Shown here in pieces: positions 1-64,000 of a stretch of 64,000 nucleotides of DNA. The notes below the pieces were generated by a model that ran no database searches, was not told where the DNA came from, and saw only the letters and a list, made by a program, of their open reading frames with translations. Source of the DNA: Oscillospiraceae bacterium (GTDB taxonomy: Bacteria; Bacillota; Clostridia; Oscillospirales; Oscillospiraceae); assembly GCA_910574635.1 (NCBI GenBank), contig CAJTCG010000010.1, positions 1 through 64,000 of the forward strand. The letters are read 5' to 3'. A program made the position numbers and the translations under genes. The stretch's first letter is position 1, and every line of letters begins with the position of its first letter.

Positions 1-91
1 AGCCGGATACATCGAGAGGTGTACGTCCGGTTCTTGGAGGGGGTTCGACCGAGACCGTCCGCGCAAGCGGATATGGCGCGGTCGTGCCTAC
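1..91 (+). ncRNA. 3' end of a group II intron (domains V and VI)
   Basis: The first 33 bases match the group II intron domain V pattern: AGCCGGATAC at the 5' side, a GAGA-containing loop, and GTCCGGTTC closing the stem, with the AGC catalytic triad near the start. Domain VI follows as a stem closed by CGACCG and CGGTCG with a GCAA tip and a candidate branch-point A in GATATGG. The end GTGCCTAC fits the usual AY 3' terminus, so the splice point is placed after base 91. The intron body and any intron-encoded reverse transcriptase lie outside the window. The downstream frame opens directly at base 92, so the intron interrupts a coding gene. Confidence 0.85.
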
Positions 92-433
92 CTTATGATT
101 GATGACGACCATATTGCCGATGTCATTCAGGGGCGTCCCACCATCCTGCCTGATGATGTACAGGAGACCATTCGGGCCACAGTGAAAAGCTATGCTGCCG
201 GCATCCTGGACAAGCTGCGGGAACTGCAGGTGGATTTGCGGGCGACTCCTGCCATCTTCACCGGCGGTGGTGCGGCGCTGTTTCGGACTTTCATTGAAAC
301 GTCCAGCCAAGTGGCGAAGGCGGAATTTGTTGCTGATCCGAAAGCCAATGCTGTGGGATTTGGGATGCTGGCCACCGCCCAGCTGCGTCAAATGCAGGCA
401 CAGAAGGTCGGTGAAGGCTTTGCGCAGGGATGA
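92..433 (+). CDS. ParM/StbA-like plasmid segregation ATPase, 3' exon only
   Basis: This is the C-terminal ~114 residues of an actin-like segregation protein. Visible marks are the GGGAALF loop (FTGGG, nucleotide-binding in actin folds) and the late ANAVGFG segment, where ParM/StbA proteins have a conserved ANA.G helix. The frame runs open from the predicted intron splice point at base 92, so the 5' part of the gene lies upstream of the intron, outside the window. The internal ATG at base 95 has no good ribosome site and is probably not a real start. The end overlaps the ParR-like gene by 23 bases, the usual parM-parR arrangement. ParM filaments move plasmid or element copies apart. A functional protein would require intron splicing. 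Confidence 0.75.
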   Translation, partial: LMIDDDHIADVIQGRPTILPDDVQETIRATVKSYAAGILDKLRELQVDLRATPAIFTGGGAALFRTFIETSSQVAKAEFVADPKANAVGFGMLATAQLRQMQAQKVGEGFAQG

Positions 434-800
434 CAGGTTCCGGTTTTCCCTCCAGTGGAGTGCCGATACGGAGGAAAAGGCAAAGGTAGGCGCTTTTTTA
501 GAGCGGCTGGGGAACAAGAAAAGCGATTTCATCGTCTTGGCCGTCGTTGAATACCTTCAGCGGCATCCGGAAATGGAGATATCTGGCGCAAAAATCAAAA
601 TTACCTACCAGCCACTGCATACGAAGGAGCAGCTACTGGCGATGGTCCGGGACATGGTGAAAACTTCGGTGGGAGAATTTCTGTCAGGAAATACGGTTGC
701 TTCAACACAGAGCAGTCAGCCCCCGGAAATGTCGCTTGGCCCCAGTGAGCAGGACATTGACGCTATGGTAGCAAGCCTCAAACTATTTGACCAATCATAA
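411..800 (+). CDS. ParR-like partner of the ParM protein (inferred)
   Basis: A 129-codon gene starting at GTG 411, preceded by AGAAGG, and overlapping the end of the parM-like gene. The N-terminal part (RFRFSLQW...) reads like a short ribbon-helix-helix segment: a beta strand, then helices around residues 18-45. This is the fold used by small DNA-binding partition adaptors such as ParR. The remainder is polar and less structured, ending in an acidic/hydrophobic C-terminus, where ParR proteins contact ParM. Function is inferred mostly from position directly after parM and the translational overlap. A strong terminator follows the stop. No homologue was recognised with certainty by sequence alone. 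Confidence 0.55.
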   Translation: MKALRRDDRFRFSLQWSADTEEKAKVGAFLERLGNKKSDFIVLAVVEYLQRHPEMEISGAKIKITYQPLHTKEQLLAMVRDMVKTSVGEFLSGNTVASTQSSQPPEMSLGPSEQDIDAMVASLKLFDQS

Positions 801-802
801 CG

Positions 803-841
803 AACGCCTCACAGTCCCTGTACGGGCTGTGAGGCGTTTTT
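803..841 (+). terminator. Rho-independent terminator of the par operon
   Basis: A perfect 12-bp stem (AACGCCTCACAG / CTGTGAGGCGTT) with a short loop is followed by a T run, three bases after the ParR-like stop codon. Confidence 0.9.
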
Positions 842-1317
842 GCGAAAAATGGCAGGAATGTGGGCAGATTGCGGGCAGACAGTCGGGGATAGGAGTGAGA
901 GGCATAAAAAGCCTTTTGGGAAGGCATCCCTGTACCTTGACAAACAGGCCGCATGGCCTCATAGAGCCAACGGGTACGTTAAGTATATGGCCCAACCGTA
1001 TTGGGCAGACCAGAGCCATGATCCCAACGAGTGGAAGGAGGAACAGGGAGAGCCGGATGCCGCATACAAGCAAGCTGTGGCAGCTTGAGGCCATGACCCA
1101 TATACCGAATCATGATACACCACCCTGGCTATGGTCCGAGCGGTAGCCAACCCGCCGCAGGCTGTAGGGGGTGCCGGAAAAGCCGCGGAAGTAAGTCCTG
1201 TGGAGCGGTCCAGCCAGCCGCCGCCCGTTGCTCATAGCTTTCTTATCAACGCTATCGGAGAGGAGAGTTATGAAAGCCGCCCTTTCGAGGTGGTTTCCAT
1301 AGCACTATTAAGTAGTT
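842..1317 (+). other. Long intergenic stretch inside the mobile element
   Basis: No gene can be supported here. It contains a short hairpin GCCCAA-N5-TTGGGC near 985, a palindrome AGGCCGCATGGCCT near 946-959 sitting between a TTGACA and a weak -10, and an 82-codon open frame (840-1088) with no ribosome site. Just before the excisionase gene a good AGGAGAG site is followed by a 10-codon mini-ORF (ATG 1270). This position suits the regulatory region of a Tn916-type element, but nothing specific was recognised. Confidence 0.4.
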
Positions 1318-1524
1318 ATGAAAGTGATGAATCAAATTCCATTTTGGGAACGATATACGTTGAGTATTGAAGAGGCTGCACAATATTTCCGGATTGGTGA
1401 GCATAAGCTTCGACAAATCATTAACGAGAACAAAGATGCGGATTTTGTCCTCTGGAATGGAAATCGCGTACAAATTAAAAGGAAATTATTTGAAAAATTT
1501 ATTGATCAGAGCAGTTGTATCTGA
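1318..1524 (+). CDS. xis: Tn916-type excisionase (Xis)
   Basis: A 68-residue protein with the Tn916 Xis pattern: [18 protein letters not shown] at the N-terminus, a winged-helix segment [12 protein letters not shown], and a basic C-terminus with [16 protein letters not shown]. Excisionases of this family bind near the element ends and direct the integrase toward excision. It lies 109 bp upstream of the integrase and is co-oriented, as in Tn916/Tn1549-like elements. The start at ATG 1318 has only a weak ribosome site; ATG 1327 is an alternative. Base composition is clearly more AT-rich than the chromosomal genes further right. Confidence 0.88.
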
Positions 1525-1633
1525 TTTCAAAAGTACCTGAATCCTTGTGGCTTGAAACTTGCAAAAGGGAATCTGATGTGGTAAAATAAAATGCTATGTC
1601 AGATTTCTTTTCTTTTCCAGAAAAGGAGTCACT

Positions 1634-2899
1634 ATGTCAGAAAAACGCAGAGACAGTAAAGGTAGAGTTCTACGGAATGGGGAAAGCCAGCGTTCAGACG
1701 GGAAGTATATGTTCCGTTACACTGATGGCACAGGTGAACGGCATACCGTGTATAGCTGGAAGCTGGTGAGTACCGATAAGCTAAAGGAGGGACAGCGTGA
1801 CTCGCAGGCATTGCGAGATATGGAAAAACGTATACTGAAGGACCTTGATGACAGTATTAAGACCAGGGACGCTGAGCATACAACGGTGGATGATCTCTTT
1901 GATCAATTTATGGATATCCGCAAGGATTTGAGGGAGAGTTCCCGCTGTTGCTACAATGATATATACAGGAAGCATATTAAGCCTGTAATTGGACATCGCC
2001 CAATCGGCAGAGTAAAGCCCACAGAAATCCAAAAACTGTATCAGATCATGGTAAGCGAATCTGGGGTTAATCCGACCACCGCTCAGAAAGCACATTCCAT
2101 TATCTATCAGCTGTTTGAGAATGCTGTAATGGACAATATCATCCGTGTGAACCCTGCGTCAAATGCGTTCCGCAATTTCCGTAAGACCGCAGAATTGAAC
2201 CCTGCGTGCAGGGAGCCATTGACGGTAGAGCAGCAAGAACTTTTTATTGATTACATTTACGCTTCTGAAAAATATAATAGGATGGCAAACCTGTTCACAG
2301 TGTTGCTTGGCACGGGAATGCGGATTGGAGAAGCCCTTGGCCTAAGATGGTGTGACTGCGATTTTGAGGAAGGTATTATCCATGTAACGCACGCCCTGCT
2401 TTATAAGCAAGGGGAAGATGGCAACTATCGTTATAGGATATCTGCTCCAAAAACAGAAGCGGGTTTCCGGGAAATACCGATGTTCGATGAAGTAAAGGCA
2501 GCTTTGCAGCGGGAGCGTGGGAAACGGAAATCGAAAAAGAAAAAATTTGTAGTGGATGGATACAGCGATTTTGTTTTCCTCAATAACAACGGACAAGTCT
2601 ACACACAATCCTTTGTTTATGACACGATCCAGGGTATCACAACCTCCTACAACAAGGAAGAGTATGCAAAAGCGTTGGAAGAGAAACGTGAGCCGTGCTA
2701 CCTTCCAAAGATTAGTGCTCATATTCTGCGGCATACGTTCTGTACACGCATGTGCGAACAGAATATCAACATTAAGGTTCTGCAAGATGTTATGGGACAT
2801 CGGAACATACGCACTACAATGGAGACTTACGCAAAGGCGTTCCGAGATAAAAAGGTTGAAGCGGTGATGGCGCTCAATGGGGCTTTTAAGATCTCCTAA
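1634..2899 (+). CDS. int: Tn916-type tyrosine recombinase (integrase)
   Basis: A 421-residue site-specific recombinase that cuts and rejoins element ends and target. Three parts are visible. An N-terminal basic three-strand arm-binding domain spans about residues 1-75 (RDSKGRVLRNGESQRSDGKY). A helical core-binding domain spans about 90-190. The catalytic domain has Arg230 (GTGMRIGEAL), the HxxR box His363-Arg366 (HILRHTF), His389 (MGHRN) and the nucleophile Tyr399 (METYAKAF). All catalytic residues are present, so the enzyme should be active. ATG 1634 has AAAAGGAG five bases upstream. It is the last gene of the element; the att region and smc follow. Length fits Tn916 Int (about 405 residues). 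Confidence 0.93.
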   Translation: MSEKRRDSKGRVLRNGESQRSDGKYMFRYTDGTGERHTVYSWKLVSTDKLKEGQRDSQALRDMEKRILKDLDDSIKTRDAEHTTVDDLFDQFMDIRKDLRESSRCCYNDIYRKHIKPVIGHRPIGRVKPTEIQKLYQIMVSESGVNPTTAQKAHSIIYQLFENAVMDNIIRVNPASNAFRNFRKTAELNPACREPLTVEQQELFIDYIYASEKYNRMANLFTVLLGTGMRIGEALGLRWCDCDFEEGIIHVTHALLYKQGEDGNYRYRISAPKTEAGFREIPMFDEVKAALQRERGKRKSKKKKFVVDGYSDFVFLNNNGQVYTQSFVYDTIQGITTSYNKEEYAKALEEKREPCYLPKISAHILRHTFCTRMCEQNINIKVLQDVMGHRNIRTTMETYAKAFRDKKVEAVMALNGAFKIS

Positions 2900-2940
2900 T
2901 ACTTTAGCCACATATCAGAGAACGGCATTACATGGCACAA

Positions 2941-3199
2941 GTTCTCAAAAGAGTGCCCGCCGCACTGCTTGAAACCTTGTATCCTTACAGCCGCAAGGGG
3001 TTCCGGGGTCTTGTGGTGTAAAACGAAGTGCCGAGTGGTTTTACACCAAAATTTACACCATTTGAGCGAGAAAATACGCCGTTTCTTGAGAAGTTATGAA
3101 ACAGTCGGAAGTCTTGAACCCGTTGCGGCGCAATGATTTGAGAGCTTTTGAGAAGAAAGAGGTGGTTCTGTGTATCTGCGCGCACTGGAGATGCAATGT
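2941..3199 (+). repeat. Attachment-region repeat, copy 1 (carries a mimic of the smc start)
   Basis: This segment is a diverged copy (roughly 70 percent identical by eye) of 3412-3669, offset by 470 bp. Both begin GTTCTCAAAA, contain TGGTGTAAAA and two TTTACACCA sites, share GAGAAAATACGCC, and end with AAGAAAG.GGTGGTTCTG and a GTG followed by codons for Y-L-x-A-L-E. In this copy the frame does not continue into smc: from GTG 3170 it reads 54 unrelated codons to a TGA at 3334. It is interpreted as the terminal att-proximal part of the element, with the first smc codons included. Confidence 0.8.
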
Positions 3200-3530
3200 A
3201 GAGCGGTTGAGGTCACAAAATTCCAGTGTTTCCAACGGTTTGCCGCCTCTCTTCCAAAAGGGAGATTCATGAGTTACACCACTTTTACACCATTTGGACA
3301 AGTGGATGTTTTTGCCGCCGAGATACTGCGCTGAGTTGTTAGCTTAACTTTAGGATCCGAACCATGAGAGTCGTGCCGATAGTGTCTGGCATCCGCCACT
3401 ACCCGGCATAGGTTCTCAAAAGTTCGCAGACCGCCCGTTCAAAACCACGCAGCCATACAGCCCCAACGGTTTCCGGGTTTTTGTGGTGTAAAAAGAAACA
3501 CCCACCGGTTTTACACCAATTTTTACACCA
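3014..3530. promoter_or_regulatory. Cluster of TTTTACACCA-type sites, probable integrase/excisionase arm sites
   Basis: Eight near-identical 9-10-bp sites occur in about 520 bp: inverted TGGTGTAAAA at 3014 and 3484, and direct TTTTACACCA or close variants at 3039, 3051, 3273, 3283, 3509 and 3521. The spacing pattern inverted-direct-direct is the same in the two long repeats. Tn916-family integrases bind short direct repeats near the element ends with their N-terminal domain, so these are the natural candidates for arm-type sites. The assignment is inference from position and repetition. Confidence 0.6.
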
Positions 3531-3669
3531 ATTCAACGAGAAAATACGCCAGGATTTGAGAAAACATGAAAAATACGAAAACCGCGAAGCTGTTGCGCCG
3601 CAGCGCTTTGAGAAGATTTGAGAAGAAAGGGGTGGTTCTGTGTACCTAAAAGCGCTGGAAATTCAAGGC
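3412..3669 (+). repeat. Attachment-region repeat, copy 2 (joined to the intact smc gene)
   Basis: The second copy of the segment described at 2941. Here the GTG at 3640 and the codons Y-L-K-A-L-E-I-Q run on into full-length smc. The ribosome site AGAAAGGGG directly upstream of the smc start lies inside the repeat. smc translation therefore uses a start region of the kind carried by the element end. The exact recombination core cannot be fixed from one sequence; it probably lies within the first ten smc codons. Confidence 0.75.
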
Positions 3670-6600
3670 TTTAAGTCCTTCCCGGACAAGACCGTCCTGA
3701 ACTTCGGGGAGGATATCACCGCCATTGTGGGCCCAAACGGCTCGGGAAAATCCAATATCTCCGACGCCATCCGCTGGGTCATGGGCGAGCAGAGCGCCAA
3801 GGGCCTCCGGGGCGCGAAGATGGAGGACGTCATTTTCGGCGGCACGGAGCAGCGAAAGCAGGTGGGCTTCGCCCAGGTGACGTTGGTGCTGGACAACACG
3901 GAGCGCATCTTCCCCTCCATGGAGGAGGCGGAGGTGGCCGTCACCCGCCGGTATTACCGCAGCGGGGAGAGCGAATACTACATCAACCGCCAATCCGTCC
4001 GGCTCAAGGACGTGACGGAGCTGTTTCTGGACACCGGCCTTGGGCGGGAGGGCTATTCCATCATCGGCCAGGGCAAAATTGACGAAATCCTCTCCACCCG
4101 GAGCAGCGAGCGCCGGGAGATTTTCGAGGAGGCCGCCGGTATCTCCCGCTTCCGCCACCGGAAGGAGGAGGCGGAGCGGAAGCTGGAGCGGACGGAGGAA
4201 AATCTGGTCCGCATCAACGACAAGATTTCCGAGCTGGAGCTCCAGGTGGAGCCCCTGCGGGACCAGGCGGAGAAAGCGAAAAAATACCTCGTCCTGCGGG
4301 ACGAGCTGCGGGTTCTGGAAATCTCCGTGTGGCTGGAAAACCTGGACGCGCTGAAAATCAGCGCCCGGAAGCTGGAAATGGACTTCCACGCCGCCGAGAA
4401 GGAGCGGGACGAGGCCCGGGCCGCCCTGGATGCCCTCTATGCCGAGGGGGAGCGCTTTGGCGAGGAAATGCGCCAAAAGGACATGGAGGCGGAGCAGGTC
4501 CGGGCGGAGGCCGGGGAGCTGGACGCCCAGGCGAAGGACCAGTCCGCCGCCGTGGCGGTGCTGGAAACCGGCATCGCCCACAATCAGGAGAACATTGACC
4601 GGGCCCAGGCGGAGCTGGTGGAGTCCGACAGCCGGGCCGGGGGCCTGGCGGCCCAGTCCGCCCAGGAGAAGGACCGGGCGGAGGGCCTGTCCCGGCGGCT
4701 GGAGGAGCTGAACATGGGCCTGGAGGCCCTTTTGGAAAAGGCCCGGGCCGCCGCCGCCCAGGCGGGGGGCCAGCAGTCCGAGGCGGAGGCCCTTCGGGGC
4801 CGGGAGGCCATGGCCGTGGCCGCCGCCGCCGACGCCAGGGCGGAAACCGCCGCCCTCGCCGCCGAGAACGGGCAGCTGGAGGAGCGCCGGAGCGCCGTGG
4901 AGGCGGAAAAGGCCGCCATAGAGGAGCAGCTGGAGCAGACCCAAAAGGAAGCCAAGGCCAACCGCCGCGCCCTGGAGGACGCCAGGGACGACGCCCAGGC
5001 CGCCGCCAACATCATCGCGGGCCACAGCCTGCGGATGGAGGAGCGGGAGAAAAAGGCCGCCGCCGCCGCGGACAGGCGGATGAAGCTGACCATGGACGCG
5101 GGAGCTTTGGAAAACCGCATCCGGCTGCTGACGGAGATGGAAAAGGACTACGAGGGCTTTTCCAAGGCCGTCAAGCTGGTGTGCCAGAATAACCTGCGGG
5201 GAGTCCACGGCCCCGTGGCGGGGCTGATGAAAACGGATCAGCAGTACACCGTGGCCATCGAAATCGCCCTGGGGGCGGGACTCCAAAACATTGTTGTGGA
5301 CCGGGAGGAGGACGCGAAGGCCGCCATCGGCTACCTGAAGCAGCGGGACGGAGGCCGGGCCACCTTCCTTCCCCTCACCGCCATCCGGGGAGAGGAGCTG
5401 CGACAGAACGGCGTGGAAAGGGAATTGGGCTTCGTGGGAATCGCCTCCCGGCTGGTGAGCTTCGATCCGAGGTATCAGAACATCTTCCAGAACCTCCTGG
5501 GCCGGACGGTCATCGTGGAGGACCTGGACTGCGGCATCACCCTGGCCCGGAAGTACCATAACGCTTTTCGCATCGTCACCCTGGACGGCCAGGTCATCAA
5601 CCGGGGCGGCTCCATGACCGGCGGCTCCGCGTCCCGGAACGCCGGCGTGCTGAGCCGGGCGGCGGAGCTGGAAAAACTCCACGGCCGTTCCGCCGAAATG
5701 CGGGAGCGCCTGGAGGCGGTGAAACGGGAGGAGGAGCAGGTCCAGCGGGACCTGTCCGCCGCCCGGTACGACCTGGAGACCGCCGAGGGCCAGCGCCGCC
5801 AGGCGGAGGACGAGGTTTTACGGCTGGAAGGCGCGAAGAACCACTTTGACATTTTGCTCAAATCCCTGGGCGGGAATTTGGAAAACCTGACGGGAGAGCT
5901 GGAGAGCCTCACCGGGCATTTGGAGGAGAACCGGCAGCGAAAGGATCGGGCGGAGCAAACCGTCGCCCAGCAGGAGGCTGAGGCCGCGAAATACCGGGAA
6001 CAGGCCGGCCAGGCCCTCTCCGGCCAGTCGGAGCTTCTGGCCCAGTCCAGCGCCCTCACCGAGGAGGTTACCGCCCGGAAGGAGGAGCTGGCCGCCCTGA
6101 CCGCCGAGCGGGACGCCGCTCTCCAGCGGGCCGCGGATCTGCGCCGCCTGGCGGCGGAGCTGACGGGAGACCGGCGGCAGAAGGAGGAAACGCTTGGGAA
6201 TTACCAGGAGGCCATCGAAAAGGCCCAGGCGGAGATCGCCCGCCGCCGGGAGGACATGGGTGCCCTGAACCAGCGGCGGCAGAGCTGCCAGGAGCGGCTG
6301 AGCGCTCTGAACGAGGAAAAAATGGCCCTGGAAGCCCGGAGGACCGCCCAGAACAAGGCCAGCCAGGAGATGAACGAAAACCTCTTGAACCTGGAACGCT
6401 CCGCCTCCCGGCTGGAGCAGAAGCTGGCCACCTCCGGCATGGAGGAAAAGCAGATTATCGACCGCCTCTGGGAGCACTATGAGCTCAGCCACTCCGACGC
6501 CCAGGCCCAGCGCATCGAGCTGGAGAGCGTCCCCAAGGCCGCCCGGCGCATTGGAGAGTTGAAAAAAGGCATCGCCGCCCTAGGCACGCCGAATATCGGC

Positions 6601-7200
6601 GCCATTGAGGAGTATGAGCGGGTAAACACCCGGTATACTTATTTAACAGACCAGCGGGACGACGTGGAAAAGGCCAAAGGTGAGCTGGAAACCATCATCG
6701 GCGGCATCACCGGAGAGATGACCCGGATTTTCGCCGAGCAGTTCCAGCTCTTGAACGAGAGCTTCCAGGCCACGTTCTTAGAGATGTTCGGCGGCGGACA
6801 GGCCCAGCTGGAGCTGGAGGACGAGACGGACATCCTAAACTGCGGCATTGAGATTAAAGCCCAGCCGCCGGGAAAAACCCTCAAGACCATCTCCCTGCTG
6901 TCCGGCGGCGAAAAGGCCTTCGTGGCCATCGCGCTGTACTTCTCCATTTTGAAGGTCCATCCCACCCCCTTCTGCGTCATGGACGAGATCGAAGCGGCGC
7001 TGGACGACGTGAACGTCACCCGCTACGCCCGGTACATGCGTGCCCTGACGGGCAAAACGCAGTTCATTGTCATCACCCACCGCCGGGGCACCATGGAGGA
7101 GGCCGACGTGCTCTACGGCGTGACCATGCAGGAAAAGGGCGTGAGCAAAATCCTGACCATCAATCTGAACGACATGGCAAAGGAATTGGACATCCAGTAG
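3640..7200 (+). CDS. smc: Chromosome partition protein SMC
   Basis: A 1186-residue SMC ATPase, the usual full length, which organises and helps segregate the chromosome as a ring with ScpA/ScpB. The N-terminal head has Walker A GPNGSGKSN at residues 31-39. Two long Glu/Ala/Arg-rich coiled coils flank a hinge at roughly 500-660, which contains the GGSMTGGSAS stretch near its end. The C-terminal head has the signature LSGGEKA from about residue 1087 and Walker B FCVMDEIEAALDD near 1111, with the catalytic Glu after Asp. GTG 3640 fits homologues (MYLKALEIQGFKSF) and has AGAAAGGGG upstream. ftsY follows, as in most Firmicutes. The usual upstream neighbour rnc is absent, replaced by the mobile element. 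Confidence 0.97.
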   Translation: MYLKALEIQGFKSFPDKTVLNFGEDITAIVGPNGSGKSNISDAIRWVMGEQSAKGLRGAKMEDVIFGGTEQRKQVGFAQVTLVLDNTERIFPSMEEAEVAVTRRYYRSGESEYYINRQSVRLKDVTELFLDTGLGREGYSIIGQGKIDEILSTRSSERREIFEEAAGISRFRHRKEEAERKLERTEENLVRINDKISELELQVEPLRDQAEKAKKYLVLRDELRVLEISVWLENLDALKISARKLEMDFHAAEKERDEARAALDALYAEGERFGEEMRQKDMEAEQVRAEAGELDAQAKDQSAAVAVLETGIAHNQENIDRAQAELVESDSRAGGLAAQSAQEKDRAEGLSRRLEELNMGLEALLEKARAAAAQAGGQQSEAEALRGREAMAVAAAADARAETAALAAENGQLEERRSAVEAEKAAIEEQLEQTQKEAKANRRALEDARDDAQAAANIIAGHSLRMEEREKKAAAAADRRMKLTMDAGALENRIRLLTEMEKDYEGFSKAVKLVCQNNLRGVHGPVAGLMKTDQQYTVAIEIALGAGLQNIVVDREEDAKAAIGYLKQRDGGRATFLPLTAIRGEELRQNGVERELGFVGIASRLVSFDPRYQNIFQNLLGRTVIVEDLDCGITLARKYHNAFRIVTLDGQVINRGGSMTGGSASRNAGVLSRAAELEKLHGRSAEMRERLEAVKREEEQVQRDLSAARYDLETAEGQRRQAEDEVLRLEGAKNHFDILLKSLGGNLENLTGELESLTGHLEENRQRKDRAEQTVAQQEAEAAKYREQAGQALSGQSELLAQSSALTEEVTARKEELAALTAERDAALQRAADLRRLAAELTGDRRQKEETLGNYQEAIEKAQAEIARRREDMGALNQRRQSCQERLSALNEEKMALEARRTAQNKASQEMNENLLNLERSASRLEQKLATSGMEEKQIIDRLWEHYELSHSDAQAQRIELESVPKAARRIGELKKGIAALGTPNIGAIEEYERVNTRYTYLTDQRDDVEKAKGELETIIGGITGEMTRIFAEQFQLLNESFQATFLEMFGGGQAQLELEDETDILNCGIEIKAQPPGKTLKTISLLSGGEKAFVAIALYFSILKVHPTPFCVMDEIEAALDDVNVTRYARYMRALTGKTQFIVITHRRGTMEEADVLYGVTMQEKGVSKILTINLNDMAKELDIQ

Positions 7201-7396
7201 AGTCCAACAGAGTGGAAAGGGGAGCGGCAGCGGAAAGCGGAGAAAGTCCATTCGACAACCACCTAACCCCCCGCCTGCACCACGCCGCGGGCGATAGACA
7301 TGCGTACCCGGAGGAAGCACCTCCTGCGCGTCCCCCGTCCCACGCCCCCCCGCAGGGGCCGTACTTCCTTTTCTCTTTTGGACCGTGCACGGCCCG

Positions 7397-7430
7397 TTTT
7401 CTCTTTTCCTTCTGGAAGGAAAAGAGAAAA
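7397..7430. repeat. Perfect 16-bp inverted repeat between smc and ftsY
   Basis: TTTTCTCTTTTCCTTC is followed, after two bases, by its exact reverse complement ending in GAGAAAA. A second copy of TTCCTTTTCTCTTTT lies 30 bp upstream at about 7367-7381, and a palindrome CCGTGCACGG sits between them. The 285-bp smc-ftsY gap holds no gene. The structure lacks a normal GC-rich terminator stem; it may be a dispersed repeat or a processing site. Confidence 0.6.
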
Positions 7431-7485
7431 TGGGGGGTGCAAAGAACCAGCCATCTTCATGGCTGAAAACCACCAGGAGGCGCCT

Positions 7486-8358
7486 ATGGGTTTCTTTGAC
7501 AAGCTGAAAAAGATCACCACCAACCTGTTCACCACCTACACCGAGGCCGACGAGGCCTTCTTCGAGGAGCTGGAGGAGACCTTAATCCTCTCCGACTTCG
7601 GCATGGAAATCGCCGTGGAGACTGTGGAGAAGCTCCGGGAGAAGGTCCGCAGGGAAAAACTCGTCAGCCAGGAGGAGGTCCGCGCCGCCCTGCGGGCGAT
7701 CATCGTGGACACGCTGAATGTGGGCACCACGGAGGTGAACGTCTCCACCTCCCCCTGCGTCTTCCTCTTCATCGGGGTCAACGGCGTGGGGAAAACCACC
7801 TCCATCGGCAAGATGGCGAACCTCCTGCGCTACGGCGGGAAGAAGTGCCTTCTCTGCGCGGCGGACACCTTCCGGGCCGCCGCCGCCGACCAATTGGAAA
7901 TCTGGTCCCAGCGGTCCAAGGCGGACCTGATCCGCCAGCACGAGGGGGCGGACCCCGGCGCGGTGCTCTTCGACGCCCTTCAGGCCGCCAAGGCCCGGGG
8001 GGTGGACGTGGTGCTCTGCGACACGGCGGGGCGGCTCCACAATAAGGCCAATCTCATGGCGGAGCTTGCCAAACTCTCCAAGATCATCGACCGGGAGTGC
8101 CCCGGCGCGGCCCGGGAGACTTTGCTGGTGCTGGACGCCACCACGGGCCAGAACGGTTTGATTCAGGCCAAGACCTTCAAGGAGGCGGCGGGGCTGACGG
8201 GCATCATCCTCACCAAGCTGGACGGCACCGCCAAGGGCGGCATCGCCGTGGCCATTGCCCAGGAGCTGGGCGTGCCTGTGAAGTTCGCCGGAGTGGGCGA
8301 GGGCATCGACGATCTCCGGCCCTTCGATTCCGAGGAGTACGCCGAGGCGATCATTTAG
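7486..8358 (+). CDS. ftsY: Signal recognition particle receptor FtsY
   Basis: A 290-residue SRP GTPase that docks SRP-ribosome complexes at the membrane for co-translational insertion. It consists of the N domain (four-helix, residues about 1-80, starting [15 protein letters not shown]) and the G domain with P-loop [10 protein letters not shown] near 97-106, [16 protein letters not shown] near 180, [10 protein letters not shown] and the closing [12 protein letters not shown]. The long acidic A domain of enterobacterial FtsY is absent, as is normal for Firmicutes. A longer frame is open upstream, but ATG 7486 is chosen because AGGAGG lies five bases before it and the protein begins as in homologues. 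It lies downstream of smc, the classic pairing. Confidence 0.96.
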
Positions 8359-8360
8359 AT

Positions 8361-8541
8361 AAAGAGGGGACTTCGTCCCCCCTTTAGATTCCCCCCTCCA
8401 GTCTGCGGACTGGAGCCGCCGCCCAAGGCGGCTGGGGCCGGGGTATTTTCCTGACGCGCATGCCGTCAGGAAAATGATTTAAATTTATTTTCCGCCAAGG
8501 GCGGAAAACCAGGGGAGCGCCCCTGGACCCCTGGAGGGGTA
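8361..8541. repeat. Run of seven consecutive small hairpins between ftsY and rph
   Basis: Seven inverted repeats follow one another almost without gaps: GGGGA-CTTCG-TCCCC (8365-8380); CTCCAGTC-TGCG-GACTGGAG (8396-8415); AGCCGCC-N6-GGCGGCT (8414-8433); ATTTTCCTGAC-N9-GTCAGGAAAAT (8445-8475); TTTTCCGCC-AAG-GGCGGAAAA (8488-8508); CCAGGGG-AGCG-CCCCTGG (8509-8526); CCCC-TGGA-GGGG (8528-8539). The first resembles a terminator for ftsY. The remainder has no coding potential and looks like a modular RNA or DNA repeat block. Confidence 0.75.
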
Positions 8542-8563
8542 TATAATTGGAGGAGGAATTGAC

Positions 8564-9286
8564 TTGACCAGAGAGGACGGCCGGGCCGCGGGCGAGCTGC
8601 GGCCTGTGACCATTACGACCGATTTTATCAAATTCGCCGAGGGCAGCTGCCTCATCCGGTGCGGGGACACCATGGTCCTCTGCTGCGCCAGCGTGGAGGA
8701 GAAGACCCCGCCCCACGTCCCCTACGGGGAGGGCTGGGTCACCGCCGAATATTCCATGCTGCCCCGGGCCAACCGGGAGCGGAGCCGCCGGGATGTCGCC
8801 AAGCTGAAATTATCCCCCCGGAGCGCGGAGATTCAGCGCCTGGTGGGCCGGTCCCTTCGCTCCGCCGTGGATATGAGGAAGCTGGGGGAACGGACCATTA
8901 CCATCGACTGCGACGTGCTCCAGGGGGACGGCGGGACCCGGACGGCCTCCGTCACCGGGGGCTTTGTGGCCCTGGCGCTGGCCTGCCGGAGGCTGGTGGA
9001 AAACGGCGATCTGGGCGCCAGCCCCATCCGGCATTACGTCACCGGCGTGTCTGCCGGGATTGTGGACGACACGGCCCTGCTGGACCTGCGCTACAGCGAG
9101 GACAGCCGGGCCCAGGTGGACTTGAACTGCGTGATGAACGAGCTGGGAGAGCTCATTGAAATTCAGGGCACCGGCGAGGGCCGGGCCTTCAGCCCCACGG
9201 AACAGCAGGAGCTGGTGCGCCTGTGCGCCAAGGGCTGCAAGGAACTGCTTGCCAAGCAGAAAGAAGCGCTGGGAGGGAAATTCTGA
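8564..9286 (+). CDS. rph: Ribonuclease PH
   Basis: A 240-residue phosphorolytic 3'-5' exonuclease that trims tRNA 3' ends. Family marks are the N-terminal R..GR....LRPV, CGDTMVLCCASVEEKTP, the basic RANRERSRRD loop, EIQRLVGRSLR, TITIDCDVLQGDGGTRTAS (phosphate and active-site region) and VDLNCVMNE. Length is typical. The start is TTG 8564, seven bases after AGGAGG; no ATG is available in frame near it. It overlaps the rdgB start by one base. The rph-rdgB-small ORF-yhbY-nadD order is a tightly packed operon. Confidence 0.96.
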   Translation: MTREDGRAAGELRPVTITTDFIKFAEGSCLIRCGDTMVLCCASVEEKTPPHVPYGEGWVTAEYSMLPRANRERSRRDVAKLKLSPRSAEIQRLVGRSLRSAVDMRKLGERTITIDCDVLQGDGGTRTASVTGGFVALALACRRLVENGDLGASPIRHYVTGVSAGIVDDTALLDLRYSEDSRAQVDLNCVMNELGELIEIQGTGEGRAFSPTEQQELVRLCAKGCKELLAKQKEALGGKF

Positions 9287-9897
9287 TGGCGGAGAAATTT
9301 GTGCTGGCCACCCACAACCCCGGGAAGCTGGCGGAGATGAAGGCGATTTTGTCCGGCTTGGGCGTGGAGGCCGTCAGCCCCGCCGAGGCCGGGGTGGAGG
9401 TGGACGTGGAGGAGACCGGGACCACCTTTGCCGAAAACGCCATGCTGAAAGCGAAAGCGGTTTGCGCCGCGGCGGGCCTGCCCGCCATTGCCGACGATTC
9501 CGGCCTCTGTGTGAACGCGCTGAATGGCGGCCCCGGGGTCTACTCCGCCCGCTACGGCGGGGAGGGCCTGGACGACGCGGGGCGGCGGCGCCTGCTGCTT
9601 CAGAACCTCCGGGGCCAGACCACCCGGGCGGCTCACTTCACCTGTGCCGTGGCCTGTGCGTTTCCCAATGGGGACACCCTGGAGGCGGAGGGCCGCTGTG
9701 ACGGGGCCATTGCCTTCGCCCCCCTGGGGGAGGGCGGCTTCGGCTATGACCCGGTGTTCCTGATTCCCGAGAAGGGGAAGACCTTCGGCCAGATCGGCCC
9801 GGAGGAGAAGAGCAAAATTTCCCACCGTGGAAAGGCCCTGGCGGCCTTCACGGAGAAGCTGGGGGCGTATCTGAGCAAGGGAGAAGCGGGAGCATGA
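9286..9897 (+). CDS. rdgB: XTP/dITP pyrophosphatase (Ham1/RdgB)
   Basis: A 203-residue house-cleaning nucleotide hydrolase that converts dITP/XTP to monophosphates, keeping non-canonical purines out of DNA. The Ham1 family motifs are present: FVLATHNPGKLAEM (residues 5-18), TFAENAMLKA, ADDSGLCVNALNGGPGVYSA, GYDPVF and SHRGKAL near the end. ATG 9286 overlaps the rph stop (TGATG), indicating translational coupling, and its own stop overlaps the next small gene as ATGA. Length matches the family. Confidence 0.95.
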   Translation: MAEKFVLATHNPGKLAEMKAILSGLGVEAVSPAEAGVEVDVEETGTTFAENAMLKAKAVCAAAGLPAIADDSGLCVNALNGGPGVYSARYGGEGLDDAGRRRLLLQNLRGQTTRAAHFTCAVACAFPNGDTLEAEGRCDGAIAFAPLGEGGFGYDPVFLIPEKGKTFGQIGPEEKSKISHRGKALAAFTEKLGAYLSKGEAGA

Positions 9898-10034
9898 ACG
9901 GCGTTAAGACCATGCTTTTGGGGATCGCGCTGAGTCTGCTGGGCATTTCGCTTTCGCTCAACAACTTCATTGCCGTTGGCTGCGGCGCCGGCGGGCTTCT
10001 TCTGGCCGTGATCGGACTTTTGAAAGGAGATTGA
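9894..10034 (+). CDS. 46-residue hypothetical membrane protein
   Basis: A small gene coupled to rdgB by an ATGA overlap and ending three bases before yhbY. The product has two hydrophobic segments (about residues 6-21 and 26-43) linked by LNNF, ending GLLKGD, which suggests a two-pass membrane mini-protein. No family was recognised. Its position, filling the gap between two housekeeping genes with exact spacing, argues that it is real. Function unknown. Confidence 0.7.
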   Translation: MNGVKTMLLGIALSLLGISLSLNNFIAVGCGAGGLLLAVIGLLKGD

Positions 10035-10037
10035 GCA

Positions 10038-10364
10038 TTGGATTTGACAAGCAAACAGCGGGCCCAACTGCGGGGCCTAGCAAACGGCATCGACACCATT
10101 TTGCAAATCGGCAAGGACGGCATCGGGGAAAACCTCGTCAAACAGGCGGACGGCGCCCTGGAGGCCCGGGAGCTCATCAAAGGGAAGGTGCTGGAGAACA
10201 ACCTGGAATACGACGCCCGGACGGCGGCGGAGGAGCTGGCCAAGGCCACCCGCAGCGAGGTGGTCCAGGTCATCGGCACCAAGTTCGTCCTGTACCGGGA
10301 GACCCACTCCAAACCCAAGGAGAAGCGCATCCAATTGGTAAAAGAGCGGAAGAAGAAACCGTGA
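10038..10364 (+). CDS. yhbY: YhbY/CRM-domain RNA-binding protein
   Basis: A 108-residue single CRM-domain protein associated with large-subunit ribosome assembly. Visible are the LTSKQRAQLRGLAN start, the GxxG-like loop IGKDGIGENLV and the terminal KFVLYR strand, followed by a basic tail KERKKKP. The start is TTG 10038 with AAAGGAG upstream. In Firmicutes yhbY commonly precedes nadD, as here, in the yqeH-type ribosome/NAD gene neighbourhood. Confidence 0.92.
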   Translation: MDLTSKQRAQLRGLANGIDTILQIGKDGIGENLVKQADGALEARELIKGKVLENNLEYDARTAAEELAKATRSEVVQVIGTKFVLYRETHSKPKEKRIQLVKERKKKP

Positions 10365-10389
10365 TCCGGTTCGGGAGGAGGCTTCCATT

Positions 10390-11589
10390 TTGAAGATCGG
10401 CGTATACGGCGGGGCCTTCAACCCGCCGCATCTGGGACATATTACCGCCGCCCGGGCGGTATCCGGGCTTTTGAAACTGGATAAACTCTTGATAATCCCC
10501 ACGGGCCACCCGCCGCATAAAATCCTGCCTCCCGGCAGTCCCACGCCGGAGCAGCGGCTGGAAATGACCCGCCTGGCCATGGAGCAGACCGGCCTGGGGG
10601 ACAAGGCGGAGGTCCTGGATCTGGAGCTCCGGCGGGAGGGAAGCAGCTATACCGCCGACACCCTGGCCTGCTTGAAAGAGAAATACCCGGAGGACGAGCT
10701 GTGGCTGCTGATGGGGACGGACATGTTTTTGACCTTCCATACCTGGCATGAGCCGGAGCGTATTCTCGCCTCGGCGGGAATCGCCGCCTTCGGGCGGACG
10801 GAGGCGGACACGGAGGAGCTGTTTTCCGTTCAGCGGGACTTCCTCTGCCGGAGGCATCCCCAGGCCCGGATCTTCACCCTCAGCATCCCCGGCGTGGTGG
10901 ACGTCAGCTCCACGGAGCTGCGGGAGCGGCTGGCAGGGGGAGAGGGGGGGAGCCTTCTGGCCCCGGCGGTGTACGGCTATATCCTTCGGGAGAAGCTCTA
11001 CGGCACGGCGGCGGACTTGAAAAATTTGCCTCTGGAACAGCTCCGGCCCGTGGCGCTGAGCTGTTTGAACCACCGGCGCATTCCCCATGTGCTGGGCACG
11101 GAGCAGGAGGCCGTCCGCCTGGCGGAGCGCTGGGGGGCGGACGCGGACAAGGCCCGGAGGGCCGCCCTGCTCCACGACTGCACCAAGAAGCTGAACCTCC
11201 CGGAGCAGCTGGCCTTGGCGGAGCGCTTTCAGGTCCCCCTGGACGAGATGGAGCGGCGGGAAATCAAGCTCCTCCACGCCAAGACCGGGGCGGGCGTGGC
11301 GGAAGCGGTCTTCGGCACGGACGGGGAAATTACCGATGCCATCCGCTGGCACACCACCGGCCGGGGGAACATGACGCTGCTGGAAAAAGTCATCTATTTG
11401 GCGGACTACATTGAGCCCAACCGGGACTTTCCCGGCGTGGAGGAACTGCGGCGGGCCTGTTACGAGGATTTGGACGCGGGTCTGCTGCTGGGCCTGGAAA
11501 TGACCATCGGGGAGATGGAGGGCCGGAACGCCCCCATCCATCCCAAGACCCTGGAGGCCAGGGACGCACTGAAAGGACAGAGAGAATAA
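10390..11589 (+). CDS. Fusion of nicotinate-nucleotide adenylyltransferase (NadD) and YqeK-type HD phosphohydrolase
   Basis: A 399-residue bifunctional protein. Residues 1-200 are NadD, which makes nicotinic acid adenine dinucleotide in NAD synthesis: MKIGVYGGAFNPPHLGH with the nucleotidyltransferase HxGH box, IPTGHPPHK and the ISSTELR-like VSSTELRERL. Residues about 215-395 are an HD-domain protein like YqeK (symmetrical Ap4A hydrolase): HRRIPHVLGTE, the HD dyad LLHDCTKK, HAKTGAGVAE, AIRWHTTGR, YLADYIEPNR. Most bacteria encode these as two adjacent genes. No stop codon or frameshift interrupts the 15-residue junction. TTG 10390 has GGAGGAGG eight bases before it. A downstream LCP gene and rsfS complete the usual cluster. 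Confidence 0.93.
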   Translation: MKIGVYGGAFNPPHLGHITAARAVSGLLKLDKLLIIPTGHPPHKILPPGSPTPEQRLEMTRLAMEQTGLGDKAEVLDLELRREGSSYTADTLACLKEKYPEDELWLLMGTDMFLTFHTWHEPERILASAGIAAFGRTEADTEELFSVQRDFLCRRHPQARIFTLSIPGVVDVSSTELRERLAGGEGGSLLAPAVYGYILREKLYGTAADLKNLPLEQLRPVALSCLNHRRIPHVLGTEQEAVRLAERWGADADKARRAALLHDCTKKLNLPEQLALAERFQVPLDEMERREIKLLHAKTGAGVAEAVFGTDGEITDAIRWHTTGRGNMTLLEKVIYLADYIEPNRDFPGVEELRRACYEDLDAGLLLGLEMTIGEMEGRNAPIHPKTLEARDALKGQRE

Positions 11590-11590
11590 C

Positions 11591-13213
11591 ATGAGCGATA
11601 TTGGAAAGCGGCTGGTGCCCAGCGGGAAGAAGCCAAAGTCCCCCCGAAAGGGGAAGCTGACCCGCCAGCAGATCATTTTGATTGTGGTGGTTGTGGTTTT
11701 GGCCATCGCTTTGGCGGTGACGCTGGCCCTGCGGAGCCTCTTCGTCCGGCCGGAGCTGCCCGTCCGGAACGACCCTCAAAATACCGTGGACAAAGACGGG
11801 GACGGCAAGCCCGACGGGCCGGAGCCCATTGACTACGGCGAGGGCCTCCGGCCCCGTGGCGGCGATGGAGAGCGGAAGAGCAAGGATTACTGGACCGTCC
11901 TGGTCCTGGGCCGGGATACCGGCGGCGGCGGAAATACGGACACCATGCTGCTGGCCAGCTACGACGTGACGAACCAAAAGGCCACCGTCATGTCCATCCC
12001 CCGGGATACCATGGTGAACGTCCCCTGGGACATCAAGCGGATCAACTCCGTCTATAATTACTACGGCGGCGGCGAGAGGGGCATCCAGCACCTCTACAAG
12101 GAGATTTCCCAGCTGGTGGGCTTCGAGCCGGACTTCCAGGTGGTGGTGGAATGGGACGCCGTGGGGGAGATTGTGGACGCCATCGGCGGCGTGTACTTCG
12201 ACGTGCCCCAGGACATGAACTACGACGACCCCTATCAGGACCTCCATATCCACCAGACGGCGGGCTACCGCCTTCTCAGCGGGGACGACGCCATGCAGGT
12301 TCTCCGCTACCGCCATGACAACCGGAAAAACGGCGTCACAAGGGGCTACCCGGACGGCGATCTGGGCCGCATCAAAACCCAGCAGGCATTCTTGAAGGCC
12401 ATGGTGGATCAGCTCCTGCGGCCCAAGAACATGACCAAGGTGGGCCCCCTCATTGAGGCGTTCAACAAGAACGTGGAAACGGACATGAGCTTCCAAAACA
12501 TCCTCTGGTTCGGCCAGCAGGCGGTGATGGGAGGGCTGAAGACGGAGGATGTGAACTTTGTCACCATGCCCAACCGGGCCAAGTACGCTTACAGCCGGAG
12601 CGTGGGGAATATGCAGTCCTATGTGGTGCCCAACGCCAAGGAGCTGCTGGCTCTGGTGAACAACGAGCTCAGCCCCTTCAGCGAGGTCTTCACCATGAAG
12701 GACCTGGACATCATGTCCGTCAACGCCGACGGGTCCGTCAGCTCCTCCACGGGTTATGTGGAGGATAAGAAAGCGGCCCTGCCGCCCCCCAAGGACGAGC
12801 CGGAGGAAGAGGAGCCCGCCGTGGACGAAAACGGCTATCCCATCGACCCGGAGACGGGCCTGCCCATCACCGTGGACCCGGAGACCGGCGAACCCATCGT
12901 TCCCACTGACCCGGAGACTGGAGAGCCCCTGGTCACCGGACCGCCGGACACGGCGATCGGCTCCGGCGAAAACGGCGGCGGAACCACGGATTCCAATGGG
13001 TCCGCCCAGCCTGGGGGAACGACGCCCGTCAGCCCGCCGGACAGCGGCACCCCGGCGCCTCCTGCCCCGGAGACGCCCAATACCGTGCCGGACCCCACGC
13101 CGGCAGACCCGGAGCCCCCGGCACCCGCGGAGCCCGCTCCGGAGGTTCCCGCGGATCCCCAGCTCCCGGCGGACCCGGGCTTCACCCTCATCGGGCCGGA
13201 CCCCGCCGCTTGA
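11591..13213 (+). CDS. LytR-CpsA-Psr (LCP) family cell-wall glycopolymer ligase
   Basis: A 540-residue membrane protein. A basic cytoplasmic N-terminus precedes one transmembrane helix (about residues 27-48) and an extracellular LCP domain (about 95-330). LCP features include VLGRDTGGGGNTDTMLLASY, SIPRDTMVNVP, RINSVYNYYGGG, LRYRH and GRIKTQQAF; the Asp and Arg residues match the polyprenyl-phosphate-binding site. LCP enzymes attach teichoic acids or polysaccharides to peptidoglycan. Residues about 390-540 form a low-complexity Pro/Asp/Glu tail with three imperfect DPETG.P.. repeats and many PAP motifs, likely spanning the wall. The gene starts two bases after nadD-yqeK and precedes rsfS, a common Firmicutes order. 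Confidence 0.92.
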   Translation: MSDIGKRLVPSGKKPKSPRKGKLTRQQIILIVVVVVLAIALAVTLALRSLFVRPELPVRNDPQNTVDKDGDGKPDGPEPIDYGEGLRPRGGDGERKSKDYWTVLVLGRDTGGGGNTDTMLLASYDVTNQKATVMSIPRDTMVNVPWDIKRINSVYNYYGGGERGIQHLYKEISQLVGFEPDFQVVVEWDAVGEIVDAIGGVYFDVPQDMNYDDPYQDLHIHQTAGYRLLSGDDAMQVLRYRHDNRKNGVTRGYPDGDLGRIKTQQAFLKAMVDQLLRPKNMTKVGPLIEAFNKNVETDMSFQNILWFGQQAVMGGLKTEDVNFVTMPNRAKYAYSRSVGNMQSYVVPNAKELLALVNNELSPFSEVFTMKDLDIMSVNADGSVSSSTGYVEDKKAALPPPKDEPEEEEPAVDENGYPIDPETGLPITVDPETGEPIVPTDPETGEPLVTGPPDTAIGSGENGGGTTDSNGSAQPGGTTPVSPPDSGTPAPPAPETPNTVPDPTPADPEPPAPAEPAPEVPADPQLPADPGFTLIGPDPAA

Positions 13214-13260
13214 GCGCGTAAGGCACCATTCACATATTTTTAGGAAAGAGAGGAATGTCT

Positions 13261-13623
13261 ATGACACCGAAGGAGCTGGCCATTATTGCCGCCAAGGCCC
13301 TGGACGAGAAAAAGGGCAAAGAGATTTCCGCCATTGAAATTACGGATCTGACCACCCTGGCGGACTACTTCGTCATTGCTACCGGCGGGTCCAACACCCA
13401 GATCAACGCCCTTTGCGACGCGGTGGAAAAGGCCATGAAGGAACAGGCCGGAGAGGCCCCCCTCCACCGGGAGGGCCACCGGGACGGCACCTGGGTGCTG
13501 CTGGACTACGGCTGCCTGGCGGTTCATGTGTTCTCCCAGGAGGCCCGGGAGTTCTATGACTTAGAGCGCCTCTGGTCCGATGGGAAGCCCCTGGATCTCG
13601 GCGGCGTGCTGACGGCGGACTGA
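13261..13623 (+). CDS. rsfS: Ribosomal silencing factor RsfS
   Basis: A 120-residue protein that binds ribosomal protein uL14 and blocks subunit joining during starvation. Typical segments are IIAAKALDEKKGKEI, DYFVIATGGSNTQ, EGHRDGTWVLLDYG and the terminal FYDLERLW. ATG 13261 is chosen because GAGAGG lies eight bases upstream; ATG 13255, two codons earlier, sits too close to that site. It is the last gene of the operon before a strong terminator. Confidence 0.94.
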   Translation: MTPKELAIIAAKALDEKKGKEISAIEITDLTTLADYFVIATGGSNTQINALCDAVEKAMKEQAGEAPLHREGHRDGTWVLLDYGCLAVHVFSQEAREFYDLERLWSDGKPLDLGGVLTAD

Positions 13624-13640
13624 ACCGGCGGAAGAAAAAG

Positions 13641-13676
13641 CGGGAGAGAGACCTTTGGCCTCTCTCCCGTTTTTTT
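13641..13676 (+). terminator. Terminator of the nadD-lcp-rsfS operon
   Basis: CGGGAGAGAG and CTCTCTCCCG form a 10-bp stem followed by seven T. The convergent hybrid-kinase gene ends six bases further on. Confidence 0.92.
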
Positions 13677-13681
13677 GAAGC

Positions 13682-16600
13682 TTAGCGGTTCCGCAGTACG
13701 TTTTGCAGGGTTTCCAGCAGCTTGGCAATGTCGATGGGCTTGGAGATGTGCCCGTTCATGCCGCATTTGAGGGCCGCCTGTTTGTCTTCTTCAAAGGCGT
13801 TGGCCGTCATGGCCAGAATGGGGATGCCGCTTCGCGCCGGGTCCTCCATGGACCGGATGGCCCGGGTGGCCTCATAGCCGTTCATGACAGGCATCTGCAC
13901 GTCCATCAGAACCAGCTGGTAATAGTCCGGCTCCGCCCGCTCCAGCAGGTCCAGGGCAATCCGCCCGTTCTCCGCGATTTCCACGGTGAAGCCCGCCTCC
14001 TCCAAAATGGCCTGGGCGATTTCCTGGTTCAGCTCGTTGTCCTCCGCCAGCAGGATGCGGCCCAGGGCCAGGGGCAGGGCGGCGGTTTCGCCCGCCGCCT
14101 CGGGGGTCTCCTCCGTGCCCACGATGGAGAGGAGGCAGTCCCGCAGCTCGGAGAGGAACAGGGGCTTTCCGCAGAAGGCGGTGACCCCGGCCTCCTTGGC
14201 CTCGTCTTCAATGTCGGCCCAGTCGTAGGCGGTGAGGACGATGATGGGCACCTCGTCCCCGCACTCCTTGCGGATGCGCCGGGTGACCTCGATGCCGTTC
14301 ATGTCCGGCAGCAGCCAGTCGATGATGTAAACGCTGTAGTGGTCCCGCCGCATGACGGCCTGCCGGGTGCGGAGCACCGCTTCCTTGCCGGAGAGGGTCC
14401 ATTCCGCCCGCATGCCGATCTGCTGGAGCATACAGGAGACGCTGTCGCAGGTGTTGAAGTCGTCGTCCACCACCAGGGCGCGGCAGCCGGAGAGCTCCGG
14501 GATGGTGGTGGGCTGCTTCTCGTCGGAGCAGAGACGGAAGGTGAGGTCCACGGAGAATTCCGTCCCCACGCCCTGGCGGCTCTTGACGTGGATGGAGCCG
14601 TTCATCATCTCCACGATGTTCCGGGTAATGGCCATGCCCAGGCCGGTGCCCTGGATGCCGCTGGTGGTGGAGTTTCGCTCCCGCTCGAAGGGCTCGAAGA
14701 TGTGGGCGACGAACTCCTCGCTCATGCCGATGCCGGTGTCCCGGACGCTGAACTCATAAGCGGCGTGGCCCGCCGGGGCGGAGGGCTTCTCCGTTACCCG
14801 GATGCTGACGATGCCCCCGGCGGGGGTGTACTTAATGGAGTTGCCCAGCAGGTTCAAGAGGATCTGGTTCAGCCGCAGCCGGTCGCAGAGGATGTCCTCG
14901 TGAATCACGTCCACGGCGTCCATGTAAAGCTCCAGCTGCTTGGCGTGGACGTCCGCCTGGACGATGCTCCGCAGGCCATGGAGGATGTCCGGCAGGGAGC
15001 AGGGCTTTTCGTCCAGGTACATCTTGCCGCTTTCGATGCGGCTCATGTCCAGCACGTCGTTGATGAGGCTGAGCAGGTGGTTGCCGGAGGTCATGATCTT
15101 TTTCAGATATTCCTCCACCTGCTCCCGGTTGTCGATGTGGGTGGTGGCCAGGGCGGTGAAGCCGATGATGGCGTTCATGGGGGTTCGGATGTCGTGGGAC
15201 ATGTTGGAGAGGAAGACGCTCTTTGCCTTGCTGGCCCGGTTGGCCTGGGCCAGGGCGTCCTCCAGCAGGCTCTTTTTCTCCATCTCCGACCGGGTTTCCT
15301 CGTCCACGCAGCGAAAGCCGATGACCACGCCCCGGCTGGAGGACTGGTCCCCGATGGGCACGGCCTTCATCTGGAAATAGCGGATTTCACCCATGCAGAC
15401 GGTCCGGTAGTTGAGGTAGTAGATGCCCCGGTCCTGAAGGTCCCGAAGGAGGTTATCCCCGGCAAAGACCCGGCGGACCATGTCCCGGTCGTCCACGTAG
15501 ACGCAGGTTTGTATGTAGTTTTCCATATGGACGTCCAGGGACAGATCCCCGGAGAAAAGCTGCTCCAAAAGCCCGGCGGGACAGGCGTAGGTCCGCAGGG
15601 CGTTGCCCTTGCGGGTTTCCAGATCAAAGTAACAGACCAGATTGTAGTCTGTGCTCAGGGCCTGGACCAGCTCCTGGTGGCGGCGCTCCGTGCGGAGCTG
15701 CTCCTCCTGCTCCAGCTGCTTCTGGGCGGTGCAGTCCAGGAGGAAGCGCTGATAGAACAGTTCGCCGTTTTCCTCAATCAGCTTGACATTGCCCATCACG
15801 TGGAGAACGTCCCCGTTGGTGTGCCGGACCCGGTACTCCACGCTGACGCTGTCCCCCGCGTTTTTCAGGGATTTGATGGAGCTTAGCAGCTTTTCCCGAT
15901 CCTCGTCGATGACGGAGGTGGCGATGGTGTCGAAACCGGCGGCAAAGAGCTCTTCCTGGGACTGGAAGCCCAGGATGACCAGGGCGGCCCGGTTGACGCT
16001 GAGGATACGGGCCCCGTCCAGGCTGTGGCACAGCACGCCGCAGTCCATGGTGGTGAACAGGGTTTCCAGCGCGTGGTTCTCCCGGCGCAGCTCCTCCTCA
16101 TAGGCCCGCTCCCGGGTTACGTCGATGCCAACGCCCACGGTGCCCATGACGCTGCCGTCCAGGTCGTACAGGGGGGACTTATAGGTGGTCAGCAGCCGGG
16201 TCCCCTCGCCGGTTTGGACGGTTTCCTCCGCCACGCAGGTTTTTTGCGACTCCATGACGATCCGCTCGGACTCGATGCAGACGGGATCATCAAATTCCAC
16301 GTCCCAGATATAAGCGTGCCGCTGGCCCTGGACCTGCTCCTTGGCCTTGTTCACCGTTTGGCAGAAGCTGTCGTTTACTTTTTCGTGGACGCCGTCCTTG
16401 GTTTTGTACCAGACCAGGTTGGGCACGCTGTTGATGGCGGCCTCCAGGTACTGCCTTGCCTCCCAGAGATCCTTCTCCTGGTGGCAGGCCCGCAGCCATT
16501 TCTGGAAGCGGAAGCGCAGCTCCTCTCCGCTCATGGGCAGGGTCCACAGATCGGCCAGGGCGGGGAGCAGCTCCGTCAGCTGGGACAGCTGATCCCGCAG

Positions 16601-16834
16601 TCCCAGCACAACCAGCTCCGCCCCGCTCTCCGCCAGGGTTCGGACGGTTCCGGCGGCGTCCAGCCCCGTGAGGTCGGCGAAGATCACGTCGGCCTGGGCG
16701 GCCAGGGCGGGATCCGGCTCCCCGCTCTCCAAAAACGTATGGGTAAACGGCTCCTGGGGAGCGGTCTCCTTAAGCGGGGCGAAAAGCTCCAGCCGGCGGC
16801 CGACGCAGTAGAGCCGCAGATGACAATGATACAT
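13682..16834 (-). CDS. Hybrid sensor histidine kinase with PAS and receiver domains
   Basis: A 1050-residue soluble-looking kinase with no obvious transmembrane helix. In order: a degenerate receiver-like domain (1-115); two clear PAS domains (about 125-245 and 250-375) and a third PAS-like region (390-520); a HisKA domain with the phospho-acceptor His547 in SNMSHDIRTPMN; HATPase_c with NLLGNSIKY, RDTGIGM and GTGLGMAI (645-760); and two receivers (about 785-905, YIIDWLLPDMNG; 930-1048, LVLMDVQMPVMNG). No HPt domain is present, so output is probably through a separate phosphotransfer partner or direct receiver interaction. Start ATG 16834 has GGAGGAG upstream. It stands alone with its own promoter. 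The signal sensed is unknown. Confidence 0.9.
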   Translation of the reverse strand: MYHCHLRLYCVGRRLELFAPLKETAPQEPFTHTFLESGEPDPALAAQADVIFADLTGLDAAGTVRTLAESGAELVVLGLRDQLSQLTELLPALADLWTLPMSGEELRFRFQKWLRACHQEKDLWEARQYLEAAINSVPNLVWYKTKDGVHEKVNDSFCQTVNKAKEQVQGQRHAYIWDVEFDDPVCIESERIVMESQKTCVAEETVQTGEGTRLLTTYKSPLYDLDGSVMGTVGVGIDVTRERAYEEELRRENHALETLFTTMDCGVLCHSLDGARILSVNRAALVILGFQSQEELFAAGFDTIATSVIDEDREKLLSSIKSLKNAGDSVSVEYRVRHTNGDVLHVMGNVKLIEENGELFYQRFLLDCTAQKQLEQEEQLRTERRHQELVQALSTDYNLVCYFDLETRKGNALRTYACPAGLLEQLFSGDLSLDVHMENYIQTCVYVDDRDMVRRVFAGDNLLRDLQDRGIYYLNYRTVCMGEIRYFQMKAVPIGDQSSSRGVVIGFRCVDEETRSEMEKKSLLEDALAQANRASKAKSVFLSNMSHDIRTPMNAIIGFTALATTHIDNREQVEEYLKKIMTSGNHLLSLINDVLDMSRIESGKMYLDEKPCSLPDILHGLRSIVQADVHAKQLELYMDAVDVIHEDILCDRLRLNQILLNLLGNSIKYTPAGGIVSIRVTEKPSAPAGHAAYEFSVRDTGIGMSEEFVAHIFEPFERERNSTTSGIQGTGLGMAITRNIVEMMNGSIHVKSRQGVGTEFSVDLTFRLCSDEKQPTTIPELSGCRALVVDDDFNTCDSVSCMLQQIGMRAEWTLSGKEAVLRTRQAVMRRDHYSVYIIDWLLPDMNGIEVTRRIRKECGDEVPIIVLTAYDWADIEDEAKEAGVTAFCGKPLFLSELRDCLLSIVGTEETPEAAGETAALPLALGRILLAEDNELNQEIAQAILEEAGFTVEIAENGRIALDLLERAEPDYYQLVLMDVQMPVMNGYEATRAIRSMEDPARSGIPILAMTANAFEEDKQAALKCGMNGHISKPIDIAKLLETLQNVLRNR

Positions 16835-16912
16835 AAGCGTTCTCCTCCATATGGCTGCGGGTTCCAGGCGGGGCCGAGGGGAAGGGATGTCCCGCCGGTT
16901 TTTCTCAATGCT

Positions 16913-16941
16913 ATTTTAACGGGTAAAGCGGCTCATGTCAA
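16913..16941 (-). promoter_or_regulatory. Sigma-A promoter of the hybrid kinase gene
   Basis: On the minus strand TTGACA (16936-16941) is followed by 17 bp and TAAAAT (16913-16918). Transcription would start about 72 bases before the ATG. Confidence 0.7.
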
Positions 16942-16984
16942 CCATGGATGAGCCTCCAAACAGGAGGAATCCGGCTTTTCCGGG

Positions 16985-17033
16985 AATGAAAAAGGAGGCG
17001 CCCGGCCCAAAAGGCCATGCGCCCCGCTTCCTC
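16985..17033 (-). terminator. Probable terminator after the 81-residue ORF
   Basis: An imperfect GC-rich stem (GGGCGCATGGCC / GGGCCGGGCGCC) is followed on the minus strand by CCTTTTTC. Confidence 0.5.
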
Positions 17034-17055
17034 CGCCCCCCCCCTGCCGGGGAGC

Positions 17056-17301
17056 TTATACGCTGAAATTCAGCTGGCGATAGTAGCCGTCGTAAACCCG
17101 GGAGATGGGCTTGTCCGCCACGGCGGGCCGTTCCGGTCCATAGAGCAGACGGCCGATCTTGTAGCCCACACCGTTGATGCACACGGATTCCCCAGGTGTG
17201 CGGCCGCCGAATTTCGTCATCCAGGCCAGCGCCTCGCCCACCGTGCAGCCCTGCCGCAGCCGGCCCTGCTCGTCCCAAAGCGGATCGTAACCCAATTCCA
17301 T
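17056..17301 (-). CDS. Hypothetical protein, 81 residues
   Basis: A small protein of unknown function (MELGYDPLWDEQGR...). It contains a Gly-rich central part, one Cys (ESVCINGVGYKIGRLL) and an aromatic C-terminal strand (YDGYYRQLNF); no membrane helix or known motif was recognised. ATG 17301 is preferred because GGAGG lies 11 bases upstream; ATG 17319 would add six residues but has no ribosome site. It has its own possible promoter and terminator, which supports expression. Possible promoters upstream: TTGCTT-N17-TACAAT, or TTGTCA-N18-TATACC. Confidence 0.55.
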   Translation of the reverse strand: MELGYDPLWDEQGRLRQGCTVGEALAWMTKFGGRTPGESVCINGVGYKIGRLLYGPERPAVADKPISRVYDGYYRQLNFSV

Positions 17302-17510
17302 ATCTGCCGTATCCTCCATTCATTCATAAAAAGCAACCGCTACACATTGTAGTCGACTCCCCCGGCAAAAGCAATGGCGGGAGTGGAGAAAAAAGGGGGG
17401 TATATTCGTGAAAATCATGGCTTGACAAATGGTGGAAATTGGGTTTCCCTTGCGCGGCAGGGGATAGCGCCGGCGAAAGGCCGCCTCAAGGGCGGCCTCC
17501 CGCTTTTTTG

Positions 17511-18440
17511 TCAGCATTCTCCCAGGTATTCCTCCAGGCAGAGCCCCTGCCGCATAATCTCCCCCGCGGCTTCCTCTCCCACATAGCGGTAGTGCCAGGG
17601 CTCGTAGCCCACGCCGGTGAGGGCGCTTTTCTCCGTGGGATAGCGGAGGATGAAGCCGTACTCGGCGCAGTGCTCCATCAGCCACTGCTGCACCGCCGTC
17701 TTCTCCTGCCCCTCGTCTAAAAGCTGGTAGGACTTGTCCACAATGTCCACCGCCAGCCCGGCCTGATGCTCGCTGGTTCCGGGGCGGGCCACCCAGACGG
17801 CGGCCTGCTCCTCCGCCTCCTCCAAGGACCCGGCCTGGGGGAGGCAGGATTGGACCTTTCGCTGGAACAGCTCCTCCTGCTTCTCCCAGCTTCGGTAGGA
17901 GGAGCAGATGGTGGGCTCCAGCCCCTCCGCCCGGCAGTCGTCCATCATCCGCTGGAGGGCGGGGTAGGCCCGCTTGTCGATGGCGTGGCCGTTGATCAAT
18001 TGGGTGAATTCCGGGACCTGGAAATCCTGCGGCAGGGGATGGTCCCCGTTGACCAGGATCAGGTTCCAGCCGTCCTTGGGGACGGCGCTGTCCTTCCCGC
18101 CGGAGGCAGGTGTGCCCTCCCCGCCGGAGGTCACTGACCCGGGGACGGTTAGAACGCGGACGGGGCCGCCGTTTCCGGCCCCCGCTCCCGCCGCGGCTTG
18201 GGCGGCCCTGTTTCCCGCGGCCTCGGCCTGGCCCAGCAGGAAGCCGCCGGCGAACAGCATCAGCCCCAGAAGAAGAGCCAGGAGGGGCAGGGGGGACCGC
18301 CGGGGACTCCGCCGGGCCCGGGAGGGCGCGGGGCGGCGTGGCCTGGAAACCATGGGCGCGTCCCATTGAGCAGGGGCGGCGGCGTAATACTCCCGGTCGG
18401 GACGGGAGAATTCATGTAATACGCAGGAATGAACAGACAT
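17511..18440 (-). CDS. Membrane-anchored VanY/M15B-type D,D-carboxypeptidase
   Basis: A 309-residue protein that should trim the terminal D-Ala from peptidoglycan stem peptides outside the membrane. Layout: a basic cytosolic N-terminus (1-48), one transmembrane helix (about 50-70), an Ala/Gly-rich spacer, then the M15B peptidase (about 125-309). Zinc-site motifs are visible: ICSSYRSWEKQ, the SxHxxGxAxD box as SEHQAGLAVDI near 220-230, and GYEPWHYRYVG near 280. The preceding VNGDHPLP is also typical of VanY/YodJ. AAAGGAG lies eight bases before ATG 18440. It sits beside a two-component operon and shares an upstream motif with it, so it is a candidate target. True vancomycin resistance genes (vanHAX) are absent. 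Confidence 0.87.
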   Translation of the reverse strand: MSVHSCVLHEFSRPDREYYAAAPAQWDAPMVSRPRRPAPSRARRSPRRSPLPLLALLLGLMLFAGGFLLGQAEAAGNRAAQAAAGAGAGNGGPVRVLTVPGSVTSGGEGTPASGGKDSAVPKDGWNLILVNGDHPLPQDFQVPEFTQLINGHAIDKRAYPALQRMMDDCRAEGLEPTICSSYRSWEKQEELFQRKVQSCLPQAGSLEEAEEQAAVWVARPGTSEHQAGLAVDIVDKSYQLLDEGQEKTAVQQWLMEHCAEYGFILRYPTEKSALTGVGYEPWHYRYVGEEAAGEIMRQGLCLEEYLGEC

Positions 18441-18472
18441 AGAAACAGCTCCTTTGCTCTTGAACTGTCTCT

Positions 18473-18541
18473 ATGATAAGGCTTGTCCCCGTCGAAACCG
18501 AAACATTCCTGCATCGAAGTCTTACCATTTTTGCATCGAAG
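18473..18541 (-). promoter_or_regulatory. Promoter region of the vanY-like gene with possible response-regulator sites
   Basis: On the plus strand TGCATCGAAG occurs at 18510 and 18532, exactly 22 bp apart (two helical turns). The 12-mer CATTCCTGCATC (18504-18515) recurs with one mismatch upstream of the neighbouring response-regulator gene (21507-21518). A minus-strand -10-like TATCAT lies at 18473-18478. OmpR-family regulators bind direct repeats of this spacing. The assignment is inference. Confidence 0.45.
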
Positions 18542-19301
18542 CTGCATCGGTGGGCTCGCGGCCATAGCTTACGGAGATTTCCTTGTCCACGGCGGCCCAG
18601 TCTACCGTAAAGCTGAAATACAGATCGGTCCAGTGCCTTGCAATCCAAAAGAGGCTCTTGCAGTCCGTCAGCCGGAAACACGCGACGTCGCCGGTGTCCT
18701 CCTCCGGGGTGTAGTCCAGCCCCAGCCGGTCCAGAATCGCCTTCCCCAACTCCAGGGAAGAGACGCTGCACGGGATACCCTCAATGTTGACATTGTTGAA
18801 CGTCAGGCCGACGATCTGCCCGCTCTCCCCGTCCACCGTGGCGGAGAGGTAGGTCTTCTGGTTTTTGTCATGGGTGGAGGCCGTGATGAAGCTGGCGCTG
18901 GAGAGGTCCGTCTGATCCCGGAGATAGTGCCGGGACCATTCCCAGGAGTCGCCGTCGATCTCCGACAGCAGCGTCCGCGCCGCGGGCGAGAGGAGGCTTC
19001 CCAGCTCCGCCAGGGCCTCCCGGAGCTGCGCCATGGCCCGGTCCCGCTCCGCGCCCTCCAGCTCATGGCTCATGATGGTGATATTTTCCGGCATTTCCTG
19101 CCACTGGACCAGGAGCCAGAGCCGCCCCGGCAGGTCCGGGGGCTTGAAGGGAAAGTTGCTGTCCTCCGACAGGTCCTCGGCGTGGACCGTGCCGGTGAGC
19201 TTGCTGTCCTCCAAGATGGAAAGCCGCAGGGGCAGCAGGGCCAGAGCCGTGACGGTCAGCGCCGTCAGGATGGGGAAGAGCCAGTTTTTCCAGTTTCGCA
19301 C
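18522..19301 (-). CDS. Hypothetical membrane-anchored protein co-transcribed with a two-component system
   Basis: A 259-residue protein. The N-terminus (MRNWKNWLF..) leads into one hydrophobic helix (about residues 8-28), then a long exported domain with no recognised family; a beta-rich second half contains YLSATVDGESGQIVGL, which resembles a PepSY-like strand. GTG 19301 is chosen because AGGAGGGGAGG lies seven bases upstream; the frame is also open eight codons further 5'. It overlaps the end of the kinase gene by 37 bp, so it is the third gene of the RR-HK operon. It may be a sensor accessory or a regulated envelope protein. Confidence 0.75.
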   Translation of the reverse strand: MRNWKNWLFPILTALTVTALALLPLRLSILEDSKLTGTVHAEDLSEDSNFPFKPPDLPGRLWLLVQWQEMPENITIMSHELEGAERDRAMAQLREALAELGSLLSPAARTLLSEIDGDSWEWSRHYLRDQTDLSSASFITASTHDKNQKTYLSATVDGESGQIVGLTFNNVNIEGIPCSVSSLELGKAILDRLGLDYTPEEDTGDVACFRLTDCKSLFWIARHWTDLYFSFTVDWAAVDKEISVSYGREPTDAASMQKW

Positions 19302-20716
19302 GGCAGTTCCTCCCCTCCTTTCCAAAGCACCCGGACCCGGGTGCCCCGGCCCGGCTCGCTCTCAATTTCCAGCTCCCCGCCGTGGAGCTCCACAATCCGG
19401 CGGCACAGGGCCAGCCCCAGCCCCGCGCCCCCCTGGGCCCGGGCGCGGGACTTGTCCACCATGTAAAAAGCCTCCGTCACCCGCTCCAGCTCCTCCGCCG
19501 GGATGCCCTTGCCCTGGTCCGTCACCTGGACGCAGCAGCTTCCATCCTCCAGGGCGAAGCCCTCCAGCAAAATCTCCCCGCCGTCCTCCATGGCCTTCCG
19601 GGCGTTGTCCAGCAGGTTCATGCAGACGGTCTCCATCAAATCCGGCTCCATCCGCGCCGTCACCGCCTGGGACTGAAGGGTGAGCCGGATGCCCGCCTGC
19701 CGGAGGGGCGGCTCCATGGCCCCGGCCACCCGGCGGAGGAACGCGTCCAGGGGCACGGGCCGCAGGGGGAAGTCCTGCCGTCCCAGGACGATGAGGTCCA
19801 GCAGCTTCCGGCTCAGGGCCTCCAGCCGCCGTCCCTCGCCGAAGATATACCCGGCGCTCTCCCGGACCTGTTCCTCCGTGGCCGGGCGGGAGCGGAGAAG
19901 GTCGGCGTAGCCGATGATGGAGGTCAGGGGCGTTTTGATCTCGTGGGCAAAGCTGCCGATGAAGTCCTCCTGACGGCGCTGAGCGGCCTTCAGCTCCGCC
20001 ACCTGGCGTTGGATGCGGTGGGCCATGACGTTGAAGTCGGCGGAGAGCTGGGCGATCTCGTCGTCCCCGTCCACCCGGACCCGCTGGCTGAGCTCCCCCT
20101 CCGCCATCCGCCGGGCGGCGGCGGAAAGGCGGGCCAGGGGCCGGGCCAGCATGGCGGCCACCGCCAGGGACAGGCCCCCCACCGCCCCGGTGAGGACCAG
20201 CATCAAGGAGAAGAAGCTCCGGTACTGCTCCGACCGGGATTGGAACAGTTCTCCCACCTCCCGGCAGTTTTCCAGGTAGAGGATGCCGTCCTCCAGGGCC
20301 AGGGGGCTGGCGGCGTGGAGGTAAATCCGCCCGTCGGCCAGGGCATTCATGACCCAGCCCCGCTGCCCGGCGGGAAGCTGGGAGGTGAGGCCCGCCGCCT
20401 CCACCGGCAGCGCGCCGCTGCCGCCCAGGGCCGTTCCCGCCTCGTCGCTGAGGCGGAAGGAGACCGTCCGCCCCTGGCCGGTGGTGATGCTGATGCCCCC
20501 GGCGGCTTTGGCCAGCTCTTCCCGGCTGTACAGGGGGTTGAAGGCCAGCTCCTGGGCCAGGGCGAAGCGGAGGAGGTCGTTTTCCTCGTACAGCGCCGCC
20601 ACCTCCCGGTCCAAAGAGGCGCGAAACTGGGCGTGGATGAGGGCGTAGCCCCCGGCGGAGCAGGCCAGGGCCGTGATGAGGACCATGCTGCAAAAGAGCT
20701 TCCAGAATAATTTCAC
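19265..20716 (-). CDS. Two-component sensor histidine kinase
   Basis: A 483-residue classical membrane kinase: transmembrane helix about 7-27, an extracellular sensor loop of about 135 residues with many Ala/Leu, a second helix near 165-190, and a HAMP domain (ARPLARLSAAARRMAEGEL). HisKA follows with the acceptor His258 in SFAHEIKTPLTS. HATPase_c has NLLDNARKAM, DQGKGIPAEE and GGAGLGLALCRRI. GTG 20716 lies six bases after AAAGGAGG. It follows the response regulator, and the exported unknown protein overlaps its 3' end. The stimulus is unknown; the nearby VanY-like gene suggests envelope sensing. Confidence 0.93.
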   Translation of the reverse strand: MKLFWKLFCSMVLITALACSAGGYALIHAQFRASLDREVAALYEENDLLRFALAQELAFNPLYSREELAKAAGGISITTGQGRTVSFRLSDEAGTALGGSGALPVEAAGLTSQLPAGQRGWVMNALADGRIYLHAASPLALEDGILYLENCREVGELFQSRSEQYRSFFSLMLVLTGAVGGLSLAVAAMLARPLARLSAAARRMAEGELSQRVRVDGDDEIAQLSADFNVMAHRIQRQVAELKAAQRRQEDFIGSFAHEIKTPLTSIIGYADLLRSRPATEEQVRESAGYIFGEGRRLEALSRKLLDLIVLGRQDFPLRPVPLDAFLRRVAGAMEPPLRQAGIRLTLQSQAVTARMEPDLMETVCMNLLDNARKAMEDGGEILLEGFALEDGSCCVQVTDQGKGIPAEELERVTEAFYMVDKSRARAQGGAGLGLALCRRIVELHGGELEIESEPGRGTRVRVLWKGGEELPCETGKTGSSPS

Positions 20717-20748
20717 AAAAAGCCTCCTTTTGGGTGGGAGCGAACCGC

Positions 20749-20792
20749 AGGGGCGGACCTGTGTGTCCGCCCGCTTCCGTCATGCCGCCCCT
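20749..20792. repeat. REP-like nested inverted repeat
   Basis: Between regulator and kinase genes, an outer pair (GCAGGGGCGG / CCGCCCCTAC) encloses an inner hairpin GGGCGGAC-CTGTGT-GTCCGCCC. The nested form and GC-rich arms resemble dispersed intergenic REP elements. One copy only was seen in this window. Confidence 0.5.
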
Positions 20793-21447
20793 ACACCTCC
20801 AGCCGGTAGCCCACCTTATAAACCGCTACCAGCCGGTTCTCCAGCCCCAGCTTCTTCCGCATCCGCTGAATGTGGAGGTCTACGGTCCGGCTGTCCCCCA
20901 GGAACTCCTCGCCCCAGACCTTTTCATAGATTCGGTCCCGGTAGAGGGCGATGTTTTTGTTTTGCAGGAAGAGCAGCAGCAAATCGTACTCCTTGGCGGT
21001 CAGGGCCACGGGGGCCCCGGCCCGGCGCACGACGCGGCTGGCGGTGTCGATTTCAATGTCCGGCGGCAGGGAGAGGACCCGCCCCGTCTTTCCGCAGCGG
21101 CGGAGGACGGTTTCCACCCGGGCCAGCAGCTCCATCAGCTCGAAGGGCTTGACGATATAGTCCTCCGCCCCCAGGCGCAGGCCCTTCACCCGGTCCTCCA
21201 GCTCTCCCTTGGCGGTGAGGAAGATCACCGGCACCTCCAGGCTTTTGCAGTATTCCAGCACCTCATAGCCGTCGGCCTTGGGCAGCATGATGTCCAGCAG
21301 CGCCAGATCGAAGGGCTGGGCTTCCAGCTTGTCCGCCGCGTCCGCCCCGTCAGGGGCCCAGGCGCAGCGGTAGCCCGCCCCCTCCAGGGCGGTGCGGATG
21401 AGGTTGGCGATGGGGGCCTCGTCCTCGGCAATGAGGATTTTGTTCAC
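20791..21447 (-). CDS. OmpR/PhoB-type response regulator
   Basis: A 218-residue regulator. The receiver domain (1-115) has the acidic pair near E8-D9, phospho-acceptor Asp52 (LLDIMLPKADG), the Thr of FLTAKG and Lys of DYIVKPF. The C-terminal winged helix (about 130-218) shows VALTAKEYDLLLLFL, RTVDLHIQRMRKKLG and KVGYRLEV. GTG 21447 is chosen (MNKILIAEDE) because AAAGGA lies ten bases upstream and homologues begin there; an upstream TTG is also open. It is the first gene of the operon with the kinase and the exported unknown protein, and is divergent from the DUF4397 gene. Confidence 0.94.
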   Translation of the reverse strand: MNKILIAEDEAPIANLIRTALEGAGYRCAWAPDGADAADKLEAQPFDLALLDIMLPKADGYEVLEYCKSLEVPVIFLTAKGELEDRVKGLRLGAEDYIVKPFELMELLARVETVLRRCGKTGRVLSLPPDIEIDTASRVVRRAGAPVALTAKEYDLLLLFLQNKNIALYRDRIYEKVWGEEFLGDSRTVDLHIQRMRKKLGLENRLVAVYKVGYRLEV

Positions 21448-21481
21448 GGAAATCACGTCCTTTGACAAGATGCCTGTTTGG

Positions 21482-21518
21482 AGTATAGTTTGTATCGTCC
21501 TTCCATCATTCTTGCATC
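21482..21518 (-). promoter_or_regulatory. Promoter and possible autoregulatory site of the response-regulator operon
   Basis: A minus-strand TATACT (21482-21487) gives a start about 28 bases before the GTG. No good -35 is present; instead CATTCTTGCATC (21507-21518 on the plus strand) lies near the -35 zone. It matches the motif at the vanY-like promoter in 11 of 12 bases. A weak -35 covered by an activator site is typical for OmpR-type activation. Confidence 0.5.
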
Positions 21519-21565
21519 ATGAACCGGAGAGGGGGCTTTGGCATAGACTGTCGTAGCCCCAATCG

Positions 21566-21602
21566 AAAGGAGGACGCCGGAAGCGTGCTTCCGGCTGCAT
21601 AT
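21566..21602 (+). promoter_or_regulatory. Ribosome site separated from the start codon by a perfect hairpin
   Basis: AAAGGAGG (21566-21573) is followed by AC, then GCCGGAAGC and its exact complement GCTTCCGGC around a GT centre (21576-21595), then TGCATAT and ATG 21603. The linear spacing of 29 bases is too long for initiation. If the hairpin folds, the ribosome site lies 9 bases from the ATG. GTG 21585, inside the hairpin loop and in frame, is an alternative start at 11 bases. Confidence 0.55.
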
Positions 21603-22598
21603 ATGAATCAGAATCAGAATATGATGCGGCAATTCTCCTCTCCCACCGCCTGGAACGGCCGGTCGGGAGAAGCTGTCATTCCCCTGCCTAATCCCGGCGA
21701 AGGCGGGCCTGTCTACCCCGGCAACATGGACGGAGGCGAGGCCGTGATTCCCCTGCCCAACCCCGGCGAGGGCGGCCCGGTCTATCCCGGTCCCGACGGC
21801 GGCGGCGTGGTGGAGCCCGTCATCCCCCTGCCCAATCCCGGCGAGGGCGGCCCGGTTTACCCCGGCCCCGGCGGCGGAAATCAGACCTGGCCCTGTCACG
21901 GCGGAGGCTGCGGCGGGATCATCGTCCTGCCCGGCGTCATCGGCGGCGTGTGGCCCGGCGCGGCGAAGGTCCGCTTTTTGAACGCGGGCTACGGCTATCC
22001 CGCCTTCCGCGTTTTCGTCGGCAACCGCCGGTTTGTGAACGTGCTGAACTACGCCTCCGCCACTACCTACGGCCAGGTCAACGCCGGTTACCAGACGGTG
22101 ACGGTTACGGGGACCGACGGCTATGTCTACATCCAGAAAACCATGCCCTTCCAGTCCAACGGAATCACCACCATCGCCATCATCAACACCGCCGGGGGCC
22201 TGGACCTGATGCAGATTACCGACAGCTGCTGCCCGCCCACCAACGGGTATTCCAGCTTCCGCATCGGGAATCTGGCCTATAACAGCGGCCCCCTGGACGT
22301 GATCATGAGCGACGGCCGGGTGGTCTGGGCGGACCTGCGGTTTAAGGAGGTCCCCGCCTTCAAGCGCATCATGCCCGGCACCTATCAGTTCTTCTACGCC
22401 GACACGAACCTGACGCCCATGCCCTCCGGCCTGGACATCGAGACCATGGACTCCGCCTGGCTGGGGGTCTATCCGCCGCACGAGACTTTCGGCTCGCTGT
22501 ACCTGGACGTGACCAGCAACGCGATTTACAGCGTCTATCTCCTCCAGAGCGGCAGAAACCGGAACAACATCCAAAACCTGATTTTGATGGACCGCTAA
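21603..22598 (+). CDS. DUF4397-type surface protein with PGEGGPVYPG repeats
   Basis: A 331-residue protein. Residues about 17-90 contain three near-identical 18-residue units built on VIPLPNPGEGGPVYPG, separated by Gly/Asp linkers. A Cys/Gly/His-rich junction (WPCHGGGCGG) and a hydrophobic segment (IIVLPGVIGGVWPG) follow. Residues about 125-325 form a beta-rich region resembling DUF4397 (KVRFLNAGYGYPAFRVFVGN, repeated twice as two sandwich halves). No normal signal peptide is seen, so the export route is unclear; a spore-coat-like role is possible but not shown. The start is discussed under the preceding hairpin. The gene is divergent from the two-component operon and ends in a bidirectional terminator. 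Confidence 0.7.
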   Translation: MNQNQNMMRQFSSPTAWNGRSGEAVIPLPNPGEGGPVYPGNMDGGEAVIPLPNPGEGGPVYPGPDGGGVVEPVIPLPNPGEGGPVYPGPGGGNQTWPCHGGGCGGIIVLPGVIGGVWPGAAKVRFLNAGYGYPAFRVFVGNRRFVNVLNYASATTYGQVNAGYQTVTVTGTDGYVYIQKTMPFQSNGITTIAIINTAGGLDLMQITDSCCPPTNGYSSFRIGNLAYNSGPLDVIMSDGRVVWADLRFKEVPAFKRIMPGTYQFFYADTNLTPMPSGLDIETMDSAWLGVYPPHETFGSLYLDVTSNAIYSVYLLQSGRNRNNIQNLILMDR

Positions 22599-22603
22599 GG
22601 CAA

Positions 22604-22637
22604 AACGCCCGCGCCCAAGGCGGCGCGGGCGCTTTTC
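22604..22637. terminator. Bidirectional terminator between the DUF4397 gene and mntP
   Basis: GCCCGCGCC and GGCGCGGGC form a 9-bp stem with AAAAC on one side and GCTTTT on the other, between convergent genes. Confidence 0.85.
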
Positions 22638-23207
22638 TCAGAACGCGAGGATTCCCAGGTGCTCCAGCAGGATTTTCAGGCCCATGAGAATCAGGATGAC
22701 GCCTCCCGCCAGCTCCGCCCGGGCCTTGTAGCGCAGGCCGAAGACGTTGCCCACTTTCAGCCCCAGGGCGGAGAGGAGGAAGGTGGCGGCGCCGATGAGG
22801 GACACGGCGGAGAGGATATGCACGTCCGGCAGCAGGGCGAAGGTGACGCCCACCGCCAGGGCGTCGATGCTGGTGGCCACGGCCAGGAGGAACATGGTGC
22901 GGAGGCCGAAGGAATCGTCGTGACATTCCTCGTCCCCGGAAAGGCTCTCCCTGACCATGTTTCCGCCGATGAAGGCCAGGAGGACGAAGGCGATCCAGTG
23001 GTCAAAGGCGCTGATATATTGGTCAAAGGCGGAGCCCAGCAGGAAGCCGATGGAGGGCATCAGCGCCTGGAAGCCGCCGAACCAGGCGCCGGTGAGGAGA
23101 TAGTGCCGGGGCTTCAGCCGCTGGACAGACAGGCCCTTGCAGATGGAGACGGCGAAGGCGTCCATCGAAAGGCCGGCGGCGATCAGCAGCAGTTCCAAAA
23201 TATCCAT
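22638..23207 (-). CDS. mntP: Manganese efflux pump MntP
   Basis: A 189-residue, six-helix membrane exporter of Mn2+. Two MntP halves are visible, each with the characteristic acidic motif: LSMDAFAVSICKGL (residues about 14-27) and ATSIDALAVGVTFALL (about 109-124). The cytoplasmic loop (SGDEECHDD) and GLKILLEHL end are typical. Length equals the family. A manganese riboswitch often precedes mntP in other bacteria, but none is visible in the short gap upstream, so regulation is unclear. Confidence 0.92.
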   Translation of the reverse strand: MDILELLLIAAGLSMDAFAVSICKGLSVQRLKPRHYLLTGAWFGGFQALMPSIGFLLGSAFDQYISAFDHWIAFVLLAFIGGNMVRESLSGDEECHDDSFGLRTMFLLAVATSIDALAVGVTFALLPDVHILSAVSLIGAATFLLSALGLKVGNVFGLRYKARAELAGGVILILMGLKILLEHLGILAF

Positions 23208-23311
23208 GGGGAAGCCTCCCTGTATATGTAGTTTTTAGATGATACCACAACCATATTCCGGCTGTCAACGAATATGAACCGGGCAGGGGAAAAATGGCCG
23301 TTTCCGCACGC

Positions 23312-23340
23312 TTGACATTTCCGCCGCTTGGTGTTATAGT
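23312..23340 (+). promoter_or_regulatory. Sigma-A promoter of the thrS T-box transcript
   Basis: TTGACA (23312-23317), 17 bp, TATAGT (23335-23340). Transcription would start near 23347, just before the T-box. Confidence 0.88.
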
Positions 23341-23344
23341 GTCT

Positions 23345-23590
23345 TTGTCAAATTGGCTGTGACGGAGACGGAGCCGCCGGAAACGCCCAGAGAGGGACGC
23401 GCATGCTGAAAGCGTCCCGCGCCGAACGCGGAGCCTCCACCACTCCCGAGCCGCCCGGGATAACCGGGCCGGGCCCTCCCGTTACCGAGGACGCGAGCGG
23501 CGGTCCGCATCCGGGCCGCAAGCAGGGTGGAACCGTGGAATGCGTTTTTCGTATCCCACCCCTGATTCTTCATCAGGGGTGGGATTTTTT
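23345..23590 (+). promoter_or_regulatory. T-box riboswitch, threonine type
   Basis: A tRNA-sensing leader upstream of thrS. Stem I shows the AGAGA-type bulge (CAGAGAGGG near 23390) and its partner GCTGAAAG. A candidate specifier ACC (Thr), followed by A, lies at 23439-23441. The T-box core AGCAGGGTGGAACCGTGG (from 23521) ends in a strong terminator, TCCCACCCCTGAT-loop-ATCAGGGGTGGGA plus six T (23553-23590). Uncharged tRNA-Thr should pair with TGGA of the core and favour the antiterminator, switching thrS on when threonine is scarce. The specifier is read by eye; the T-box itself is certain. Confidence 0.93.
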
Positions 23591-23621
23591 GCCCCGCCCC
23601 GTAATACAAGGAGGAATTACC

Positions 23622-25382
23622 ATGAGTGAAGAAAGCAATCTGTATACCTTTGAAAACGAAACCTACCGCAAGACCTACTGGCACACCTGCTCCCACATCC
23701 TGGCCCAGGCGGTGAAGCGGCTGTACCCGGAGGTGAAGCTGGCCATCGGTCCCTCCATCGACGAGGGCTTCTATTACGACATGGACTCTCCCTTCCCCTT
23801 CACCCCGGAGATCATGGAGAAAATCGAGGGCGAGATGCGGAAAATCTGCAAGGAGAAGCTGAAGCTGGAGCGCTTCGAGCTGCCCCGGGCGGAGGCCGTG
23901 AAGTTCATGGAGGAAAAGGGCGAGCCCTTCAAGGTGGAGCTCATCAACGACCTCCCCGAGGACGCCGCCATCAGCTTCTACAAGCAGGGCGAGTTCACGG
24001 ACCTCTGCGCTGGTCCTCACCTGGATTCTACAGGACGTGTAAAGGGAAATGCCATTAAGCTGACGGCCTGCAACGCCGCCTACTGGCGGGGAGACTCCAA
24101 CCGGGAAACCCTCCAGCGCATCTACGGCATCGCCTTCCCCAAGAAGGACGAGCTGGACGAATACCTCAAGCGCATTGAGGAGGCCAAGAAGCGGGACCAC
24201 CGGAAGCTGGGCAAGGAATTGGGCCTGTTCATGCTCCGGGACGAGGGCCCCGGCTTCCCCTTCTTCCTGCCCAAGGGCATGACGCTGAAAAATACCCTGC
24301 TGGACTATTGGCGGCAGGTCCACAAAAAGTACGGCTACGTGGAGATCTCCACCCCCATCATGCTGAACCGCCAGCTGTGGGAGCGCTCCGGCCACTGGGA
24401 CCACTACAAAAACAACATGTACACCACCGTCATCGACGAAGTGGACTTCGCGGTGAAGCCCATGAACTGCCCCGGCGGCATGCTGGTCTACGCCAGCGAG
24501 CCCCACTCCTATAAGGAGCTGCCCCTGCGGGTGGGGGAGATCGGCCTGGTCCACCGGCATGAGCTCTCCGGCGCCCTCCACGGCCTCTTCCGGGTCCGCT
24601 GCTTCAACCAGGACGACGCCCACGTCTTCATGACCCGGGAGCAGATGCAGGACGTTATCCAGGAGACGGTCCGCCTCTTCGACGAGGTCTACTCTACCTT
24701 CGGCCTCAGCTACACCATTGAGCTTTCCACCATGCCGGAGGACCACATCGGCACCGTGGAGGAGTGGGAGCGGAACCAGGACATTTTGAAAGCCGCCATC
24801 ACCGACATGGGCAAGGACTTTGTCATCAACGAGGGGGACGGCGCGTTCTACGGTCCCAAACTGGACTTCCACCTCTCCGACTCCCTGGGCCGGACCTGGC
24901 AGTGCGGCACCATCCAGCTGGACAGCCAGCTGCCGGAGCGCTTTGAGCTGGAGTACACCGGCGAGGACGGAGCGAAGCACCGCCCCGTCATGATTCACCG
25001 GGTGGTCCTGGGCTCCATCGAGCGCTTCATCGGCGTGATTACCGAGCACTTCGCCGGGGCCTTCCCCCTGTGGCTGAGCCCTGTCCAGGTGAAGGTCCTC
25101 ACCGTCACCGACCGGGCGGACGCTTACGCCGCGGAGCTTGCCAAGACCCTGGACAAGCTGGGCTTCCGGGTGGAGACCGACGTGCGCAACGAGAAGATCG
25201 GCAAGAAAATCCGGGAGGCCACCCTGGAGAAGGTCCCCTACATGCTGGTGGTGGGCGACCGGGACGTGGAAAACAAAACCGTCTCCGTCCGCACCCGGGG
25301 CGGCGAGGACCTGGGCGCCATGAGCCTGGAGGCCTTTGCCGCAAAGCTGCGGGAAGAAGTGGACAGCAAGGTCATTCTGTAA
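23622..25382 (+). CDS. thrS: Threonyl-tRNA synthetase without TGS domain
   Basis: A 586-residue class II synthetase. ATG 23622 is preceded by AAGGAGG. The usual N-terminal TGS (N1) domain of about 60 residues is absent: the protein begins almost directly with the N2 editing domain, HTCSHILAQAVKRLYP (HxxxH) near residue 20 and CAGPHLDST near 130 (zinc/editing His and Cys). The catalytic core has motif 2 HRHELSGALHGLFRVRCF, zinc ligand Cys in MNCPGGM, and motif 3 HRVVLGSIERF. The C-terminal anticodon-binding domain starts near 485 (LSPVQVKVLTV). Leaders and length show this is not a fragment; TGS-less ThrRS is known in some clostridia. Confidence 0.95.
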   Translation: MSEESNLYTFENETYRKTYWHTCSHILAQAVKRLYPEVKLAIGPSIDEGFYYDMDSPFPFTPEIMEKIEGEMRKICKEKLKLERFELPRAEAVKFMEEKGEPFKVELINDLPEDAAISFYKQGEFTDLCAGPHLDSTGRVKGNAIKLTACNAAYWRGDSNRETLQRIYGIAFPKKDELDEYLKRIEEAKKRDHRKLGKELGLFMLRDEGPGFPFFLPKGMTLKNTLLDYWRQVHKKYGYVEISTPIMLNRQLWERSGHWDHYKNNMYTTVIDEVDFAVKPMNCPGGMLVYASEPHSYKELPLRVGEIGLVHRHELSGALHGLFRVRCFNQDDAHVFMTREQMQDVIQETVRLFDEVYSTFGLSYTIELSTMPEDHIGTVEEWERNQDILKAAITDMGKDFVINEGDGAFYGPKLDFHLSDSLGRTWQCGTIQLDSQLPERFELEYTGEDGAKHRPVMIHRVVLGSIERFIGVITEHFAGAFPLWLSPVQVKVLTVTDRADAYAAELAKTLDKLGFRVETDVRNEKIGKKIREATLEKVPYMLVVGDRDVENKTVSVRTRGGEDLGAMSLEAFAAKLREEVDSKVIL

Positions 25383-25399
25383 ACCAAACGTATAAACGC

Positions 25400-25434
25400 A
25401 AGGGACGTATCCGTTTTGGATACGTCCCTTTTGT
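25400..25434. terminator. Terminator between thrS and glgP
   Basis: AAGGGACGTATCC and GGATACGTCCCTT form a 13-bp stem followed by TTGTTT; it serves thrS and may also stop the convergent glgP transcript. Confidence 0.88.
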
Positions 25435-25445
25435 TTGGCGTGCAA

Positions 25446-27872
25446 TTATTTGTGAGGTACGTGCCAGATGTTGTCGGCGTACTGGGCGATGGAGCGGTCG
25501 GCGGCGAAGATGCCGCTGCGGGCGATGTTGTGGAGGCTCATGCGGTTCCACTTGACGGGGTCGGCGTAGGTCTCCACCATGCGCTTTTCCGCCTCGCAGT
25601 AGGACGCGAAGTCCGCCAGGAGCAGGTACTCGTCGGCGGGGCTGCCGCCGAGCCCTAACAGGAGCCGCTGATAGAGGTCGTCGTAGCATACGCCGTCCCG
25701 GAAGCCGGTGCGCAGGGCGTCCATGGCCCGGCGGAGCTTCTCGTCCCGGTTATACCAGCGCTGGGGCACGTAGCCCTCCCGCTTGAGGGCCTCCACCTCG
25801 TCGGCGTGGAGGCCGAAGAGGAACATGTTCTCGTCTCCCAGCACCTCATGCATCTCCACGTTGGCGCCGTCCAGGGTGCCCACGGTCAGGGCGCCGTTCA
25901 TCATGAATTTCATGTTTCCGGTGCCGCTGGCTTCCTTGCCGGCGGTGGAGATCTGCTGGCTCACCTCGCTGGCGGGCATCAGCACCTCCGCCAGGGAAAC
26001 CCGGTAGTTCTCCAGGAAGACCACCTGGAGCTTATCCTTGCAGACGGGGTCGTTTTCGATCTGGTCCGCCAGGGAGTTGATCAGGCGGATGATCCGCTTG
26101 GCCACCTCGTAGCCCGGGGCCGCCTTCGCGCCGAAGAGGAAGGTGTGGGGCTGGGTGATGGCGTTGGGATCGTCCCGCAGCTTCTGGTACAGGGCGATGA
26201 TGTGCAGCACGTTCAAAAGCTGGCGCTTATACTCGTGAAGCCGTTTGGCCTGAACGTCGAAGATGGCGTCGGGGTTCAGAATGACGCCCCGGCTCCGCTT
26301 GGCGTGAACGGCGAGGGCCTCTTTGTTTTTCCGCTTGATCTCCGCCAGCCGGTTTAATACGGTCTGGTCGTCCGCGTAGGCGTCCAGCTTCTGGAGGACG
26401 GAGGCGTCGGAGAGGTAGGCGTCCCCGCCGGTCAGCTCCTTGATGAGGCCGTCCAGGCCGGGGTTGATCTCGCTGAGCCAGCGGCGGTGGTCAATGCCGT
26501 TGGTGACGTTTTGGAACTTTGTGGGCTCCATGGCGCAGGCGTCCTTGAAGACGTCGTTGCGCAGGATGTCGGAGTGGAGGGCGGACACGCCGTTGACGGC
26601 CATGCCTCCGGCGATGCACAGGTTTGCCATGCGGACCTGACCGTCCCAGATGATGGCCATTTCCTTCGTTTTGGCGGGGTCATGGTAGAAGGACTCAACC
26701 CGCTTCTGCCAGCGGTTGGAGATCTCCTGAATGATTTGCCAGATGCGGGGCAGACGGCGCTCCATCAGGGTCTGGGGCCAGCGCTCCAGAGCCTCGGCCA
26801 GGACGGTGTGGTTCGTGTAGGCCACGGCGTGGGTGGTGATATACCAGGCGTCGTCCCAGTTCATTCCCGTGTCGTCAATGAGGACCCGCATCAGCTCCGG
26901 AATGACCAGAGTGGGGTGGGTGTCGTTGATTTGGATGACGTTTTTCTCATGGAAGTTTTTCAGCGTCCCATAGGTGTCCAGATGCTTGGCGGTGATGGAC
27001 TGGATGGTGGCGGAGACGAAGAAATACTGCTGCTTGAGCCGGAGGGATTTGCCCTCGATGTGGTTGTCGTCGGGGTAGAGGACCTTGGCAATGGTTTCCG
27101 CCATGGTCTCCTCCTCGGCGGCTTTCAGGTACTCGCCCTGGCCGAAGAGGCTCATGTCGATGGCCTTGGTCGGCCGGGGGTCCCACAGGCGGAGGACGTT
27201 GACATGCCCCGTGCCGTATCCGGCGATTTCCATGTCGTAGGGGATCGCCTGGATTGTGGTGGCGTTTTCATTGACCGTGTGGAGATGGCCGTCCGCCCAG
27301 AACTCCCGGACGGTGCCGCCAAAGGAAACCATTTGCGCTTCGGCGGGCTTGGGCAGCAGCCAGGCCGCGCCCAGGTCCTTCCAGTGGTCGGGGAGTTCCA
27401 CCTGCTGGCCCTCCACAATCTTCTGCTTGAACAGGCCCAGCTCATAGCAGATGGAATAGCCGGTGGCGGGGATCTCCAGGGTGGTCATGGAATCCAGATA
27501 GCAGGCGGCCAGGCGCCCAAGACCCCCGTTGCCCAGCGCCGCGTCGGGCTCCATCTCGAAGATGTCCCCGGCCTTGAAGCCCAGGTGCTCCAGGGCCTCT
27601 TTCAGCTGAGGCAGCAGATCCAGGTTATAGGCGTTTTTCATCAGGCTGCGGCCGATGAGGAATTCCATAGACAGGTAGTGGACCTGCTTTTTCTTGTTCT
27701 GACGGGTCTTCTTCCGGGTTTCAACCTCCCGGAGGGCCATCATATCCCGGAGGACCAGGGCGCTGGCCCGCATCATTTCGCCGTCGGTGGCCTCATCGGC
27801 GGCTTTGCCGAAGTTGGTCATCAGTTTGGCGGACAGGGCTTCTTCCAGTTCTTTCGTCGTAATCGATGCCAT
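25446..27872 (-). CDS. glgP: Glycogen/maltodextrin phosphorylase
   Basis: An 808-residue GT35 enzyme that releases glucose-1-phosphate from glycogen ends. Family marks: YLSMEFLIGRSL near 65, DAALGNGGLGRLAACYLDS near 110, and the pyridoxal-phosphate lysine region EASGTGNMKFMMNGA followed by GTLDGANVEM in the last third. Length is typical of bacterial phosphorylases. ATG 27872 (MASITTKELEE) is preferred over GTG 27884, since GGAG is 11 bases upstream and the start follows the glgA stop by 8 bases. It is the last gene of the glycogen cluster and provides the degradative branch in the same transcript as the synthase. Confidence 0.94.
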   Translation of the reverse strand: MASITTKELEEALSAKLMTNFGKAADEATDGEMMRASALVLRDMMALREVETRKKTRQNKKKQVHYLSMEFLIGRSLMKNAYNLDLLPQLKEALEHLGFKAGDIFEMEPDAALGNGGLGRLAACYLDSMTTLEIPATGYSICYELGLFKQKIVEGQQVELPDHWKDLGAAWLLPKPAEAQMVSFGGTVREFWADGHLHTVNENATTIQAIPYDMEIAGYGTGHVNVLRLWDPRPTKAIDMSLFGQGEYLKAAEEETMAETIAKVLYPDDNHIEGKSLRLKQQYFFVSATIQSITAKHLDTYGTLKNFHEKNVIQINDTHPTLVIPELMRVLIDDTGMNWDDAWYITTHAVAYTNHTVLAEALERWPQTLMERRLPRIWQIIQEISNRWQKRVESFYHDPAKTKEMAIIWDGQVRMANLCIAGGMAVNGVSALHSDILRNDVFKDACAMEPTKFQNVTNGIDHRRWLSEINPGLDGLIKELTGGDAYLSDASVLQKLDAYADDQTVLNRLAEIKRKNKEALAVHAKRSRGVILNPDAIFDVQAKRLHEYKRQLLNVLHIIALYQKLRDDPNAITQPHTFLFGAKAAPGYEVAKRIIRLINSLADQIENDPVCKDKLQVVFLENYRVSLAEVLMPASEVSQQISTAGKEASGTGNMKFMMNGALTVGTLDGANVEMHEVLGDENMFLFGLHADEVEALKREGYVPQRWYNRDEKLRRAMDALRTGFRDGVCYDDLYQRLLLGLGGSPADEYLLLADFASYCEAEKRMVETYADPVKWNRMSLHNIARSGIFAADRSIAQYADNIWHVPHK

Positions 27873-27880
27873 AAGCGTTC

Positions 27881-29731
27881 TCACTCCGCAGACTTTTTCT
27901 TGCCGGCGGTTCCTTTCTTTGAGGTTGACTTCTTTTCGGTTTTCTTCTCAGCTTTGTCAGCTTTGGAGGCGGTTTTAGAAGCGGCTTTCCGAGTCTTCTT
28001 GGCGGGCTTCTCAGGGGCGGGAGCGGGCTCCTCAACAGGCGCGGGCTCCTCGGCGGGAGCGGCTTCCACGGCGGGCGCGGGCTCCTCGGCGGGAGCGGCT
28101 TCCACGGCGGGAGCGGGCTCCTCGGCGGGGGCGGCTTCCACGGCGGGAGCGGGCTCCTCGGCAGGGGCGGCTTCCACGGCGGGCGCGGGCTCCTCAGCGG
28201 GGGCGGCTTCCACGACAGGCGCGGGCTCCTCAGCGGGGGCGGCCTCTCCCTCGGAAACCTCCAGGGCCCGGCGGGTGTCGCTGTGGATGGGCCAGGTCTG
28301 GCCGGTGATGGTGGCATAGATGCGCAGATACTCCCTGGCGCTGCGGGCCCAGCTGAAATCGCAGGACATGGCCCGCTGGCGGAGCCGTCCGAAGACGTCG
28401 GGATAGTCCTTATATAGGTACACGGCCTCCCGGATAACATGGAGCATGTCGCCGCTGGAGTAGTTGGCGAAGGAGAAGCCGTTTCCGGCATCCCGCCAGG
28501 ACTCGCAGGGCTGGACGGTATCCTTCAAGCCGCCGGTCTCCCGGACGATGGGCACGGTGCCGTAGCGCATGGCGATCATTTGGCTCAGGCCGCAGGGCTC
28601 GCTCTTGGAGGGCATGAGGAAGAGGTCCGCGCCGGCGTAAATGGCCATGGACAGATCTTCGTTATAGTCCATGCGGACGGACATCCGGCCAGGATACTGC
28701 TGGGCGGCCCAGCCGAAGAAGTCCTCATACCGCTGGTCGCCGGTGCCCAGGACCACCAGCTGCATGGGGAGCTCCATCATATCGTGGAGCACCTCGCAGA
28801 TCAGGTCCAGGCCCTTGTGGGAGACCAGGCGGCTTACCATAGCCACAATGGGGGTATGGGGCTCCTCCCGCAGGCCCACCATCCGCTGGAGCTCGGCTTT
28901 GCAGGCGTCTTTGCCTTCCATATCCTCGAGGGAGAAATTCTTCAGAATGCGCCCGTCGGTCCGGGGGTCGTAGAGCTTCATGTCGATGCCGTTCAACACG
29001 CCGGAGAGCTTGTTGGAGCACTGGCGCATGATGCCCTCCATCCGGTGGGCAAAGTAGGGCATTTTCAGCTCGTTGGCGTAGGTGGGGGAGACGGCGTTAA
29101 CCGCGTCGGCGCAGAGGATGGCGCCCTTGAGGAGGTTGGCGTCCCCGTCCAGCAGCATGGTGCCGTCCTTGGCCCAGCCGGCGTCCAGGCCGAAGAGTTC
29201 GCCCAGGACGTAGGGGTTGTACCGGCCCTGATACTCGATGTTGTGGATGGTGACCACGGTCTTGATGGAGCGGTAGCGGTCTTCCCGCACGCCGTCGTCC
29301 TTCAGGTAGATGGGGACCAGGGCGGACTGCCAGTCGTTGCAGTGAACGACCTCGGGCCAGAATTTGAAGTGGTCCAGCATCCGCACCACGGCCCGGGAAA
29401 AGAAAGCGAAGCGCTCGCCGTCGTCGGCCTGGCCGTAGAGGGAACCCCGGTTGAAGTACTGCTCGTTGTCCAGGAAGTACCAGGTCACGCCGTCCTTCTC
29501 CAGGGAGAAGAGGCCGCAGTAATTGTGCCGCCAGGCCAGGTCTACGTAGTCGTAGCACTCGAATTTCAGCTCGTTTCCGAAGCGCTCCCGGACCCGCTGG
29601 TAGAGGGGCAGGACCACGGCCACCTCGGCGCCCTGCTCCGCCAGGGCGGGGGGAAGGGAACCGGCCACGTCGGCGAGGCCGCCTGTTTTACAGAAGGGGA
29701 CCGCTTCGCTGGTCACATACAAGATTTTCAT
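27881..29731 (-). CDS. glgA: Glycogen synthase with an unusual repeat plus Lys-rich C-terminal tail
   Basis: A 616-residue GT5 synthase transferring glucose from ADP-glucose. The core (1-490) has KTGGLADVAGSLP (ADP-glucose loop, near residues 15-27), HCNDWQSALVP, SPTYANELK, and the C-terminal ESEPCGLSQMIAMRYG-like segment (SKSEPCGLSQ). Normal GlgA ends near 480. Here about 120 extra residues follow: five 12-residue units of AAPAEEPAP(A/V)VE, an EEPAPAPE stretch, then 42 residues dominated by Lys, Ala, Ser and Thr (KKTEKKSTSKKGTAGKKK). ATG 29731 lies six bases after AAAAGGAG. It has its own sigma-A promoter and is followed by glgP. Confidence 0.94.
   Translation of the reverse strand: MKILYVTSEAVPFCKTGGLADVAGSLPPALAEQGAEVAVVLPLYQRVRERFGNELKFECYDYVDLAWRHNYCGLFSLEKDGVTWYFLDNEQYFNRGSLYGQADDGERFAFFSRAVVRMLDHFKFWPEVVHCNDWQSALVPIYLKDDGVREDRYRSIKTVVTIHNIEYQGRYNPYVLGELFGLDAGWAKDGTMLLDGDANLLKGAILCADAVNAVSPTYANELKMPYFAHRMEGIMRQCSNKLSGVLNGIDMKLYDPRTDGRILKNFSLEDMEGKDACKAELQRMVGLREEPHTPIVAMVSRLVSHKGLDLICEVLHDMMELPMQLVVLGTGDQRYEDFFGWAAQQYPGRMSVRMDYNEDLSMAIYAGADLFLMPSKSEPCGLSQMIAMRYGTVPIVRETGGLKDTVQPCESWRDAGNGFSFANYSSGDMLHVIREAVYLYKDYPDVFGRLRQRAMSCDFSWARSAREYLRIYATITGQTWPIHSDTRRALEVSEGEAAPAEEPAPVVEAAPAEEPAPAVEAAPAEEPAPAVEAAPAEEPAPAVEAAPAEEPAPAVEAAPAEEPAPVEEPAPAPEKPAKKTRKAASKTASKADKAEKKTEKKSTSKKGTAGKKKSAE
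28010..28243 (-). repeat. 36-bp tandem repeats inside glgA
   Basis: The Pro/Glu/Ala tail is encoded by five full 36-bp units plus a shortened sixth, nearly identical at DNA level. Such repeats are prone to copy-number change by slippage, so tail length may differ between strains. Confidence 0.85.
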
Positions 29732-29829
29732 ACACGTACTCCTTTTCATATCGGCCCCGGCGCGGGCCGGAGGCACGAGACTTTGGAAGGGATCGGCGGC
29801 TGAAACGCCGCCGGAAAAGCGCTGCCCTT

Positions 29830-29858
29830 ATTATACCAAATTGTGGGGCCGGGGTCAA
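29830..29858 (-). promoter_or_regulatory. Sigma-A promoter of glgA-glgP
   Basis: Minus-strand TTGACC (29853-29858), 17 bp, perfect TATAAT (29830-29835). The leader of about 90 bases contains a GGCGGC-GTTTCA-GCCGCC hairpin. Confidence 0.88.
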
Positions 29859-29875
29859 TCCGGCCTTTCAATCAT

Positions 29876-29903
29876 AAAAGGGGGACGAGGCCGCCCCCCT
29901 TTT
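29876..29903 (-). terminator. Terminator after glgD
   Basis: AAAAGGGGG and CCCCCTTTT pair around a GC-rich loop, eight bases after the glgD stop, splitting the cluster into glgBCD and glgAP transcripts. Confidence 0.8.
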
Positions 29904-29911
29904 ATGAAACT

Positions 29912-31024
29912 TTATACCTTGCTGCCCTTGGCCAGGACAATGGGATAGGTGACATGACCCATCAGCGTCCGGCCGGGAAGGACCTCGACATCCTTGTCGG
30001 CAATGATATAGCTCAGCTGCGCGTCCTTGCGGACAATGGAGTCCTTGAAAATCACGCAGTTGCGCACCACCGCGCCGGCCTCCACAGTAACGCCGGGGAA
30101 GAGAATGGAGTTCTCTACCACGCCCTCGATGGAGCAGCCGTCGCCGAACAGAGAGTTGACGCACTTGCCGCCGGAGCCGATGTAGGTAGAGCTGAGGTCC
30201 GCGTTCTTGGCCCGGACGGGGCGCTGCGCGCAGAACAGATCCGCCCGGATGGCGGGGTCCAGCAGCTGCATGCTGCGGTCGTAATACTCCTGGACGGAAC
30301 GAATTTGGGCGGCGTAGCCCTTCCAGATATAGCTCTGGATGTTCAGCTGGTCCTTCCGGGCCTGGAGCACGTCCCCCCGCCAGCTGAGCTGGTCCTTAGC
30401 GGCGCAGTCGTCCACCAGTTCCAGCAGCAGCTTCTTGGAAACCACGTAGGTTCCCAGCCCCCGGAGGCCCCGGGGAGTGTGGGGGCTGACAAAGACCTCG
30501 GCGACCCGGCCGCCCTCTCCCACCTGGAAGTAGGTGCCGTCCTCGGTCATGAAGCTGTCGTTGGCGCAGACCACGGTGATGTCCGCCCCGGATTTCAGAT
30601 GGTTTTCATACACGTCGCTCAGGGGCAGGTTGGCCACCAGATCGCCGTCCATCATGACCACATAGTCCTGGCGGATTTCTTCCAGATAAGTCCGCACGGC
30701 GGTCAGGGCCTCGATATGGCCCCGGTAGGGCATGGCGCCCCACTCGCCCTTATAGTTAAAGGGGGGCAGAAGGCGCAGGCCGCCCCGCTTGCGGCTCAGG
30801 TCCCAGTCCTTGCCGGTGCCCAAGTGGTCCAGCAGGCTTTGGTAATGGCCGTGGAGAATGATGCCCACGTCGGTGGCCCCGGCGTTGACCAGGCCGGAGA
30901 GGGCGAAGTCCACCGCCCGGAACCTTCCGCCGAAGGGAATGGAGGCGGAGGAGCGGATGGAACCCAGCTCCTGGAGGTTGCCGCGGCGCTCATAGGTGAA
31001 AATAATTCCGTGCAGTCCGTTCAT
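29912..31024 (-). CDS. glgD: GlgD, regulatory-type subunit of ADP-glucose pyrophosphorylase
   Basis: A 370-residue paralogue of GlgC. The nucleotidyltransferase fold is kept ([17 protein letters not shown]), but the N-terminal GGxGxRL loop of GlgC is replaced by [13 protein letters not shown], so catalysis is probably impaired. The C-terminal half is a left-handed beta helix with hexapeptide repeats ([20 protein letters not shown]). In Firmicutes GlgD pairs with GlgC as GlgCD heterotetramers and modulates activity. Its ATG overlaps the glgC stop (ATGA), which suggests stoichiometric translation. Confidence 0.93.
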
Positions 31025-32226
31025 TTGGACACCTCCTCACCGTTGCGGTTCAGCATGATACCCGCTTTGGCGTCTTTGCCCTCAGGCAGCTGGCAGCCCG
31101 GGGCCAGCACCGTCAGGCCCCAGCCCTCCGGCGTATTTTCCGGCGTGCCGCCCACGCGGCAGCCCGGGCCGATCTTGCAGCCCTCGCCCAGGATGGCGTA
31201 CTCCACCACCGCGCCGGGGGCCACTTCCACGTTGGGGAAGAGAACGGAATAGCGGACCGCCGCGCCCTCGCCCACGGTGACGTTCTGGGAGAGGACGGAG
31301 TTCTCCACCACGCCCTCCAGCACGCTGCCCCGGTTCACGGCGCTGTGGGCCACCGCGGAGTTCTCGCCCAGGAAGGCGGGCGGAGCGCTGACGGAGCGGG
31401 CGTAGATGGGCCAGGAGCGGTCCCGCAGGTCCAGGCCGGACTCGGGGGCCAGCATGTCCATATTGGCGTCCCAAAGGGATTCCAGGGTGCCCACGTCCTT
31501 CCAGTAGCCGGCAAAGCGGTAGGCGGCCATGCGCTCATTGTTCGCCAGCATGGAGGGGATGATGTTCTTTCCGAAGTCGTTTTCGGACCCTTCCGTGTTC
31601 TCATCGTCGATAAGGTACTGCCGCAGGGCCTTCCAGGAGAATACGTAAATGCCCATGGAAGCCAGGTTGCTCTTGGGCTCCTTGGGTTTTTCGGCAAACT
31701 CGGTGATCATGTCGTCCCCGTCCACGCTCATGATGCCGAAGCGGGGCGCCTCGGCCCAGGGCACCTCCATGACGGAGATGGTGCAGGCGGCGTTTGCCGC
31801 CTTGTGGCGGGCCAGCATGTCGGAATAGTCCATCTTGTAAATGTGATCGCCGGAGAGGATGACCACGTACTCGGGGTCGTGCATATCGATGAAGCCCAGG
31901 TTCTGATAGATGGCGTTGGCGGTGCCCTTGTACCAGGTGCCGCCCTTGGCCCCCTGGTAGGGAGGCAGGATGTGGACGCCGCCGGTGGACCCGTCCAGGT
32001 CCCAGGGCTGGCCGCTGCCGATATAGCTGTTCAGCTCCAGGGGGCGGTACTGGGTCAGCACGCCCACGGTGTCGATGCCGGAATTGGTGCAGTTGGAGAG
32101 GGGGAAGTCGATGATGCGGTACTTGCCGCCGAAGGGAACGGCGGGCTTTGCCATGTCTCCGGTGAGGACATAAAGGCGGCTGCCCTGTCCTCCGGCCAGC
32201 AGCATGGCAATGCATTCTTTCTTCAT
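31021..32226 (-). CDS. glgC: Glucose-1-phosphate adenylyltransferase (ADP-glucose pyrophosphorylase)
   Basis: A 401-residue enzyme making ADP-glucose, the committed step of glycogen synthesis. It has the catalytic loop [14 protein letters not shown] (residues 9-22), [39 protein letters not shown] with the metal-binding Asp, and [12 protein letters not shown] beta-helix C-terminus (hexapeptide repeats from about 290) follows, as in allosterically controlled enzymes. Length is slightly short of E. coli GlgC (431) but usual for Firmicutes. ATGA overlaps with both glgB upstream and glgD downstream indicate tight coupling. Confidence 0.95.
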
Positions 32227-34322
32227 GTCTCTTTCAGCTCCTTTGCCTGTTTTTTCGCTCTGGGCTTTCTTGCGGGTTTTTCAGCGCTGCCCTCCTTGGG
32301 GGCCTTCTCCGCCTTGGCGGAGGATTTGACGGTTTTTACCAGGGCCTTGGCGGAGGCCTTCACGGTTTTCCCCGCGGCCTTGGAAACCTTCTCCACCGCT
32401 TTCACGGCCTTGGGGGCCTTGGGCTCCTTGACGGCCTTGGGCTTGGGGAAGGTCCCCTCGCCCCGGAGGAACACCGCGCCGAAGGCGGGGATGCGGATGG
32501 CGGCGGAGTACTCCTTGCCGTGGGAGGGGGCGGCCTCCACGGGGACGGGCTCCGTGTCGCCGAAGCCGTCGCCGCCGTATTCCGCCGCGTCGGTATTGAA
32601 GACGGGGGTATACTGCTTGTGGGCGGGGACGCCCATGCGGTATCCCTCGTAAGTATTGGGGGAGAAGTTGACGGCGCAGAGGAGGTCCCGGCCCTTTTTA
32701 TCCTTGCGGAGGAAGACCACCACGTTGTTGTGGTTGTCGTCCACCACCAGCCACTCGAAGCCCTCCCAGCTGAAGTCGATCTCCCACAGGGCGGGCTCCT
32801 TCTTGTAGAAGTCGTTGGCCTCCTTGAAGAAGCGGTGGATCTTTTGGTTCTCCTCGTTCTCCAGCAGATACCAGTCCAGGGACTCCTTGTCGTTCCACTC
32901 GTGCCACTGGCCCAGCTCCGCGCCCATGAAGAGAAGCTTCTTGCCCGGGTGGGCCAGCAGGTAGGCGTAGAAGCCCCGGGTGCAGCGGAGCTGGTTCGTG
33001 TAGTCCCCGGGCATCTTTCCCACCACGGAGCCCTTCATGTGGACCACCTCGTCGTGGGAGATGGGCAGCACGAAGTTCTCGGAGAAGGCGTACATCATGG
33101 AGAAGGTGATGTCCTTATGGTGATCCTGGCGGAACCAGGGGTCCAGCTTCAGATAGTGGCACATGTCGTTCATCCAGCCCATGTTCCACTTGAGGTTGAA
33201 GCCGAGGCCGCCGATGTCGGCGGGGCGGCTGACCATGGGCCAGGCGGTGGACTCCTCGGCGATCATCATGACGCCGGGCTTCACGGAAAAGGCCATGGCG
33301 TTGAGCTCCCGGAGGAAGTCGATGGCCTCCAGGTTTTCGTGCCCGCCGTACTTGTTGGGGGTCCAGGCCCCGCCCTGGCGGCTGTAATCGAGGTAGAGCA
33401 TGGAAGCCACGGCGTCCACCCGGAGGCCGTCGATGTGGCACTCCTCCAGCCAGAAGCGGGCGGAGGAGAAGAGGAAGCTCTTTACCTCGGGCCGTCCGTA
33501 GTCGAAGACCCGGGTGCCCCAGGAGGCGTGCTCCCACTTGTTGGGGTCGCTGTACTCATAGCAGCAGCCGCCGTCGAACTCATAGAGCCCGTGGGCATCC
33601 TTGCAGAAGTGGGCGGGGACCCAGTCCAGGATGACGGCGATGCCGTTTTTGTGCATGTGGTTTACGAACCAGAGGAAGTCCTTGGGGGTGCCGTACCGGG
33701 AGGTGGGGGCGAAGTAGCCGGTGCACTGATAGCCCCAGGAGCCGTCGAAGGGATGCTCCAGCACAGGCAGCAGCTCAATGGCGGTATAGCCCATCTCCTT
33801 GACATAGGCGGCCAGCTCTTTGGCCATGTCCTTGTAATCGTAAAAATCCCCGTTGGGCCGCTTCTTCCAGGAGCCCAGGTGGACCTCGTAGATGTTCAGG
33901 GGGGACTCATAGACCTGGTGCTTTTCCTGCTTGGCCAGGAAGGCGGCGTCGGTCCACTTGAAGTCCTCAATGTCATAGAGCTTTCCGGCGGTGGCGGGGC
34001 GGGTCTCGCAGTGGAAGGCGTAGGGGTCCGTCTTCAGCCGGACCTCCCCGTCGGGGCCGGTGACGGCGTATTTGTAGGACGTGTATTCCCCAAGGCCGGG
34101 GATGAAGCCCTCCCAGATTTCGCCGTCCCGGGTCAGGGGGTGGACGCCGTCTGTCCAGCTGTTGAAGTCGCCCACGACGCAGACGCTTTGGGCGTGCGGG
34201 GCCCAGACCCGGAAGGTCCAGCCTTCCGCGCCGTTTTTCTTATCGGGGTGGGAGCCGAACCAGCGCCAGCCGTCCGTCAGGGTTCCGGCGTGGAAGCGTT
34301 CGGCGTAATCGTGTTTTGCCAT
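32223..34322 (-). CDS. glgB: Glycogen branching enzyme with a histone-H1-like C-terminal tail
   Basis: A 699-residue GH13 enzyme forming alpha-1,6 branches. CBM48-type N-terminal domain (about 15-115); catalytic barrel with [11 protein letters not shown], the nucleophile region [15 protein letters not shown], the acid Glu in IAEESTAW and [10 protein letters not shown]. The enzyme proper ends near residue 625. A further ~73 residues are almost only Lys, Ala, Val, Pro and Ser ([18 protein letters not shown]... to [10 protein letters not shown]), a composition like histone H1 or bacterial H1-like proteins, absent from ordinary GlgB. ATG 34322 follows GGAGGTTGACT. It is the first gene of glgB-glgC-glgD. 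Confidence 0.94.
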
Positions 34323-34481
34323 AGTCAACCTCCGTGCATAGCCGCGGGACCTCTCCAAACCCGCAGCTGCCGCTTATAGGCGAGCGGCCCGCCGATTTCC
34401 CGGGCGTCCCTCCGGGACGCCCCGCCCGCCGTCCAGACGCGGCGGGCTGTGTCTCAAGCAATCGATTAGTTATTCTGGAAT

Positions 34482-34510
34482 ATTATACTTCTTTTGAAAA
34501 ATAGCGTCAA
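34482..34510 (-). promoter_or_regulatory. Sigma-A promoter of the glgBCD operon
   Basis: Minus-strand TTGACG (34505-34510), 17 bp, perfect TATAAT (34482-34487). The roughly 150-base leader contains two GC-rich hairpins in a row (GCCCGCCG...CGGCGGGC at 34424-34447 and GGGCGTCCCGGAGGGACGCCC at 34403-34423). No known riboswitch was recognised. Confidence 0.88.
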
Positions 34511-34660
34511 GGACGGTCCTGTCGAAAAAACCGGCCGTCTTTTAGCAGGTTCCCCCAAATCTGTTTCAAGATTCACAATAATTTTTGGTGACCTTCGGCA
34601 AAATGTTCAAAAGATGGAAGGGGAAAATGGGGAAGTGTGCTAATAAAAAATGGCGGGATG

Positions 34661-34689
34661 TTGATTTTGCCGCCGGTCTGCGGTATGAT
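34661..34689 (+). promoter_or_regulatory. Promoter of the TauE/SafE gene
   Basis: TTGATT (34661-34666), 17 bp, TATGAT (34684-34689), 35 bases before the ATG. The 34511-34660 stretch upstream, shared with the divergent glg promoter, holds nothing else recognisable. Confidence 0.75.
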
Positions 34690-34723
34690 AGCAAAATAAT
34701 CCAATGTTTTCAGGAGGTTCTTC

Positions 34724-35536
34724 ATGCTCCAGTTTCTGACGGCCCTGCGCTTCGACGGCTTCCCCCTCTGGGTGGTGCTGCTGATCTGTCTGGGCGTGTT
34801 CCTGGCGTCCTTCATGGACGCCATCGCCGGCGGCGGCGGCATCATCTCCGTGCCCACCCATCTGATCGCCTTCGGCAGCCTCCCCGCGCCCTACGCCTTG
34901 GGGACCAACAAGGTTTCCGCCGCCATCGGCACCTGCTTTTCCACCGCCCGGTTTATCAAAAACGGGTATGTGGACTGGAGGCTCTTTGGGCCCTCCATCC
35001 TCTTCTCCCTGACGGGGTCCGTTGCGGGCACCTGGCTCCAGCACCGGACGCCGGACGCGGTCTTGAAGTACATGCTTTTGCTGGTGCTGCCGGTGGTGGC
35101 CTTCATCACCCTGCGGAACCGGGAGTGGCCCGACGAGCCGGGGGAGATCAGCCGCCGGAGGCAGATTGCCATCGTCTGGGCCGCGGCATTCGTCATTGGC
35201 GGCTACGACGGGTACTACGGTCCCGGCACGGGGACCTTCCTGATGATTATATTCATCCGCCTGGCGAAGCTGGACACCCGCCACGCGGCGGGAGGCGTGA
35301 AGGTGATCAACCTCTCTTCCAACATCGGCAGCCTGGTGACGCAGATGGCTTCGGGTTATGTATTCTGGGGCGTGGGGCTCATCGCCTCCGTGGCCTCCAT
35401 CGCGGGACACTACATCGGCTCCGGCCTGGCCATCAAAAACGGCAGCCGGATCGTCCGCCCGACGGTCATTGTCGTGCTGATCCTGCTGACGGTAAAGGTG
35501 GGCAGCGAGCTGCTGTTCCCGGACTTTTGGGGCTAG
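34724..35536 (+). CDS. TauE/SafE-family membrane permease
   Basis: A 270-residue protein with about eight hydrophobic helices and the family's two repeated glycine motifs: DAIAGGGGIISVPTHL (residues about 27-42) and the second-half counterpart GGYDGYYGPGTGTFL (about 160-174). GTNKVSAAIGT and GGVKVINLSSNIGSL are further typical segments. The family exports or imports sulfite, sulfoacetate, taurine-derived or other organic anions. The substrate cannot be told from sequence. CAGGAGG lies six bases before ATG 34724. It is followed after 107 bases by a racemase gene. Confidence 0.88.
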   Translation: MLQFLTALRFDGFPLWVVLLICLGVFLASFMDAIAGGGGIISVPTHLIAFGSLPAPYALGTNKVSAAIGTCFSTARFIKNGYVDWRLFGPSILFSLTGSVAGTWLQHRTPDAVLKYMLLLVLPVVAFITLRNREWPDEPGEISRRRQIAIVWAAAFVIGGYDGYYGPGTGTFLMIIFIRLAKLDTRHAAGGVKVINLSSNIGSLVTQMASGYVFWGVGLIASVASIAGHYIGSGLAIKNGSRIVRPTVIVVLILLTVKVGSELLFPDFWG

Positions 35537-35643
35537 CCGCGTTTTGCGGGAAACGGGACCCAAAGAAGGCGCGGGCGCTTTGGCAATCCGGTGAATAACC
35601 GGGTCGAAGCGGCGGCGAAGACTTAGTTTAAGGATGGACGTTT

Positions 35644-36351
35644 ATGAAAAAGACCATTGGCATTCTGGGGGGCATGGGCCCCATGGCCACGGCGGACCTG
35701 TTCCGGAAAATCACGGCCCTCACCGGCGCCGGCCGGGACAACGACCATATCCGGATCTACATAGACAGCAACGCCTCCATCCCCGACCGCACCGCCGCCA
35801 TCCTGGAGGGCGGGGAGGACCCCGTCCCCGCCATGGCGGACGCACTGCGGCACCTGGAGCTCTGCGGGGCGGACTGCGTGATCATGCCCTGCAACACCGC
35901 CCACTACTTCCTTCCCCGGCTGGAGCCCTTGACGAAGCTGCCCTTCCTCAGCATGATCCAGGCGGCGGCGAACGCCTGCCGGGATCGGTTTCCGGGGAGG
36001 ACGGTTGGAATTTTGGCCACAACCGGCACCCTTTCGGCGGGGCTGTACCAGGAGGCCCTGGCGGGCCGGAGCGTGCCCTTCCTGGTCCCGGACGAGGGGG
36101 AGCGGGCGCGGCTGATGGAGGTCATCTATCAAGGCGTGAAGGCCGGGGCACCGCCGGAGGCGTACCGGGAGGCGTTCCTCTCCGTCACGAAGGGCATGGC
36201 GGGCCGTGGCGCGGCGTGCTTTCTCCTGGCCTGCACGGAGCTGCCCCTGGCGGTCCGGGAGCTGGGGCTGGACCTCCCCTGCGCGGACCCCACGGAGGAG
36301 CTGGCGAAAGCCGCCATCCGCTTTTGCGGCTATTCCGTGCGGGGCGAGTAA
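35644..36351 (+). CDS. Aspartate/glutamate racemase family protein
   Basis: A 235-residue cofactor-independent amino-acid racemase. Opening MKKTIGILGGMGPMATADLF, the first catalytic Cys in MPCNTAHYF (near residue 84) and the second in LLACTELPL (near 197) are all present, so two-base racemisation is expected. The family makes D-Asp or D-Glu for peptidoglycan or other uses; specificity is not decided (RacX/YgeA-type). The ribosome site is weak (AAGGA eight bases before ATG 35644). It may share a transcript with the permease gene and ends in a clear terminator. Confidence 0.87.
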   Translation: MKKTIGILGGMGPMATADLFRKITALTGAGRDNDHIRIYIDSNASIPDRTAAILEGGEDPVPAMADALRHLELCGADCVIMPCNTAHYFLPRLEPLTKLPFLSMIQAAANACRDRFPGRTVGILATTGTLSAGLYQEALAGRSVPFLVPDEGERARLMEVIYQGVKAGAPPEAYREAFLSVTKGMAGRGAACFLLACTELPLAVRELGLDLPCADPTEELAKAAIRFCGYSVRGE

Positions 36352-36365
36352 ACCGAATACAAGAG

Positions 36366-36403
36366 AGCGGATGTCTGGCGATATTGTCAGACATCCGCTT
36401 TTC
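36366..36403 (+). terminator. Terminator after the racemase gene
   Basis: AGCGGATGTCTG and CAGACATCCGCT form a 12-bp stem followed by TTTTC. Confidence 0.88.
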
Positions 36404-36448
36404 GTTCACGATTTTTTCATAACTATTTCACAATTTTTCTATTTTCCC

Positions 36449-36477
36449 TTTACATTTGCGGGCACCTTTGGTATAAT
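36449..36477 (+). promoter_or_regulatory. Promoter of the dicarboxylate/amino-acid symporter gene
   Basis: TTTACA (36449-36454), 17 bp, perfect TATAAT (36472-36477). The leader to ATG 36576 is about 92 bases and shows no known regulatory RNA. Confidence 0.82.
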
Positions 36478-36575
36478 GTAGCTAATTTGGAGAGGATTCC
36501 CGGCGGGGCATTTGTCCAAAACACAGACGGACCGCCTGGAGGGACCCAAAGATTTTATTTTTATGAGGTGAGTGT

Positions 36576-37793
36576 ATGAAGAAGAAAAACAACCTGCCTG
36601 TGCGGATACTGATTGCGCTTGTCGCCGGTATCGCGGTGGGCCTGGTCTGCTACTTCGCCGGTTTGGCGGACTTTACCGCGACGTATCTGAAGCCCTTCGG
36701 CGACATCTTCGTGAATCTTTTGAAGTTCATCGTCGTGCCCGTGGTGCTGCTGAGCATGATCGACGGCATCCTCTCCATGGGCGACATGAAGCAGGTGGGC
36801 TCCGTGGGTGTGAAGACGGTGGCCTACTTCCTCTGCACCACCGCCATCGCCTGCGTCATCGGCCTGGTCTTCGCCAACATCTTCATGGGCGCGGGCCTGT
36901 TCCCGGACCTCTCTGCGGAGCTGGGCGCGGCGGAGTACGAGCCCAAGGCCTTCAACGGCTTTATGTCCGTGCTGGTGGACATCTTCCCCAGCAACATGTG
37001 GGGCGCGTTTGTCAACGCCAACATGCTCCAGGTCATTGTGGTTTCCCTGTTCTTCGGCGGGGCCATTATGATGGCGGGCGAGAAGGGCAAGCTCTGCCGG
37101 GATCTGGTGGGCTCTATGTATGCCGTCATTGAGCAGCTGATGGAGTTTGTCATTTCCCTGTCTCCCATCGGCGTGTTCACCTATATGGCGTGGGTCACCG
37201 CTACCCAGGGCGCGGCCATTCTGGGCTCTCTCTTCCTGGTCATTCTCTGCGCGTACATCGGCTACGTTGTCCACGCCGTGCTGGTCTACTCCCTGTCTGC
37301 GCAGATAGTCGTGGGCATGAGCCCCATGAAGTTCTTCAAGGGCGCTTTTGCGGCTATGATTTTCGCCTTCACCTCCACGTCCTCCGCGGCCACCCTGCCG
37401 GTTTCCAAGGAGTGCGCCCATGAGCTGGGAGCCAAGGACGACATCGCCGCCTTCGTCCTGCCCCTGGGCTCCACCATCAATATGGACGGCACGGCCATTT
37501 ACCAGTGCGTGGCCACGGTGTTCATCGCCTCCTGCGCGGGCATCCACCTGACCATCGGCCAGATGGTCATTGTGGTGGTAACCGCCACCCTGGCCTCCAT
37601 CGGCACCGCCGGCGTCTCCGGCGCGGGCATGATCATGCTGGCCATGGTGCTGGAGACCTTGGGTATCCCCGTGGCCTACATCGGCCTCATCGTGGCGGTG
37701 GACCGGCTCTTCGACATGGGCCGCACCTGCCTGAACGTCACCGGCGACATCGCCTGCTCCCTCTGCGTCAGCAAGTGGCAGGAGAAGAAATGA
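36576..37793 (+). CDS. Dicarboxylate/amino acid:cation symporter (DAACS family)
   Basis: A 405-residue GltP/GltT/SstT-like importer with about eight helices and two re-entrant loops. Loop HP1 carries the Ser-rich FTSTSSAATLPVS (near 265). The transport-domain signature PLGSTINMDGTAIYQ (near 297-311) includes the NMDGT sodium-site motif. The HP2 counterpart GTAGVSGAGMIML and the late DRLFDMGRTCLNVTGD with the substrate-binding Asp/Arg are present. Substrate is Glu, Asp, Ser/Thr or C4-dicarboxylate; the Arg in DMGRTCLN favours an acidic substrate. It is a monocistronic unit with its own promoter and terminator, next to an Asp/Glu racemase gene. Confidence 0.92.
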   Translation: MKKKNNLPVRILIALVAGIAVGLVCYFAGLADFTATYLKPFGDIFVNLLKFIVVPVVLLSMIDGILSMGDMKQVGSVGVKTVAYFLCTTAIACVIGLVFANIFMGAGLFPDLSAELGAAEYEPKAFNGFMSVLVDIFPSNMWGAFVNANMLQVIVVSLFFGGAIMMAGEKGKLCRDLVGSMYAVIEQLMEFVISLSPIGVFTYMAWVTATQGAAILGSLFLVILCAYIGYVVHAVLVYSLSAQIVVGMSPMKFFKGAFAAMIFAFTSTSSAATLPVSKECAHELGAKDDIAAFVLPLGSTINMDGTAIYQCVATVFIASCAGIHLTIGQMVIVVVTATLASIGTAGVSGAGMIMLAMVLETLGIPVAYIGLIVAVDRLFDMGRTCLNVTGDIACSLCVSKWQEKK

Positions 37794-37845
37794 CAGTTTA
37801 GCCCGCCCGGCAATCGGCCAAGCTGAAGCGGCGGCGGAACTTCCG

Positions 37846-37880
37846 CCGGGGGACCCGTTTTGGGTCCCCCGGTTTTTTTT
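37846..37880 (+). terminator. Terminator after the symporter gene
   Basis: CCGGGGGACCC and GGGTCCCCCGG form an 11-bp stem followed by eight T. Confidence 0.95.
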
Positions 37881-37900
37881 GAGAAAATTTTCAGCTTTGT

Positions 37901-37930
37901 GGGATATCATGGACCCCTGAGGGATATCCC
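37901..37930 (+). promoter_or_regulatory. Repeated GGGATATC sites upstream of the ECF sigma gene
   Basis: GGGATATC occurs at 37901 and 37921, exactly 20 bp apart; the second extends to the perfect palindrome GGGATATCCC. No sigma-A promoter is visible in this gap. The pair lies where the promoter of the ECF operon should be, so it may be an ECF-type promoter or an operator. Confidence 0.4.
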
Positions 37931-37976
37931 TTACAGAAGGGCCCTTCCAAACCAACCCAAAAGGAGGTGAGACGCG

Positions 37977-38453
37977 TTGACGGACCAGCGATTCCACGAG
38001 GCCGTGGAGCTCTATGGCGACATGGTGTTCCGGCTGGCGTACAGTTACCTGAAAAACCGGGCGGACGCCGAGGACGTGATGCAGGAGTCCCTGCTGAAGC
38101 TCTACGTGGAGCCCAGGGAGTTCGAGTCGCCGGACCACGAGAAGCACTGGCTCCTCCGGGTGGCGGCCAACGAGTGCAAAAAGCTCCTCCGCTCCCCCTG
38201 GCGGCGGCGGACCGATCCACTGGACGAGGCGGAGGAGGCCGCGGTCTTCGACCGGCCCGCCCAGTCGGAGCTGTTCCGGCAGGTGATGGCCCTGCCCCCC
38301 AAGTACCGGGCGGCGGTGTACCTTTACTACTACGAAGGCTACTCCGTGAAGGAGGCCGGCGAGCTGCTGGGGGCCAAGGCGTCCACTGTCCAGACCTGGC
38401 TCATGCGGGCCAGAGGGCAATTGAAAACCAAACTGAAGGAGGCGGAAGCCTGA
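37977..38453 (+). CDS. ECF-type RNA polymerase sigma factor
   Basis: A 158-residue sigma-70-family factor with only regions 2 and 4. Region 2: YGDMVFRLAYSYLKNRADAEDVMQESLLKLY. Region 4: LPPKYRAAVYLYYYEGYSVKEAGELLGAKASTVQTWLMRAR, with the helix-turn-helix at the end. Start TTG 37977 has AAGGAGGTGA upstream. Its stop overlaps the next gene's ATG, which encodes a single-pass membrane protein in the position normally held by an anti-sigma factor. Such factors usually respond to envelope or antimicrobial stress and control their own operon; the signal here is unknown. Confidence 0.92.
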   Translation: MTDQRFHEAVELYGDMVFRLAYSYLKNRADAEDVMQESLLKLYVEPREFESPDHEKHWLLRVAANECKKLLRSPWRRRTDPLDEAEEAAVFDRPAQSELFRQVMALPPKYRAAVYLYYYEGYSVKEAGELLGAKASTVQTWLMRARGQLKTKLKEAEA

Positions 38454-39019
38454 TGATGGACGAAAGACTGTATCGTGAGACCTTCTCCCGGCTCCGGGCC
38501 TCCGGCGAGGCGAAGAAGGAGGTCCTTGTAAAAATGAACGAGATGAATAAAAAGACCATGCGGCGGCCGCTGAAGGCCCTGCGGGCGGTGGCCATGGCCG
38601 CCGTACTGACCCTGGCTCTGGCGGTCAGCGCCAACGCCGCCACCAACGGCGAACTGTTTGAGAACATGCGCATCATCTTCCAGGACGATTCCCGTATCGT
38701 GCTGGAAAACGACGCGGGAGCACGGGTGGAGGTCACCGGCGTCTTTGCGGACGCGCAGCTCGAGGACGGCAAGCTGATTCTGACCGTGGACAATGCGGAG
38801 TTTGACATCACCGACGAAATCGCGGAAAACGGCGTCTATACCGGGACGGTGAAGACCGCCGGAGGCGAGGACGTGGGCGTGACGGTTACCGGCACCCTGG
38901 AGGACTGCGAGGTTCAGCTTTCCTCCCAGGACGGGGACACGGATTACAACGTAGCAACGGAGAGCTCCGCCTCTGCGGAAACCTATACCAGCGTCATCAC
39001 GACCACCATCGAGGATTAA
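38453..39019 (+). CDS. Single-pass membrane protein, possible anti-sigma or regulon partner of the ECF factor
   Basis: A 188-residue protein: a cytosolic basic N-terminus of about 42 residues, one hydrophobic helix (about 44-64, ending ALAVSANA), and a beta-rich acidic exported domain with a Ser/Thr-rich end. The 5' overlap with the sigma gene (TGATG) and AAGGAGG ten bases upstream show coupling. No zinc anti-sigma HxxxCxxC motif is present in the N-terminal segment, so it is not a classical ZAS anti-sigma; the short cytosolic part could still bind the sigma factor. The family is not recognised. Confidence 0.7.
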   Translation: MMDERLYRETFSRLRASGEAKKEVLVKMNEMNKKTMRRPLKALRAVAMAAVLTLALAVSANAATNGELFENMRIIFQDDSRIVLENDAGARVEVTGVFADAQLEDGKLILTVDNAEFDITDEIAENGVYTGTVKTAGGEDVGVTVTGTLEDCEVQLSSQDGDTDYNVATESSASAETYTSVITTTIED

Positions 39020-39025
39020 GCGAAA

Positions 39026-39064
39026 AACCGCCGGAGGGATTTCCCTCCGGCGGTTCCGTTTTAT
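39026..39064. terminator. Bidirectional terminator between the ECF operon and glnS
   Basis: AACCGCCGGAGGG and CCCTCCGGCGGTT form a 13-bp stem, followed by CCGTTTTA on the plus strand and preceded by AAAA. Confidence 0.88.
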
Positions 39065-40749
39065 TTCTTAAAGCTGTCCTTCAAGCTGACGCTCCGGTTG
39101 AACACCAGGTGGCCCGGCGCGCTGTCCTTGCTGTCCAGGCAGAAGTAGCCCTGCCGCAGGAACTGGAAATTCGCCGGGGCCTTCGCCTCCGCCAGGGAGG
39201 ACTCCACCTTGCAGCCCGCCAGCACCTCCAGGGAGTTGGGATTCAGGCACTCGATGAAATCCTTGTCGGCGGCGTCGGGGTTCTCGTCAGAGAAGAGATT
39301 GTCGTACAGCCGGACCTCCGCGTCCACGGCGGTGGCGGCGTCCACCCAGTGGATGGTGGCCCCCTTGACCTTCCGCCCGTCGGCGGGGTCGCCGCCCCGG
39401 CTCTCCGGGTCGTACTCGCAGAGGATTTCCGTCACGTTCCCCGCCTCGTCCTTCACACAGCCGGTGCAGTGGATGAGATAGGCTCCCTTGAGACGGCACT
39501 CCGGGCCGCCGGGATAGAGCCGCTTGTACTTGGGTACGGGGGTTTCCAGGAAGTCCTCCGCCTCCACCCAGAGCGTGCGGGAGAAGGGGACCTCCCGGGT
39601 TCCGGCGGCGGGGTCTACGGGGTTATTTTCCACGGTGACGGTTTCCGTCTTTTCCCCGGGGTAATTGGTGATGGTGAGCTTCACGGGCCGGAGCACCGCC
39701 ATGACCCGCTCCGCCGTGGCGTTCAGGTCCTCCCGGAGGCAGTGCTCCAAGAAGCCGTACTCCACCACGTTGGCGGACTTGGCCACGCCGATGCGCTCGC
39801 AGAAATTGCGGATGGATTTGGGGGTGTAGCCCCGGCGGCGGAGGCCGCAGAGGGTGGGCATCCGGGGGTCGTCCCAGCCGGAGACCCGGCCCTCCTCCAC
39901 CAGGCGGCGGAGCTTGCGCTTGCTCATGACCGTGTGGTCGATTCCCAGGCGGGCGAACTCGATCTGCCGGGGCTTTGCGGGCAGGTCGCAGTTCTCCACC
40001 ACCCAGTTGTACAAAGGCCGGTGGGCCTCAAATTCCAGGGAACAGAGGGAGTGGGTGATGCCCTCCAGGGCGTCCTGGATGGGGTGGGCGAAGTCGTACA
40101 TGGGGTAGATGCACCACGTATTCCCGTGGCGGTGGTGGGGCAGGTGGTTAATCCGGTAGAGCACCGGGTCCCGCATGTTGAAGTTGCCGCTGTTCAGGTC
40201 GATCTTGGCCCGGAGGGTCATGGCCCCGTCGGGGAACTCTCCACTCCGCATCCGGCGGAAAAGGTCCAGGCTTTCCTCTATGGGCCGGTCCCGGTAGGGA
40301 CTCCGGGCGGGGACGCCCACGCCGCCCCGGTACTCCTTGAACTCCTCCGGGCTGAGTTCACAGACGTAGGCCAGGCCTTTTTTGATGAGGCCCTCTGCCT
40401 GGCGGTAGTCCTCCTCAAAGTAGTCGGAGCCGAAGAAGAAGCGGTCCCCCCAGTCGAAGCCCAGCCAGTGGATGTCCTCCTGGATGGCCTCCACAAACTC
40501 CTCGTCCTCCTTGGTGGGGTTCGTGTCGTCCATGCGGAGGTTGCACAGCCCGCCGTATTTCTCGGCGGTGCCGAAGTCGATGGTCAGGGCCTTGCAGTGG
40601 CCGATGTGGAGATAGCCGTTGGGCTCCGGAGGAAAGCGGGTGTGGACCGTCATGCCCTCGAACTGCCCGCCGGGGGCCACGTCTTCCTCAATGAACGCGT
40701 GAATGAAATTCCGGCTTTCCAGCTCCGGCGCTTTGTTTTCGTCCGCCAT
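39061..40749 (-). CDS. glnS: Glutaminyl-tRNA synthetase
   Basis: A 562-residue class I synthetase that charges tRNA-Gln directly. N-terminal RFPPEPNGYLHIGHCKAL holds the HIGH box near residue 45; the KMSKS loop appears as VMSKRKLRRLV near 260; RMDDTNPTKE and the GlnRS-specific EDIHWLGFDWGD are visible. The C-terminal two-barrel anticodon domain begins near 340 (VKLTITNYPG). The PTAKAG-like segment distinguishes it from GluRS. Most Firmicutes instead use GluRS plus GatCAB. ATG 40749 has GGGAGGA seven bases upstream. Own sigma-A promoter, divergent from the large surface peptidase gene. Confidence 0.94.
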   Translation of the reverse strand: MADENKAPELESRNFIHAFIEEDVAPGGQFEGMTVHTRFPPEPNGYLHIGHCKALTIDFGTAEKYGGLCNLRMDDTNPTKEDEEFVEAIQEDIHWLGFDWGDRFFFGSDYFEEDYRQAEGLIKKGLAYVCELSPEEFKEYRGGVGVPARSPYRDRPIEESLDLFRRMRSGEFPDGAMTLRAKIDLNSGNFNMRDPVLYRINHLPHHRHGNTWCIYPMYDFAHPIQDALEGITHSLCSLEFEAHRPLYNWVVENCDLPAKPRQIEFARLGIDHTVMSKRKLRRLVEEGRVSGWDDPRMPTLCGLRRRGYTPKSIRNFCERIGVAKSANVVEYGFLEHCLREDLNATAERVMAVLRPVKLTITNYPGEKTETVTVENNPVDPAAGTREVPFSRTLWVEAEDFLETPVPKYKRLYPGGPECRLKGAYLIHCTGCVKDEAGNVTEILCEYDPESRGGDPADGRKVKGATIHWVDAATAVDAEVRLYDNLFSDENPDAADKDFIECLNPNSLEVLAGCKVESSLAEAKAPANFQFLRQGYFCLDSKDSAPGHLVFNRSVSLKDSFKK

Positions 40750-40785
40750 AGCGAAGTCCTCCCAATGTAAATAAAATGACAATTT

Positions 40786-40814
40786 ATTATACAGGACGGA
40801 AGGTGGGATTGCAA
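40786..40814 (-). promoter_or_regulatory. Sigma-A promoter of glnS
   Basis: Minus-strand TTGCAA (40809-40814), 17 bp, perfect TATAAT (40786-40791), about 30 bases before the ribosome site. Confidence 0.8.
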
Positions 40815-40851
40815 GGGGGATTTTTGCGGCCCTCCCGGCGGAAACTCCATC

Positions 40852-40880
40852 TTGTCAAGGCGGGGGGAAATTGCTATAAT
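40852..40880 (+). promoter_or_regulatory. Sigma-A promoter of the M60 peptidase-SLH operon
   Basis: TTGTCA (40852-40857), 17 bp, perfect TATAAT (40875-40880). The leader to ATG 40951 is about 64 bases. Confidence 0.85.
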
Positions 40881-40950
40881 CTGCACATAACAGCAGTTTC
40901 CTGGACGGCGGCATTCCCGGCCAGGACGCGGAAAAGAGAGGACGCTCCCT

Positions 40951-43900
40951 ATGCGCATCAAACAACGAGTTTTATCCCTGCTGCTGGCCGGGGCGCTGCT
41001 GGTCCCCGGGCTTCCGGCGGCGGAGGCCGCCTGGGGCGGCGCGGACCTGGGCGGCATCTCCGCCACGGTCCGGGTGGACTGGCCCCAGACCCTGGAGGCC
41101 CTCCGGGATCGGAGGGTCCGGGCGGAGCTGTACCAGGAGGGCCGTTCCCTGGGAACGCTGGACCTGACGGAGGAAGACGGCCGGGCGGACCTGGGCGGCT
41201 ATCCCGCCGTTGTGGCCCTGCGGAACCAGGACGGCGGAGAGCTGGGCGGCGGAAGATGGCCCGGCTATCTGGACATGTCCGTCTCCGGCCTGCCCCAGGG
41301 GAATTACACCCTGGAATTTACCGGGGACGGCTACGCGGACTGCCGCCAGGAGCTGACCATTGACCGCTATTCCCAGCATGTCACCCTGGGCACGGCGGAC
41401 GCCTCCTTCACCCTGGGGGACGTGGACGGCGACGGCCGGGTCAGCAGCCGGGACCGGGAGGAGCTGGCGGAGGCCCTGGGCTCCGCCGGCCGCCGGGACC
41501 TGGAGCGCTATGACCTGAACGGCGACGGCGTGGTGGACGTGTACGACCTGGCCATCGTCAGCCGGAACCGGAACGCCGAGGGCCGTCCGGAGGTCCGGGA
41601 CACGAACCTCCTGGCCCCGCTGGTGGAGGAGGTCCGCCTGGGGGAGGGGGCCAGCCTGTCCTCCGGCATTCTGGAAGACCTGTTCCGGAATAACGGCCAG
41701 ACCGTCACCCTCTCCGGCATGCCCTTGGAGCTGGCCGTCTCCCTGGCGGAGCCGGTGGAGATGGAGGAGATCCGGATCGTCTCCCCCGAGGGGCCCGAGG
41801 CCATGCGGGAGGGCTCCGTAGCCGTGACTTATGAGGACGGAAGCGGGGAAACCATCCCCTTCGACCTCTCCCTGCCCGAGGGGATTCGCGCCATCGGCCC
41901 CGTGGAGGGCAGCAGCGTGGTGAAGATCTCCCTGGGCCGCCGGGTGGCGGTAAAGGAGATCGTCATCACCGTCACCCGCACCGAGGGCGGGGACTACACC
42001 ACCGTGGAATCCATCCAGTTCCTCCGGGAGATCATCCCGGAGCGGCCCTCCGCCGCCGGCAGCGTGGTGCGGAACCTCACCGCCGCCGCCGGAAGCGAGA
42101 AGGTCAGCCTCCGCTGGAGCGAGGTGCCCAACGTCTCCGGCTACCGGGTGGACTACTGGCTCCAGGACGGCAGCGGCAGCCGCCGCTCGTTGCGGGTGGA
42201 CGTGCCCCGGGCGGAGGTCACGGGGCTGGAGAATCTGAAAACCTACCTGTTCACCGTCACCCCCGTGGACGGCGCCTGGGAGGGGACGGCCTGTGACCCC
42301 GTGTCCGCCACGCCCCAGCCCGCCCGGGCTCCCAGCGCGCCGGACATGGTGAGCGTAAGCTCCCTGGACAGCGCCCTGTCCGTGGGCTGGAAGGCGGCGG
42401 AGAACGCCACCTTCTACGAGGTCTATTACAAGGCCGAGGATGAGTCCGGCTACCGCCAGTGGGGCGGCCGCCTCAGCAATACCAGCACGGTTATTACGGA
42501 CCTGACCAACGATGTCACCTATTCCATCTACATCCAGGCGGGGAACAGCATGGGGGTCAGCGGACCCTCCCGCACCGCCCTGGGAACCCCCTCCGCCGTG
42601 GATTACTCCCGCCCGGAGGGCATCCCCACCGAGGGCGTTCTGGACTGGCAGGACATCGAAGAGGTGTGGCTGGCGAATCCCAAGAATGTCTCTCCCACCG
42701 CCTATCCCGCAAGCAAGCCCTTCCAGCCGGAGTTTATGGCCGACGGCGATTTCAGCACCCACTGGACGTCCCACTCCTACAATGACGGCAACTGGTGGGA
42801 CGGCAAGCAGGTCCTGGCGACCTTCAAGCGGCCCGTGGACCTCAGCAGCGTCATCTGGGTCCCCCGGCTGGACGGAAGCTATCCCAACAACCTCCGGCTC
42901 TACACCGTCACCGTCTGGCGGCAGGGCGACAATCTGAACGGCCCCGGCACCCTGGTGTCCCCGAATCCCCTCCAGGGGGGCAGCGCCTCCGACCATAACA
43001 CCTGGCTAAGCGTGGGGAACAACCCCGCCGTGACGAAGTTTGCCGTGCTGCCCTTCGAGCCGGTGACGGACGTGGTGAAGATCGCCGTTACCATCGAGCA
43101 GGTGGCCTACACGGCGGTGAGCCTGTCGGAGCTGATGTTTATGGAGTACGATCCGGCCCGCTGCCTGCCGGACAACATCACGGCCCTCTTCTCCGACGAG
43201 CTGCGGACCGTCCTGCGCCCCGGCGTCACCCAGGCGGACATCCAGGCCCTCCGGCAGCGGCTGGAGAGCGGCGAGCGGAACTATTACATGAACCTGGACA
43301 CCCTGGCGGACGAGCTGGACCTGGCGGAGGAGCTGCTGCGGAGCGGGACCTCCTCCGGCGTGGTGCAAAGCGGCGTCCAGTCCCGCAGCGCCGGAGCGGA
43401 CGCGAAGTACCAGCAGGGCGGCAGCGACCTCCAGCCCCTGGGCGTGGCCGCCGGGGCGGGGCAGGAGCTGACCGTCTACGCCTCCGGCATCCCGGCGGGA
43501 CAGAAGCTGACGGTTTACGCCAGCCAGTTCAACGCCGAGGCCTCCGCCTGGCGGGCGGAGATCGGAGCGCTGTCCAATGGGCGGAATGTGCTGACGGTTC
43601 CCCAGATCGGCAGCCAGAACACCCCCCAGGGCGGCAGCCTGTATCTGACCTACGGCGGCGCGAATCCCGAGGGCATCCGCCTCCACATCCGCCGGGGAAC
43701 GGACATCCCGGTGCTGGAGCTGGCGGATTGGCATGCCTGGAACGACGGCCAGCGGAGAACGGAGCTGGGACGCTACGTGGACGAGCTGGAAGCCTATGCC
43801 GCCGGTCTGGCGGGAGACGCGCAGACGAACTTCCGCAACGTTACGGAGATTTCCACCCCCACCATGCTGCTCTCCCTGCCCGCGGCGGCGGTGCAAAGCG

Positions 43901-45825
43901 GCGCGGGCCGGAGCCGGGCGGAGCGGATCGAGACCCTGTACCAGGCCGTCCTGGCCTGGGAGGACGTGATGCACATCTGCAAAACCACCCAGGGCATCGA
44001 CAAGACCTACGCCCAAAACGACATGCGGACCCGCCAGAACATCCGCTGCATGCAGATGTTCGCGGGAGCGTTCATGTACGCGGCGGGGAACCACATCGGC
44101 ATTGGTTACGGCTCCTGCGCCGGCATGGCCTGCGGAAAGCCCATCAGCTCCATGGGGGCCTCCGACACGGCGAACCGGCTCTTCGGCTGGGGCATCGCCC
44201 ACGAGATCGGCCACAACATGGACAAGCTGGGCAAAGCTGAAATCACCAACAACCTCTATGCCCTGATGGTCCAGACTTACGACGGGAAGCAGAACACCCT
44301 GGCCTCCCGCCTGGAGAAGAGCGGCAAATACCCGGGCATTTTCACAAAGACCGCCCAGGGCCTCCCCGGCGACTCCAACGACGTGTTCGTCCAGCTGGGG
44401 CTCTACTGGCAGCTCCACCTGGCCTATGACGGCGGGGACAAGCCCATGGACTTCTACAACCGCTTCTTCAAGGCCTGGAAGGCGGGGACCTATTTCGGCG
44501 GCGAAACCAATTATCAGGACCGGGTGGCCCGCACCGCCTCCGCCGTGGCGAACCGGAATCTGACGGAGTTCTTCACCCGCTGGGGCATGACCCTCAGCGA
44601 CAGCACCAAGGCGGAGCTGGCGAAGCTCCCGGAGGAGCCCCGGGCCCTCTGGTATCTCAGCGATCAAAGCCGCCGGGACCGGCTGGCAGGGGTTTCCCAG
44701 GGCCAGGGAACCGTCTCCCTGACGGCGGCTCTGGAGGGGGAGAAGGCGGTCAAGCTGACCATCACCTCCTCCGTCACCCAGGGGAAGGTCCAGGGCTATG
44801 AGATCCTCCGCAACGGCGTTCCCATCGCCTTCACTGCGGAGGCCGTCTATACGGATACCATCGGCTCCGCCAACCACCGGACCTTTGCCTACAGCGTCCG
44901 GGCCTATGACACCCTGGGGAACCGCATTGCCGAGGCCTCGGCCCCGGAGCTGCGGATTGCCTACGACAAAACCGTCCCGGCGGACGCCTATGACATTTCC
45001 CGGAACGGGACCACCGTTACCTTTACTATGAAGGAGGAAACCCCGGTTTCCGGCTTGAAGCTGACAGGGGTCCCCGCGTCGGGTAAATTCACCGTCACCG
45101 TCACGGATAAGGACGGAAAAACCACCACTGCCCGCTCCGGCGACTTCGGCCAGGGAAACCAGGCCGTGGACGACAAGAGCAGCTACCTGACCTATTTCCA
45201 GAAGCCCGGCGCGGAGGCGGCGGACACCCGCATTTGGACCTACGACGCCAAGACCGTTACCGTCACCGGCGTCCCGGAGAATGTGGCTCCCCAGCTCATC
45301 AGCTACGCCGGGGACGACGTGGCCTTCCTGGAGAACGGGGCCGTGGGCGTATTGTCCAAGGCGTACCGCTACGGCACGGAGGCCGGGCAGGTCATCCCCG
45401 CCGGGACGCTGATTGTCACCGGCACCTACCGGGGCGACCCGGCCTATCAGACGGTGAAGATCGAGGGCCGGTTCACCCGGACCGTCCTCACCGGAGAGGC
45501 GGAGGAGGTTCAGACTACCACCGAATCCCGCTGGCTGGACGGCAGGGCCCTGCTTTTCGCGGAGATTCCCGCCGACGGCAAGGTCTGCGACATCAGCGAC
45601 GGCCTCTTCATCTTCATCCCCAACGTCCAGAAGGAGGCGGAGCTCCAGGGCGGGACCAGCGCGTGCAACGCCGCCAGCCTCCTGCCCGCCCAGATGCGGG
45701 CGGTGCTCTCCCGGACGGACAAGCCTACCCTGGCGGAGAGCCAGCGGGTAACGGCGGAGACGCTTTGGATCAACACCCCCGGCGGGGAGGACCTGCCGGC
45801 TATCGAATTGGAGGAAGGCGAATGA
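40951..45825 (+). CDS. Giant secreted M60-like (mucinase-type) metallopeptidase with a dockerin-like module
   Basis: A 1624-residue exported protein. Order: signal peptide (1-27, cleavage after AEA); beta-rich region; dockerin-like module (about 153-208) with two calcium loops DVDGDGRVSSRD and DLNGDGVVDVYD; a further beta domain; two fibronectin-III domains (about 370-460 and 462-550); a discoidin/F5-8C-like domain (about 585-732, FMADGDFSTHWTS); then an M60/enhancin-type gluzincin domain. Its zinc site is HEIGHN (His1084, Glu1085, His1088) followed by Glu1097 in AEITNNLYAL, the expected HExxH-x8-E. C-terminal beta domains complete it. M60-like enzymes cleave O-glycosylated mucins. The stop overlaps the next gene's ATG. 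Confidence 0.88.
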   Translation: MRIKQRVLSLLLAGALLVPGLPAAEAAWGGADLGGISATVRVDWPQTLEALRDRRVRAELYQEGRSLGTLDLTEEDGRADLGGYPAVVALRNQDGGELGGGRWPGYLDMSVSGLPQGNYTLEFTGDGYADCRQELTIDRYSQHVTLGTADASFTLGDVDGDGRVSSRDREELAEALGSAGRRDLERYDLNGDGVVDVYDLAIVSRNRNAEGRPEVRDTNLLAPLVEEVRLGEGASLSSGILEDLFRNNGQTVTLSGMPLELAVSLAEPVEMEEIRIVSPEGPEAMREGSVAVTYEDGSGETIPFDLSLPEGIRAIGPVEGSSVVKISLGRRVAVKEIVITVTRTEGGDYTTVESIQFLREIIPERPSAAGSVVRNLTAAAGSEKVSLRWSEVPNVSGYRVDYWLQDGSGSRRSLRVDVPRAEVTGLENLKTYLFTVTPVDGAWEGTACDPVSATPQPARAPSAPDMVSVSSLDSALSVGWKAAENATFYEVYYKAEDESGYRQWGGRLSNTSTVITDLTNDVTYSIYIQAGNSMGVSGPSRTALGTPSAVDYSRPEGIPTEGVLDWQDIEEVWLANPKNVSPTAYPASKPFQPEFMADGDFSTHWTSHSYNDGNWWDGKQVLATFKRPVDLSSVIWVPRLDGSYPNNLRLYTVTVWRQGDNLNGPGTLVSPNPLQGGSASDHNTWLSVGNNPAVTKFAVLPFEPVTDVVKIAVTIEQVAYTAVSLSELMFMEYDPARCLPDNITALFSDELRTVLRPGVTQADIQALRQRLESGERNYYMNLDTLADELDLAEELLRSGTSSGVVQSGVQSRSAGADAKYQQGGSDLQPLGVAAGAGQELTVYASGIPAGQKLTVYASQFNAEASAWRAEIGALSNGRNVLTVPQIGSQNTPQGGSLYLTYGGANPEGIRLHIRRGTDIPVLELADWHAWNDGQRRTELGRYVDELEAYAAGLAGDAQTNFRNVTEISTPTMLLSLPAAAVQSGAGRSRAERIETLYQAVLAWEDVMHICKTTQGIDKTYAQNDMRTRQNIRCMQMFAGAFMYAAGNHIGIGYGSCAGMACGKPISSMGASDTANRLFGWGIAHEIGHNMDKLGKAEITNNLYALMVQTYDGKQNTLASRLEKSGKYPGIFTKTAQGLPGDSNDVFVQLGLYWQLHLAYDGGDKPMDFYNRFFKAWKAGTYFGGETNYQDRVARTASAVANRNLTEFFTRWGMTLSDSTKAELAKLPEEPRALWYLSDQSRRDRLAGVSQGQGTVSLTAALEGEKAVKLTITSSVTQGKVQGYEILRNGVPIAFTAEAVYTDTIGSANHRTFAYSVRAYDTLGNRIAEASAPELRIAYDKTVPADAYDISRNGTTVTFTMKEETPVSGLKLTGVPASGKFTVTVTDKDGKTTTARSGDFGQGNQAVDDKSSYLTYFQKPGAEAADTRIWTYDAKTVTVTGVPENVAPQLISYAGDDVAFLENGAVGVLSKAYRYGTEAGQVIPAGTLIVTGTYRGDPAYQTVKIEGRFTRTVLTGEAEEVQTTTESRWLDGRALLFAEIPADGKVCDISDGLFIFIPNVQKEAELQGGTSACNAASLLPAQMRAVLSRTDKPTLAESQRVTAETLWINTPGGEDLPAIELEEGE

Positions 45826-46883
45826 AGCGTATTGTATCCGGCCTTCTGGCCCTGTGCCTGCTCTGCGCCCTGCCGGTGACGGCGGCGGCCCGGAGCAATC
45901 CGGCCCTCTTCTGCCGGGAGCGGGACGGCGAGGTCCGCCTCACCCTGGAGGGCCTGGACCGCCAGGTCTGCGCCCTCCAGCTGGAGCTGGTTTTAGAGGG
46001 GGAGTGTCCCGACGCCCGCTTTGCGTCCGGGCTTCGGGAGGCCTACAGCCCGGACTGCCATGTGGAGGCGGACCGGGATGAAACCGTTGTGACCATCTAC
46101 CTGGTGGCGGAGGACGAGCCCCTGTCGGGCCGGTCCCTGAACCTGGGGACGCTGACGCCGGGGAGCGCCTTCCGCCTCCCCGCCCGGGCGGAATTGCTGC
46201 TGCTGGACCGGAGCCTCCAGCCCATCTTCGAGGGACGGATTTCCCTGAAGGCGGATCGAGACGAGCCCGACCCCGTCCAGAGCGTCCTGGCGTTCCAGGA
46301 CGTGCGGCCGGGGGACTGGTGCTATGACGCGGTGCGCTACGTCTTTGAGGCGGGGCTGATGAACGGCACTGCCGCCGATACGTTCACTCCCAACGCCTCC
46401 ACCACACGGGGGCAGATCGTGGCCATTCTCTACCGGCTGGAGGGCTCTCCCGCCCCCGTTCAGGGGAATGCCGATTCCTCCTTTATCCTCGTGGGGGGTG
46501 AGCCCGCCGGGCAGACCACCTTCAGCGACGTGGCCCCCGGGGCCTATTACGCCGCCGCCGTCTCCTGGGCCTCGGCGGGCGGCATCGTCAACGGCTACGG
46601 AGACGGGACGTTCCGGCCCAATAACCTCATCACCCGGGAGCAGCTGGCGGCGTTTTTGTATCGCTATGCCTCTCAAAAGGGGCGGGACGTGTCCGGCCGG
46701 ACGGCGCTGAACGCCTTTGCCGACGCGGGACAGGTTGCCTCCTATGCCGTGGAGCCCTTGAGCTGGGCCGTGTCGGCGGGCCTGGTCAACGGCGTTTCCG
46801 CCGATACCCTGTCCCCCAGGGGGAACGCCAGCCGGGCCCAGGTAGCGGTGATCCTCAGCCGCTTCGTGCAGAACGTGCGCTGA
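45822..46883 (+). CDS. SLH-domain surface protein with a possible cohesin-like N-terminal domain
   Basis: A 353-residue exported protein: signal peptide (1-22), a beta-sandwich region (about 23-145), then three SLH repeats (about 150-205, 226-280, 293-350; VLAFQDVRPGDWCYDAVRY, TFSDVAPGAYYAAAVSWA, NAFADAGQVASYAVEPLSW) that bind wall polymer. The N-terminal region has the cadence of cohesins: VRLTLEGLDRQVCALQLEL, later TVTIYLVAEDEPLSG and LNLGTLTPG. The match is by pattern only. Its ATG overlaps the stop of the dockerin-bearing peptidase (ATGA), so the two are made together; anchoring the peptidase is the obvious hypothesis. Confidence 0.85.
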   Translation: MKRIVSGLLALCLLCALPVTAAARSNPALFCRERDGEVRLTLEGLDRQVCALQLELVLEGECPDARFASGLREAYSPDCHVEADRDETVVTIYLVAEDEPLSGRSLNLGTLTPGSAFRLPARAELLLLDRSLQPIFEGRISLKADRDEPDPVQSVLAFQDVRPGDWCYDAVRYVFEAGLMNGTAADTFTPNASTTRGQIVAILYRLEGSPAPVQGNADSSFILVGGEPAGQTTFSDVAPGAYYAAAVSWASAGGIVNGYGDGTFRPNNLITREQLAAFLYRYASQKGRDVSGRTALNAFADAGQVASYAVEPLSWAVSAGLVNGVSADTLSPRGNASRAQVAVILSRFVQNVR

Positions 46884-46901
46884 GAGGTTTAGAAAAAAGA
46901 G

Positions 46902-46935
46902 AACCGGCGGACCGTTTCGGTCCGCCGGTTTTTTG
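46902..46935. terminator. Bidirectional terminator between the SLH gene and ilvA
   Basis: AACCGGCGGACC and GGTCCGCCGGTT form a 12-bp stem with a T run on each outgoing strand, between convergent genes. Confidence 0.9.
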
Positions 46936-46952
46936 CTTGGCAGGAAAAGCCC

Positions 46953-48140
46953 TTACCGCATGAGGTAACCCTTGGATTGCAGCTCCAGCTGCAAAGCCTC
47001 GGCGTGGCGGCTGTCCCGGGTTTCCAGCACCATGGTGACGATACAGGCCCCCACGTCGGAGTCCTTGTCCTCCCGGTTGTGGTTGACGCTGATGATGTTG
47101 GCCCCGCTGTCCGACACCACCTGGAGCATCCGCAGAAGGCTTCCCGGCTTATCCTCCACCTTGGTGGTCAGCTCCACCAGGCGGCCCGCCTTGGAAAGGC
47201 CCTTGGTGATGATGCGGGAGAGGGTGGTCACGTCCACGTTGCCGCCGGAGACCAGGCAGACGGTTTTCCGCCCATCGGTCTTCACCTTGCCGAACATGCA
47301 GGCGGCCACCGGGGTGGCCCCGGCCCCCTCCGCCACGGTCTTCTGCTCCTCCATCAGCGCCAGAATGGCGGAGGCGATCTCATCCTCCGTGACGGTGACC
47401 ACCTCGTCCACGTATTCCTTGCAGAGGGCGAAGGTCAGGTCCCCGGGCCGCTTCACGGCGATGCCGTCGGCGATGGTGGCTACGCCGGAGAGCTCCGTGG
47501 GTTCCCCGGCGTGAAGGGAGAGGTACATGGAAGGGGCCCCCGCCGCCTGGACGCCGATAACCCGGCAGTCCGGCTTCCGCTGCTTCACGGCGTAGGCCAC
47601 GCCGCTGATGAGCCCGCCGCCGCCGATGGGGACCACCACCTGCTCCACCTCCGGCAGCTGTTCCAGGATTTCCAGGCCGATGGTGCCCTGCCCGGCGATG
47701 ACGAACGGGTCGTTGAAGGGGTGGGCGAAGGTATAGCCCTCCTCCCGGCAGAGGCGCTGGGCCTCCGCCGCCGCGTCGTCGTATACGCCGGGGACCAGCA
47801 CCACCTGGGCGCCGTAGCCTTTCGTGGCCTCCACCTTGCTGATGGGGGCCCCGGCGGGCATGCAGATGACGGAGGGGATGCCCAGCCGGGCGGCGGACAG
47901 GGCGATGCCCTGGGCGTGGTTCCCGGCGGAGCAGGCGATGACGCCCTTCTCCGCCTCCTCCGGCGTCAGGGATCGGATTTTGTTGAAAGCCCCCCGAAGC
48001 TTAAAGGAGCCGGTGAGCTGCAAGTTCTCCGCCTTGATGTAGAGGTCCCGGCCCAGCCTGGGGGCGGGGTGGAGGGGGGTCCGGCGGGCGACGCCCTCCA
48101 GCGCGTTCTGCGCGTCCCGTATCATGTCCAAGGTCAGCAT
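46953..48140 (-). CDS. ilvA: Threonine ammonia-lyase (threonine dehydratase) with ACT domain
   Basis: A 395-residue fold-type II pyridoxal-phosphate enzyme that deaminates threonine to 2-oxobutanoate. PLP lysine in LTGSFKLRGAFNK (near 47), SAGNHAQGIA, and the phosphate-binding GGGGLISG (near 175). A single C-terminal ACT domain (about 320-395, VELTTKVEDKPGSLLRML) is present. This shorter one-ACT form occurs in catabolic (TdcB-like) and some biosynthetic enzymes, so isoleucine synthesis versus threonine use is not settled. ATG 48140 has AAAGGGG upstream. A sodium symporter gene lies 48 bp upstream on the same strand and may import the substrate. Confidence 0.92.
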   Translation of the reverse strand: MLTLDMIRDAQNALEGVARRTPLHPAPRLGRDLYIKAENLQLTGSFKLRGAFNKIRSLTPEEAEKGVIACSAGNHAQGIALSAARLGIPSVICMPAGAPISKVEATKGYGAQVVLVPGVYDDAAAEAQRLCREEGYTFAHPFNDPFVIAGQGTIGLEILEQLPEVEQVVVPIGGGGLISGVAYAVKQRKPDCRVIGVQAAGAPSMYLSLHAGEPTELSGVATIADGIAVKRPGDLTFALCKEYVDEVVTVTEDEIASAILALMEEQKTVAEGAGATPVAACMFGKVKTDGRKTVCLVSGGNVDVTTLSRIITKGLSKAGRLVELTTKVEDKPGSLLRMLQVVSDSGANIISVNHNREDKDSDVGACIVTMVLETRDSRHAEALQLELQSKGYLMR

Positions 48141-48188
48141 TGATTTTCCCCTTTCCGCAGGGTTTTCCCCACAGCGAAATACGCCCGG

Positions 48189-49631
48189 TTACGGCTTCCC
48201 CGCGTCCAGAAAGACGGAGGGGCGGCTTTTGTACGTGGCAAGGCTGACCACGACCAGGGCCGCGCCGCAGGCAATGGTCCCCGGCACGGCGGAGCCCAGG
48301 CCGAAGGGCTCTCCCGCCAGCTTCCAGCCCACGCACACGGTAAAACCGGCGGCCATGCCGGCGATGACGCCGGCGGAGGTGGCCTTCCTCCAGAAGAGGG
48401 CGGCAAAGGCCGGGATGCCCGCCGCCGCCGCGTAGAAGCTCCAGGCGAACATGAGGATATTATACGCGTTCTTGATGTAAAGCGCAATGACCAAAGCGCC
48501 CAGGGGCAAAATAATCGAGAAAATCCGGGAGAGGAGGATTTCCGTCTTGTCCTTCATCTCCGGGAAGAAGGTCTTGCCGATGTCGTGGACGCAGGTCTGG
48601 ACGCTGACCAGCAGATAGCTGTCCGCCGTGGACATGATGACGGAGAGGATGCCCGCCAGGGCCAGGCCCGTCAGGCCGATGGGCAGCACGCGGATGGCCA
48701 GGGCGGGGACCACGGCGTCGGTGCTGCCGTATACCGCCTGGGCGTCGTCTCCGATGATCTGGTGGGCGGCCACGCCCATGAAGTAGACCAGGGCGATGGT
48801 CACGCCGTAGACGGCGGTGCCCAGGAACATGCCCTTTTTGGCGGAGCTGCGGTCCTTGGCTGCGAAGGCCCGCTGCCACATCTCCGCCCCGGCCATGGTG
48901 AAGACCAGATAGGTGACGATATCCCCCAGGATATCGCCGTTGAGGTAGGGCTTTGCCAGGGCCGGGTCCAGGCCCGCCAGGAAGTTGGAGAAGCCGCCGA
49001 TGCTCTTGAGGGAAGCCGCGGGGATGAGGATGTATACAAAGAGAATCAGCATGTAGAACTGAAGCACGTCGGTGTAGACCACGCCGAAAAGACCGCTGGA
49101 GGCGGTGTAGACCATGAAGATGATACAGGCGATGAGGGCCCCGGCCTCAAAGCTGAGGCCCACCTGGCCCCCCAGCATGTTGATGATGGTGGCGGTGGCC
49201 GTCACCTGGGAGGCCACGGTGCCCATCATGGTGAAGGCCACCATGGCCGCCAGCAGGATTTTCGCCGGCTTGCCGAAGCGCCGGTGGAAGAGGTCCGGGA
49301 TGGAGGTCACGTCGTACTTTATGCCGATATCGGAAATCTTCCCGGCGATGCCGGAGAAGAGGAACATGCCCAAAAGATAAGGAATGGCGGTCATGACCGC
49401 CTTAAAGCCGCTGGAATAGGCGACGCCCGCCCGTCCCATAAGGCCGCTGCCGCCGATGATGGTGGCGCAGACCGTGGCCATCATCACCAGGGGCCCCAGG
49501 GACCGGCCCGCCACGTAGTAATCCCCCGTGTTCTTGATGCGGCGGACGAAATAGACGCCCACCGCCACCATGGAGAGCAGATAAACCGCAATGATGCCGA
49601 GGTCCAGAATGCTGAGCTGCGTGTGATCCAT
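48189..49631 (-). CDS. Sodium:solute symporter (SSS family)
   Basis: A 480-residue transporter with about thirteen helices in the LeuT-like fold. YYVAGRSLGPLVMMATVCATIIGGSGLMG (residues about 38-66) is the typical SSS segment, and the sodium-site helix reads ILSVIMSTADSYLLV (near 330). Relatives carry proline, pantothenate, sugars or carboxylates; the substrate is not decidable. It is first in a probable two-gene operon with ilvA, suggesting an amino-acid or keto-acid substrate. The ribosome site is moderate (AAAGGAACAGG). Confidence 0.88.
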   Translation of the reverse strand: MDHTQLSILDLGIIAVYLLSMVAVGVYFVRRIKNTGDYYVAGRSLGPLVMMATVCATIIGGSGLMGRAGVAYSSGFKAVMTAIPYLLGMFLFSGIAGKISDIGIKYDVTSIPDLFHRRFGKPAKILLAAMVAFTMMGTVASQVTATATIINMLGGQVGLSFEAGALIACIIFMVYTASSGLFGVVYTDVLQFYMLILFVYILIPAASLKSIGGFSNFLAGLDPALAKPYLNGDILGDIVTYLVFTMAGAEMWQRAFAAKDRSSAKKGMFLGTAVYGVTIALVYFMGVAAHQIIGDDAQAVYGSTDAVVPALAIRVLPIGLTGLALAGILSVIMSTADSYLLVSVQTCVHDIGKTFFPEMKDKTEILLSRIFSIILPLGALVIALYIKNAYNILMFAWSFYAAAAGIPAFAALFWRKATSAGVIAGMAAGFTVCVGWKLAGEPFGLGSAVPGTIACGAALVVVSLATYKSRPSVFLDAGKP

Positions 49632-49758
49632 GTTACCTGTTCCTTTCCGTTTCCTTTGCCTGCCCTTACGTCGAAGTCCTCAAAAAAGAAGTCTTTCCGT
49701 TTGCCGCGCCGGAGGAGAAACGCCGTCTCCATTGCGGGAGCCTTTCCTAATTAAACCA

Positions 49759-49787
49759 ATTATAGCAGAAAAAGGAAATTTCGTCGA
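49759..49787 (-). promoter_or_regulatory. Probable promoter of the symporter-ilvA operon
   Basis: A perfect minus-strand TATAAT (49759-49764) lies 17 bp from a weak -35 TCGACG (49782-49787). The rest of the 49632-49861 gap holds nothing recognised. Confidence 0.5.
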
Positions 49788-49861
49788 GGGATTTTGAGGG
49801 AATTTTATGATGAAAGTAAAGATTTTTAGTGAAAATGCCAGGACATTTCTCCCTTAAAATG

Positions 49862-49890
49862 AAAAAAGCGGCGTCCCGTTAAGACGCCGC
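49862..49890 (-). terminator. Terminator after the CapA-like gene
   Basis: On the minus strand GCGGCGTC-loop-GACGCCGC is followed by TTTTTT. Confidence 0.9.
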
Positions 49891-49955
49891 AAGGAATCCT
49901 ATGAAGCTTGAAAAGACCCCGGAAAGGATTTTTCGAGCCGCCTCATCGGGCACCC

Positions 49956-51044
49956 TCAGAGGGGGAGCTTTGCCTTCCCGTCCATAAAGTCCAGCACCCG
50001 CCGGGCCTGGGCCTCGTCCTCAATGGGGGCGGGGCAGTAGTTGTTGACCCTGCCGCCGGTGTGGACATAGCAGGGGATCAGCTCCGAGGCTGCGTTCACC
50101 AGCTCCCCGTTCTCCACCCGGAGGATGAGCTGGTAAATGATGGTCCGGTTCTCCGGCCCCCGGCTGCCGCCGAAGCAGAAGTTTCCCAGGGAGTAGACGA
50201 TCTCTTTGCCCTTGTAGACCTCTCGGGGCTGGAGCACATGGGGATGATTTCCCAGCACCAGATCCGCGCCGTTGTCAATGAGGCGGCGGGAAGCCCGCAC
50301 CCGCCACGCTTCCGGGGTGTGCACCCCCTCGGCGCCGCCGTGGTAGAAGACCACCTGGAAATCGGAGTCCTTCTCCGCCGCCTTGAGGCGCCGGATGATG
50401 GCCCCGGCCTGGCCCTCGGTCCAGAGGCCGTGGCAGATGACGGCGACGCGGTATCCGTTTTTCTCCAGATAGAAGGTCCGGTCGTTGCCGCCGTACTCCA
50501 GCCCGGCGGCGGAGACGGCCTTCACCGTGTCCTTGTAGCCCGCCGCGTTGTAGTCCCCCGTATGGTTGTTGGCCAGGGATACCGCCTCCACGCCGGAGGA
50601 GGTGAGAATGTCCGTGGTTGCCGCGGGGGCCCGGAACCAGTAGGCGGGGTCCGTGGCTTTTTCCTTGGGGGTCAGGTTTCGATCCGTCAGCACGTTTTCC
50701 AGGTTCACCACGGTAAAATCATCCGCCTCGAAGATGGGCCGGACATGCTGGAGAAAGTACTCCGGCTCCTGCTTGGCGGCGTAGTCCAGGAAGTTTCCCG
50801 CCGCCCGTTTGCCGTGGAGGGAGGCCAGCAGCATGTCGCCGGTGAAGCTGACAGCCATGCTGAACGCGTCCTCCGTCTCCCCGAGCCGGGGCGTGGAGGG
50901 CATGGGCCCGTCAAATTCCGGCAGGTCCGGCTCCCACAGCAGGGGATCGTTGGGGTCCGTGGGGTCCCACTCTGCGGCGGAGGCAGAAACGGCGCATGCC
51001 AGCAGCTGCAAAGCCGCCAGAAGGGCGGCCAGACGGCGTTTCAT
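49956..51044 (-). CDS. CapA-family exported metallophosphatase-like protein
   Basis: A 362-residue protein with a signal peptide (1-24, MKRRLAALLAALQLLACAVSASA) and a PGA_cap domain: FTGDMLLAS (metal site, near residue 70), VVNLENVLTD, SLANNHTGDYNAAG (near 160), VVFYHGGAEGVHTPEAWRV, LVLGNHPHVLQPREVYKGKEIVYSLGNF. The family contains CapA/PgsA of poly-gamma-glutamate capsule synthesis, but no pgsB/pgsC genes are next to it, so capsule function is doubtful. ATG 51044 is chosen over a longer open frame because GAGAGAGG lies seven bases upstream and the signal peptide begins there. Confidence 0.9.
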   Translation of the reverse strand: MKRRLAALLAALQLLACAVSASAAEWDPTDPNDPLLWEPDLPEFDGPMPSTPRLGETEDAFSMAVSFTGDMLLASLHGKRAAGNFLDYAAKQEPEYFLQHVRPIFEADDFTVVNLENVLTDRNLTPKEKATDPAYWFRAPAATTDILTSSGVEAVSLANNHTGDYNAAGYKDTVKAVSAAGLEYGGNDRTFYLEKNGYRVAVICHGLWTEGQAGAIIRRLKAAEKDSDFQVVFYHGGAEGVHTPEAWRVRASRRLIDNGADLVLGNHPHVLQPREVYKGKEIVYSLGNFCFGGSRGPENRTIIYQLILRVENGELVNAASELIPCYVHTGGRVNNYCPAPIEDEAQARRVLDFMDGKAKLPL

Positions 51045-51189
51045 AAGCTTCCCTCTCTCCCGGAACATTTCCGATTTATGATCCCATTCTAACAGGCTTT
51101 GCCCTAAAAGGGAAGGGGAAAGGGGAAGATTTCCCGGGAAATCACAACGGGGCGGAGGAAGACCCCTCCGCCCCGCCGGAAGCGGGAAG

Positions 51190-52347
51190 TTATTTTTTGG
51201 CCACCGCCAAGGCGTTGTAAACATCCAGAATGCGGCCAAACAGGGGGTTCTCGGACTTCAGGCCGGAGTAGGCCTCCAGGGCGGCGGCGGGGCCCTCGGC
51301 CTTCACCTTGGCCTGGAGCTCCACACTCTGGGGGTCCTCCGGGCAGTCGAACCGCAGGGCGGCGGCGGCGCCGAAGATCAGGTGGTCCACCGGCAGGCCG
51401 TAGGAGGCGGTGGTGGTCAGGGGCTTGATGAGCCGGTCCCCGGCCTCCAGCTTCCGGATGGGCTCCCGGCCCACCCGGAGCACCTCGTCCTCCAGGAAGG
51501 GGTTCTGATAGCGGGCGAAGATCTTCTCCACATAGGCGTGGTGCACGTCCGGGTCAAAGCCGAACTCCTTGATAAGGCCTTCGCCGCTTTCGGAGATGGC
51601 GGCGTGGACGATTTCCCCGATGGCGGGGTCCGCGATGCTGTCCTTGATGGTCTCATAGCCCCGCAGATAGCCAAGGTACGCGCAGATGGCGTGGCCGCTG
51701 TTGAGGGTGAAGAGCTTCCGCTCCAGATAGGCCATCAGGTTGTCCGCGAAAGTGAGGCCCGGGATGTCCGGCTTCTCGCCCTTCCAGGCGGCGGCTTCCA
51801 CGTCCCACTCACAGTAGCGCTCTACGGCGGCGTCCAGGATGTTCTCAAAGCTGGGTTTGGGGCAGATGCGGTCCACGGCGCAGTCGGCAAAGCCGATATG
51901 CTCCTCCAGGAAGGCAGTCTCCTCCTGGCCCAAGTGCTTCACCACCTCGTTTTTCAGGCGGGTGGTGGTCCGCAGGCCGTTCTCGCAGCAGACCACGTTC
52001 ATGGGCTCCGTGTTCCCGGCCTGGATACGGGCCTGAATGCCCCCCGCGATGGACTTGGCGATGATGGGCAGGACGTTGGGGCCCACGGCGGTGGTGATGA
52101 GGGAGCACTGGGCTACCTTCCGGGCGAACTCCGGGGAGGTGGAGATTACGCCGTCCACATTGCGGATGGCGATTTCGCCGGGCTCCTTGTCCAGAATGTG
52201 AACCGTGTAGCCGTGGTCCCGGTTCAGCGCCTCGATGATGGGCTCCACCACGTCGGCAAAGGTGACATGCCAGCCCGCCTGGCTGAGCAGGGCCCCGATG
52301 AACCCCCGGCCGATGTTGCCCGCGCCGATTTGAATTGCCTGTTTCAT
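51190..52347 (-). CDS. mtlD: Mannitol-1-phosphate 5-dehydrogenase
   Basis: A 385-residue long-chain polyol dehydrogenase oxidising mannitol-1-phosphate to fructose-6-phosphate with NAD. N-terminal Rossmann motif IGAGNIGRGFIGALL (residues 6-20), the family segment VCCENGLRTTTRLKN, FADCAVDRICP, and the catalytic Lys/His region TLNSGHAICAYLGYLRG (near 205). Full length for the family. ATG 52347 has AAGGAGGAGC upstream. It lies downstream of pgi, which uses the same product, and about 5 kb from a mannitol-type PTS. Confidence 0.94.
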   Translation of the reverse strand: MKQAIQIGAGNIGRGFIGALLSQAGWHVTFADVVEPIIEALNRDHGYTVHILDKEPGEIAIRNVDGVISTSPEFARKVAQCSLITTAVGPNVLPIIAKSIAGGIQARIQAGNTEPMNVVCCENGLRTTTRLKNEVVKHLGQEETAFLEEHIGFADCAVDRICPKPSFENILDAAVERYCEWDVEAAAWKGEKPDIPGLTFADNLMAYLERKLFTLNSGHAICAYLGYLRGYETIKDSIADPAIGEIVHAAISESGEGLIKEFGFDPDVHHAYVEKIFARYQNPFLEDEVLRVGREPIRKLEAGDRLIKPLTTTASYGLPVDHLIFGAAAALRFDCPEDPQSVELQAKVKAEGPAAALEAYSGLKSENPLFGRILDVYNALAVAKK

Positions 52348-52381
52348 AGTGCTCCTCCTTAAAATGATTGCTTTTAAGCGG

Positions 52382-52401
52382 GTAATCGTTTTCGTGATTA
52401 C
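52382..52401. promoter_or_regulatory. Inverted repeat between pgi and mtlD, possible operator
   Basis: GTAATC-N8-GATTAC lies 35 bp before the mtlD start. Next to it, 52410-52441, is a GGCCGCC...GGCGGCC stem that may partly terminate the pgi transcript. The repeat could control mtlD separately; no regulator is identified. Confidence 0.35.
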
Positions 52402-52455
52402 TTTATTAAGGGCCGCCTCGCCCATGGGACGGGGCGGCCTTGGGCGGGAATGAGG

Positions 52456-53793
52456 TTATTTGGCCAGCTTGGCCTCCAGCTCGGCCTTCTGGGCCTCATA
52501 GCCGGGCTTGCCCAGCAGGGCGAACATGTTCTTCTTGTAAGCCTCCACGCCGGGCTGGTCGAAGGGGTTGACCTCCAGCAGGTAGCCGGACAATCCGCAG
52601 GCGTACTCGAAGAAGTAGATGAGCTGGCCCAGGGAGTCGGCGCTCTTGCCGTCGGTTTCCACGATGACGTTGGGCACGCCGCCCTCGGTGTGGGCAAGCA
52701 GGGTGCCCTCCATGGCCTTGTCCCGGATATAGTCCATGGACTCCCCGGCCAGGAAGTTCAGCCCGTCGCCGTTGACCTCGTCCCGGGGCACCAGAAGCTG
52801 GTGCTCGGAGGCCCCCAGGCGGACCACGGTTTCAAACATGATGCGCCGCCCGGCCTGGATATACTGGCCCATGGAGTGAAGGTCCGCGGTGAACTCCACG
52901 CTGGCGGGGAAGAGGCCCTTGCCGTCCTTGCCCTCGCTCTCGCCGTAGAGCTGCTTCCACCACTCCAGCATGAAGCGGAAGGCGGGGTCGTAGCAGGCCA
53001 GCACCTCGATGCTCCAGCCCTTCTGATACAGCGCGTCCCGGAGGGCGGCGTAGGTCCAGGCGGGGTTTTCATAGGAGGCGGTCTCGCAGAGCTTCATCAT
53101 CTTGGCCGCGCCGCCCATGAGCTCTTCAATGCTGATTCCGGCCACGGCGATGGGCAGCAGGCCCACGGCGGTGAGGACGGAGTACCGCCCGCCCACGCCG
53201 TCGGGCACCACAAAGCTCTCCCAGCCCTCCTCGTTGGCCAGGGATTTCAGAGCCCCCCGGGCCTTGTCGGTGGTGGCGTAGATGCGCCCCTTGGCCCCGG
53301 CCTCGCCGTATTTCTTCTCCAGGGCGTCCCGGAAGAAGCGGAAGGCCACGGCGGGCTCGGTGGTGGTGCCGGACTTGGAGATGACGTTGACGGAGAAATC
53401 CTCGTCCCCGATGAGGTCAAAGACCTCCTGCATGGCGTCGGCGGAAAGGCCGTTGCCCACGAAATAGATGTTGGGGGTTTTCTTGTTTTTCTTCTGGTTG
53501 TAGTTAGGGGAGCAGAGGTATTCTACCACGCCCCGGGCGCCCAGGTAGCTTCCGCCGATGCCGATGACCACCAGGGCCTTGGAGTCGCCCTGAATTTTTT
53601 TGGCGGCGGCCTGGATGCGGGCGAACTCCTCCTTGTCGTAGTCCACGGGGAGGCGGACCCAGTCGGTGAACTCGTGGCCCAGGCCGTTGTGCTTTTGGAG
53701 CTTCTCCTGGGCTTCCGCCAGCCGGGGGGCGGCGGCGTCCCGGTAACCGGCAGGGATAAAGTTTTCGATCTGGAAGGATTTGACGTTCAGCAT
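52456..53793 (-). CDS. pgi: Glucose-6-phosphate isomerase
   Basis: A 445-residue SIS-fold isomerase (Firmicutes-length form) interconverting glucose-6-phosphate and fructose-6-phosphate. [19 protein letters not shown] (near residue 75), [12 protein letters not shown] (near 140), [16 protein letters not shown] (near 210) and the late [12 protein letters not shown] are the standard motifs; the catalytic Glu and His lie in these regions. It precedes mtlD on the same strand and links the glycogen, mannitol and GlmS branches. AGGAAG lies upstream of ATG 53793. Confidence 0.96.
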
Positions 53794-53859
53794 GATGCAG
53801 CTTCCTTTCCGTAAGGTCTCATATTTTTTGTGGCTTCCGCTGAAAGCGGACCTGAAAAC

Positions 53860-53888
53860 AGTATAGCATTTTGTTAAGTCGGCAGCAA
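53860..53888 (-). promoter_or_regulatory. Promoter of pgi
   Basis: Minus-strand TTGCTG (53883-53888), 17 bp, TATACT (53860-53865). The leader contains a TCCGC-TTTCA-GCGGA hairpin. Confidence 0.65.
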
Positions 53889-53946
53889 GACGGGGCGGGG
53901 AAAAAGTTGGGAAAATTTTGAGCAGGATGGCTGCCCGCCCGGCAAG

Positions 53947-53975
53947 TTGACATTTGCGCTCCTCTTCCGTATAAT
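53947..53975 (+). promoter_or_regulatory. Sigma-A promoter of glmS
   Basis: Consensus TTGACA (53947-53952), 17 bp, consensus TATAAT (53970-53975). Confidence 0.93.
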
Positions 53976-54044
53976 GCAGTAAGGCCGAAAGGCCGGGTCA
54001 AAATCGCAGAGGTGAAAGGAGGCCATGGGAAAAGTCCCATCAAA

Positions 54045-54190
54045 GCGCCATGCGCCGGCTTTAGCCGGATAACGAGGTGAGGGGAGTATCGAATTGTTCG
54101 GCGGATGCCCCTCCGTGCCCTGGGCGGGCGCGTGACACGGCTTACAAATATGCGGGCGACCGCAAAACAGAAGGGCCGTGGCCGTCCTGA
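54045..54190 (+). ncRNA. glmS ribozyme-riboswitch
   Basis: A self-cleaving RNA that uses glucosamine-6-phosphate as cofactor. Core features: AAAGCGCC at the cleavage site (cut predicted between A54044 and G54045), the hairpin CCGGCTTTAGCCGG, AACGAGGTGAGGGGAGTATCGA, TTCGGCGGATGCCCCTCC, and the 3' P3-P4 region with ATGCGGGCGACCGCAAAACAGAAGGGCC. Cleavage destabilises the glmS mRNA when the product is plentiful. Upstream of the site lie two small hairpins (GGCC-GAAA-GGCC and GGGAAAAGTCCC). Downstream, 54189-54228, an imperfect stem ending TTAATTTTT resembles a weak terminator. Confidence 0.93.
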
Positions 54191-54250
54191 GGAGACAAGT
54201 GACTGCGCATTTGTCCTCTTAATTTTTCAAATTAGGAGGAACGAATTTCC

Positions 54251-56089
54251 ATGTGTGGAATTGTTGGTTTTGTAGGCCAAAAACAGGCTGCCCCCGTGCT
54301 GCTGGAGGGCTTGAGGCAGATGGAGTACCGGGGCTATGACTCGGCGGGCGTGGCCGTCCGCTCCGAAACCAAGGGCTTGCAGGTCCGCAAATCCAAGGGC
54401 CGCTTACAGGTCCTGGCGGACTTGACCCATAACGGGGCGGACCTGGAGGGAACCCTGGGTATCGGGCACACCCGCTGGGCCACCCACGGGGAGCCCAACG
54501 ACGTCAACGCCCATCCCCACGTCAGCGGGGACGGAAAAATCGCTCTGGTACATAACGGCATCATCGAGAATTACCTGGAGCTAAAGGAACAGCTCACCCG
54601 GCAGGGGGTGGCCTTCACCTCCGAGACGGACACGGAAGTCGCGGCCCACCTCCTGGAGTTTCACTACCAGGAGTGCGGGAACATGCTGGAAGCCATGGGC
54701 CGGTGCCTGCGGCGCATCGAGGGGTCCTATGCTTTCGGCATCATCTGCTCGGACTACCCCAACGCCCTGATTGCCGCCCGGAAGGACAGCCCGCTGATCA
54801 TCGGCTTTGGGGAGGGGGAGAACTTCATCGCCTCCGACGCCACCGCCATCATCCGCCACACCCGGGACGTGGCCTATATGAACGACGGGGAAATCGCCGT
54901 GCTGACGGCGGAGAGTGTGGATGTGTTCGACGATGAGCTGAACCCCCTGGAGAAGGAGCACAGCCGCATCGACTGGGACGCGGCCTCCGCCGAGAAGGGC
55001 GGCTTCCCCCACTTCATGTTCAAGGAGATTCTGGAACAGCCGGAGGCCCTGCAAAAAACCATTTTCCCCCGTATCCGGGAGGGCCGGGTGGTGCTGGACG
55101 ACATCCGCCTGACGGAAGACTACGTCAAAAGCATCTCCCACATCTACATGATTGCCTGCGGCTCCGCCTATCATGCGGGAGTGGTGGGGAAATACACCTG
55201 GGAGCGTCTGCTCCGCCGCCCGGTGGAGGTGGCGCTGGCCTCGGAATTCCGCTACAGCGGGCCGCTGGTGGATGAGCACACCCTGGTCATTGCCATCAGC
55301 CAGTCCGGGGAGACCCTGGACACCATGGCCGCCCTGCGGGAGGCCAAGCGCCTGGGAGGCCGGACCCTGGCCATCTGCAATGTGGTGGGCAGCTCCATCG
55401 CCCGGGAGGCGGACGACGTGCTCTACACCTGGGCGGGACCGGAGATTGCCGTGGCCACCAGCAAGGGCTACTCGACCCAATTGGCGGCGCTGAACCTGGT
55501 GGGGCTGTACCTGGCGGATCGGCTGGGTACGGTGGAGCGGAGCGAGTACGACGCCATTTTGGCGGAGCTCCAGGCCCTGCCGGAGAAAATGCGGAGGTAC
55601 CTGGAGAATTTCGAGGACACGAAGTATTTCGCCTCCCGTTTCTTCAACCACGACAGCATTTTCTTCATTGGACGAAACCTGGATTACGCCATGGGCTTAG
55701 AGGGCTCCTTGAAGCTGAAGGAAATCAGCTACATCCACTCGGAGGCCTACGCCTCCGGAGAGCTGAAGCACGGGACCATCTCCCTCATCGAGCCGGGGAC
55801 GCTGGTGGTGGCCCTGGGGACCTATGCCGCCCTCTTTGACAAGGCCATGAGCAACGTGGTGGAGGTGAAGGCCCGGGGGGCCACGGTGCTGGCCGTCACC
55901 ACGGAAGGGTTCCGGGAGCGGATGGAGAAGACCGCCGACGCGGTTGTCGCCGTGCCGGAGACCCATCCGCTGCTCCAGCCGTCCCTCTCCATTGTGCCCT
56001 TGCAGCTGTTCGCCTATTATGTGGCCTTGCAAAGAGGGTGCGACATCGACAAGCCGAGAAACCTTGCAAAGTCTGTTACCGTAGAATAG
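54251..56089 (+). CDS. glmS: Glutamine-fructose-6-phosphate aminotransferase (isomerising)
   Basis: A 612-residue enzyme making glucosamine-6-phosphate for cell-wall precursors. The N-terminal glutaminase (1-235) starts with the nucleophile Cys2 (MCGIVGFVG) and has LRQMEYRGYDSAGVAV, GHTRWATHGEPNDVNAHPH. Two SIS isomerase domains follow (about 285-420 and 455-600; AISQSGETLDTMAALREAK). The conserved C-terminal end DKPRNLAKSVTVE is intact. AGGAGGAACG lies upstream of ATG 54251. Controlled by the ribozyme in its leader. Confidence 0.97.
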   Translation: MCGIVGFVGQKQAAPVLLEGLRQMEYRGYDSAGVAVRSETKGLQVRKSKGRLQVLADLTHNGADLEGTLGIGHTRWATHGEPNDVNAHPHVSGDGKIALVHNGIIENYLELKEQLTRQGVAFTSETDTEVAAHLLEFHYQECGNMLEAMGRCLRRIEGSYAFGIICSDYPNALIAARKDSPLIIGFGEGENFIASDATAIIRHTRDVAYMNDGEIAVLTAESVDVFDDELNPLEKEHSRIDWDAASAEKGGFPHFMFKEILEQPEALQKTIFPRIREGRVVLDDIRLTEDYVKSISHIYMIACGSAYHAGVVGKYTWERLLRRPVEVALASEFRYSGPLVDEHTLVIAISQSGETLDTMAALREAKRLGGRTLAICNVVGSSIAREADDVLYTWAGPEIAVATSKGYSTQLAALNLVGLYLADRLGTVERSEYDAILAELQALPEKMRRYLENFEDTKYFASRFFNHDSIFFIGRNLDYAMGLEGSLKLKEISYIHSEAYASGELKHGTISLIEPGTLVVALGTYAALFDKAMSNVVEVKARGATVLAVTTEGFRERMEKTADAVVAVPETHPLLQPSLSIVPLQLFAYYVALQRGCDIDKPRNLAKSVTVE

Positions 56090-56098
56090 GCATAAAGA

Positions 56099-56136
56099 CA
56101 GCCGGACCTCACAGCCGTGAGGTCCGGCTGCTTTTA
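56099..56136. terminator. Terminator of glmS, probably bidirectional
   Basis: CAGCCGGACCTCAC and GTGAGGTCCGGCTG form a 14-bp stem followed by CTTTTAG; the convergent dehydrogenase gene ends at 56134. Confidence 0.92.
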
Positions 56137-57396
56137 GATCACATGAAAATGCCGGAGCAGGATTTTCTCCGCCTCGGAGTTCCAGAGGCCGTCGTGGGCG
56201 CCGCAGCAGTCCGCCAGGCGGGCGTACAGCGGGTCCGTCCGGCCCTTCTCCCGGAAGTCCTCAATGGCGGTGAGGGGCATATTGAACTGGGTGTAGGTCA
56301 GCTTCTTCCCGCCGGGGATGTGGGGGAGGTTCCGCGTAGTCTCTGCGATGGAGTCCAGGCCGCCCACGTGGGTGACCATGACGGCGGGGCGGATTTTCCC
56401 CTGAGCGGCCAGGCGGAAGGCCTCCTTCAGATCCTCCGTGGTGCCCCCGGTGGTGCCGATGACATGGGTGGAGGCGTAGTGGCAGTTATACAGGTTGATG
56501 CTGGCGGAAAAGGACTTGTCCGTGGGGCCGGAAAAGAAGTTCATGCACCCGTCCCGGCCCAGCAGCCGGTCCCCCATCTCCGCCAGGGAGCGGATGGCGG
56601 TGTAGACGAAGATGTCGTCGTAGCCCTGCCCGCCGGTGAGCTCCATAAGCTCCGTAAACTCGTCGGAGCACTCGCCGGGATTGATGTAAACCAGCCGGAT
56701 GCCCTGGGCGGCGGCCAGGGACTCGGGGATTAGCTGCCGGGCCCGGGCGATGCGTTCGTCCGAGAGGTCCGTTACCACAATCATGGAGGGCTTTTTCTCC
56801 AGAGCCAAAGGGTATTCGATGGCCTCCAGGCCCATGGGGCCGCAGCCGCCCAGAATGAGGACGCGGCCCCCCTCCTTGATGCCCATGATGTGCTCATGGC
56901 TGCGGCGGCTGGTGTGGTAATTCCCATGGTATCCGCCCAGGATGCAGCTCATGGGTTCGCCCAGGCTGGCCTCAAAATAACTCTCGCCGTCGTAGTGCAG
57001 GAGGCAGCCCAGCTCCACCGCTTCCGGCGGGACGATGCAGTAGGTGCACGCCCCGCCGAAGGTGGGATAGGAATAGCCGGGAGAGGCCGGGCTCCCCTTG
57101 TAGTTCAGGGCGGGCTGCTGGGCGAACTTCTCGCCGGGAGAAAATTCGCCCAGCCACTTTTTCCCCACCTTCACAATGTCTCCGGCGAACTCATGGCCGA
57201 TGATGACGGGGCGTGTGTCCACATCCTGGGGACAGCGCTTGTGGGCCTTGCCCTGAACCAGCAGCTTGTAGGTGGACATGCAGATGCTGTCGCTCATGAC
57301 CCGGACCAGGATTTCGTCGTCGCGGATCTCCGGCAGGTCGAATTCCTCCAGGCGGATGTCGTAAGCGCCGTAGAGACGCACGCCCTTAGACCGCAT
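56134..57396 (-). CDS. Zinc-type dehydrogenase, L-sorbose-1-phosphate reductase-like
   Basis: A 420-residue medium-chain dehydrogenase. GroES-like N-terminal domain with GHEFAGDIVKVG (near 70), then a Rossmann domain VLILGGCGPMGLEAIEY (near 195). The longer length and segments such as DSICMSTYKLLVQGKAHKR and SFSASINLYNCHYASTHV resemble SorE-type sorbose-1-phosphate reductases rather than ordinary alcohol dehydrogenases; the four-Cys structural zinc lobe is not seen. It starts four bases after the PTS gene stop (ATG 57396, GGAG upstream) and is last in a regulator-kinase-PTS operon, so a phosphorylated ketose or polyol substrate is likely. Confidence 0.7.
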   Translation of the reverse strand: MRSKGVRLYGAYDIRLEEFDLPEIRDDEILVRVMSDSICMSTYKLLVQGKAHKRCPQDVDTRPVIIGHEFAGDIVKVGKKWLGEFSPGEKFAQQPALNYKGSPASPGYSYPTFGGACTYCIVPPEAVELGCLLHYDGESYFEASLGEPMSCILGGYHGNYHTSRRSHEHIMGIKEGGRVLILGGCGPMGLEAIEYPLALEKKPSMIVVTDLSDERIARARQLIPESLAAAQGIRLVYINPGECSDEFTELMELTGGQGYDDIFVYTAIRSLAEMGDRLLGRDGCMNFFSGPTDKSFSASINLYNCHYASTHVIGTTGGTTEDLKEAFRLAAQGKIRPAVMVTHVGGLDSIAETTRNLPHIPGGKKLTYTQFNMPLTAIEDFREKGRTDPLYARLADCCGAHDGLWNSEAEKILLRHFHVI

Positions 57397-57400
57397 GGAA

Positions 57401-59269
57401 TTACTCCAGGCCGTTGAGCAGCTTGTAGAGCTGATCCACCGTGGCGTCATCCACCAGCTTGTCGGTGTCCTCCTCGGTCTCGGCCACCTCGACGATTTTG
57501 CCCAGGATGCCCAGGTGATCCTCGCCGGTGGAGGCGATGCCCACCACCAGGCGGACCAGCTCGTCGCCCCACTGGATGCCCTCGGGATAGGTCATGACAA
57601 TGAGGCCCGTTTTCTTGATGGCCTTCCGGGATTCCTCGGTGCCGTGGGGGATGGCCACATGGCTGCCGATGGCCACGGAGAAGCTGGCCTCCCGGTCCAG
57701 CATGCCCTGGATATAGGACTCTTCCACATAGCCGCTTTCCACCATCCGCTTGCCCACGGCCTTGATGGCCTCCTCGGGGCTGACGGGCTTGCAGTTCAGG
57801 ACAATGTTTTTCTTCTCCAGCAGGATGGGGTGCTCCGCGGCGGCGGGGGCCTCTTCCACGGCGGCGGGGGCGGGGGCGGAACCGCCCTTCCGGGCGTCCA
57901 GCAGCTCCTGCACCAGGGTGTTGTACTCCGGCGCGCCCATGAAGTTCTTGATGGGGATGATCCGGGCCTGGGGAGCCCGCTGGGCGGCCCGGCCGGAGAG
58001 CTCGTGGTGGGTGACGACGATCTGGCAGTCGCCGGGAATCTCGCCCACGGGGTAGTGGATAACCTCAATGTCCGTGATGCCCGCGTCTTTGAGCTTGTTG
58101 CGGACCATGGTGGCCCCCATGGCGGAGGAGCCCATGCCCGCGTCGCAGGCGAAGACGATCTTCCGGACATCCTTAGCGGAGACGGAGACGGCGGGGACGG
58201 CCTGGCCCTTGGAAGCGGCCTTGGAGGCGGCGACCTGGGCCTGGGCCTCTTCCAGGCTGGCGTCCTTGCCGAAGAATTTCAGCAAAAACACGGAGATGAG
58301 GAAGCTGACCACGGCGGCAATGCCGATGCCCGCGATGTTGGCGAGGTATCCGCCCCTGGGGGTCATGAGCATTTCCGCGATGATGCTGCCGGGGGAGGCC
58401 GCGGCCGCCAGGCCGCCGCCCAGGGCGGAGAGGGTGAAGATGCCCACGATGTTGCCGATCATGGGGCCCAGGATGACGATGGGGTTCATGAGGACATAGG
58501 GGAAGTAAATCTCATGGATGCCGCCCACGAACTGGATGACGGCGGCGGCTCCGGCGGAGGAGCGGGTTTCGCCCTTGCCCGCCACGCAGTAGGCCAGCAG
58601 GAGGCCAAGGCCCGGCCCGGGGTTGGACTCAATCATGAAGAGGATGGACTTGCCCATTTCCATGGCCTGTTCCGTGCCGATGGGGGTAAAGACGCCGTGG
58701 TTGATGGCGTTGTTCAGGAAGAGGACCTTGGCGGGCTCCACCAGGACGGCGGTGAGGGGCAGCAGGCTCCGGTCCACCAGGAACTGCACGCCCGCGCCCA
58801 GCCAGCCGGTGAGGGTCACGCAGACGGGGGCAATGACGTAGATGGACAAAATCGCCAGGATTGCGCCGATGATGCCCACGGAGAAGTTGTTGACCACCAT
58901 TTCAAAGCCGGCGGGGATATGGCCCTCCATGGCCTTGTCAAACTTCTTGATGCACCAGCCGCCCAAGGGGCCGCAGATCATAGCCCCGATGAACATGGTG
59001 CTCTCCGTGGCGGCGATGGCGCCCAGGGTGGCCAGGGCGCCGGTAACCGCGCCTTTTTGTCCGCCCACGGCCTTGCCGCCGGTGTAGCCGATCAGGATGG
59101 GGAGCAGAAAGCGGAGCATGGGTCCCACCATGCCGTTGATGGTGTCGTTGGGGAACCAGCCGTCCGGGATGAAGAAGGCGGCGATCAGGCCCCAGGCGAT
59201 GAAGGCTCCAATGTTGGGCATGACCATGCCGCTGAGGAACCGTCCAAATTTTTGGACTCTTTCTTTCAT
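57401..59269 (-). CDS. Mannitol-family PTS transporter, EIICBA fusion
   Basis: A 622-residue transporter importing and phosphorylating a polyol or ketose. EIIC (1-340) has about eight helices with GIHEIYFPYVLMNP near 275 and MVMPNIGAFIAWGL at the start. EIIB (about 378-465) has the phospho-Cys in FACDAGMGSSAMGA. After an Ala/Pro linker, EIIA (about 480-622) has the phospho-His in GSHVAIPHGTEESR. This domain order matches MtlA. The name mtlA fits by family, but the neighbouring 1-phosphofructokinase and sorbose-1-phosphate-reductase-like genes mean the true substrate may be another sugar. AAAGGACG precedes ATG 59269. Confidence 0.9.
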   Translation of the reverse strand: MKERVQKFGRFLSGMVMPNIGAFIAWGLIAAFFIPDGWFPNDTINGMVGPMLRFLLPILIGYTGGKAVGGQKGAVTGALATLGAIAATESTMFIGAMICGPLGGWCIKKFDKAMEGHIPAGFEMVVNNFSVGIIGAILAILSIYVIAPVCVTLTGWLGAGVQFLVDRSLLPLTAVLVEPAKVLFLNNAINHGVFTPIGTEQAMEMGKSILFMIESNPGPGLGLLLAYCVAGKGETRSSAGAAAVIQFVGGIHEIYFPYVLMNPIVILGPMIGNIVGIFTLSALGGGLAAAASPGSIIAEMLMTPRGGYLANIAGIGIAAVVSFLISVFLLKFFGKDASLEEAQAQVAASKAASKGQAVPAVSVSAKDVRKIVFACDAGMGSSAMGATMVRNKLKDAGITDIEVIHYPVGEIPGDCQIVVTHHELSGRAAQRAPQARIIPIKNFMGAPEYNTLVQELLDARKGGSAPAPAAVEEAPAAAEHPILLEKKNIVLNCKPVSPEEAIKAVGKRMVESGYVEESYIQGMLDREASFSVAIGSHVAIPHGTEESRKAIKKTGLIVMTYPEGIQWGDELVRLVVGIASTGEDHLGILGKIVEVAETEEDTDKLVDDATVDQLYKLLNGLE

Positions 59270-59346
59270 AGATGAACGTCCTTTCTCATGATGATATTCA
59301 GGGACAGGAAGCGGTGCGCCGCCTCCCGGCTAAGGGAAAGCGGGGG

Positions 59347-60264
59347 TCAGAACAGGGGCAGGAGCGTTCGGATCTCCTCGCCGGAGGCCAGGCCGTTGGA
59401 AAAGGCGGTGGCGGACCCGGCGGCGGCCCCCATGCGGTGGGCGGCGGCGTAATCCCGGGTTTCCAGCCACCCGGCCAAAAATCCGGCCACCATGGAGTCC
59501 CCCGCGCCCACGGAGCGGCGGGCCGTTCCCGGGGGCACCCCCAGGCGGCGGGCCGCGCCGGTCTCGTCCAGCAGGACGGACCCATCCCCGGCCATGGAAA
59601 CCAGGATGTTCCGGGCCCCTTGTTCCTGGAGGCTTCCGGCACAGGCGAGAACCTCCTCCTCCGTGAGGGAGCCCTTTCCGAAGAGCTCCGCCAGCTCGGC
59701 GCTGTTGGGCTTGATGAGGAAGGGACGGCGGGAGAGGACGCCTTTCAGCAAATCCCTGGCGGCGTCCACCACCGTCAGCACGCCCCGGCCCTCCACCCGG
59801 TCCAGAATGGTCTGGTACACGTTTGAGGGAAGCCCCGCGGGCAGGGACCCGGCCAGGACCAGCACGTCGCCCGCGCCCAGGCGGTCCAGCTTTTGGAGCA
59901 GGGCCTCCAGCGCGGCCGGGGGAATGGCGGGGCCCTGGCTGTTGATTTCCGTCTCCCCGCCGCCTCCGCCGGAGCAGATCTTGACGTTGACCCGGGTCAG
60001 GCCCTCCTCCAGCCGGATAAAGTCCGTGGGGATGCCCCGGGCCTTCAGGCCGTCCTCCAGGGCCTTGCCGGTGAACCCGGCCACGAAGCCAAGGGCCGTG
60101 GTCCCGACCCCCAGGCCGTGGAGGACCGTGGAGACGTTGACGCCCTTACCGCCGAAGTGCATGTGCTCCCAGCTGGTGCGGTTCAGTTCCCCGGCCCGGA
60201 AGCCGTCCACCAGGACCTCATAGTCCAGGGCGGGATTCAGCGTTACCGTATAGACCACGCTCAC
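59347..60264 (-). CDS. fruK: 1-phosphofructokinase (PfkB family)
   Basis: A 305-residue ribokinase-fold enzyme. N-terminal VYTVTLNPALDYEV, the sugar-binding FGGKGVNVSTVLHGLG (near 38), KPNSAELAELFG (near 185), and the anion hole GTARRSVGAGDSMVAGFL (near 250) with catalytic Asp. Typical FruK/LacC length. The NPALDY and GGKGVNV forms favour fructose-1-phosphate or tagatose-6-phosphate kinase over ribokinase. Its ATG overlaps the stop of the DeoR-type regulator, as in fruRKA operons, but the PTS downstream is of the mannitol, not fructose, family. Confidence 0.88.
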   Translation of the reverse strand: MSVVYTVTLNPALDYEVLVDGFRAGELNRTSWEHMHFGGKGVNVSTVLHGLGVGTTALGFVAGFTGKALEDGLKARGIPTDFIRLEEGLTRVNVKICSGGGGGETEINSQGPAIPPAALEALLQKLDRLGAGDVLVLAGSLPAGLPSNVYQTILDRVEGRGVLTVVDAARDLLKGVLSRRPFLIKPNSAELAELFGKGSLTEEEVLACAGSLQEQGARNILVSMAGDGSVLLDETGAARRLGVPPGTARRSVGAGDSMVAGFLAGWLETRDYAAAHRMGAAAGSATAFSNGLASGEEIRTLLPLF

Positions 60265-61004
60265 ACCTCCCTGACGTCCGTGTAGTCCCGGTACTGCCGG
60301 TCCGGCAGGCGGTCCGTGATGATGCAGGCGGCTTCAATGGGGAAGATCACCGCCGCCGTCACCTGGCCGAACTTGCTGGAGTCCGCCAGCACATAGACCT
60401 CCTGGGCCCGGCCCGCCGCCAGGGATTTCACGGCGGCCTCCTCCGGGTCCGGGGTGGTGAAGCCCTGGGCGATGGTGACGCCGTTGGCCCCCAGGAAGGC
60501 CTTGGTGAAGTTGTACCGCCGCAGGGCGGCCAGGGTCTCCGCCCCGATGAGGGCCATGGTGCCCGCTTTGAGCATCCCCCCCAGCACATGGGTCCGCAGG
60601 TTCCGCTCCATCAGGCGGCAGGCGCATTCGATGCTGTTGGTCAGAAACAGGGCTTTTGAGGCCCGCAGGTGCTCGGCCATCCGGAGGACCGTAGTGCCCG
60701 CGTCCAGGAAGACCACGTCGTCATCCCCGATGAGCCCGGCGGCGTACCGGGCGGCCCGGTCCTTCTCCTGGGTGAAGAGCCCCCGTTTCGTCTCCATGTC
60801 CAGCTCCTCGCCGTGGAACTCTCCGCCCAGCAGCATGGCGCCGCCGTGGACCTTGCTCAGCTTTCCCTGCTTGGCCAGCGCGTTCAGGTCCCGCCGGATG
60901 GTGGCCTCGGAAGCGCCCGTCACCTGACAGAGGTCCGTCACCGTGGCGGCCCGCCGCTGGGCCAGCTCCCTGAGAATCTGTTCCGCGCGTTGTTCAGCCA
61001 GCAT
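60261..61004 (-). CDS. DeoR/GlpR-family transcriptional regulator
   Basis: A 247-residue repressor-type protein. N-terminal winged HTH (ILRELAQRRAATVTDLCQVTGASEATIRRDLNAL, residues about 10-42) with the DeoR signature, then a ribose-5-phosphate-isomerase-like sensor domain that binds a sugar phosphate (LDAGTTVLRMAEHL, GANGVTIAQGFTTPDPEEA, LADSSKFG). It heads the kinase-PTS-dehydrogenase operon and probably responds to a phosphorylated intermediate. A palindromic site lies next to its own promoter. AGAGGGGG lies upstream of ATG 61004. Confidence 0.92.
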   Translation of the reverse strand: MLAEQRAEQILRELAQRRAATVTDLCQVTGASEATIRRDLNALAKQGKLSKVHGGAMLLGGEFHGEELDMETKRGLFTQEKDRAARYAAGLIGDDDVVFLDAGTTVLRMAEHLRASKALFLTNSIECACRLMERNLRTHVLGGMLKAGTMALIGAETLAALRRYNFTKAFLGANGVTIAQGFTTPDPEEAAVKSLAAGRAQEVYVLADSSKFGQVTAAVIFPIEAACIITDRLPDRQYRDYTDVREV

Positions 61005-61055
61005 AGTTCACCCCCTCTTTCTGATTGGAAATGGCTGGTTTCGATTGCCTTGTTT

Positions 61056-61098
61056 ATAATAGCGCCAATTTCAATCAAAGTCAATATTGAACGCTCAA
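61056..61098 (-). promoter_or_regulatory. Promoter and probable operator of the DeoR-PTS operon
   Basis: Minus-strand TTGACT (61079-61084), 17 bp, TATTAT (61056-61061). Just upstream, TTGAACGCTCAA (61087-61098) is a near-perfect dyad, next to CAATATTG and several GATTGA(A/G) half sites. DeoR/FruR-type repressors bind TTGA-containing repeats, so autoregulation is likely. Confidence 0.7.
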
Positions 61099-61153
61099 AC
61101 TCAATCATATAAAATCGGGAGGAAAATTTGTGCACTCCGCCAAAGGGCATACC

Positions 61154-62290
61154 TCAGAGGGTCTTGAGAAAACGCTCCACCCGATTCAGGCCCTCGTTCA
61201 AATCCTCATCGGAATAGCAGTAGCTCAGGCGCATGTAGCCCTCCGTGCCGAAGTACACGCCGGGGATCAGGCCCACCAGGCCTTCCTTCAGCATTTTCTC
61301 GCAGAAGGTCAGGGAATCCATGCCGTACTTCTTGATGTTGATGAACATGTAGAAGGCCCCCTCCGGCTTCTGGACCTCCAGGCCCATGTCCGTGAGGCGC
61401 TGGTATACGTAGTCCCGGCGCTTGCGGAAAAGCTCCGTCATGGAAGAGGTGTCGCTCTCCAGGGCGGCCGCGCAGGCGGGCTGGACGAACGCGGGGGCGG
61501 ACACCACGGCGTACTGGTGGAAGATCTGCATCCGGTCCCGGATGGGGGCGTCCGCCAGACACCAGCCCAAGCGCCAGCCGGTCATGGCGTAGGGCTTGGA
61601 AAAGCTGTTGATGACGATAATCCGGTCCCGACAATCATCGAACTCGGCAAAGCTGTGGTAGTCCTCCGTGTAGACCAGGCTCCGGTACACATCGTCGCAG
61701 AGGACGAAGATGGGCCTGTCCTTCAGGACCTCATGGATCGCGTCCAGCGTCTCCTTGGTGTAGATGCAGCCGGTGGGGTTGTTGGGAGAGGTGAGGACGA
61801 TGGCTTTCGTCCTGGGCGTAATGGCGGACTCCAGGGCACGGGGGTCGATCTGAAAGCGGTTGTCCTCCGTGGGCAGGGCCACGGGCACGCCCCGGCAGAG
61901 CTGGGTGATGGACTCGTAGAGGCTGAAGGCCGGGGTGGGGATGATCACCTCGTCCCCGGGGTTCAGCACGGTGGACAGGCCGATGAAGAGGCTCTCCGTG
62001 GCTCCGATGGTCAAAATGATCTCGTCGGGGGAGTACTTGAGGCCGTGGGCCCGCTCCTCAAATTTGGAGATGGCCTCCAGCATGTAGGGATAGCCGTTGC
62101 CGGGGGGATAGTGGGTGTCGTTCCGGTCCAGGGCGGCCTTGGCGGCCTCCTTCACCACGTCCGGGGTGTTCTGGTCCGGCTCGCCGATGGTCAGGGCGCA
62201 GGCGCCGGGGGTGTCCCGCACCAGGAAGGTGAAGCGGCGGATGCCGGACAGCTCCAGGCCCAGCACGGCGCGGTTTAAAGTCAGGTCCAT
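61154..62290 (-). CDS. Aminotransferase class I/II (aspartate-type fold)
   Basis: A 378-residue PLP enzyme. GEPDQNTPD (near 38), GATESLFIGLSTVL (near 97), LTSPNNPTGCIYTKE (near 165), DDVYRSLVY and the PLP lysine in NSFSKPYAMTGWRLGWC (near 230) are present, as is the substrate Arg near the C-terminus (MRLSYCYS). Subgroup Ib-like; aspartate, aromatic or branched-chain substrate is not decided. ATG 62290 is chosen, ten bases after AAGGAG; GTG 62299 is too close to that site. It has its own promoter. Confidence 0.9.
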   Translation of the reverse strand: MDLTLNRAVLGLELSGIRRFTFLVRDTPGACALTIGEPDQNTPDVVKEAAKAALDRNDTHYPPGNGYPYMLEAISKFEERAHGLKYSPDEIILTIGATESLFIGLSTVLNPGDEVIIPTPAFSLYESITQLCRGVPVALPTEDNRFQIDPRALESAITPRTKAIVLTSPNNPTGCIYTKETLDAIHEVLKDRPIFVLCDDVYRSLVYTEDYHSFAEFDDCRDRIIVINSFSKPYAMTGWRLGWCLADAPIRDRMQIFHQYAVVSAPAFVQPACAAALESDTSSMTELFRKRRDYVYQRLTDMGLEVQKPEGAFYMFINIKKYGMDSLTFCEKMLKEGLVGLIPGVYFGTEGYMRLSYCYSDEDLNEGLNRVERFLKTL

Positions 62291-62322
62291 AGGGATCACG
62301 CTCCTTCTTAAAGTACGAGACC

Positions 62323-62351
62323 AGTATAAGCGCGGCGCGGGAGCTTGTCAA
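62323..62351 (-). promoter_or_regulatory. Sigma-A promoter of the aminotransferase gene
   Basis: Minus-strand TTGACA (62346-62351), 17 bp, TATACT (62323-62328). Confidence 0.88.
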
Positions 62352-62363
62352 CGCGATAAAGCG

Positions 62364-62389
62364 AAAAGGACGCCGCGAAAACGGCGCCC
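62364..62389 (-). terminator. Terminator-like hairpin after the 25-codon ORF
   Basis: On the minus strand GGGCGCCG-TTTT-CGCGGCGTCC is followed by TTTTCG, ten bases after the small ORF's stop. Confidence 0.6.
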
Positions 62390-62398
62390 GGTGGGGGT

Positions 62399-62476
62399 TC
62401 AGCGGTCGCTTGGAAGCCAGCGGTCCTGAAAGATCAGGTCGTCCACGTCCCCGGCGGCGGTTTTGAAGATGTTCAC
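62399..62476 (-). CDS. 25-residue orphan peptide ORF
   Basis: GTG 62476 lies seven bases after AAAAGGAGG. The peptide begins MNIFKTAAGDVDDL and ends WLPSDR: two aromatics, several acidic residues, no membrane segment. It has a terminator on each side and the aminotransferase promoter beyond, so it looks like an independent short transcript rather than a classical leader. No family was recognised. The strong ribosome site is the main support; no clear promoter was found, only an inverted repeat AGACT-N7-AGTCT just upstream (62501-62517). Confidence 0.5.
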   Translation of the reverse strand: MNIFKTAAGDVDDLIFQDRWLPSDR

Positions 62477-62530
62477 GGCAGGTCCTCCTTTTGTTTTTGA
62501 GACTATTTGACAGTCTATGCGGGAGGAGGG

Positions 62531-62563
62531 AAAAAGATTCCTCCCCCGGATCTCCGGGGGAGG
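62531..62563 (-). terminator. Terminator after the alcohol dehydrogenase gene
   Basis: CCTCCCCCGGA and TCCGGGGGAGG form an 11-bp stem followed on the minus strand by AATCTTTTTC. Confidence 0.9.
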
Positions 62564-62570
62564 AGGGGCC

Positions 62571-63734
62571 TTACAGGCTCATCTGGTAGATGCGGACGAT
62601 GTCCTCCGCGCTGAGGGGGACGAAGGTTTTGTCAAATCCGGCGGTCCGGGCCTTCCGGGCCATCTCCGGGAAGTACTCCGGGCCGATGCCCAGCTCCGAC
62701 AAGGTGGCGGGGAGGCCCAGGGAGGCAAAGAAGTCCCGGGTCTTTTGAATGGCGCGTTCCGCCAGCTCCCGGAGGGGCAGGGCGGGGTCCAGGCCCCAGA
62801 CGGCGGTTCCGTACCGGGCGAAGCGGGCCTCGGTTTTCTCATTGAGCACGTAGCGCATCCAGTTCGGGGTCAGAATGGCCAGGCCCACGCCGTGGGTCAC
62901 GTCGTAGAAGGCGGAGAGCTCATGCTCCATCCGGTGGACGCTCCAGGCCACAGGCTTGCCCATGTCCAAAAAGCCGTTGATGGCCCAGGCGGCGTTCCAC
63001 ATCAGGTTGGCCCGGGCCTCATAGTCGTCCGGGGTCTCGATGGCTTTGGGGCCGTACTTGACGCAGGAGCGGAGGATGGCCTCCGCCAGGCTCTCCGCCA
63101 GGTAGTTGTCCTCAATGGGGCTGAAATAGTTCTCGAAGGTGTGGGACATAATGTCCGCCGTGCCCGCGGCGGTCTGGGCGGCGGGGAGGGAATAGGTGTA
63201 GGTGGGGTCCAGAATGGACACGGCGGGGTAGCAGCAGGGCCCGGCGAAGGACTCCTTCTCGTTGGTTTCCGGGTTGGAAATGACGGCGATATTGTCCATC
63301 TCGGAGCCGGTGGCCGCCATGGTCAGCACGGTGAAGATGGGCAGGGCCCGCTCCGGCGTCAGCTTCTTGCCGGAGAAGTCCCAGGGGTCCCCGTCGTAGA
63401 GGGCCCCGGCGGCCACGCCCTTGGCGCAGTCGATGACGCTGCCGCCTCCCAGGGCCAGCACGCCGTCCAGCCCCTGCTCCCGGCAGAGGCGCACGCCCTC
63501 CCGCACCGTGGCGATGCGGGGATTGGGCTCCACGCCGGGGAGCTCGGCCCATTGGACATTGTGGGCCTTCAGCTGCGCGACGGCCGCGTCGAAGACGCCG
63601 TTGCGCTTGACGCTGCCCCTGCCGTAGACGACCAGCACCTTGCGGGCCCTGGCGGCAATTTCCGCTCCCAGCTTTTTGATCTGGCCCTCGCCGAAGTGGA
63701 CCACCGTGGGAATGGAGTAGGTAAAGTTTTTCAT
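62571..63734 (-). CDS. Iron-containing alcohol dehydrogenase (butanol-dehydrogenase-like)
   Basis: A 387-residue group III dehydrogenase. NAD(P)-binding LALGGGSVIDCAKGVAAG (near 95), TMAATGSEMDNIAVIS, and the metal site: Asp near 195 with His in DIMSHTFENYF, then His in WSVHRMEHELSAFYDVTHGVGLA (near 265). Opening FTYSIPTVVHFGEGQI and segments such as NLMWNAAWAINGF resemble YqhD/BdhA aldehyde reductases. Likely an NADPH-dependent aldehyde or alcohol enzyme in fermentation. The second of two adjacent ATGs (63734) fits the AGGAGG spacing better. Confidence 0.92.
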   Translation of the reverse strand: MKNFTYSIPTVVHFGEGQIKKLGAEIAARARKVLVVYGRGSVKRNGVFDAAVAQLKAHNVQWAELPGVEPNPRIATVREGVRLCREQGLDGVLALGGGSVIDCAKGVAAGALYDGDPWDFSGKKLTPERALPIFTVLTMAATGSEMDNIAVISNPETNEKESFAGPCCYPAVSILDPTYTYSLPAAQTAAGTADIMSHTFENYFSPIEDNYLAESLAEAILRSCVKYGPKAIETPDDYEARANLMWNAAWAINGFLDMGKPVAWSVHRMEHELSAFYDVTHGVGLAILTPNWMRYVLNEKTEARFARYGTAVWGLDPALPLRELAERAIQKTRDFFASLGLPATLSELGIGPEYFPEMARKARTAGFDKTFVPLSAEDIVRIYQMSL

Positions 63735-63760
63735 CATGCCCTCCTGTCGGTTTTTGTTCG

Positions 63761-64000
63761 TCAGCCGTGCAGCCGCCTGGCGGCGGCATTAGCCTCATAC
63801 AGGATTTTGTCCGCGTCCAGGGTCAAAAATTCGCCGTTTTCATAGAGGATTTTCCCGTCCACCATGGTCATCACCACGTCGCTGCCCTGGGCGGAGTAGA
63901 CCGCCAGGGCCATGGGGTCGAAATTGGGGACCATGTGGGGCGTGGTCAGGTCCAGAGCAATGATATCCGCCTTTTTGCCCACGGCCAGCTCGCCGGTGTC
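63761..64000 (-). CDS. Amidohydrolase, MTA/SAH deaminase-type, C-terminal end (cut by window edge)
   Basis: The last 79 codons of a larger gene whose start lies beyond the window. The segment GELAVGKKADIIALDL is the typical C-terminal beta-sandwich return of metal-dependent amidohydrolases. It is followed by HMVPNFDPMALAVYSAQGSDV and VDGKILYENGEFLTLD, which are characteristic of methylthioadenosine/S-adenosylhomocysteine deaminases and SsnA-like enzymes. The metal-binding part is not visible, so the substrate is an inference from the tail. It precedes the alcohol dehydrogenase gene on the same strand by 26 bases and is probably co-transcribed. Confidence 0.7.
   Translation of the reverse strand, partial: DTGELAVGKKADIIALDLTTPHMVPNFDPMALAVYSAQGSDVVMTMVDGKILYENGEFLTLDADKILYEANAAARRLHG

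Follow-up and report, generated by a model that had tools for sequence, protein, structure and literature searches.

A putative plug-and-socket pairing between a mucin-type M60 protease and a neighbour-encoded cell-wall anchor in gut Clostridia

Certain gut bacteria appear to hold one mucin-type protease on their own surface through a plug on the enzyme and a socket on an anchor protein encoded by the adjacent gene. The gene pair lies in a 64,000-nucleotide stretch of DNA from an Oscillospiraceae bacterium (hereafter, the window), and its earlier reading as a dockerin/cohesin protease pair is supported by the analysis presented here. In all likelihood, the pair is an operon with coupled translation, an X-dockerin-bearing M60 peptidase being captured by a cohesin borne on an SLH protein and acting on a mucin-type target. 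It is also probable that a widespread, undescribed cohesin family that is invisible to sequence methods explains the apparently partnerless dockerins of gut Clostridia, and that it constitutes a scaffold-free 1:1 protease/anchor system in which anchors are swapped and plug and socket co-evolve.

Organization of the gene pair

The features of the pair are as follows (window positions).

40852..40880, + strand: promoter-like TTGTCA-17-TATAAT with extended -10, before the M60 gene (consensus scan, 11/12)
40951..45825, + strand: 1624-aa secreted peptidase of the M60 family, X-dockerin at its N-terminus (ORF and Pfam; signal peptide judged by eye)
41041..41385, + strand: X-like Ig-type domain, about residues 31-145, preceding the dockerin (AF2; structural alignment)
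41413..41565, + strand: dockerin spanning residues 155-205, with a pair of calcium loops (PF00404; AF2)
42337..42576, + strand: fn3 domain, residues 463-542, best of two stretches (Pfam)
43951..44586, + strand: M60 catalytic region, residues 1001-1212 (PF13402, 74 bits)
44200..44214, + strand: HEIGH zinc motif, residues 1084-1088, with Glu at residue 1097 (sequence; alignment A3)
45822..45825, + strand: ATGA, shared by the M60 stop codon and the anchor start codon (read in sequence)
45822..46883, + strand: anchor protein, 353 aa, with cohesin-like domain and three SLH repeats (ORF and Pfam)
45888..46271, + strand: cohesin-like domain, 128 aa (AF2 pLDDT 89.5, pTM 0.82; without Pfam match)
46275..46880, + strand: three SLH repeats, approximate limits (PF00395, 122 bits in three stretches)
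46902..46930, strand unassigned: terminator-like hairpin 3' of the anchor gene, flanked by T-rich sequence on each side (hairpin scan)

Both open reading frames of the original prediction (1624 and 353 aa) were found, as was the overlap claimed between them, in which the TGA stop of the M60 gene (45823-45825) shares the tetranucleotide ATGA with the anchor ATG (45822-45824). The adjacency of the M60 and anchor genes exceeds chance, because the pair recurs side by side in many genera. A promoter-like site is located 70 nt 5' of the M60 gene, a consensus match that is by itself no evidence of function, and the next gene upstream has the opposite orientation. The hairpin beyond the anchor gene was listed by the scan on the minus strand and read on the plus strand in the sequence; terminator-like sites in that scan are no more frequent than in shuffles. 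The anchor protein is also exported, as judged by eye from its signal peptide.

The M60 peptidase and its probable target

Peptidase_M60 (PF13402) matched the 1624-aa protein at 74 bits against a cut-off of 25.8, and the HExxH motif and downstream Glu of this family are present (HEIGHNMDKLGKAE), bearing out the claim of a secreted M60-type peptidase with HEIGHN and a downstream Glu. Glu1097 stands nine residues past the second His of HEIGH, and H1084, E1085, G1087, H1088, and E1097 are invariant in all 13 rows of alignment A3 (built without L028). The nearest solved M60 relatives are annotated as F5/8 type C domain protein and ZmpC/ZmpA glycopeptidase, and the accessible text of PMC9325726 treats ZmpB, ZmpC, BT4244, and AM0627 as mucinases. 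By analogy with these ZmpC/ZmpA relatives and the mucinases, a mucin-type O-glycosylated protein is therefore the likely target. The same docked protease could conceivably trim surface glycoproteins of its own cell or of a neighbour, and the presence of the M60/anchor unit in several clostridial families would suit such a role; we consider a non-mucin target rather unlikely, however, in view of these structural relatives and the mucinases among them.

The X-dockerin

Dockerin_1 (PF00404) matched residues 155-205 at 34.6 bits (cut-off 22.9), where two Asp-rich EF-hand loops in dockerin spacing had been proposed. In the AF2 model of the X-like domain plus dockerin (pLDDT 95.7), the dockerin forms three helices, with the paired helices and the X-dockerin fold both present. 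The two parts aligned as one to solved X-dockerins, far above the other matches listed, in structural alignments (VIA-align) covering Foldseek's best 1000 chains. A check on the dockerin helices, set beforehand, was thereby answered in favour of the original prediction, since the Asp-rich loops come with helices and the model matches solved X-dockerins. According to the model, this module has the architecture of a type II (anchoring) X-dockerin.

EF-hand loops can serve structurally, and binding between the M60 peptidase and the anchor is so far predicted; both points would accommodate a reading in which the X-dockerin is merely an internal structural part of the peptidase and the neighbouring proteins do not touch. 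This reading is barely plausible. The full X-dockerin architecture is kept, a calcium loop with Asp at both ends is present at loop 1 in 77 of 78 dockerins and at loop 2 in all 78, and the pairing and anchor exchange described below would be left unexplained.

Within the genome to which the window belongs (4.48 Mb; completeness 97.8%), searches at E up to 1 returned a single PF00404 match, in the M60 gene, and no PF00963 match; the proposed genome-wide count of modules thus stands at one dockerin and no Pfam cohesin. Among 14 family genomes picked for their cohesin-like domain, the window's included, 10 hold exactly one dockerin, G116 holds 2, G070 holds 8, and G147 holds 6; the 14th has none, and its M60 is truncated at a contig end. 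The three higher counts would be expected if one anchor served several dockerin enzymes as a small one-cohesin cellulosome. Such an arrangement is distinctly unlikely given the lone dockerin in 10 of these 14 genomes, the window's among them, and given the absence of the cohesin-like domain from 30 of 200 family genomes with only weaker X-dockerin profile matches.

G070 and G147 (L021, L016) belong to one genus and have their 8 and 6 dockerins together with a single cohesin-like domain. Some of these dockerins lie within frames of more than 4000 aa.

The anchor protein and its cohesin-like domain

The anchor is an SLH cell-wall protein; its three repeats were recognized by PF00395 as originally claimed. 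PF04230 pyruvyl-transferase matches are found in the window's genome, although this broad family is also present in 8 of 14 control genomes. For the N-terminal domain, AF2 predicted a beta-sandwich with high confidence, and Foldseek ranks 1-16 are cohesins. As to the cohesin-like N-terminal beta-sandwich that had been proposed, the predicted fold and the cohesins as its best structural matches uphold it, whereas the PF00963 signature is absent. The domain is thus predicted to have a cohesin fold, one that is not unique with respect to CBM-like jelly rolls.

This cohesin-like family escapes sequence methods. The first 150 residues of the anchor protein have no Pfam match, a PDB sequence search with the domain matched no chain, and a Pfam cohesin match was not found in distant anchors; for 74 family members, PF00963 is not among the matches listed (25 of 27 families). 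Comparison with 30 cohesins by hhalign gave probabilities of 0.1-2.1%, with one unrelated control domain scoring higher (4.4%), and the best alignment to Pfam cohesins is colinear over 73-75 columns. Alignment A4 was built from the window and 73 of 76 loci, omitting L056, L060, and L079; alignment A1 was made without L025, and alignment A5 without L020 and L024.

The jelly-roll resemblance admits a different account, in which the domain is a carbohydrate-binding jelly roll of the CBM2 or GH20 N-domain type and the anchor a mucin adhesin. The Foldseek ranking opposes this account, which we hold to be very improbable. An equally small chance is given to its extension, whereby adhesin and protease are made together while the dockerin has a structural role or a partner elsewhere; as the genome has no further cohesin, the lone dockerin would be partnerless.

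Pairing across genomes

The M60/anchor pairing is strict. A search of 200 family genomes with the N-terminal domain matched 14, including that of the window; in the other 13, the gene directly upstream encodes an M60 peptidase, with a dockerin in all 12 that have a complete N-terminus. Profile searches of the 200 genomes found 22 with the X-dockerin (>100 bits) and 23 with the cohesin-like domain, each of the latter with a single match; both occur in 21, adjacent and on the same strand. The exceptions are G180, where the M60 gene stops ~60 nt short of the contig end, G050, where it is truncated at the contig end, and G118 (L208, 6369-9426), a decaying pair with the M60 reduced to its last 625 aa. 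An M60 or M60 remnant always adjoins the domain in these 200 genomes, which again tells against a jelly-roll adhesin. The two other sampled genomes of the window's genus lack the cohesin-like domain. In L208, the cohesin-like ORF has no obvious signal peptide.

A second collection, obtained with the M60 alignment as query because the alignment of the cohesin-like domain yielded no conserved stretch, shares contigs with the first, and their counts must not be summed. Among the best 80 of its 258 M60 loci, 78 have the dockerin and 76 encode the cohesin-like domain one gene downstream; the two dockerin gaps and four cohesin-like gaps are contig ends, with the M60 incomplete in three of the four. 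All 77 anchors scanned carry SLH, and 57 contain an InlB B-repeat spacer, which is absent from the window's anchor. Sequence titles name Oscillibacter, Lawsonibacter, Pseudoflavonifractor, Flavonifractor, Butyricicoccus, Acutalibacter, Neglectibacter, Agathobaculum, Flintibacter, and others. Several of these genera are known from animal guts, a habitat that speaks against a non-mucin target.

The M60 frame is broken in at least three of the 80 loci (L046, L076, and L093). In L046 (6965-10363) and L215 (4868-8266), the break falls after 1133 aa in each, and the two are probably one organism present in both collections.

Exchange of the anchoring part

Searched class-wide, 391 genomes gave 9 matches to the cohesin-like domain; two family searches, in which 12 of 71 and 5 of 40 genomes matched, reached other families; from the family searches, 10 of 15 further matches, centre genomes apart, were inspected. 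A dockerin-bearing M60 gene directly adjoins the cohesin-like gene in 15 of 18 inspected loci. L150 is truncated by a contig start, and L155 (a weak match) and L237, both without an adjoining M60, are probably unrelated to the pair. The surface parts of the 15 M60-paired loci and L150 are distributed as follows; Pfam was run on part of these loci, and the rest were assigned by eye or pattern.

L148-L151 and L236 (five loci): SLH, Pfam-confirmed in L148 and L236
L152, L234, and L239-L242 (six loci): NPxTG motif, membrane segment, and basic tail
L154, L233, L235, and L238 (four loci): CWB2 repeats, Pfam-confirmed in L154 and L238
L153 (one locus; anchor 7651-8760): surface part other than SLH, CWB2, or NPxTG

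The anchoring part has been exchanged among SLH, NPxTG tail, and CWB2. One socket occurs on three unrelated cell-wall anchors, as would be predicted for an enzyme anchor. Pfam's Gram_pos_anchor falls below cut-off in L152 and L241 and is absent in L234, and each of the six genomes whose anchor has the NPxTG form encodes sortases. At 20.7 and 21.2 bits, the dockerins of L152 and L234 fall just short of the cut-off of 22.9, although the family's own profile finds both. In L234 (~5234-5722 and 6093-6962; G632), a sortase match lies ~370 bp from the NPTTG-tailed anchor gene in convergent orientation and is possibly dedicated to that anchor.

Co-variation of the proposed plug and socket

Divergence was compared for 73 pairs, namely the window and 72 loci with an M60 longer than 1500 aa. 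With the rest of the M60 allowed for, pairwise divergence of the cohesin-like domain correlated with that of the X-like domain at 0.47, the dockerin at 0.36, the segment after the dockerin at 0.30, and other M60 segments at -0.21 to 0.25; the SLH part, as control, gave 0.13 with X and 0.16 with the dockerin. In 300 half-samples, X ranked top in 274 and the dockerin in 21. Among 61 core members, the values were 0.55 (X) and 0.43 (dockerin), versus 0.29 and 0.26 for the SLH control. This pattern supports contact between X-dockerin and cohesin, although similar rates of change may partly account for it. That the domain co-varies with the X-dockerin rather than the catalytic domain also speaks against the jelly-roll account.

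Proposed mechanism and relation to known systems

Both proteins would be exported, the M60 peptidase as a soluble protein, and the anchor, attached to the wall through its SLH repeats, would present a single cohesin. The N-terminal X-dockerin could then plug into this cohesin, probably with calcium, leaving the fn3 and catalytic parts to face outward and cleave O-glycosylated mucin-type protein. Coupled translation may keep the M60:anchor ratio near 1:1. So construed, the unit would correspond to the half of a cellulosome that attaches it to the cell, where a type II X-dockerin meets a cohesin on an SLH protein, but without a scaffoldin and with one dedicated enzyme.

In cellulosomes, the CipA X-dockerin binds SLH-borne cohesins. 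The proposed pair shares with such type II anchoring (2b59, 5k39, 5m0y) the X-plus-dockerin fold and a cohesin-like fold borne by an SLH protein; it differs in that the X-dockerin is at the N-terminus of an enzyme rather than on a scaffoldin, and in having one cohesin that is undetectable by sequence and one enzyme, encoded by adjacent genes. It lacks two cellulosome features: a scaffoldin with several cohesins is absent, all 23 genomes with the cohesin-like domain having one match, and the window's genome has one dockerin enzyme rather than several. PF13402 and the HExGH motif are shared with the M60-like mucinases (ZmpA/B/C, BT4244, AM0627), which, unlike the window's M60, are not paired with an X-dockerin and partner anchor.

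The Limousia mucinolysome, as described in the accessible text of PMC12997984, is likewise a gut cohesin-dockerin system for mucin with dockerin-bearing peptidases; however, it has 3-6 scaffoldins carrying as many as 12 cohesins, dockerin CAZymes numbering up to 22, and a sortase motif on a scaffoldin, and the main text makes no mention of M60, SLH, or S-layer. Clostridium perfringens, in the descriptions available, resembles the pair in having single cohesins (X82) without a cellulosome, with dockerins on glycoside hydrolases, and 2vo8, a cohesin from this species, ranks with the best structural matches; it differs in that 5 of 5 cohesin proteins have a GH domain and none is described as a cell-wall anchor. 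Nakjang 2012 tabulates dockerin (2, 2) and SLH (3, 1) with M60-like domains, and the word cohesin is absent from its accessible text (PMC3267712). Already established are cohesin-dockerin anchoring, X-dockerins, SLH anchors, mucinases of the M60 family, and a cellulosome-like complex that degrades mucin (PMC12997984, PMC3267712); a dedicated one-enzyme unit, a sequence-invisible cohesin family, and anchor exchange were not found in searches of one open-access library.

A UHGG survey reports, in the same accessible text, dockerins in 26,894 genomes and dockerins plus cohesins in 4,333 (PMC12997984). If the pair binds, part of this dockerin-without-cohesin gap would be a detection problem, and missing cohesins could be found as gene neighbours. 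Binding would also indicate how little-studied gut Clostridia may retain a surface mucin protease, and would offer binding studies a new natural 1:1 plug and socket whose cell-wall anchor comes in three interchangeable forms.

Other observations in the window

A glmS ribozyme (54033-54190; Rfam RF00234, 63.1 bits) lies just upstream of ORF 54251-56086, whose product begins MCGIVGFVGQ, a start resembling that of glutamine-fructose-6-phosphate transaminase. A Group II intron match (1-96; RF00029, 42.9 bits, gathering 40) is truncated by the start of the window.
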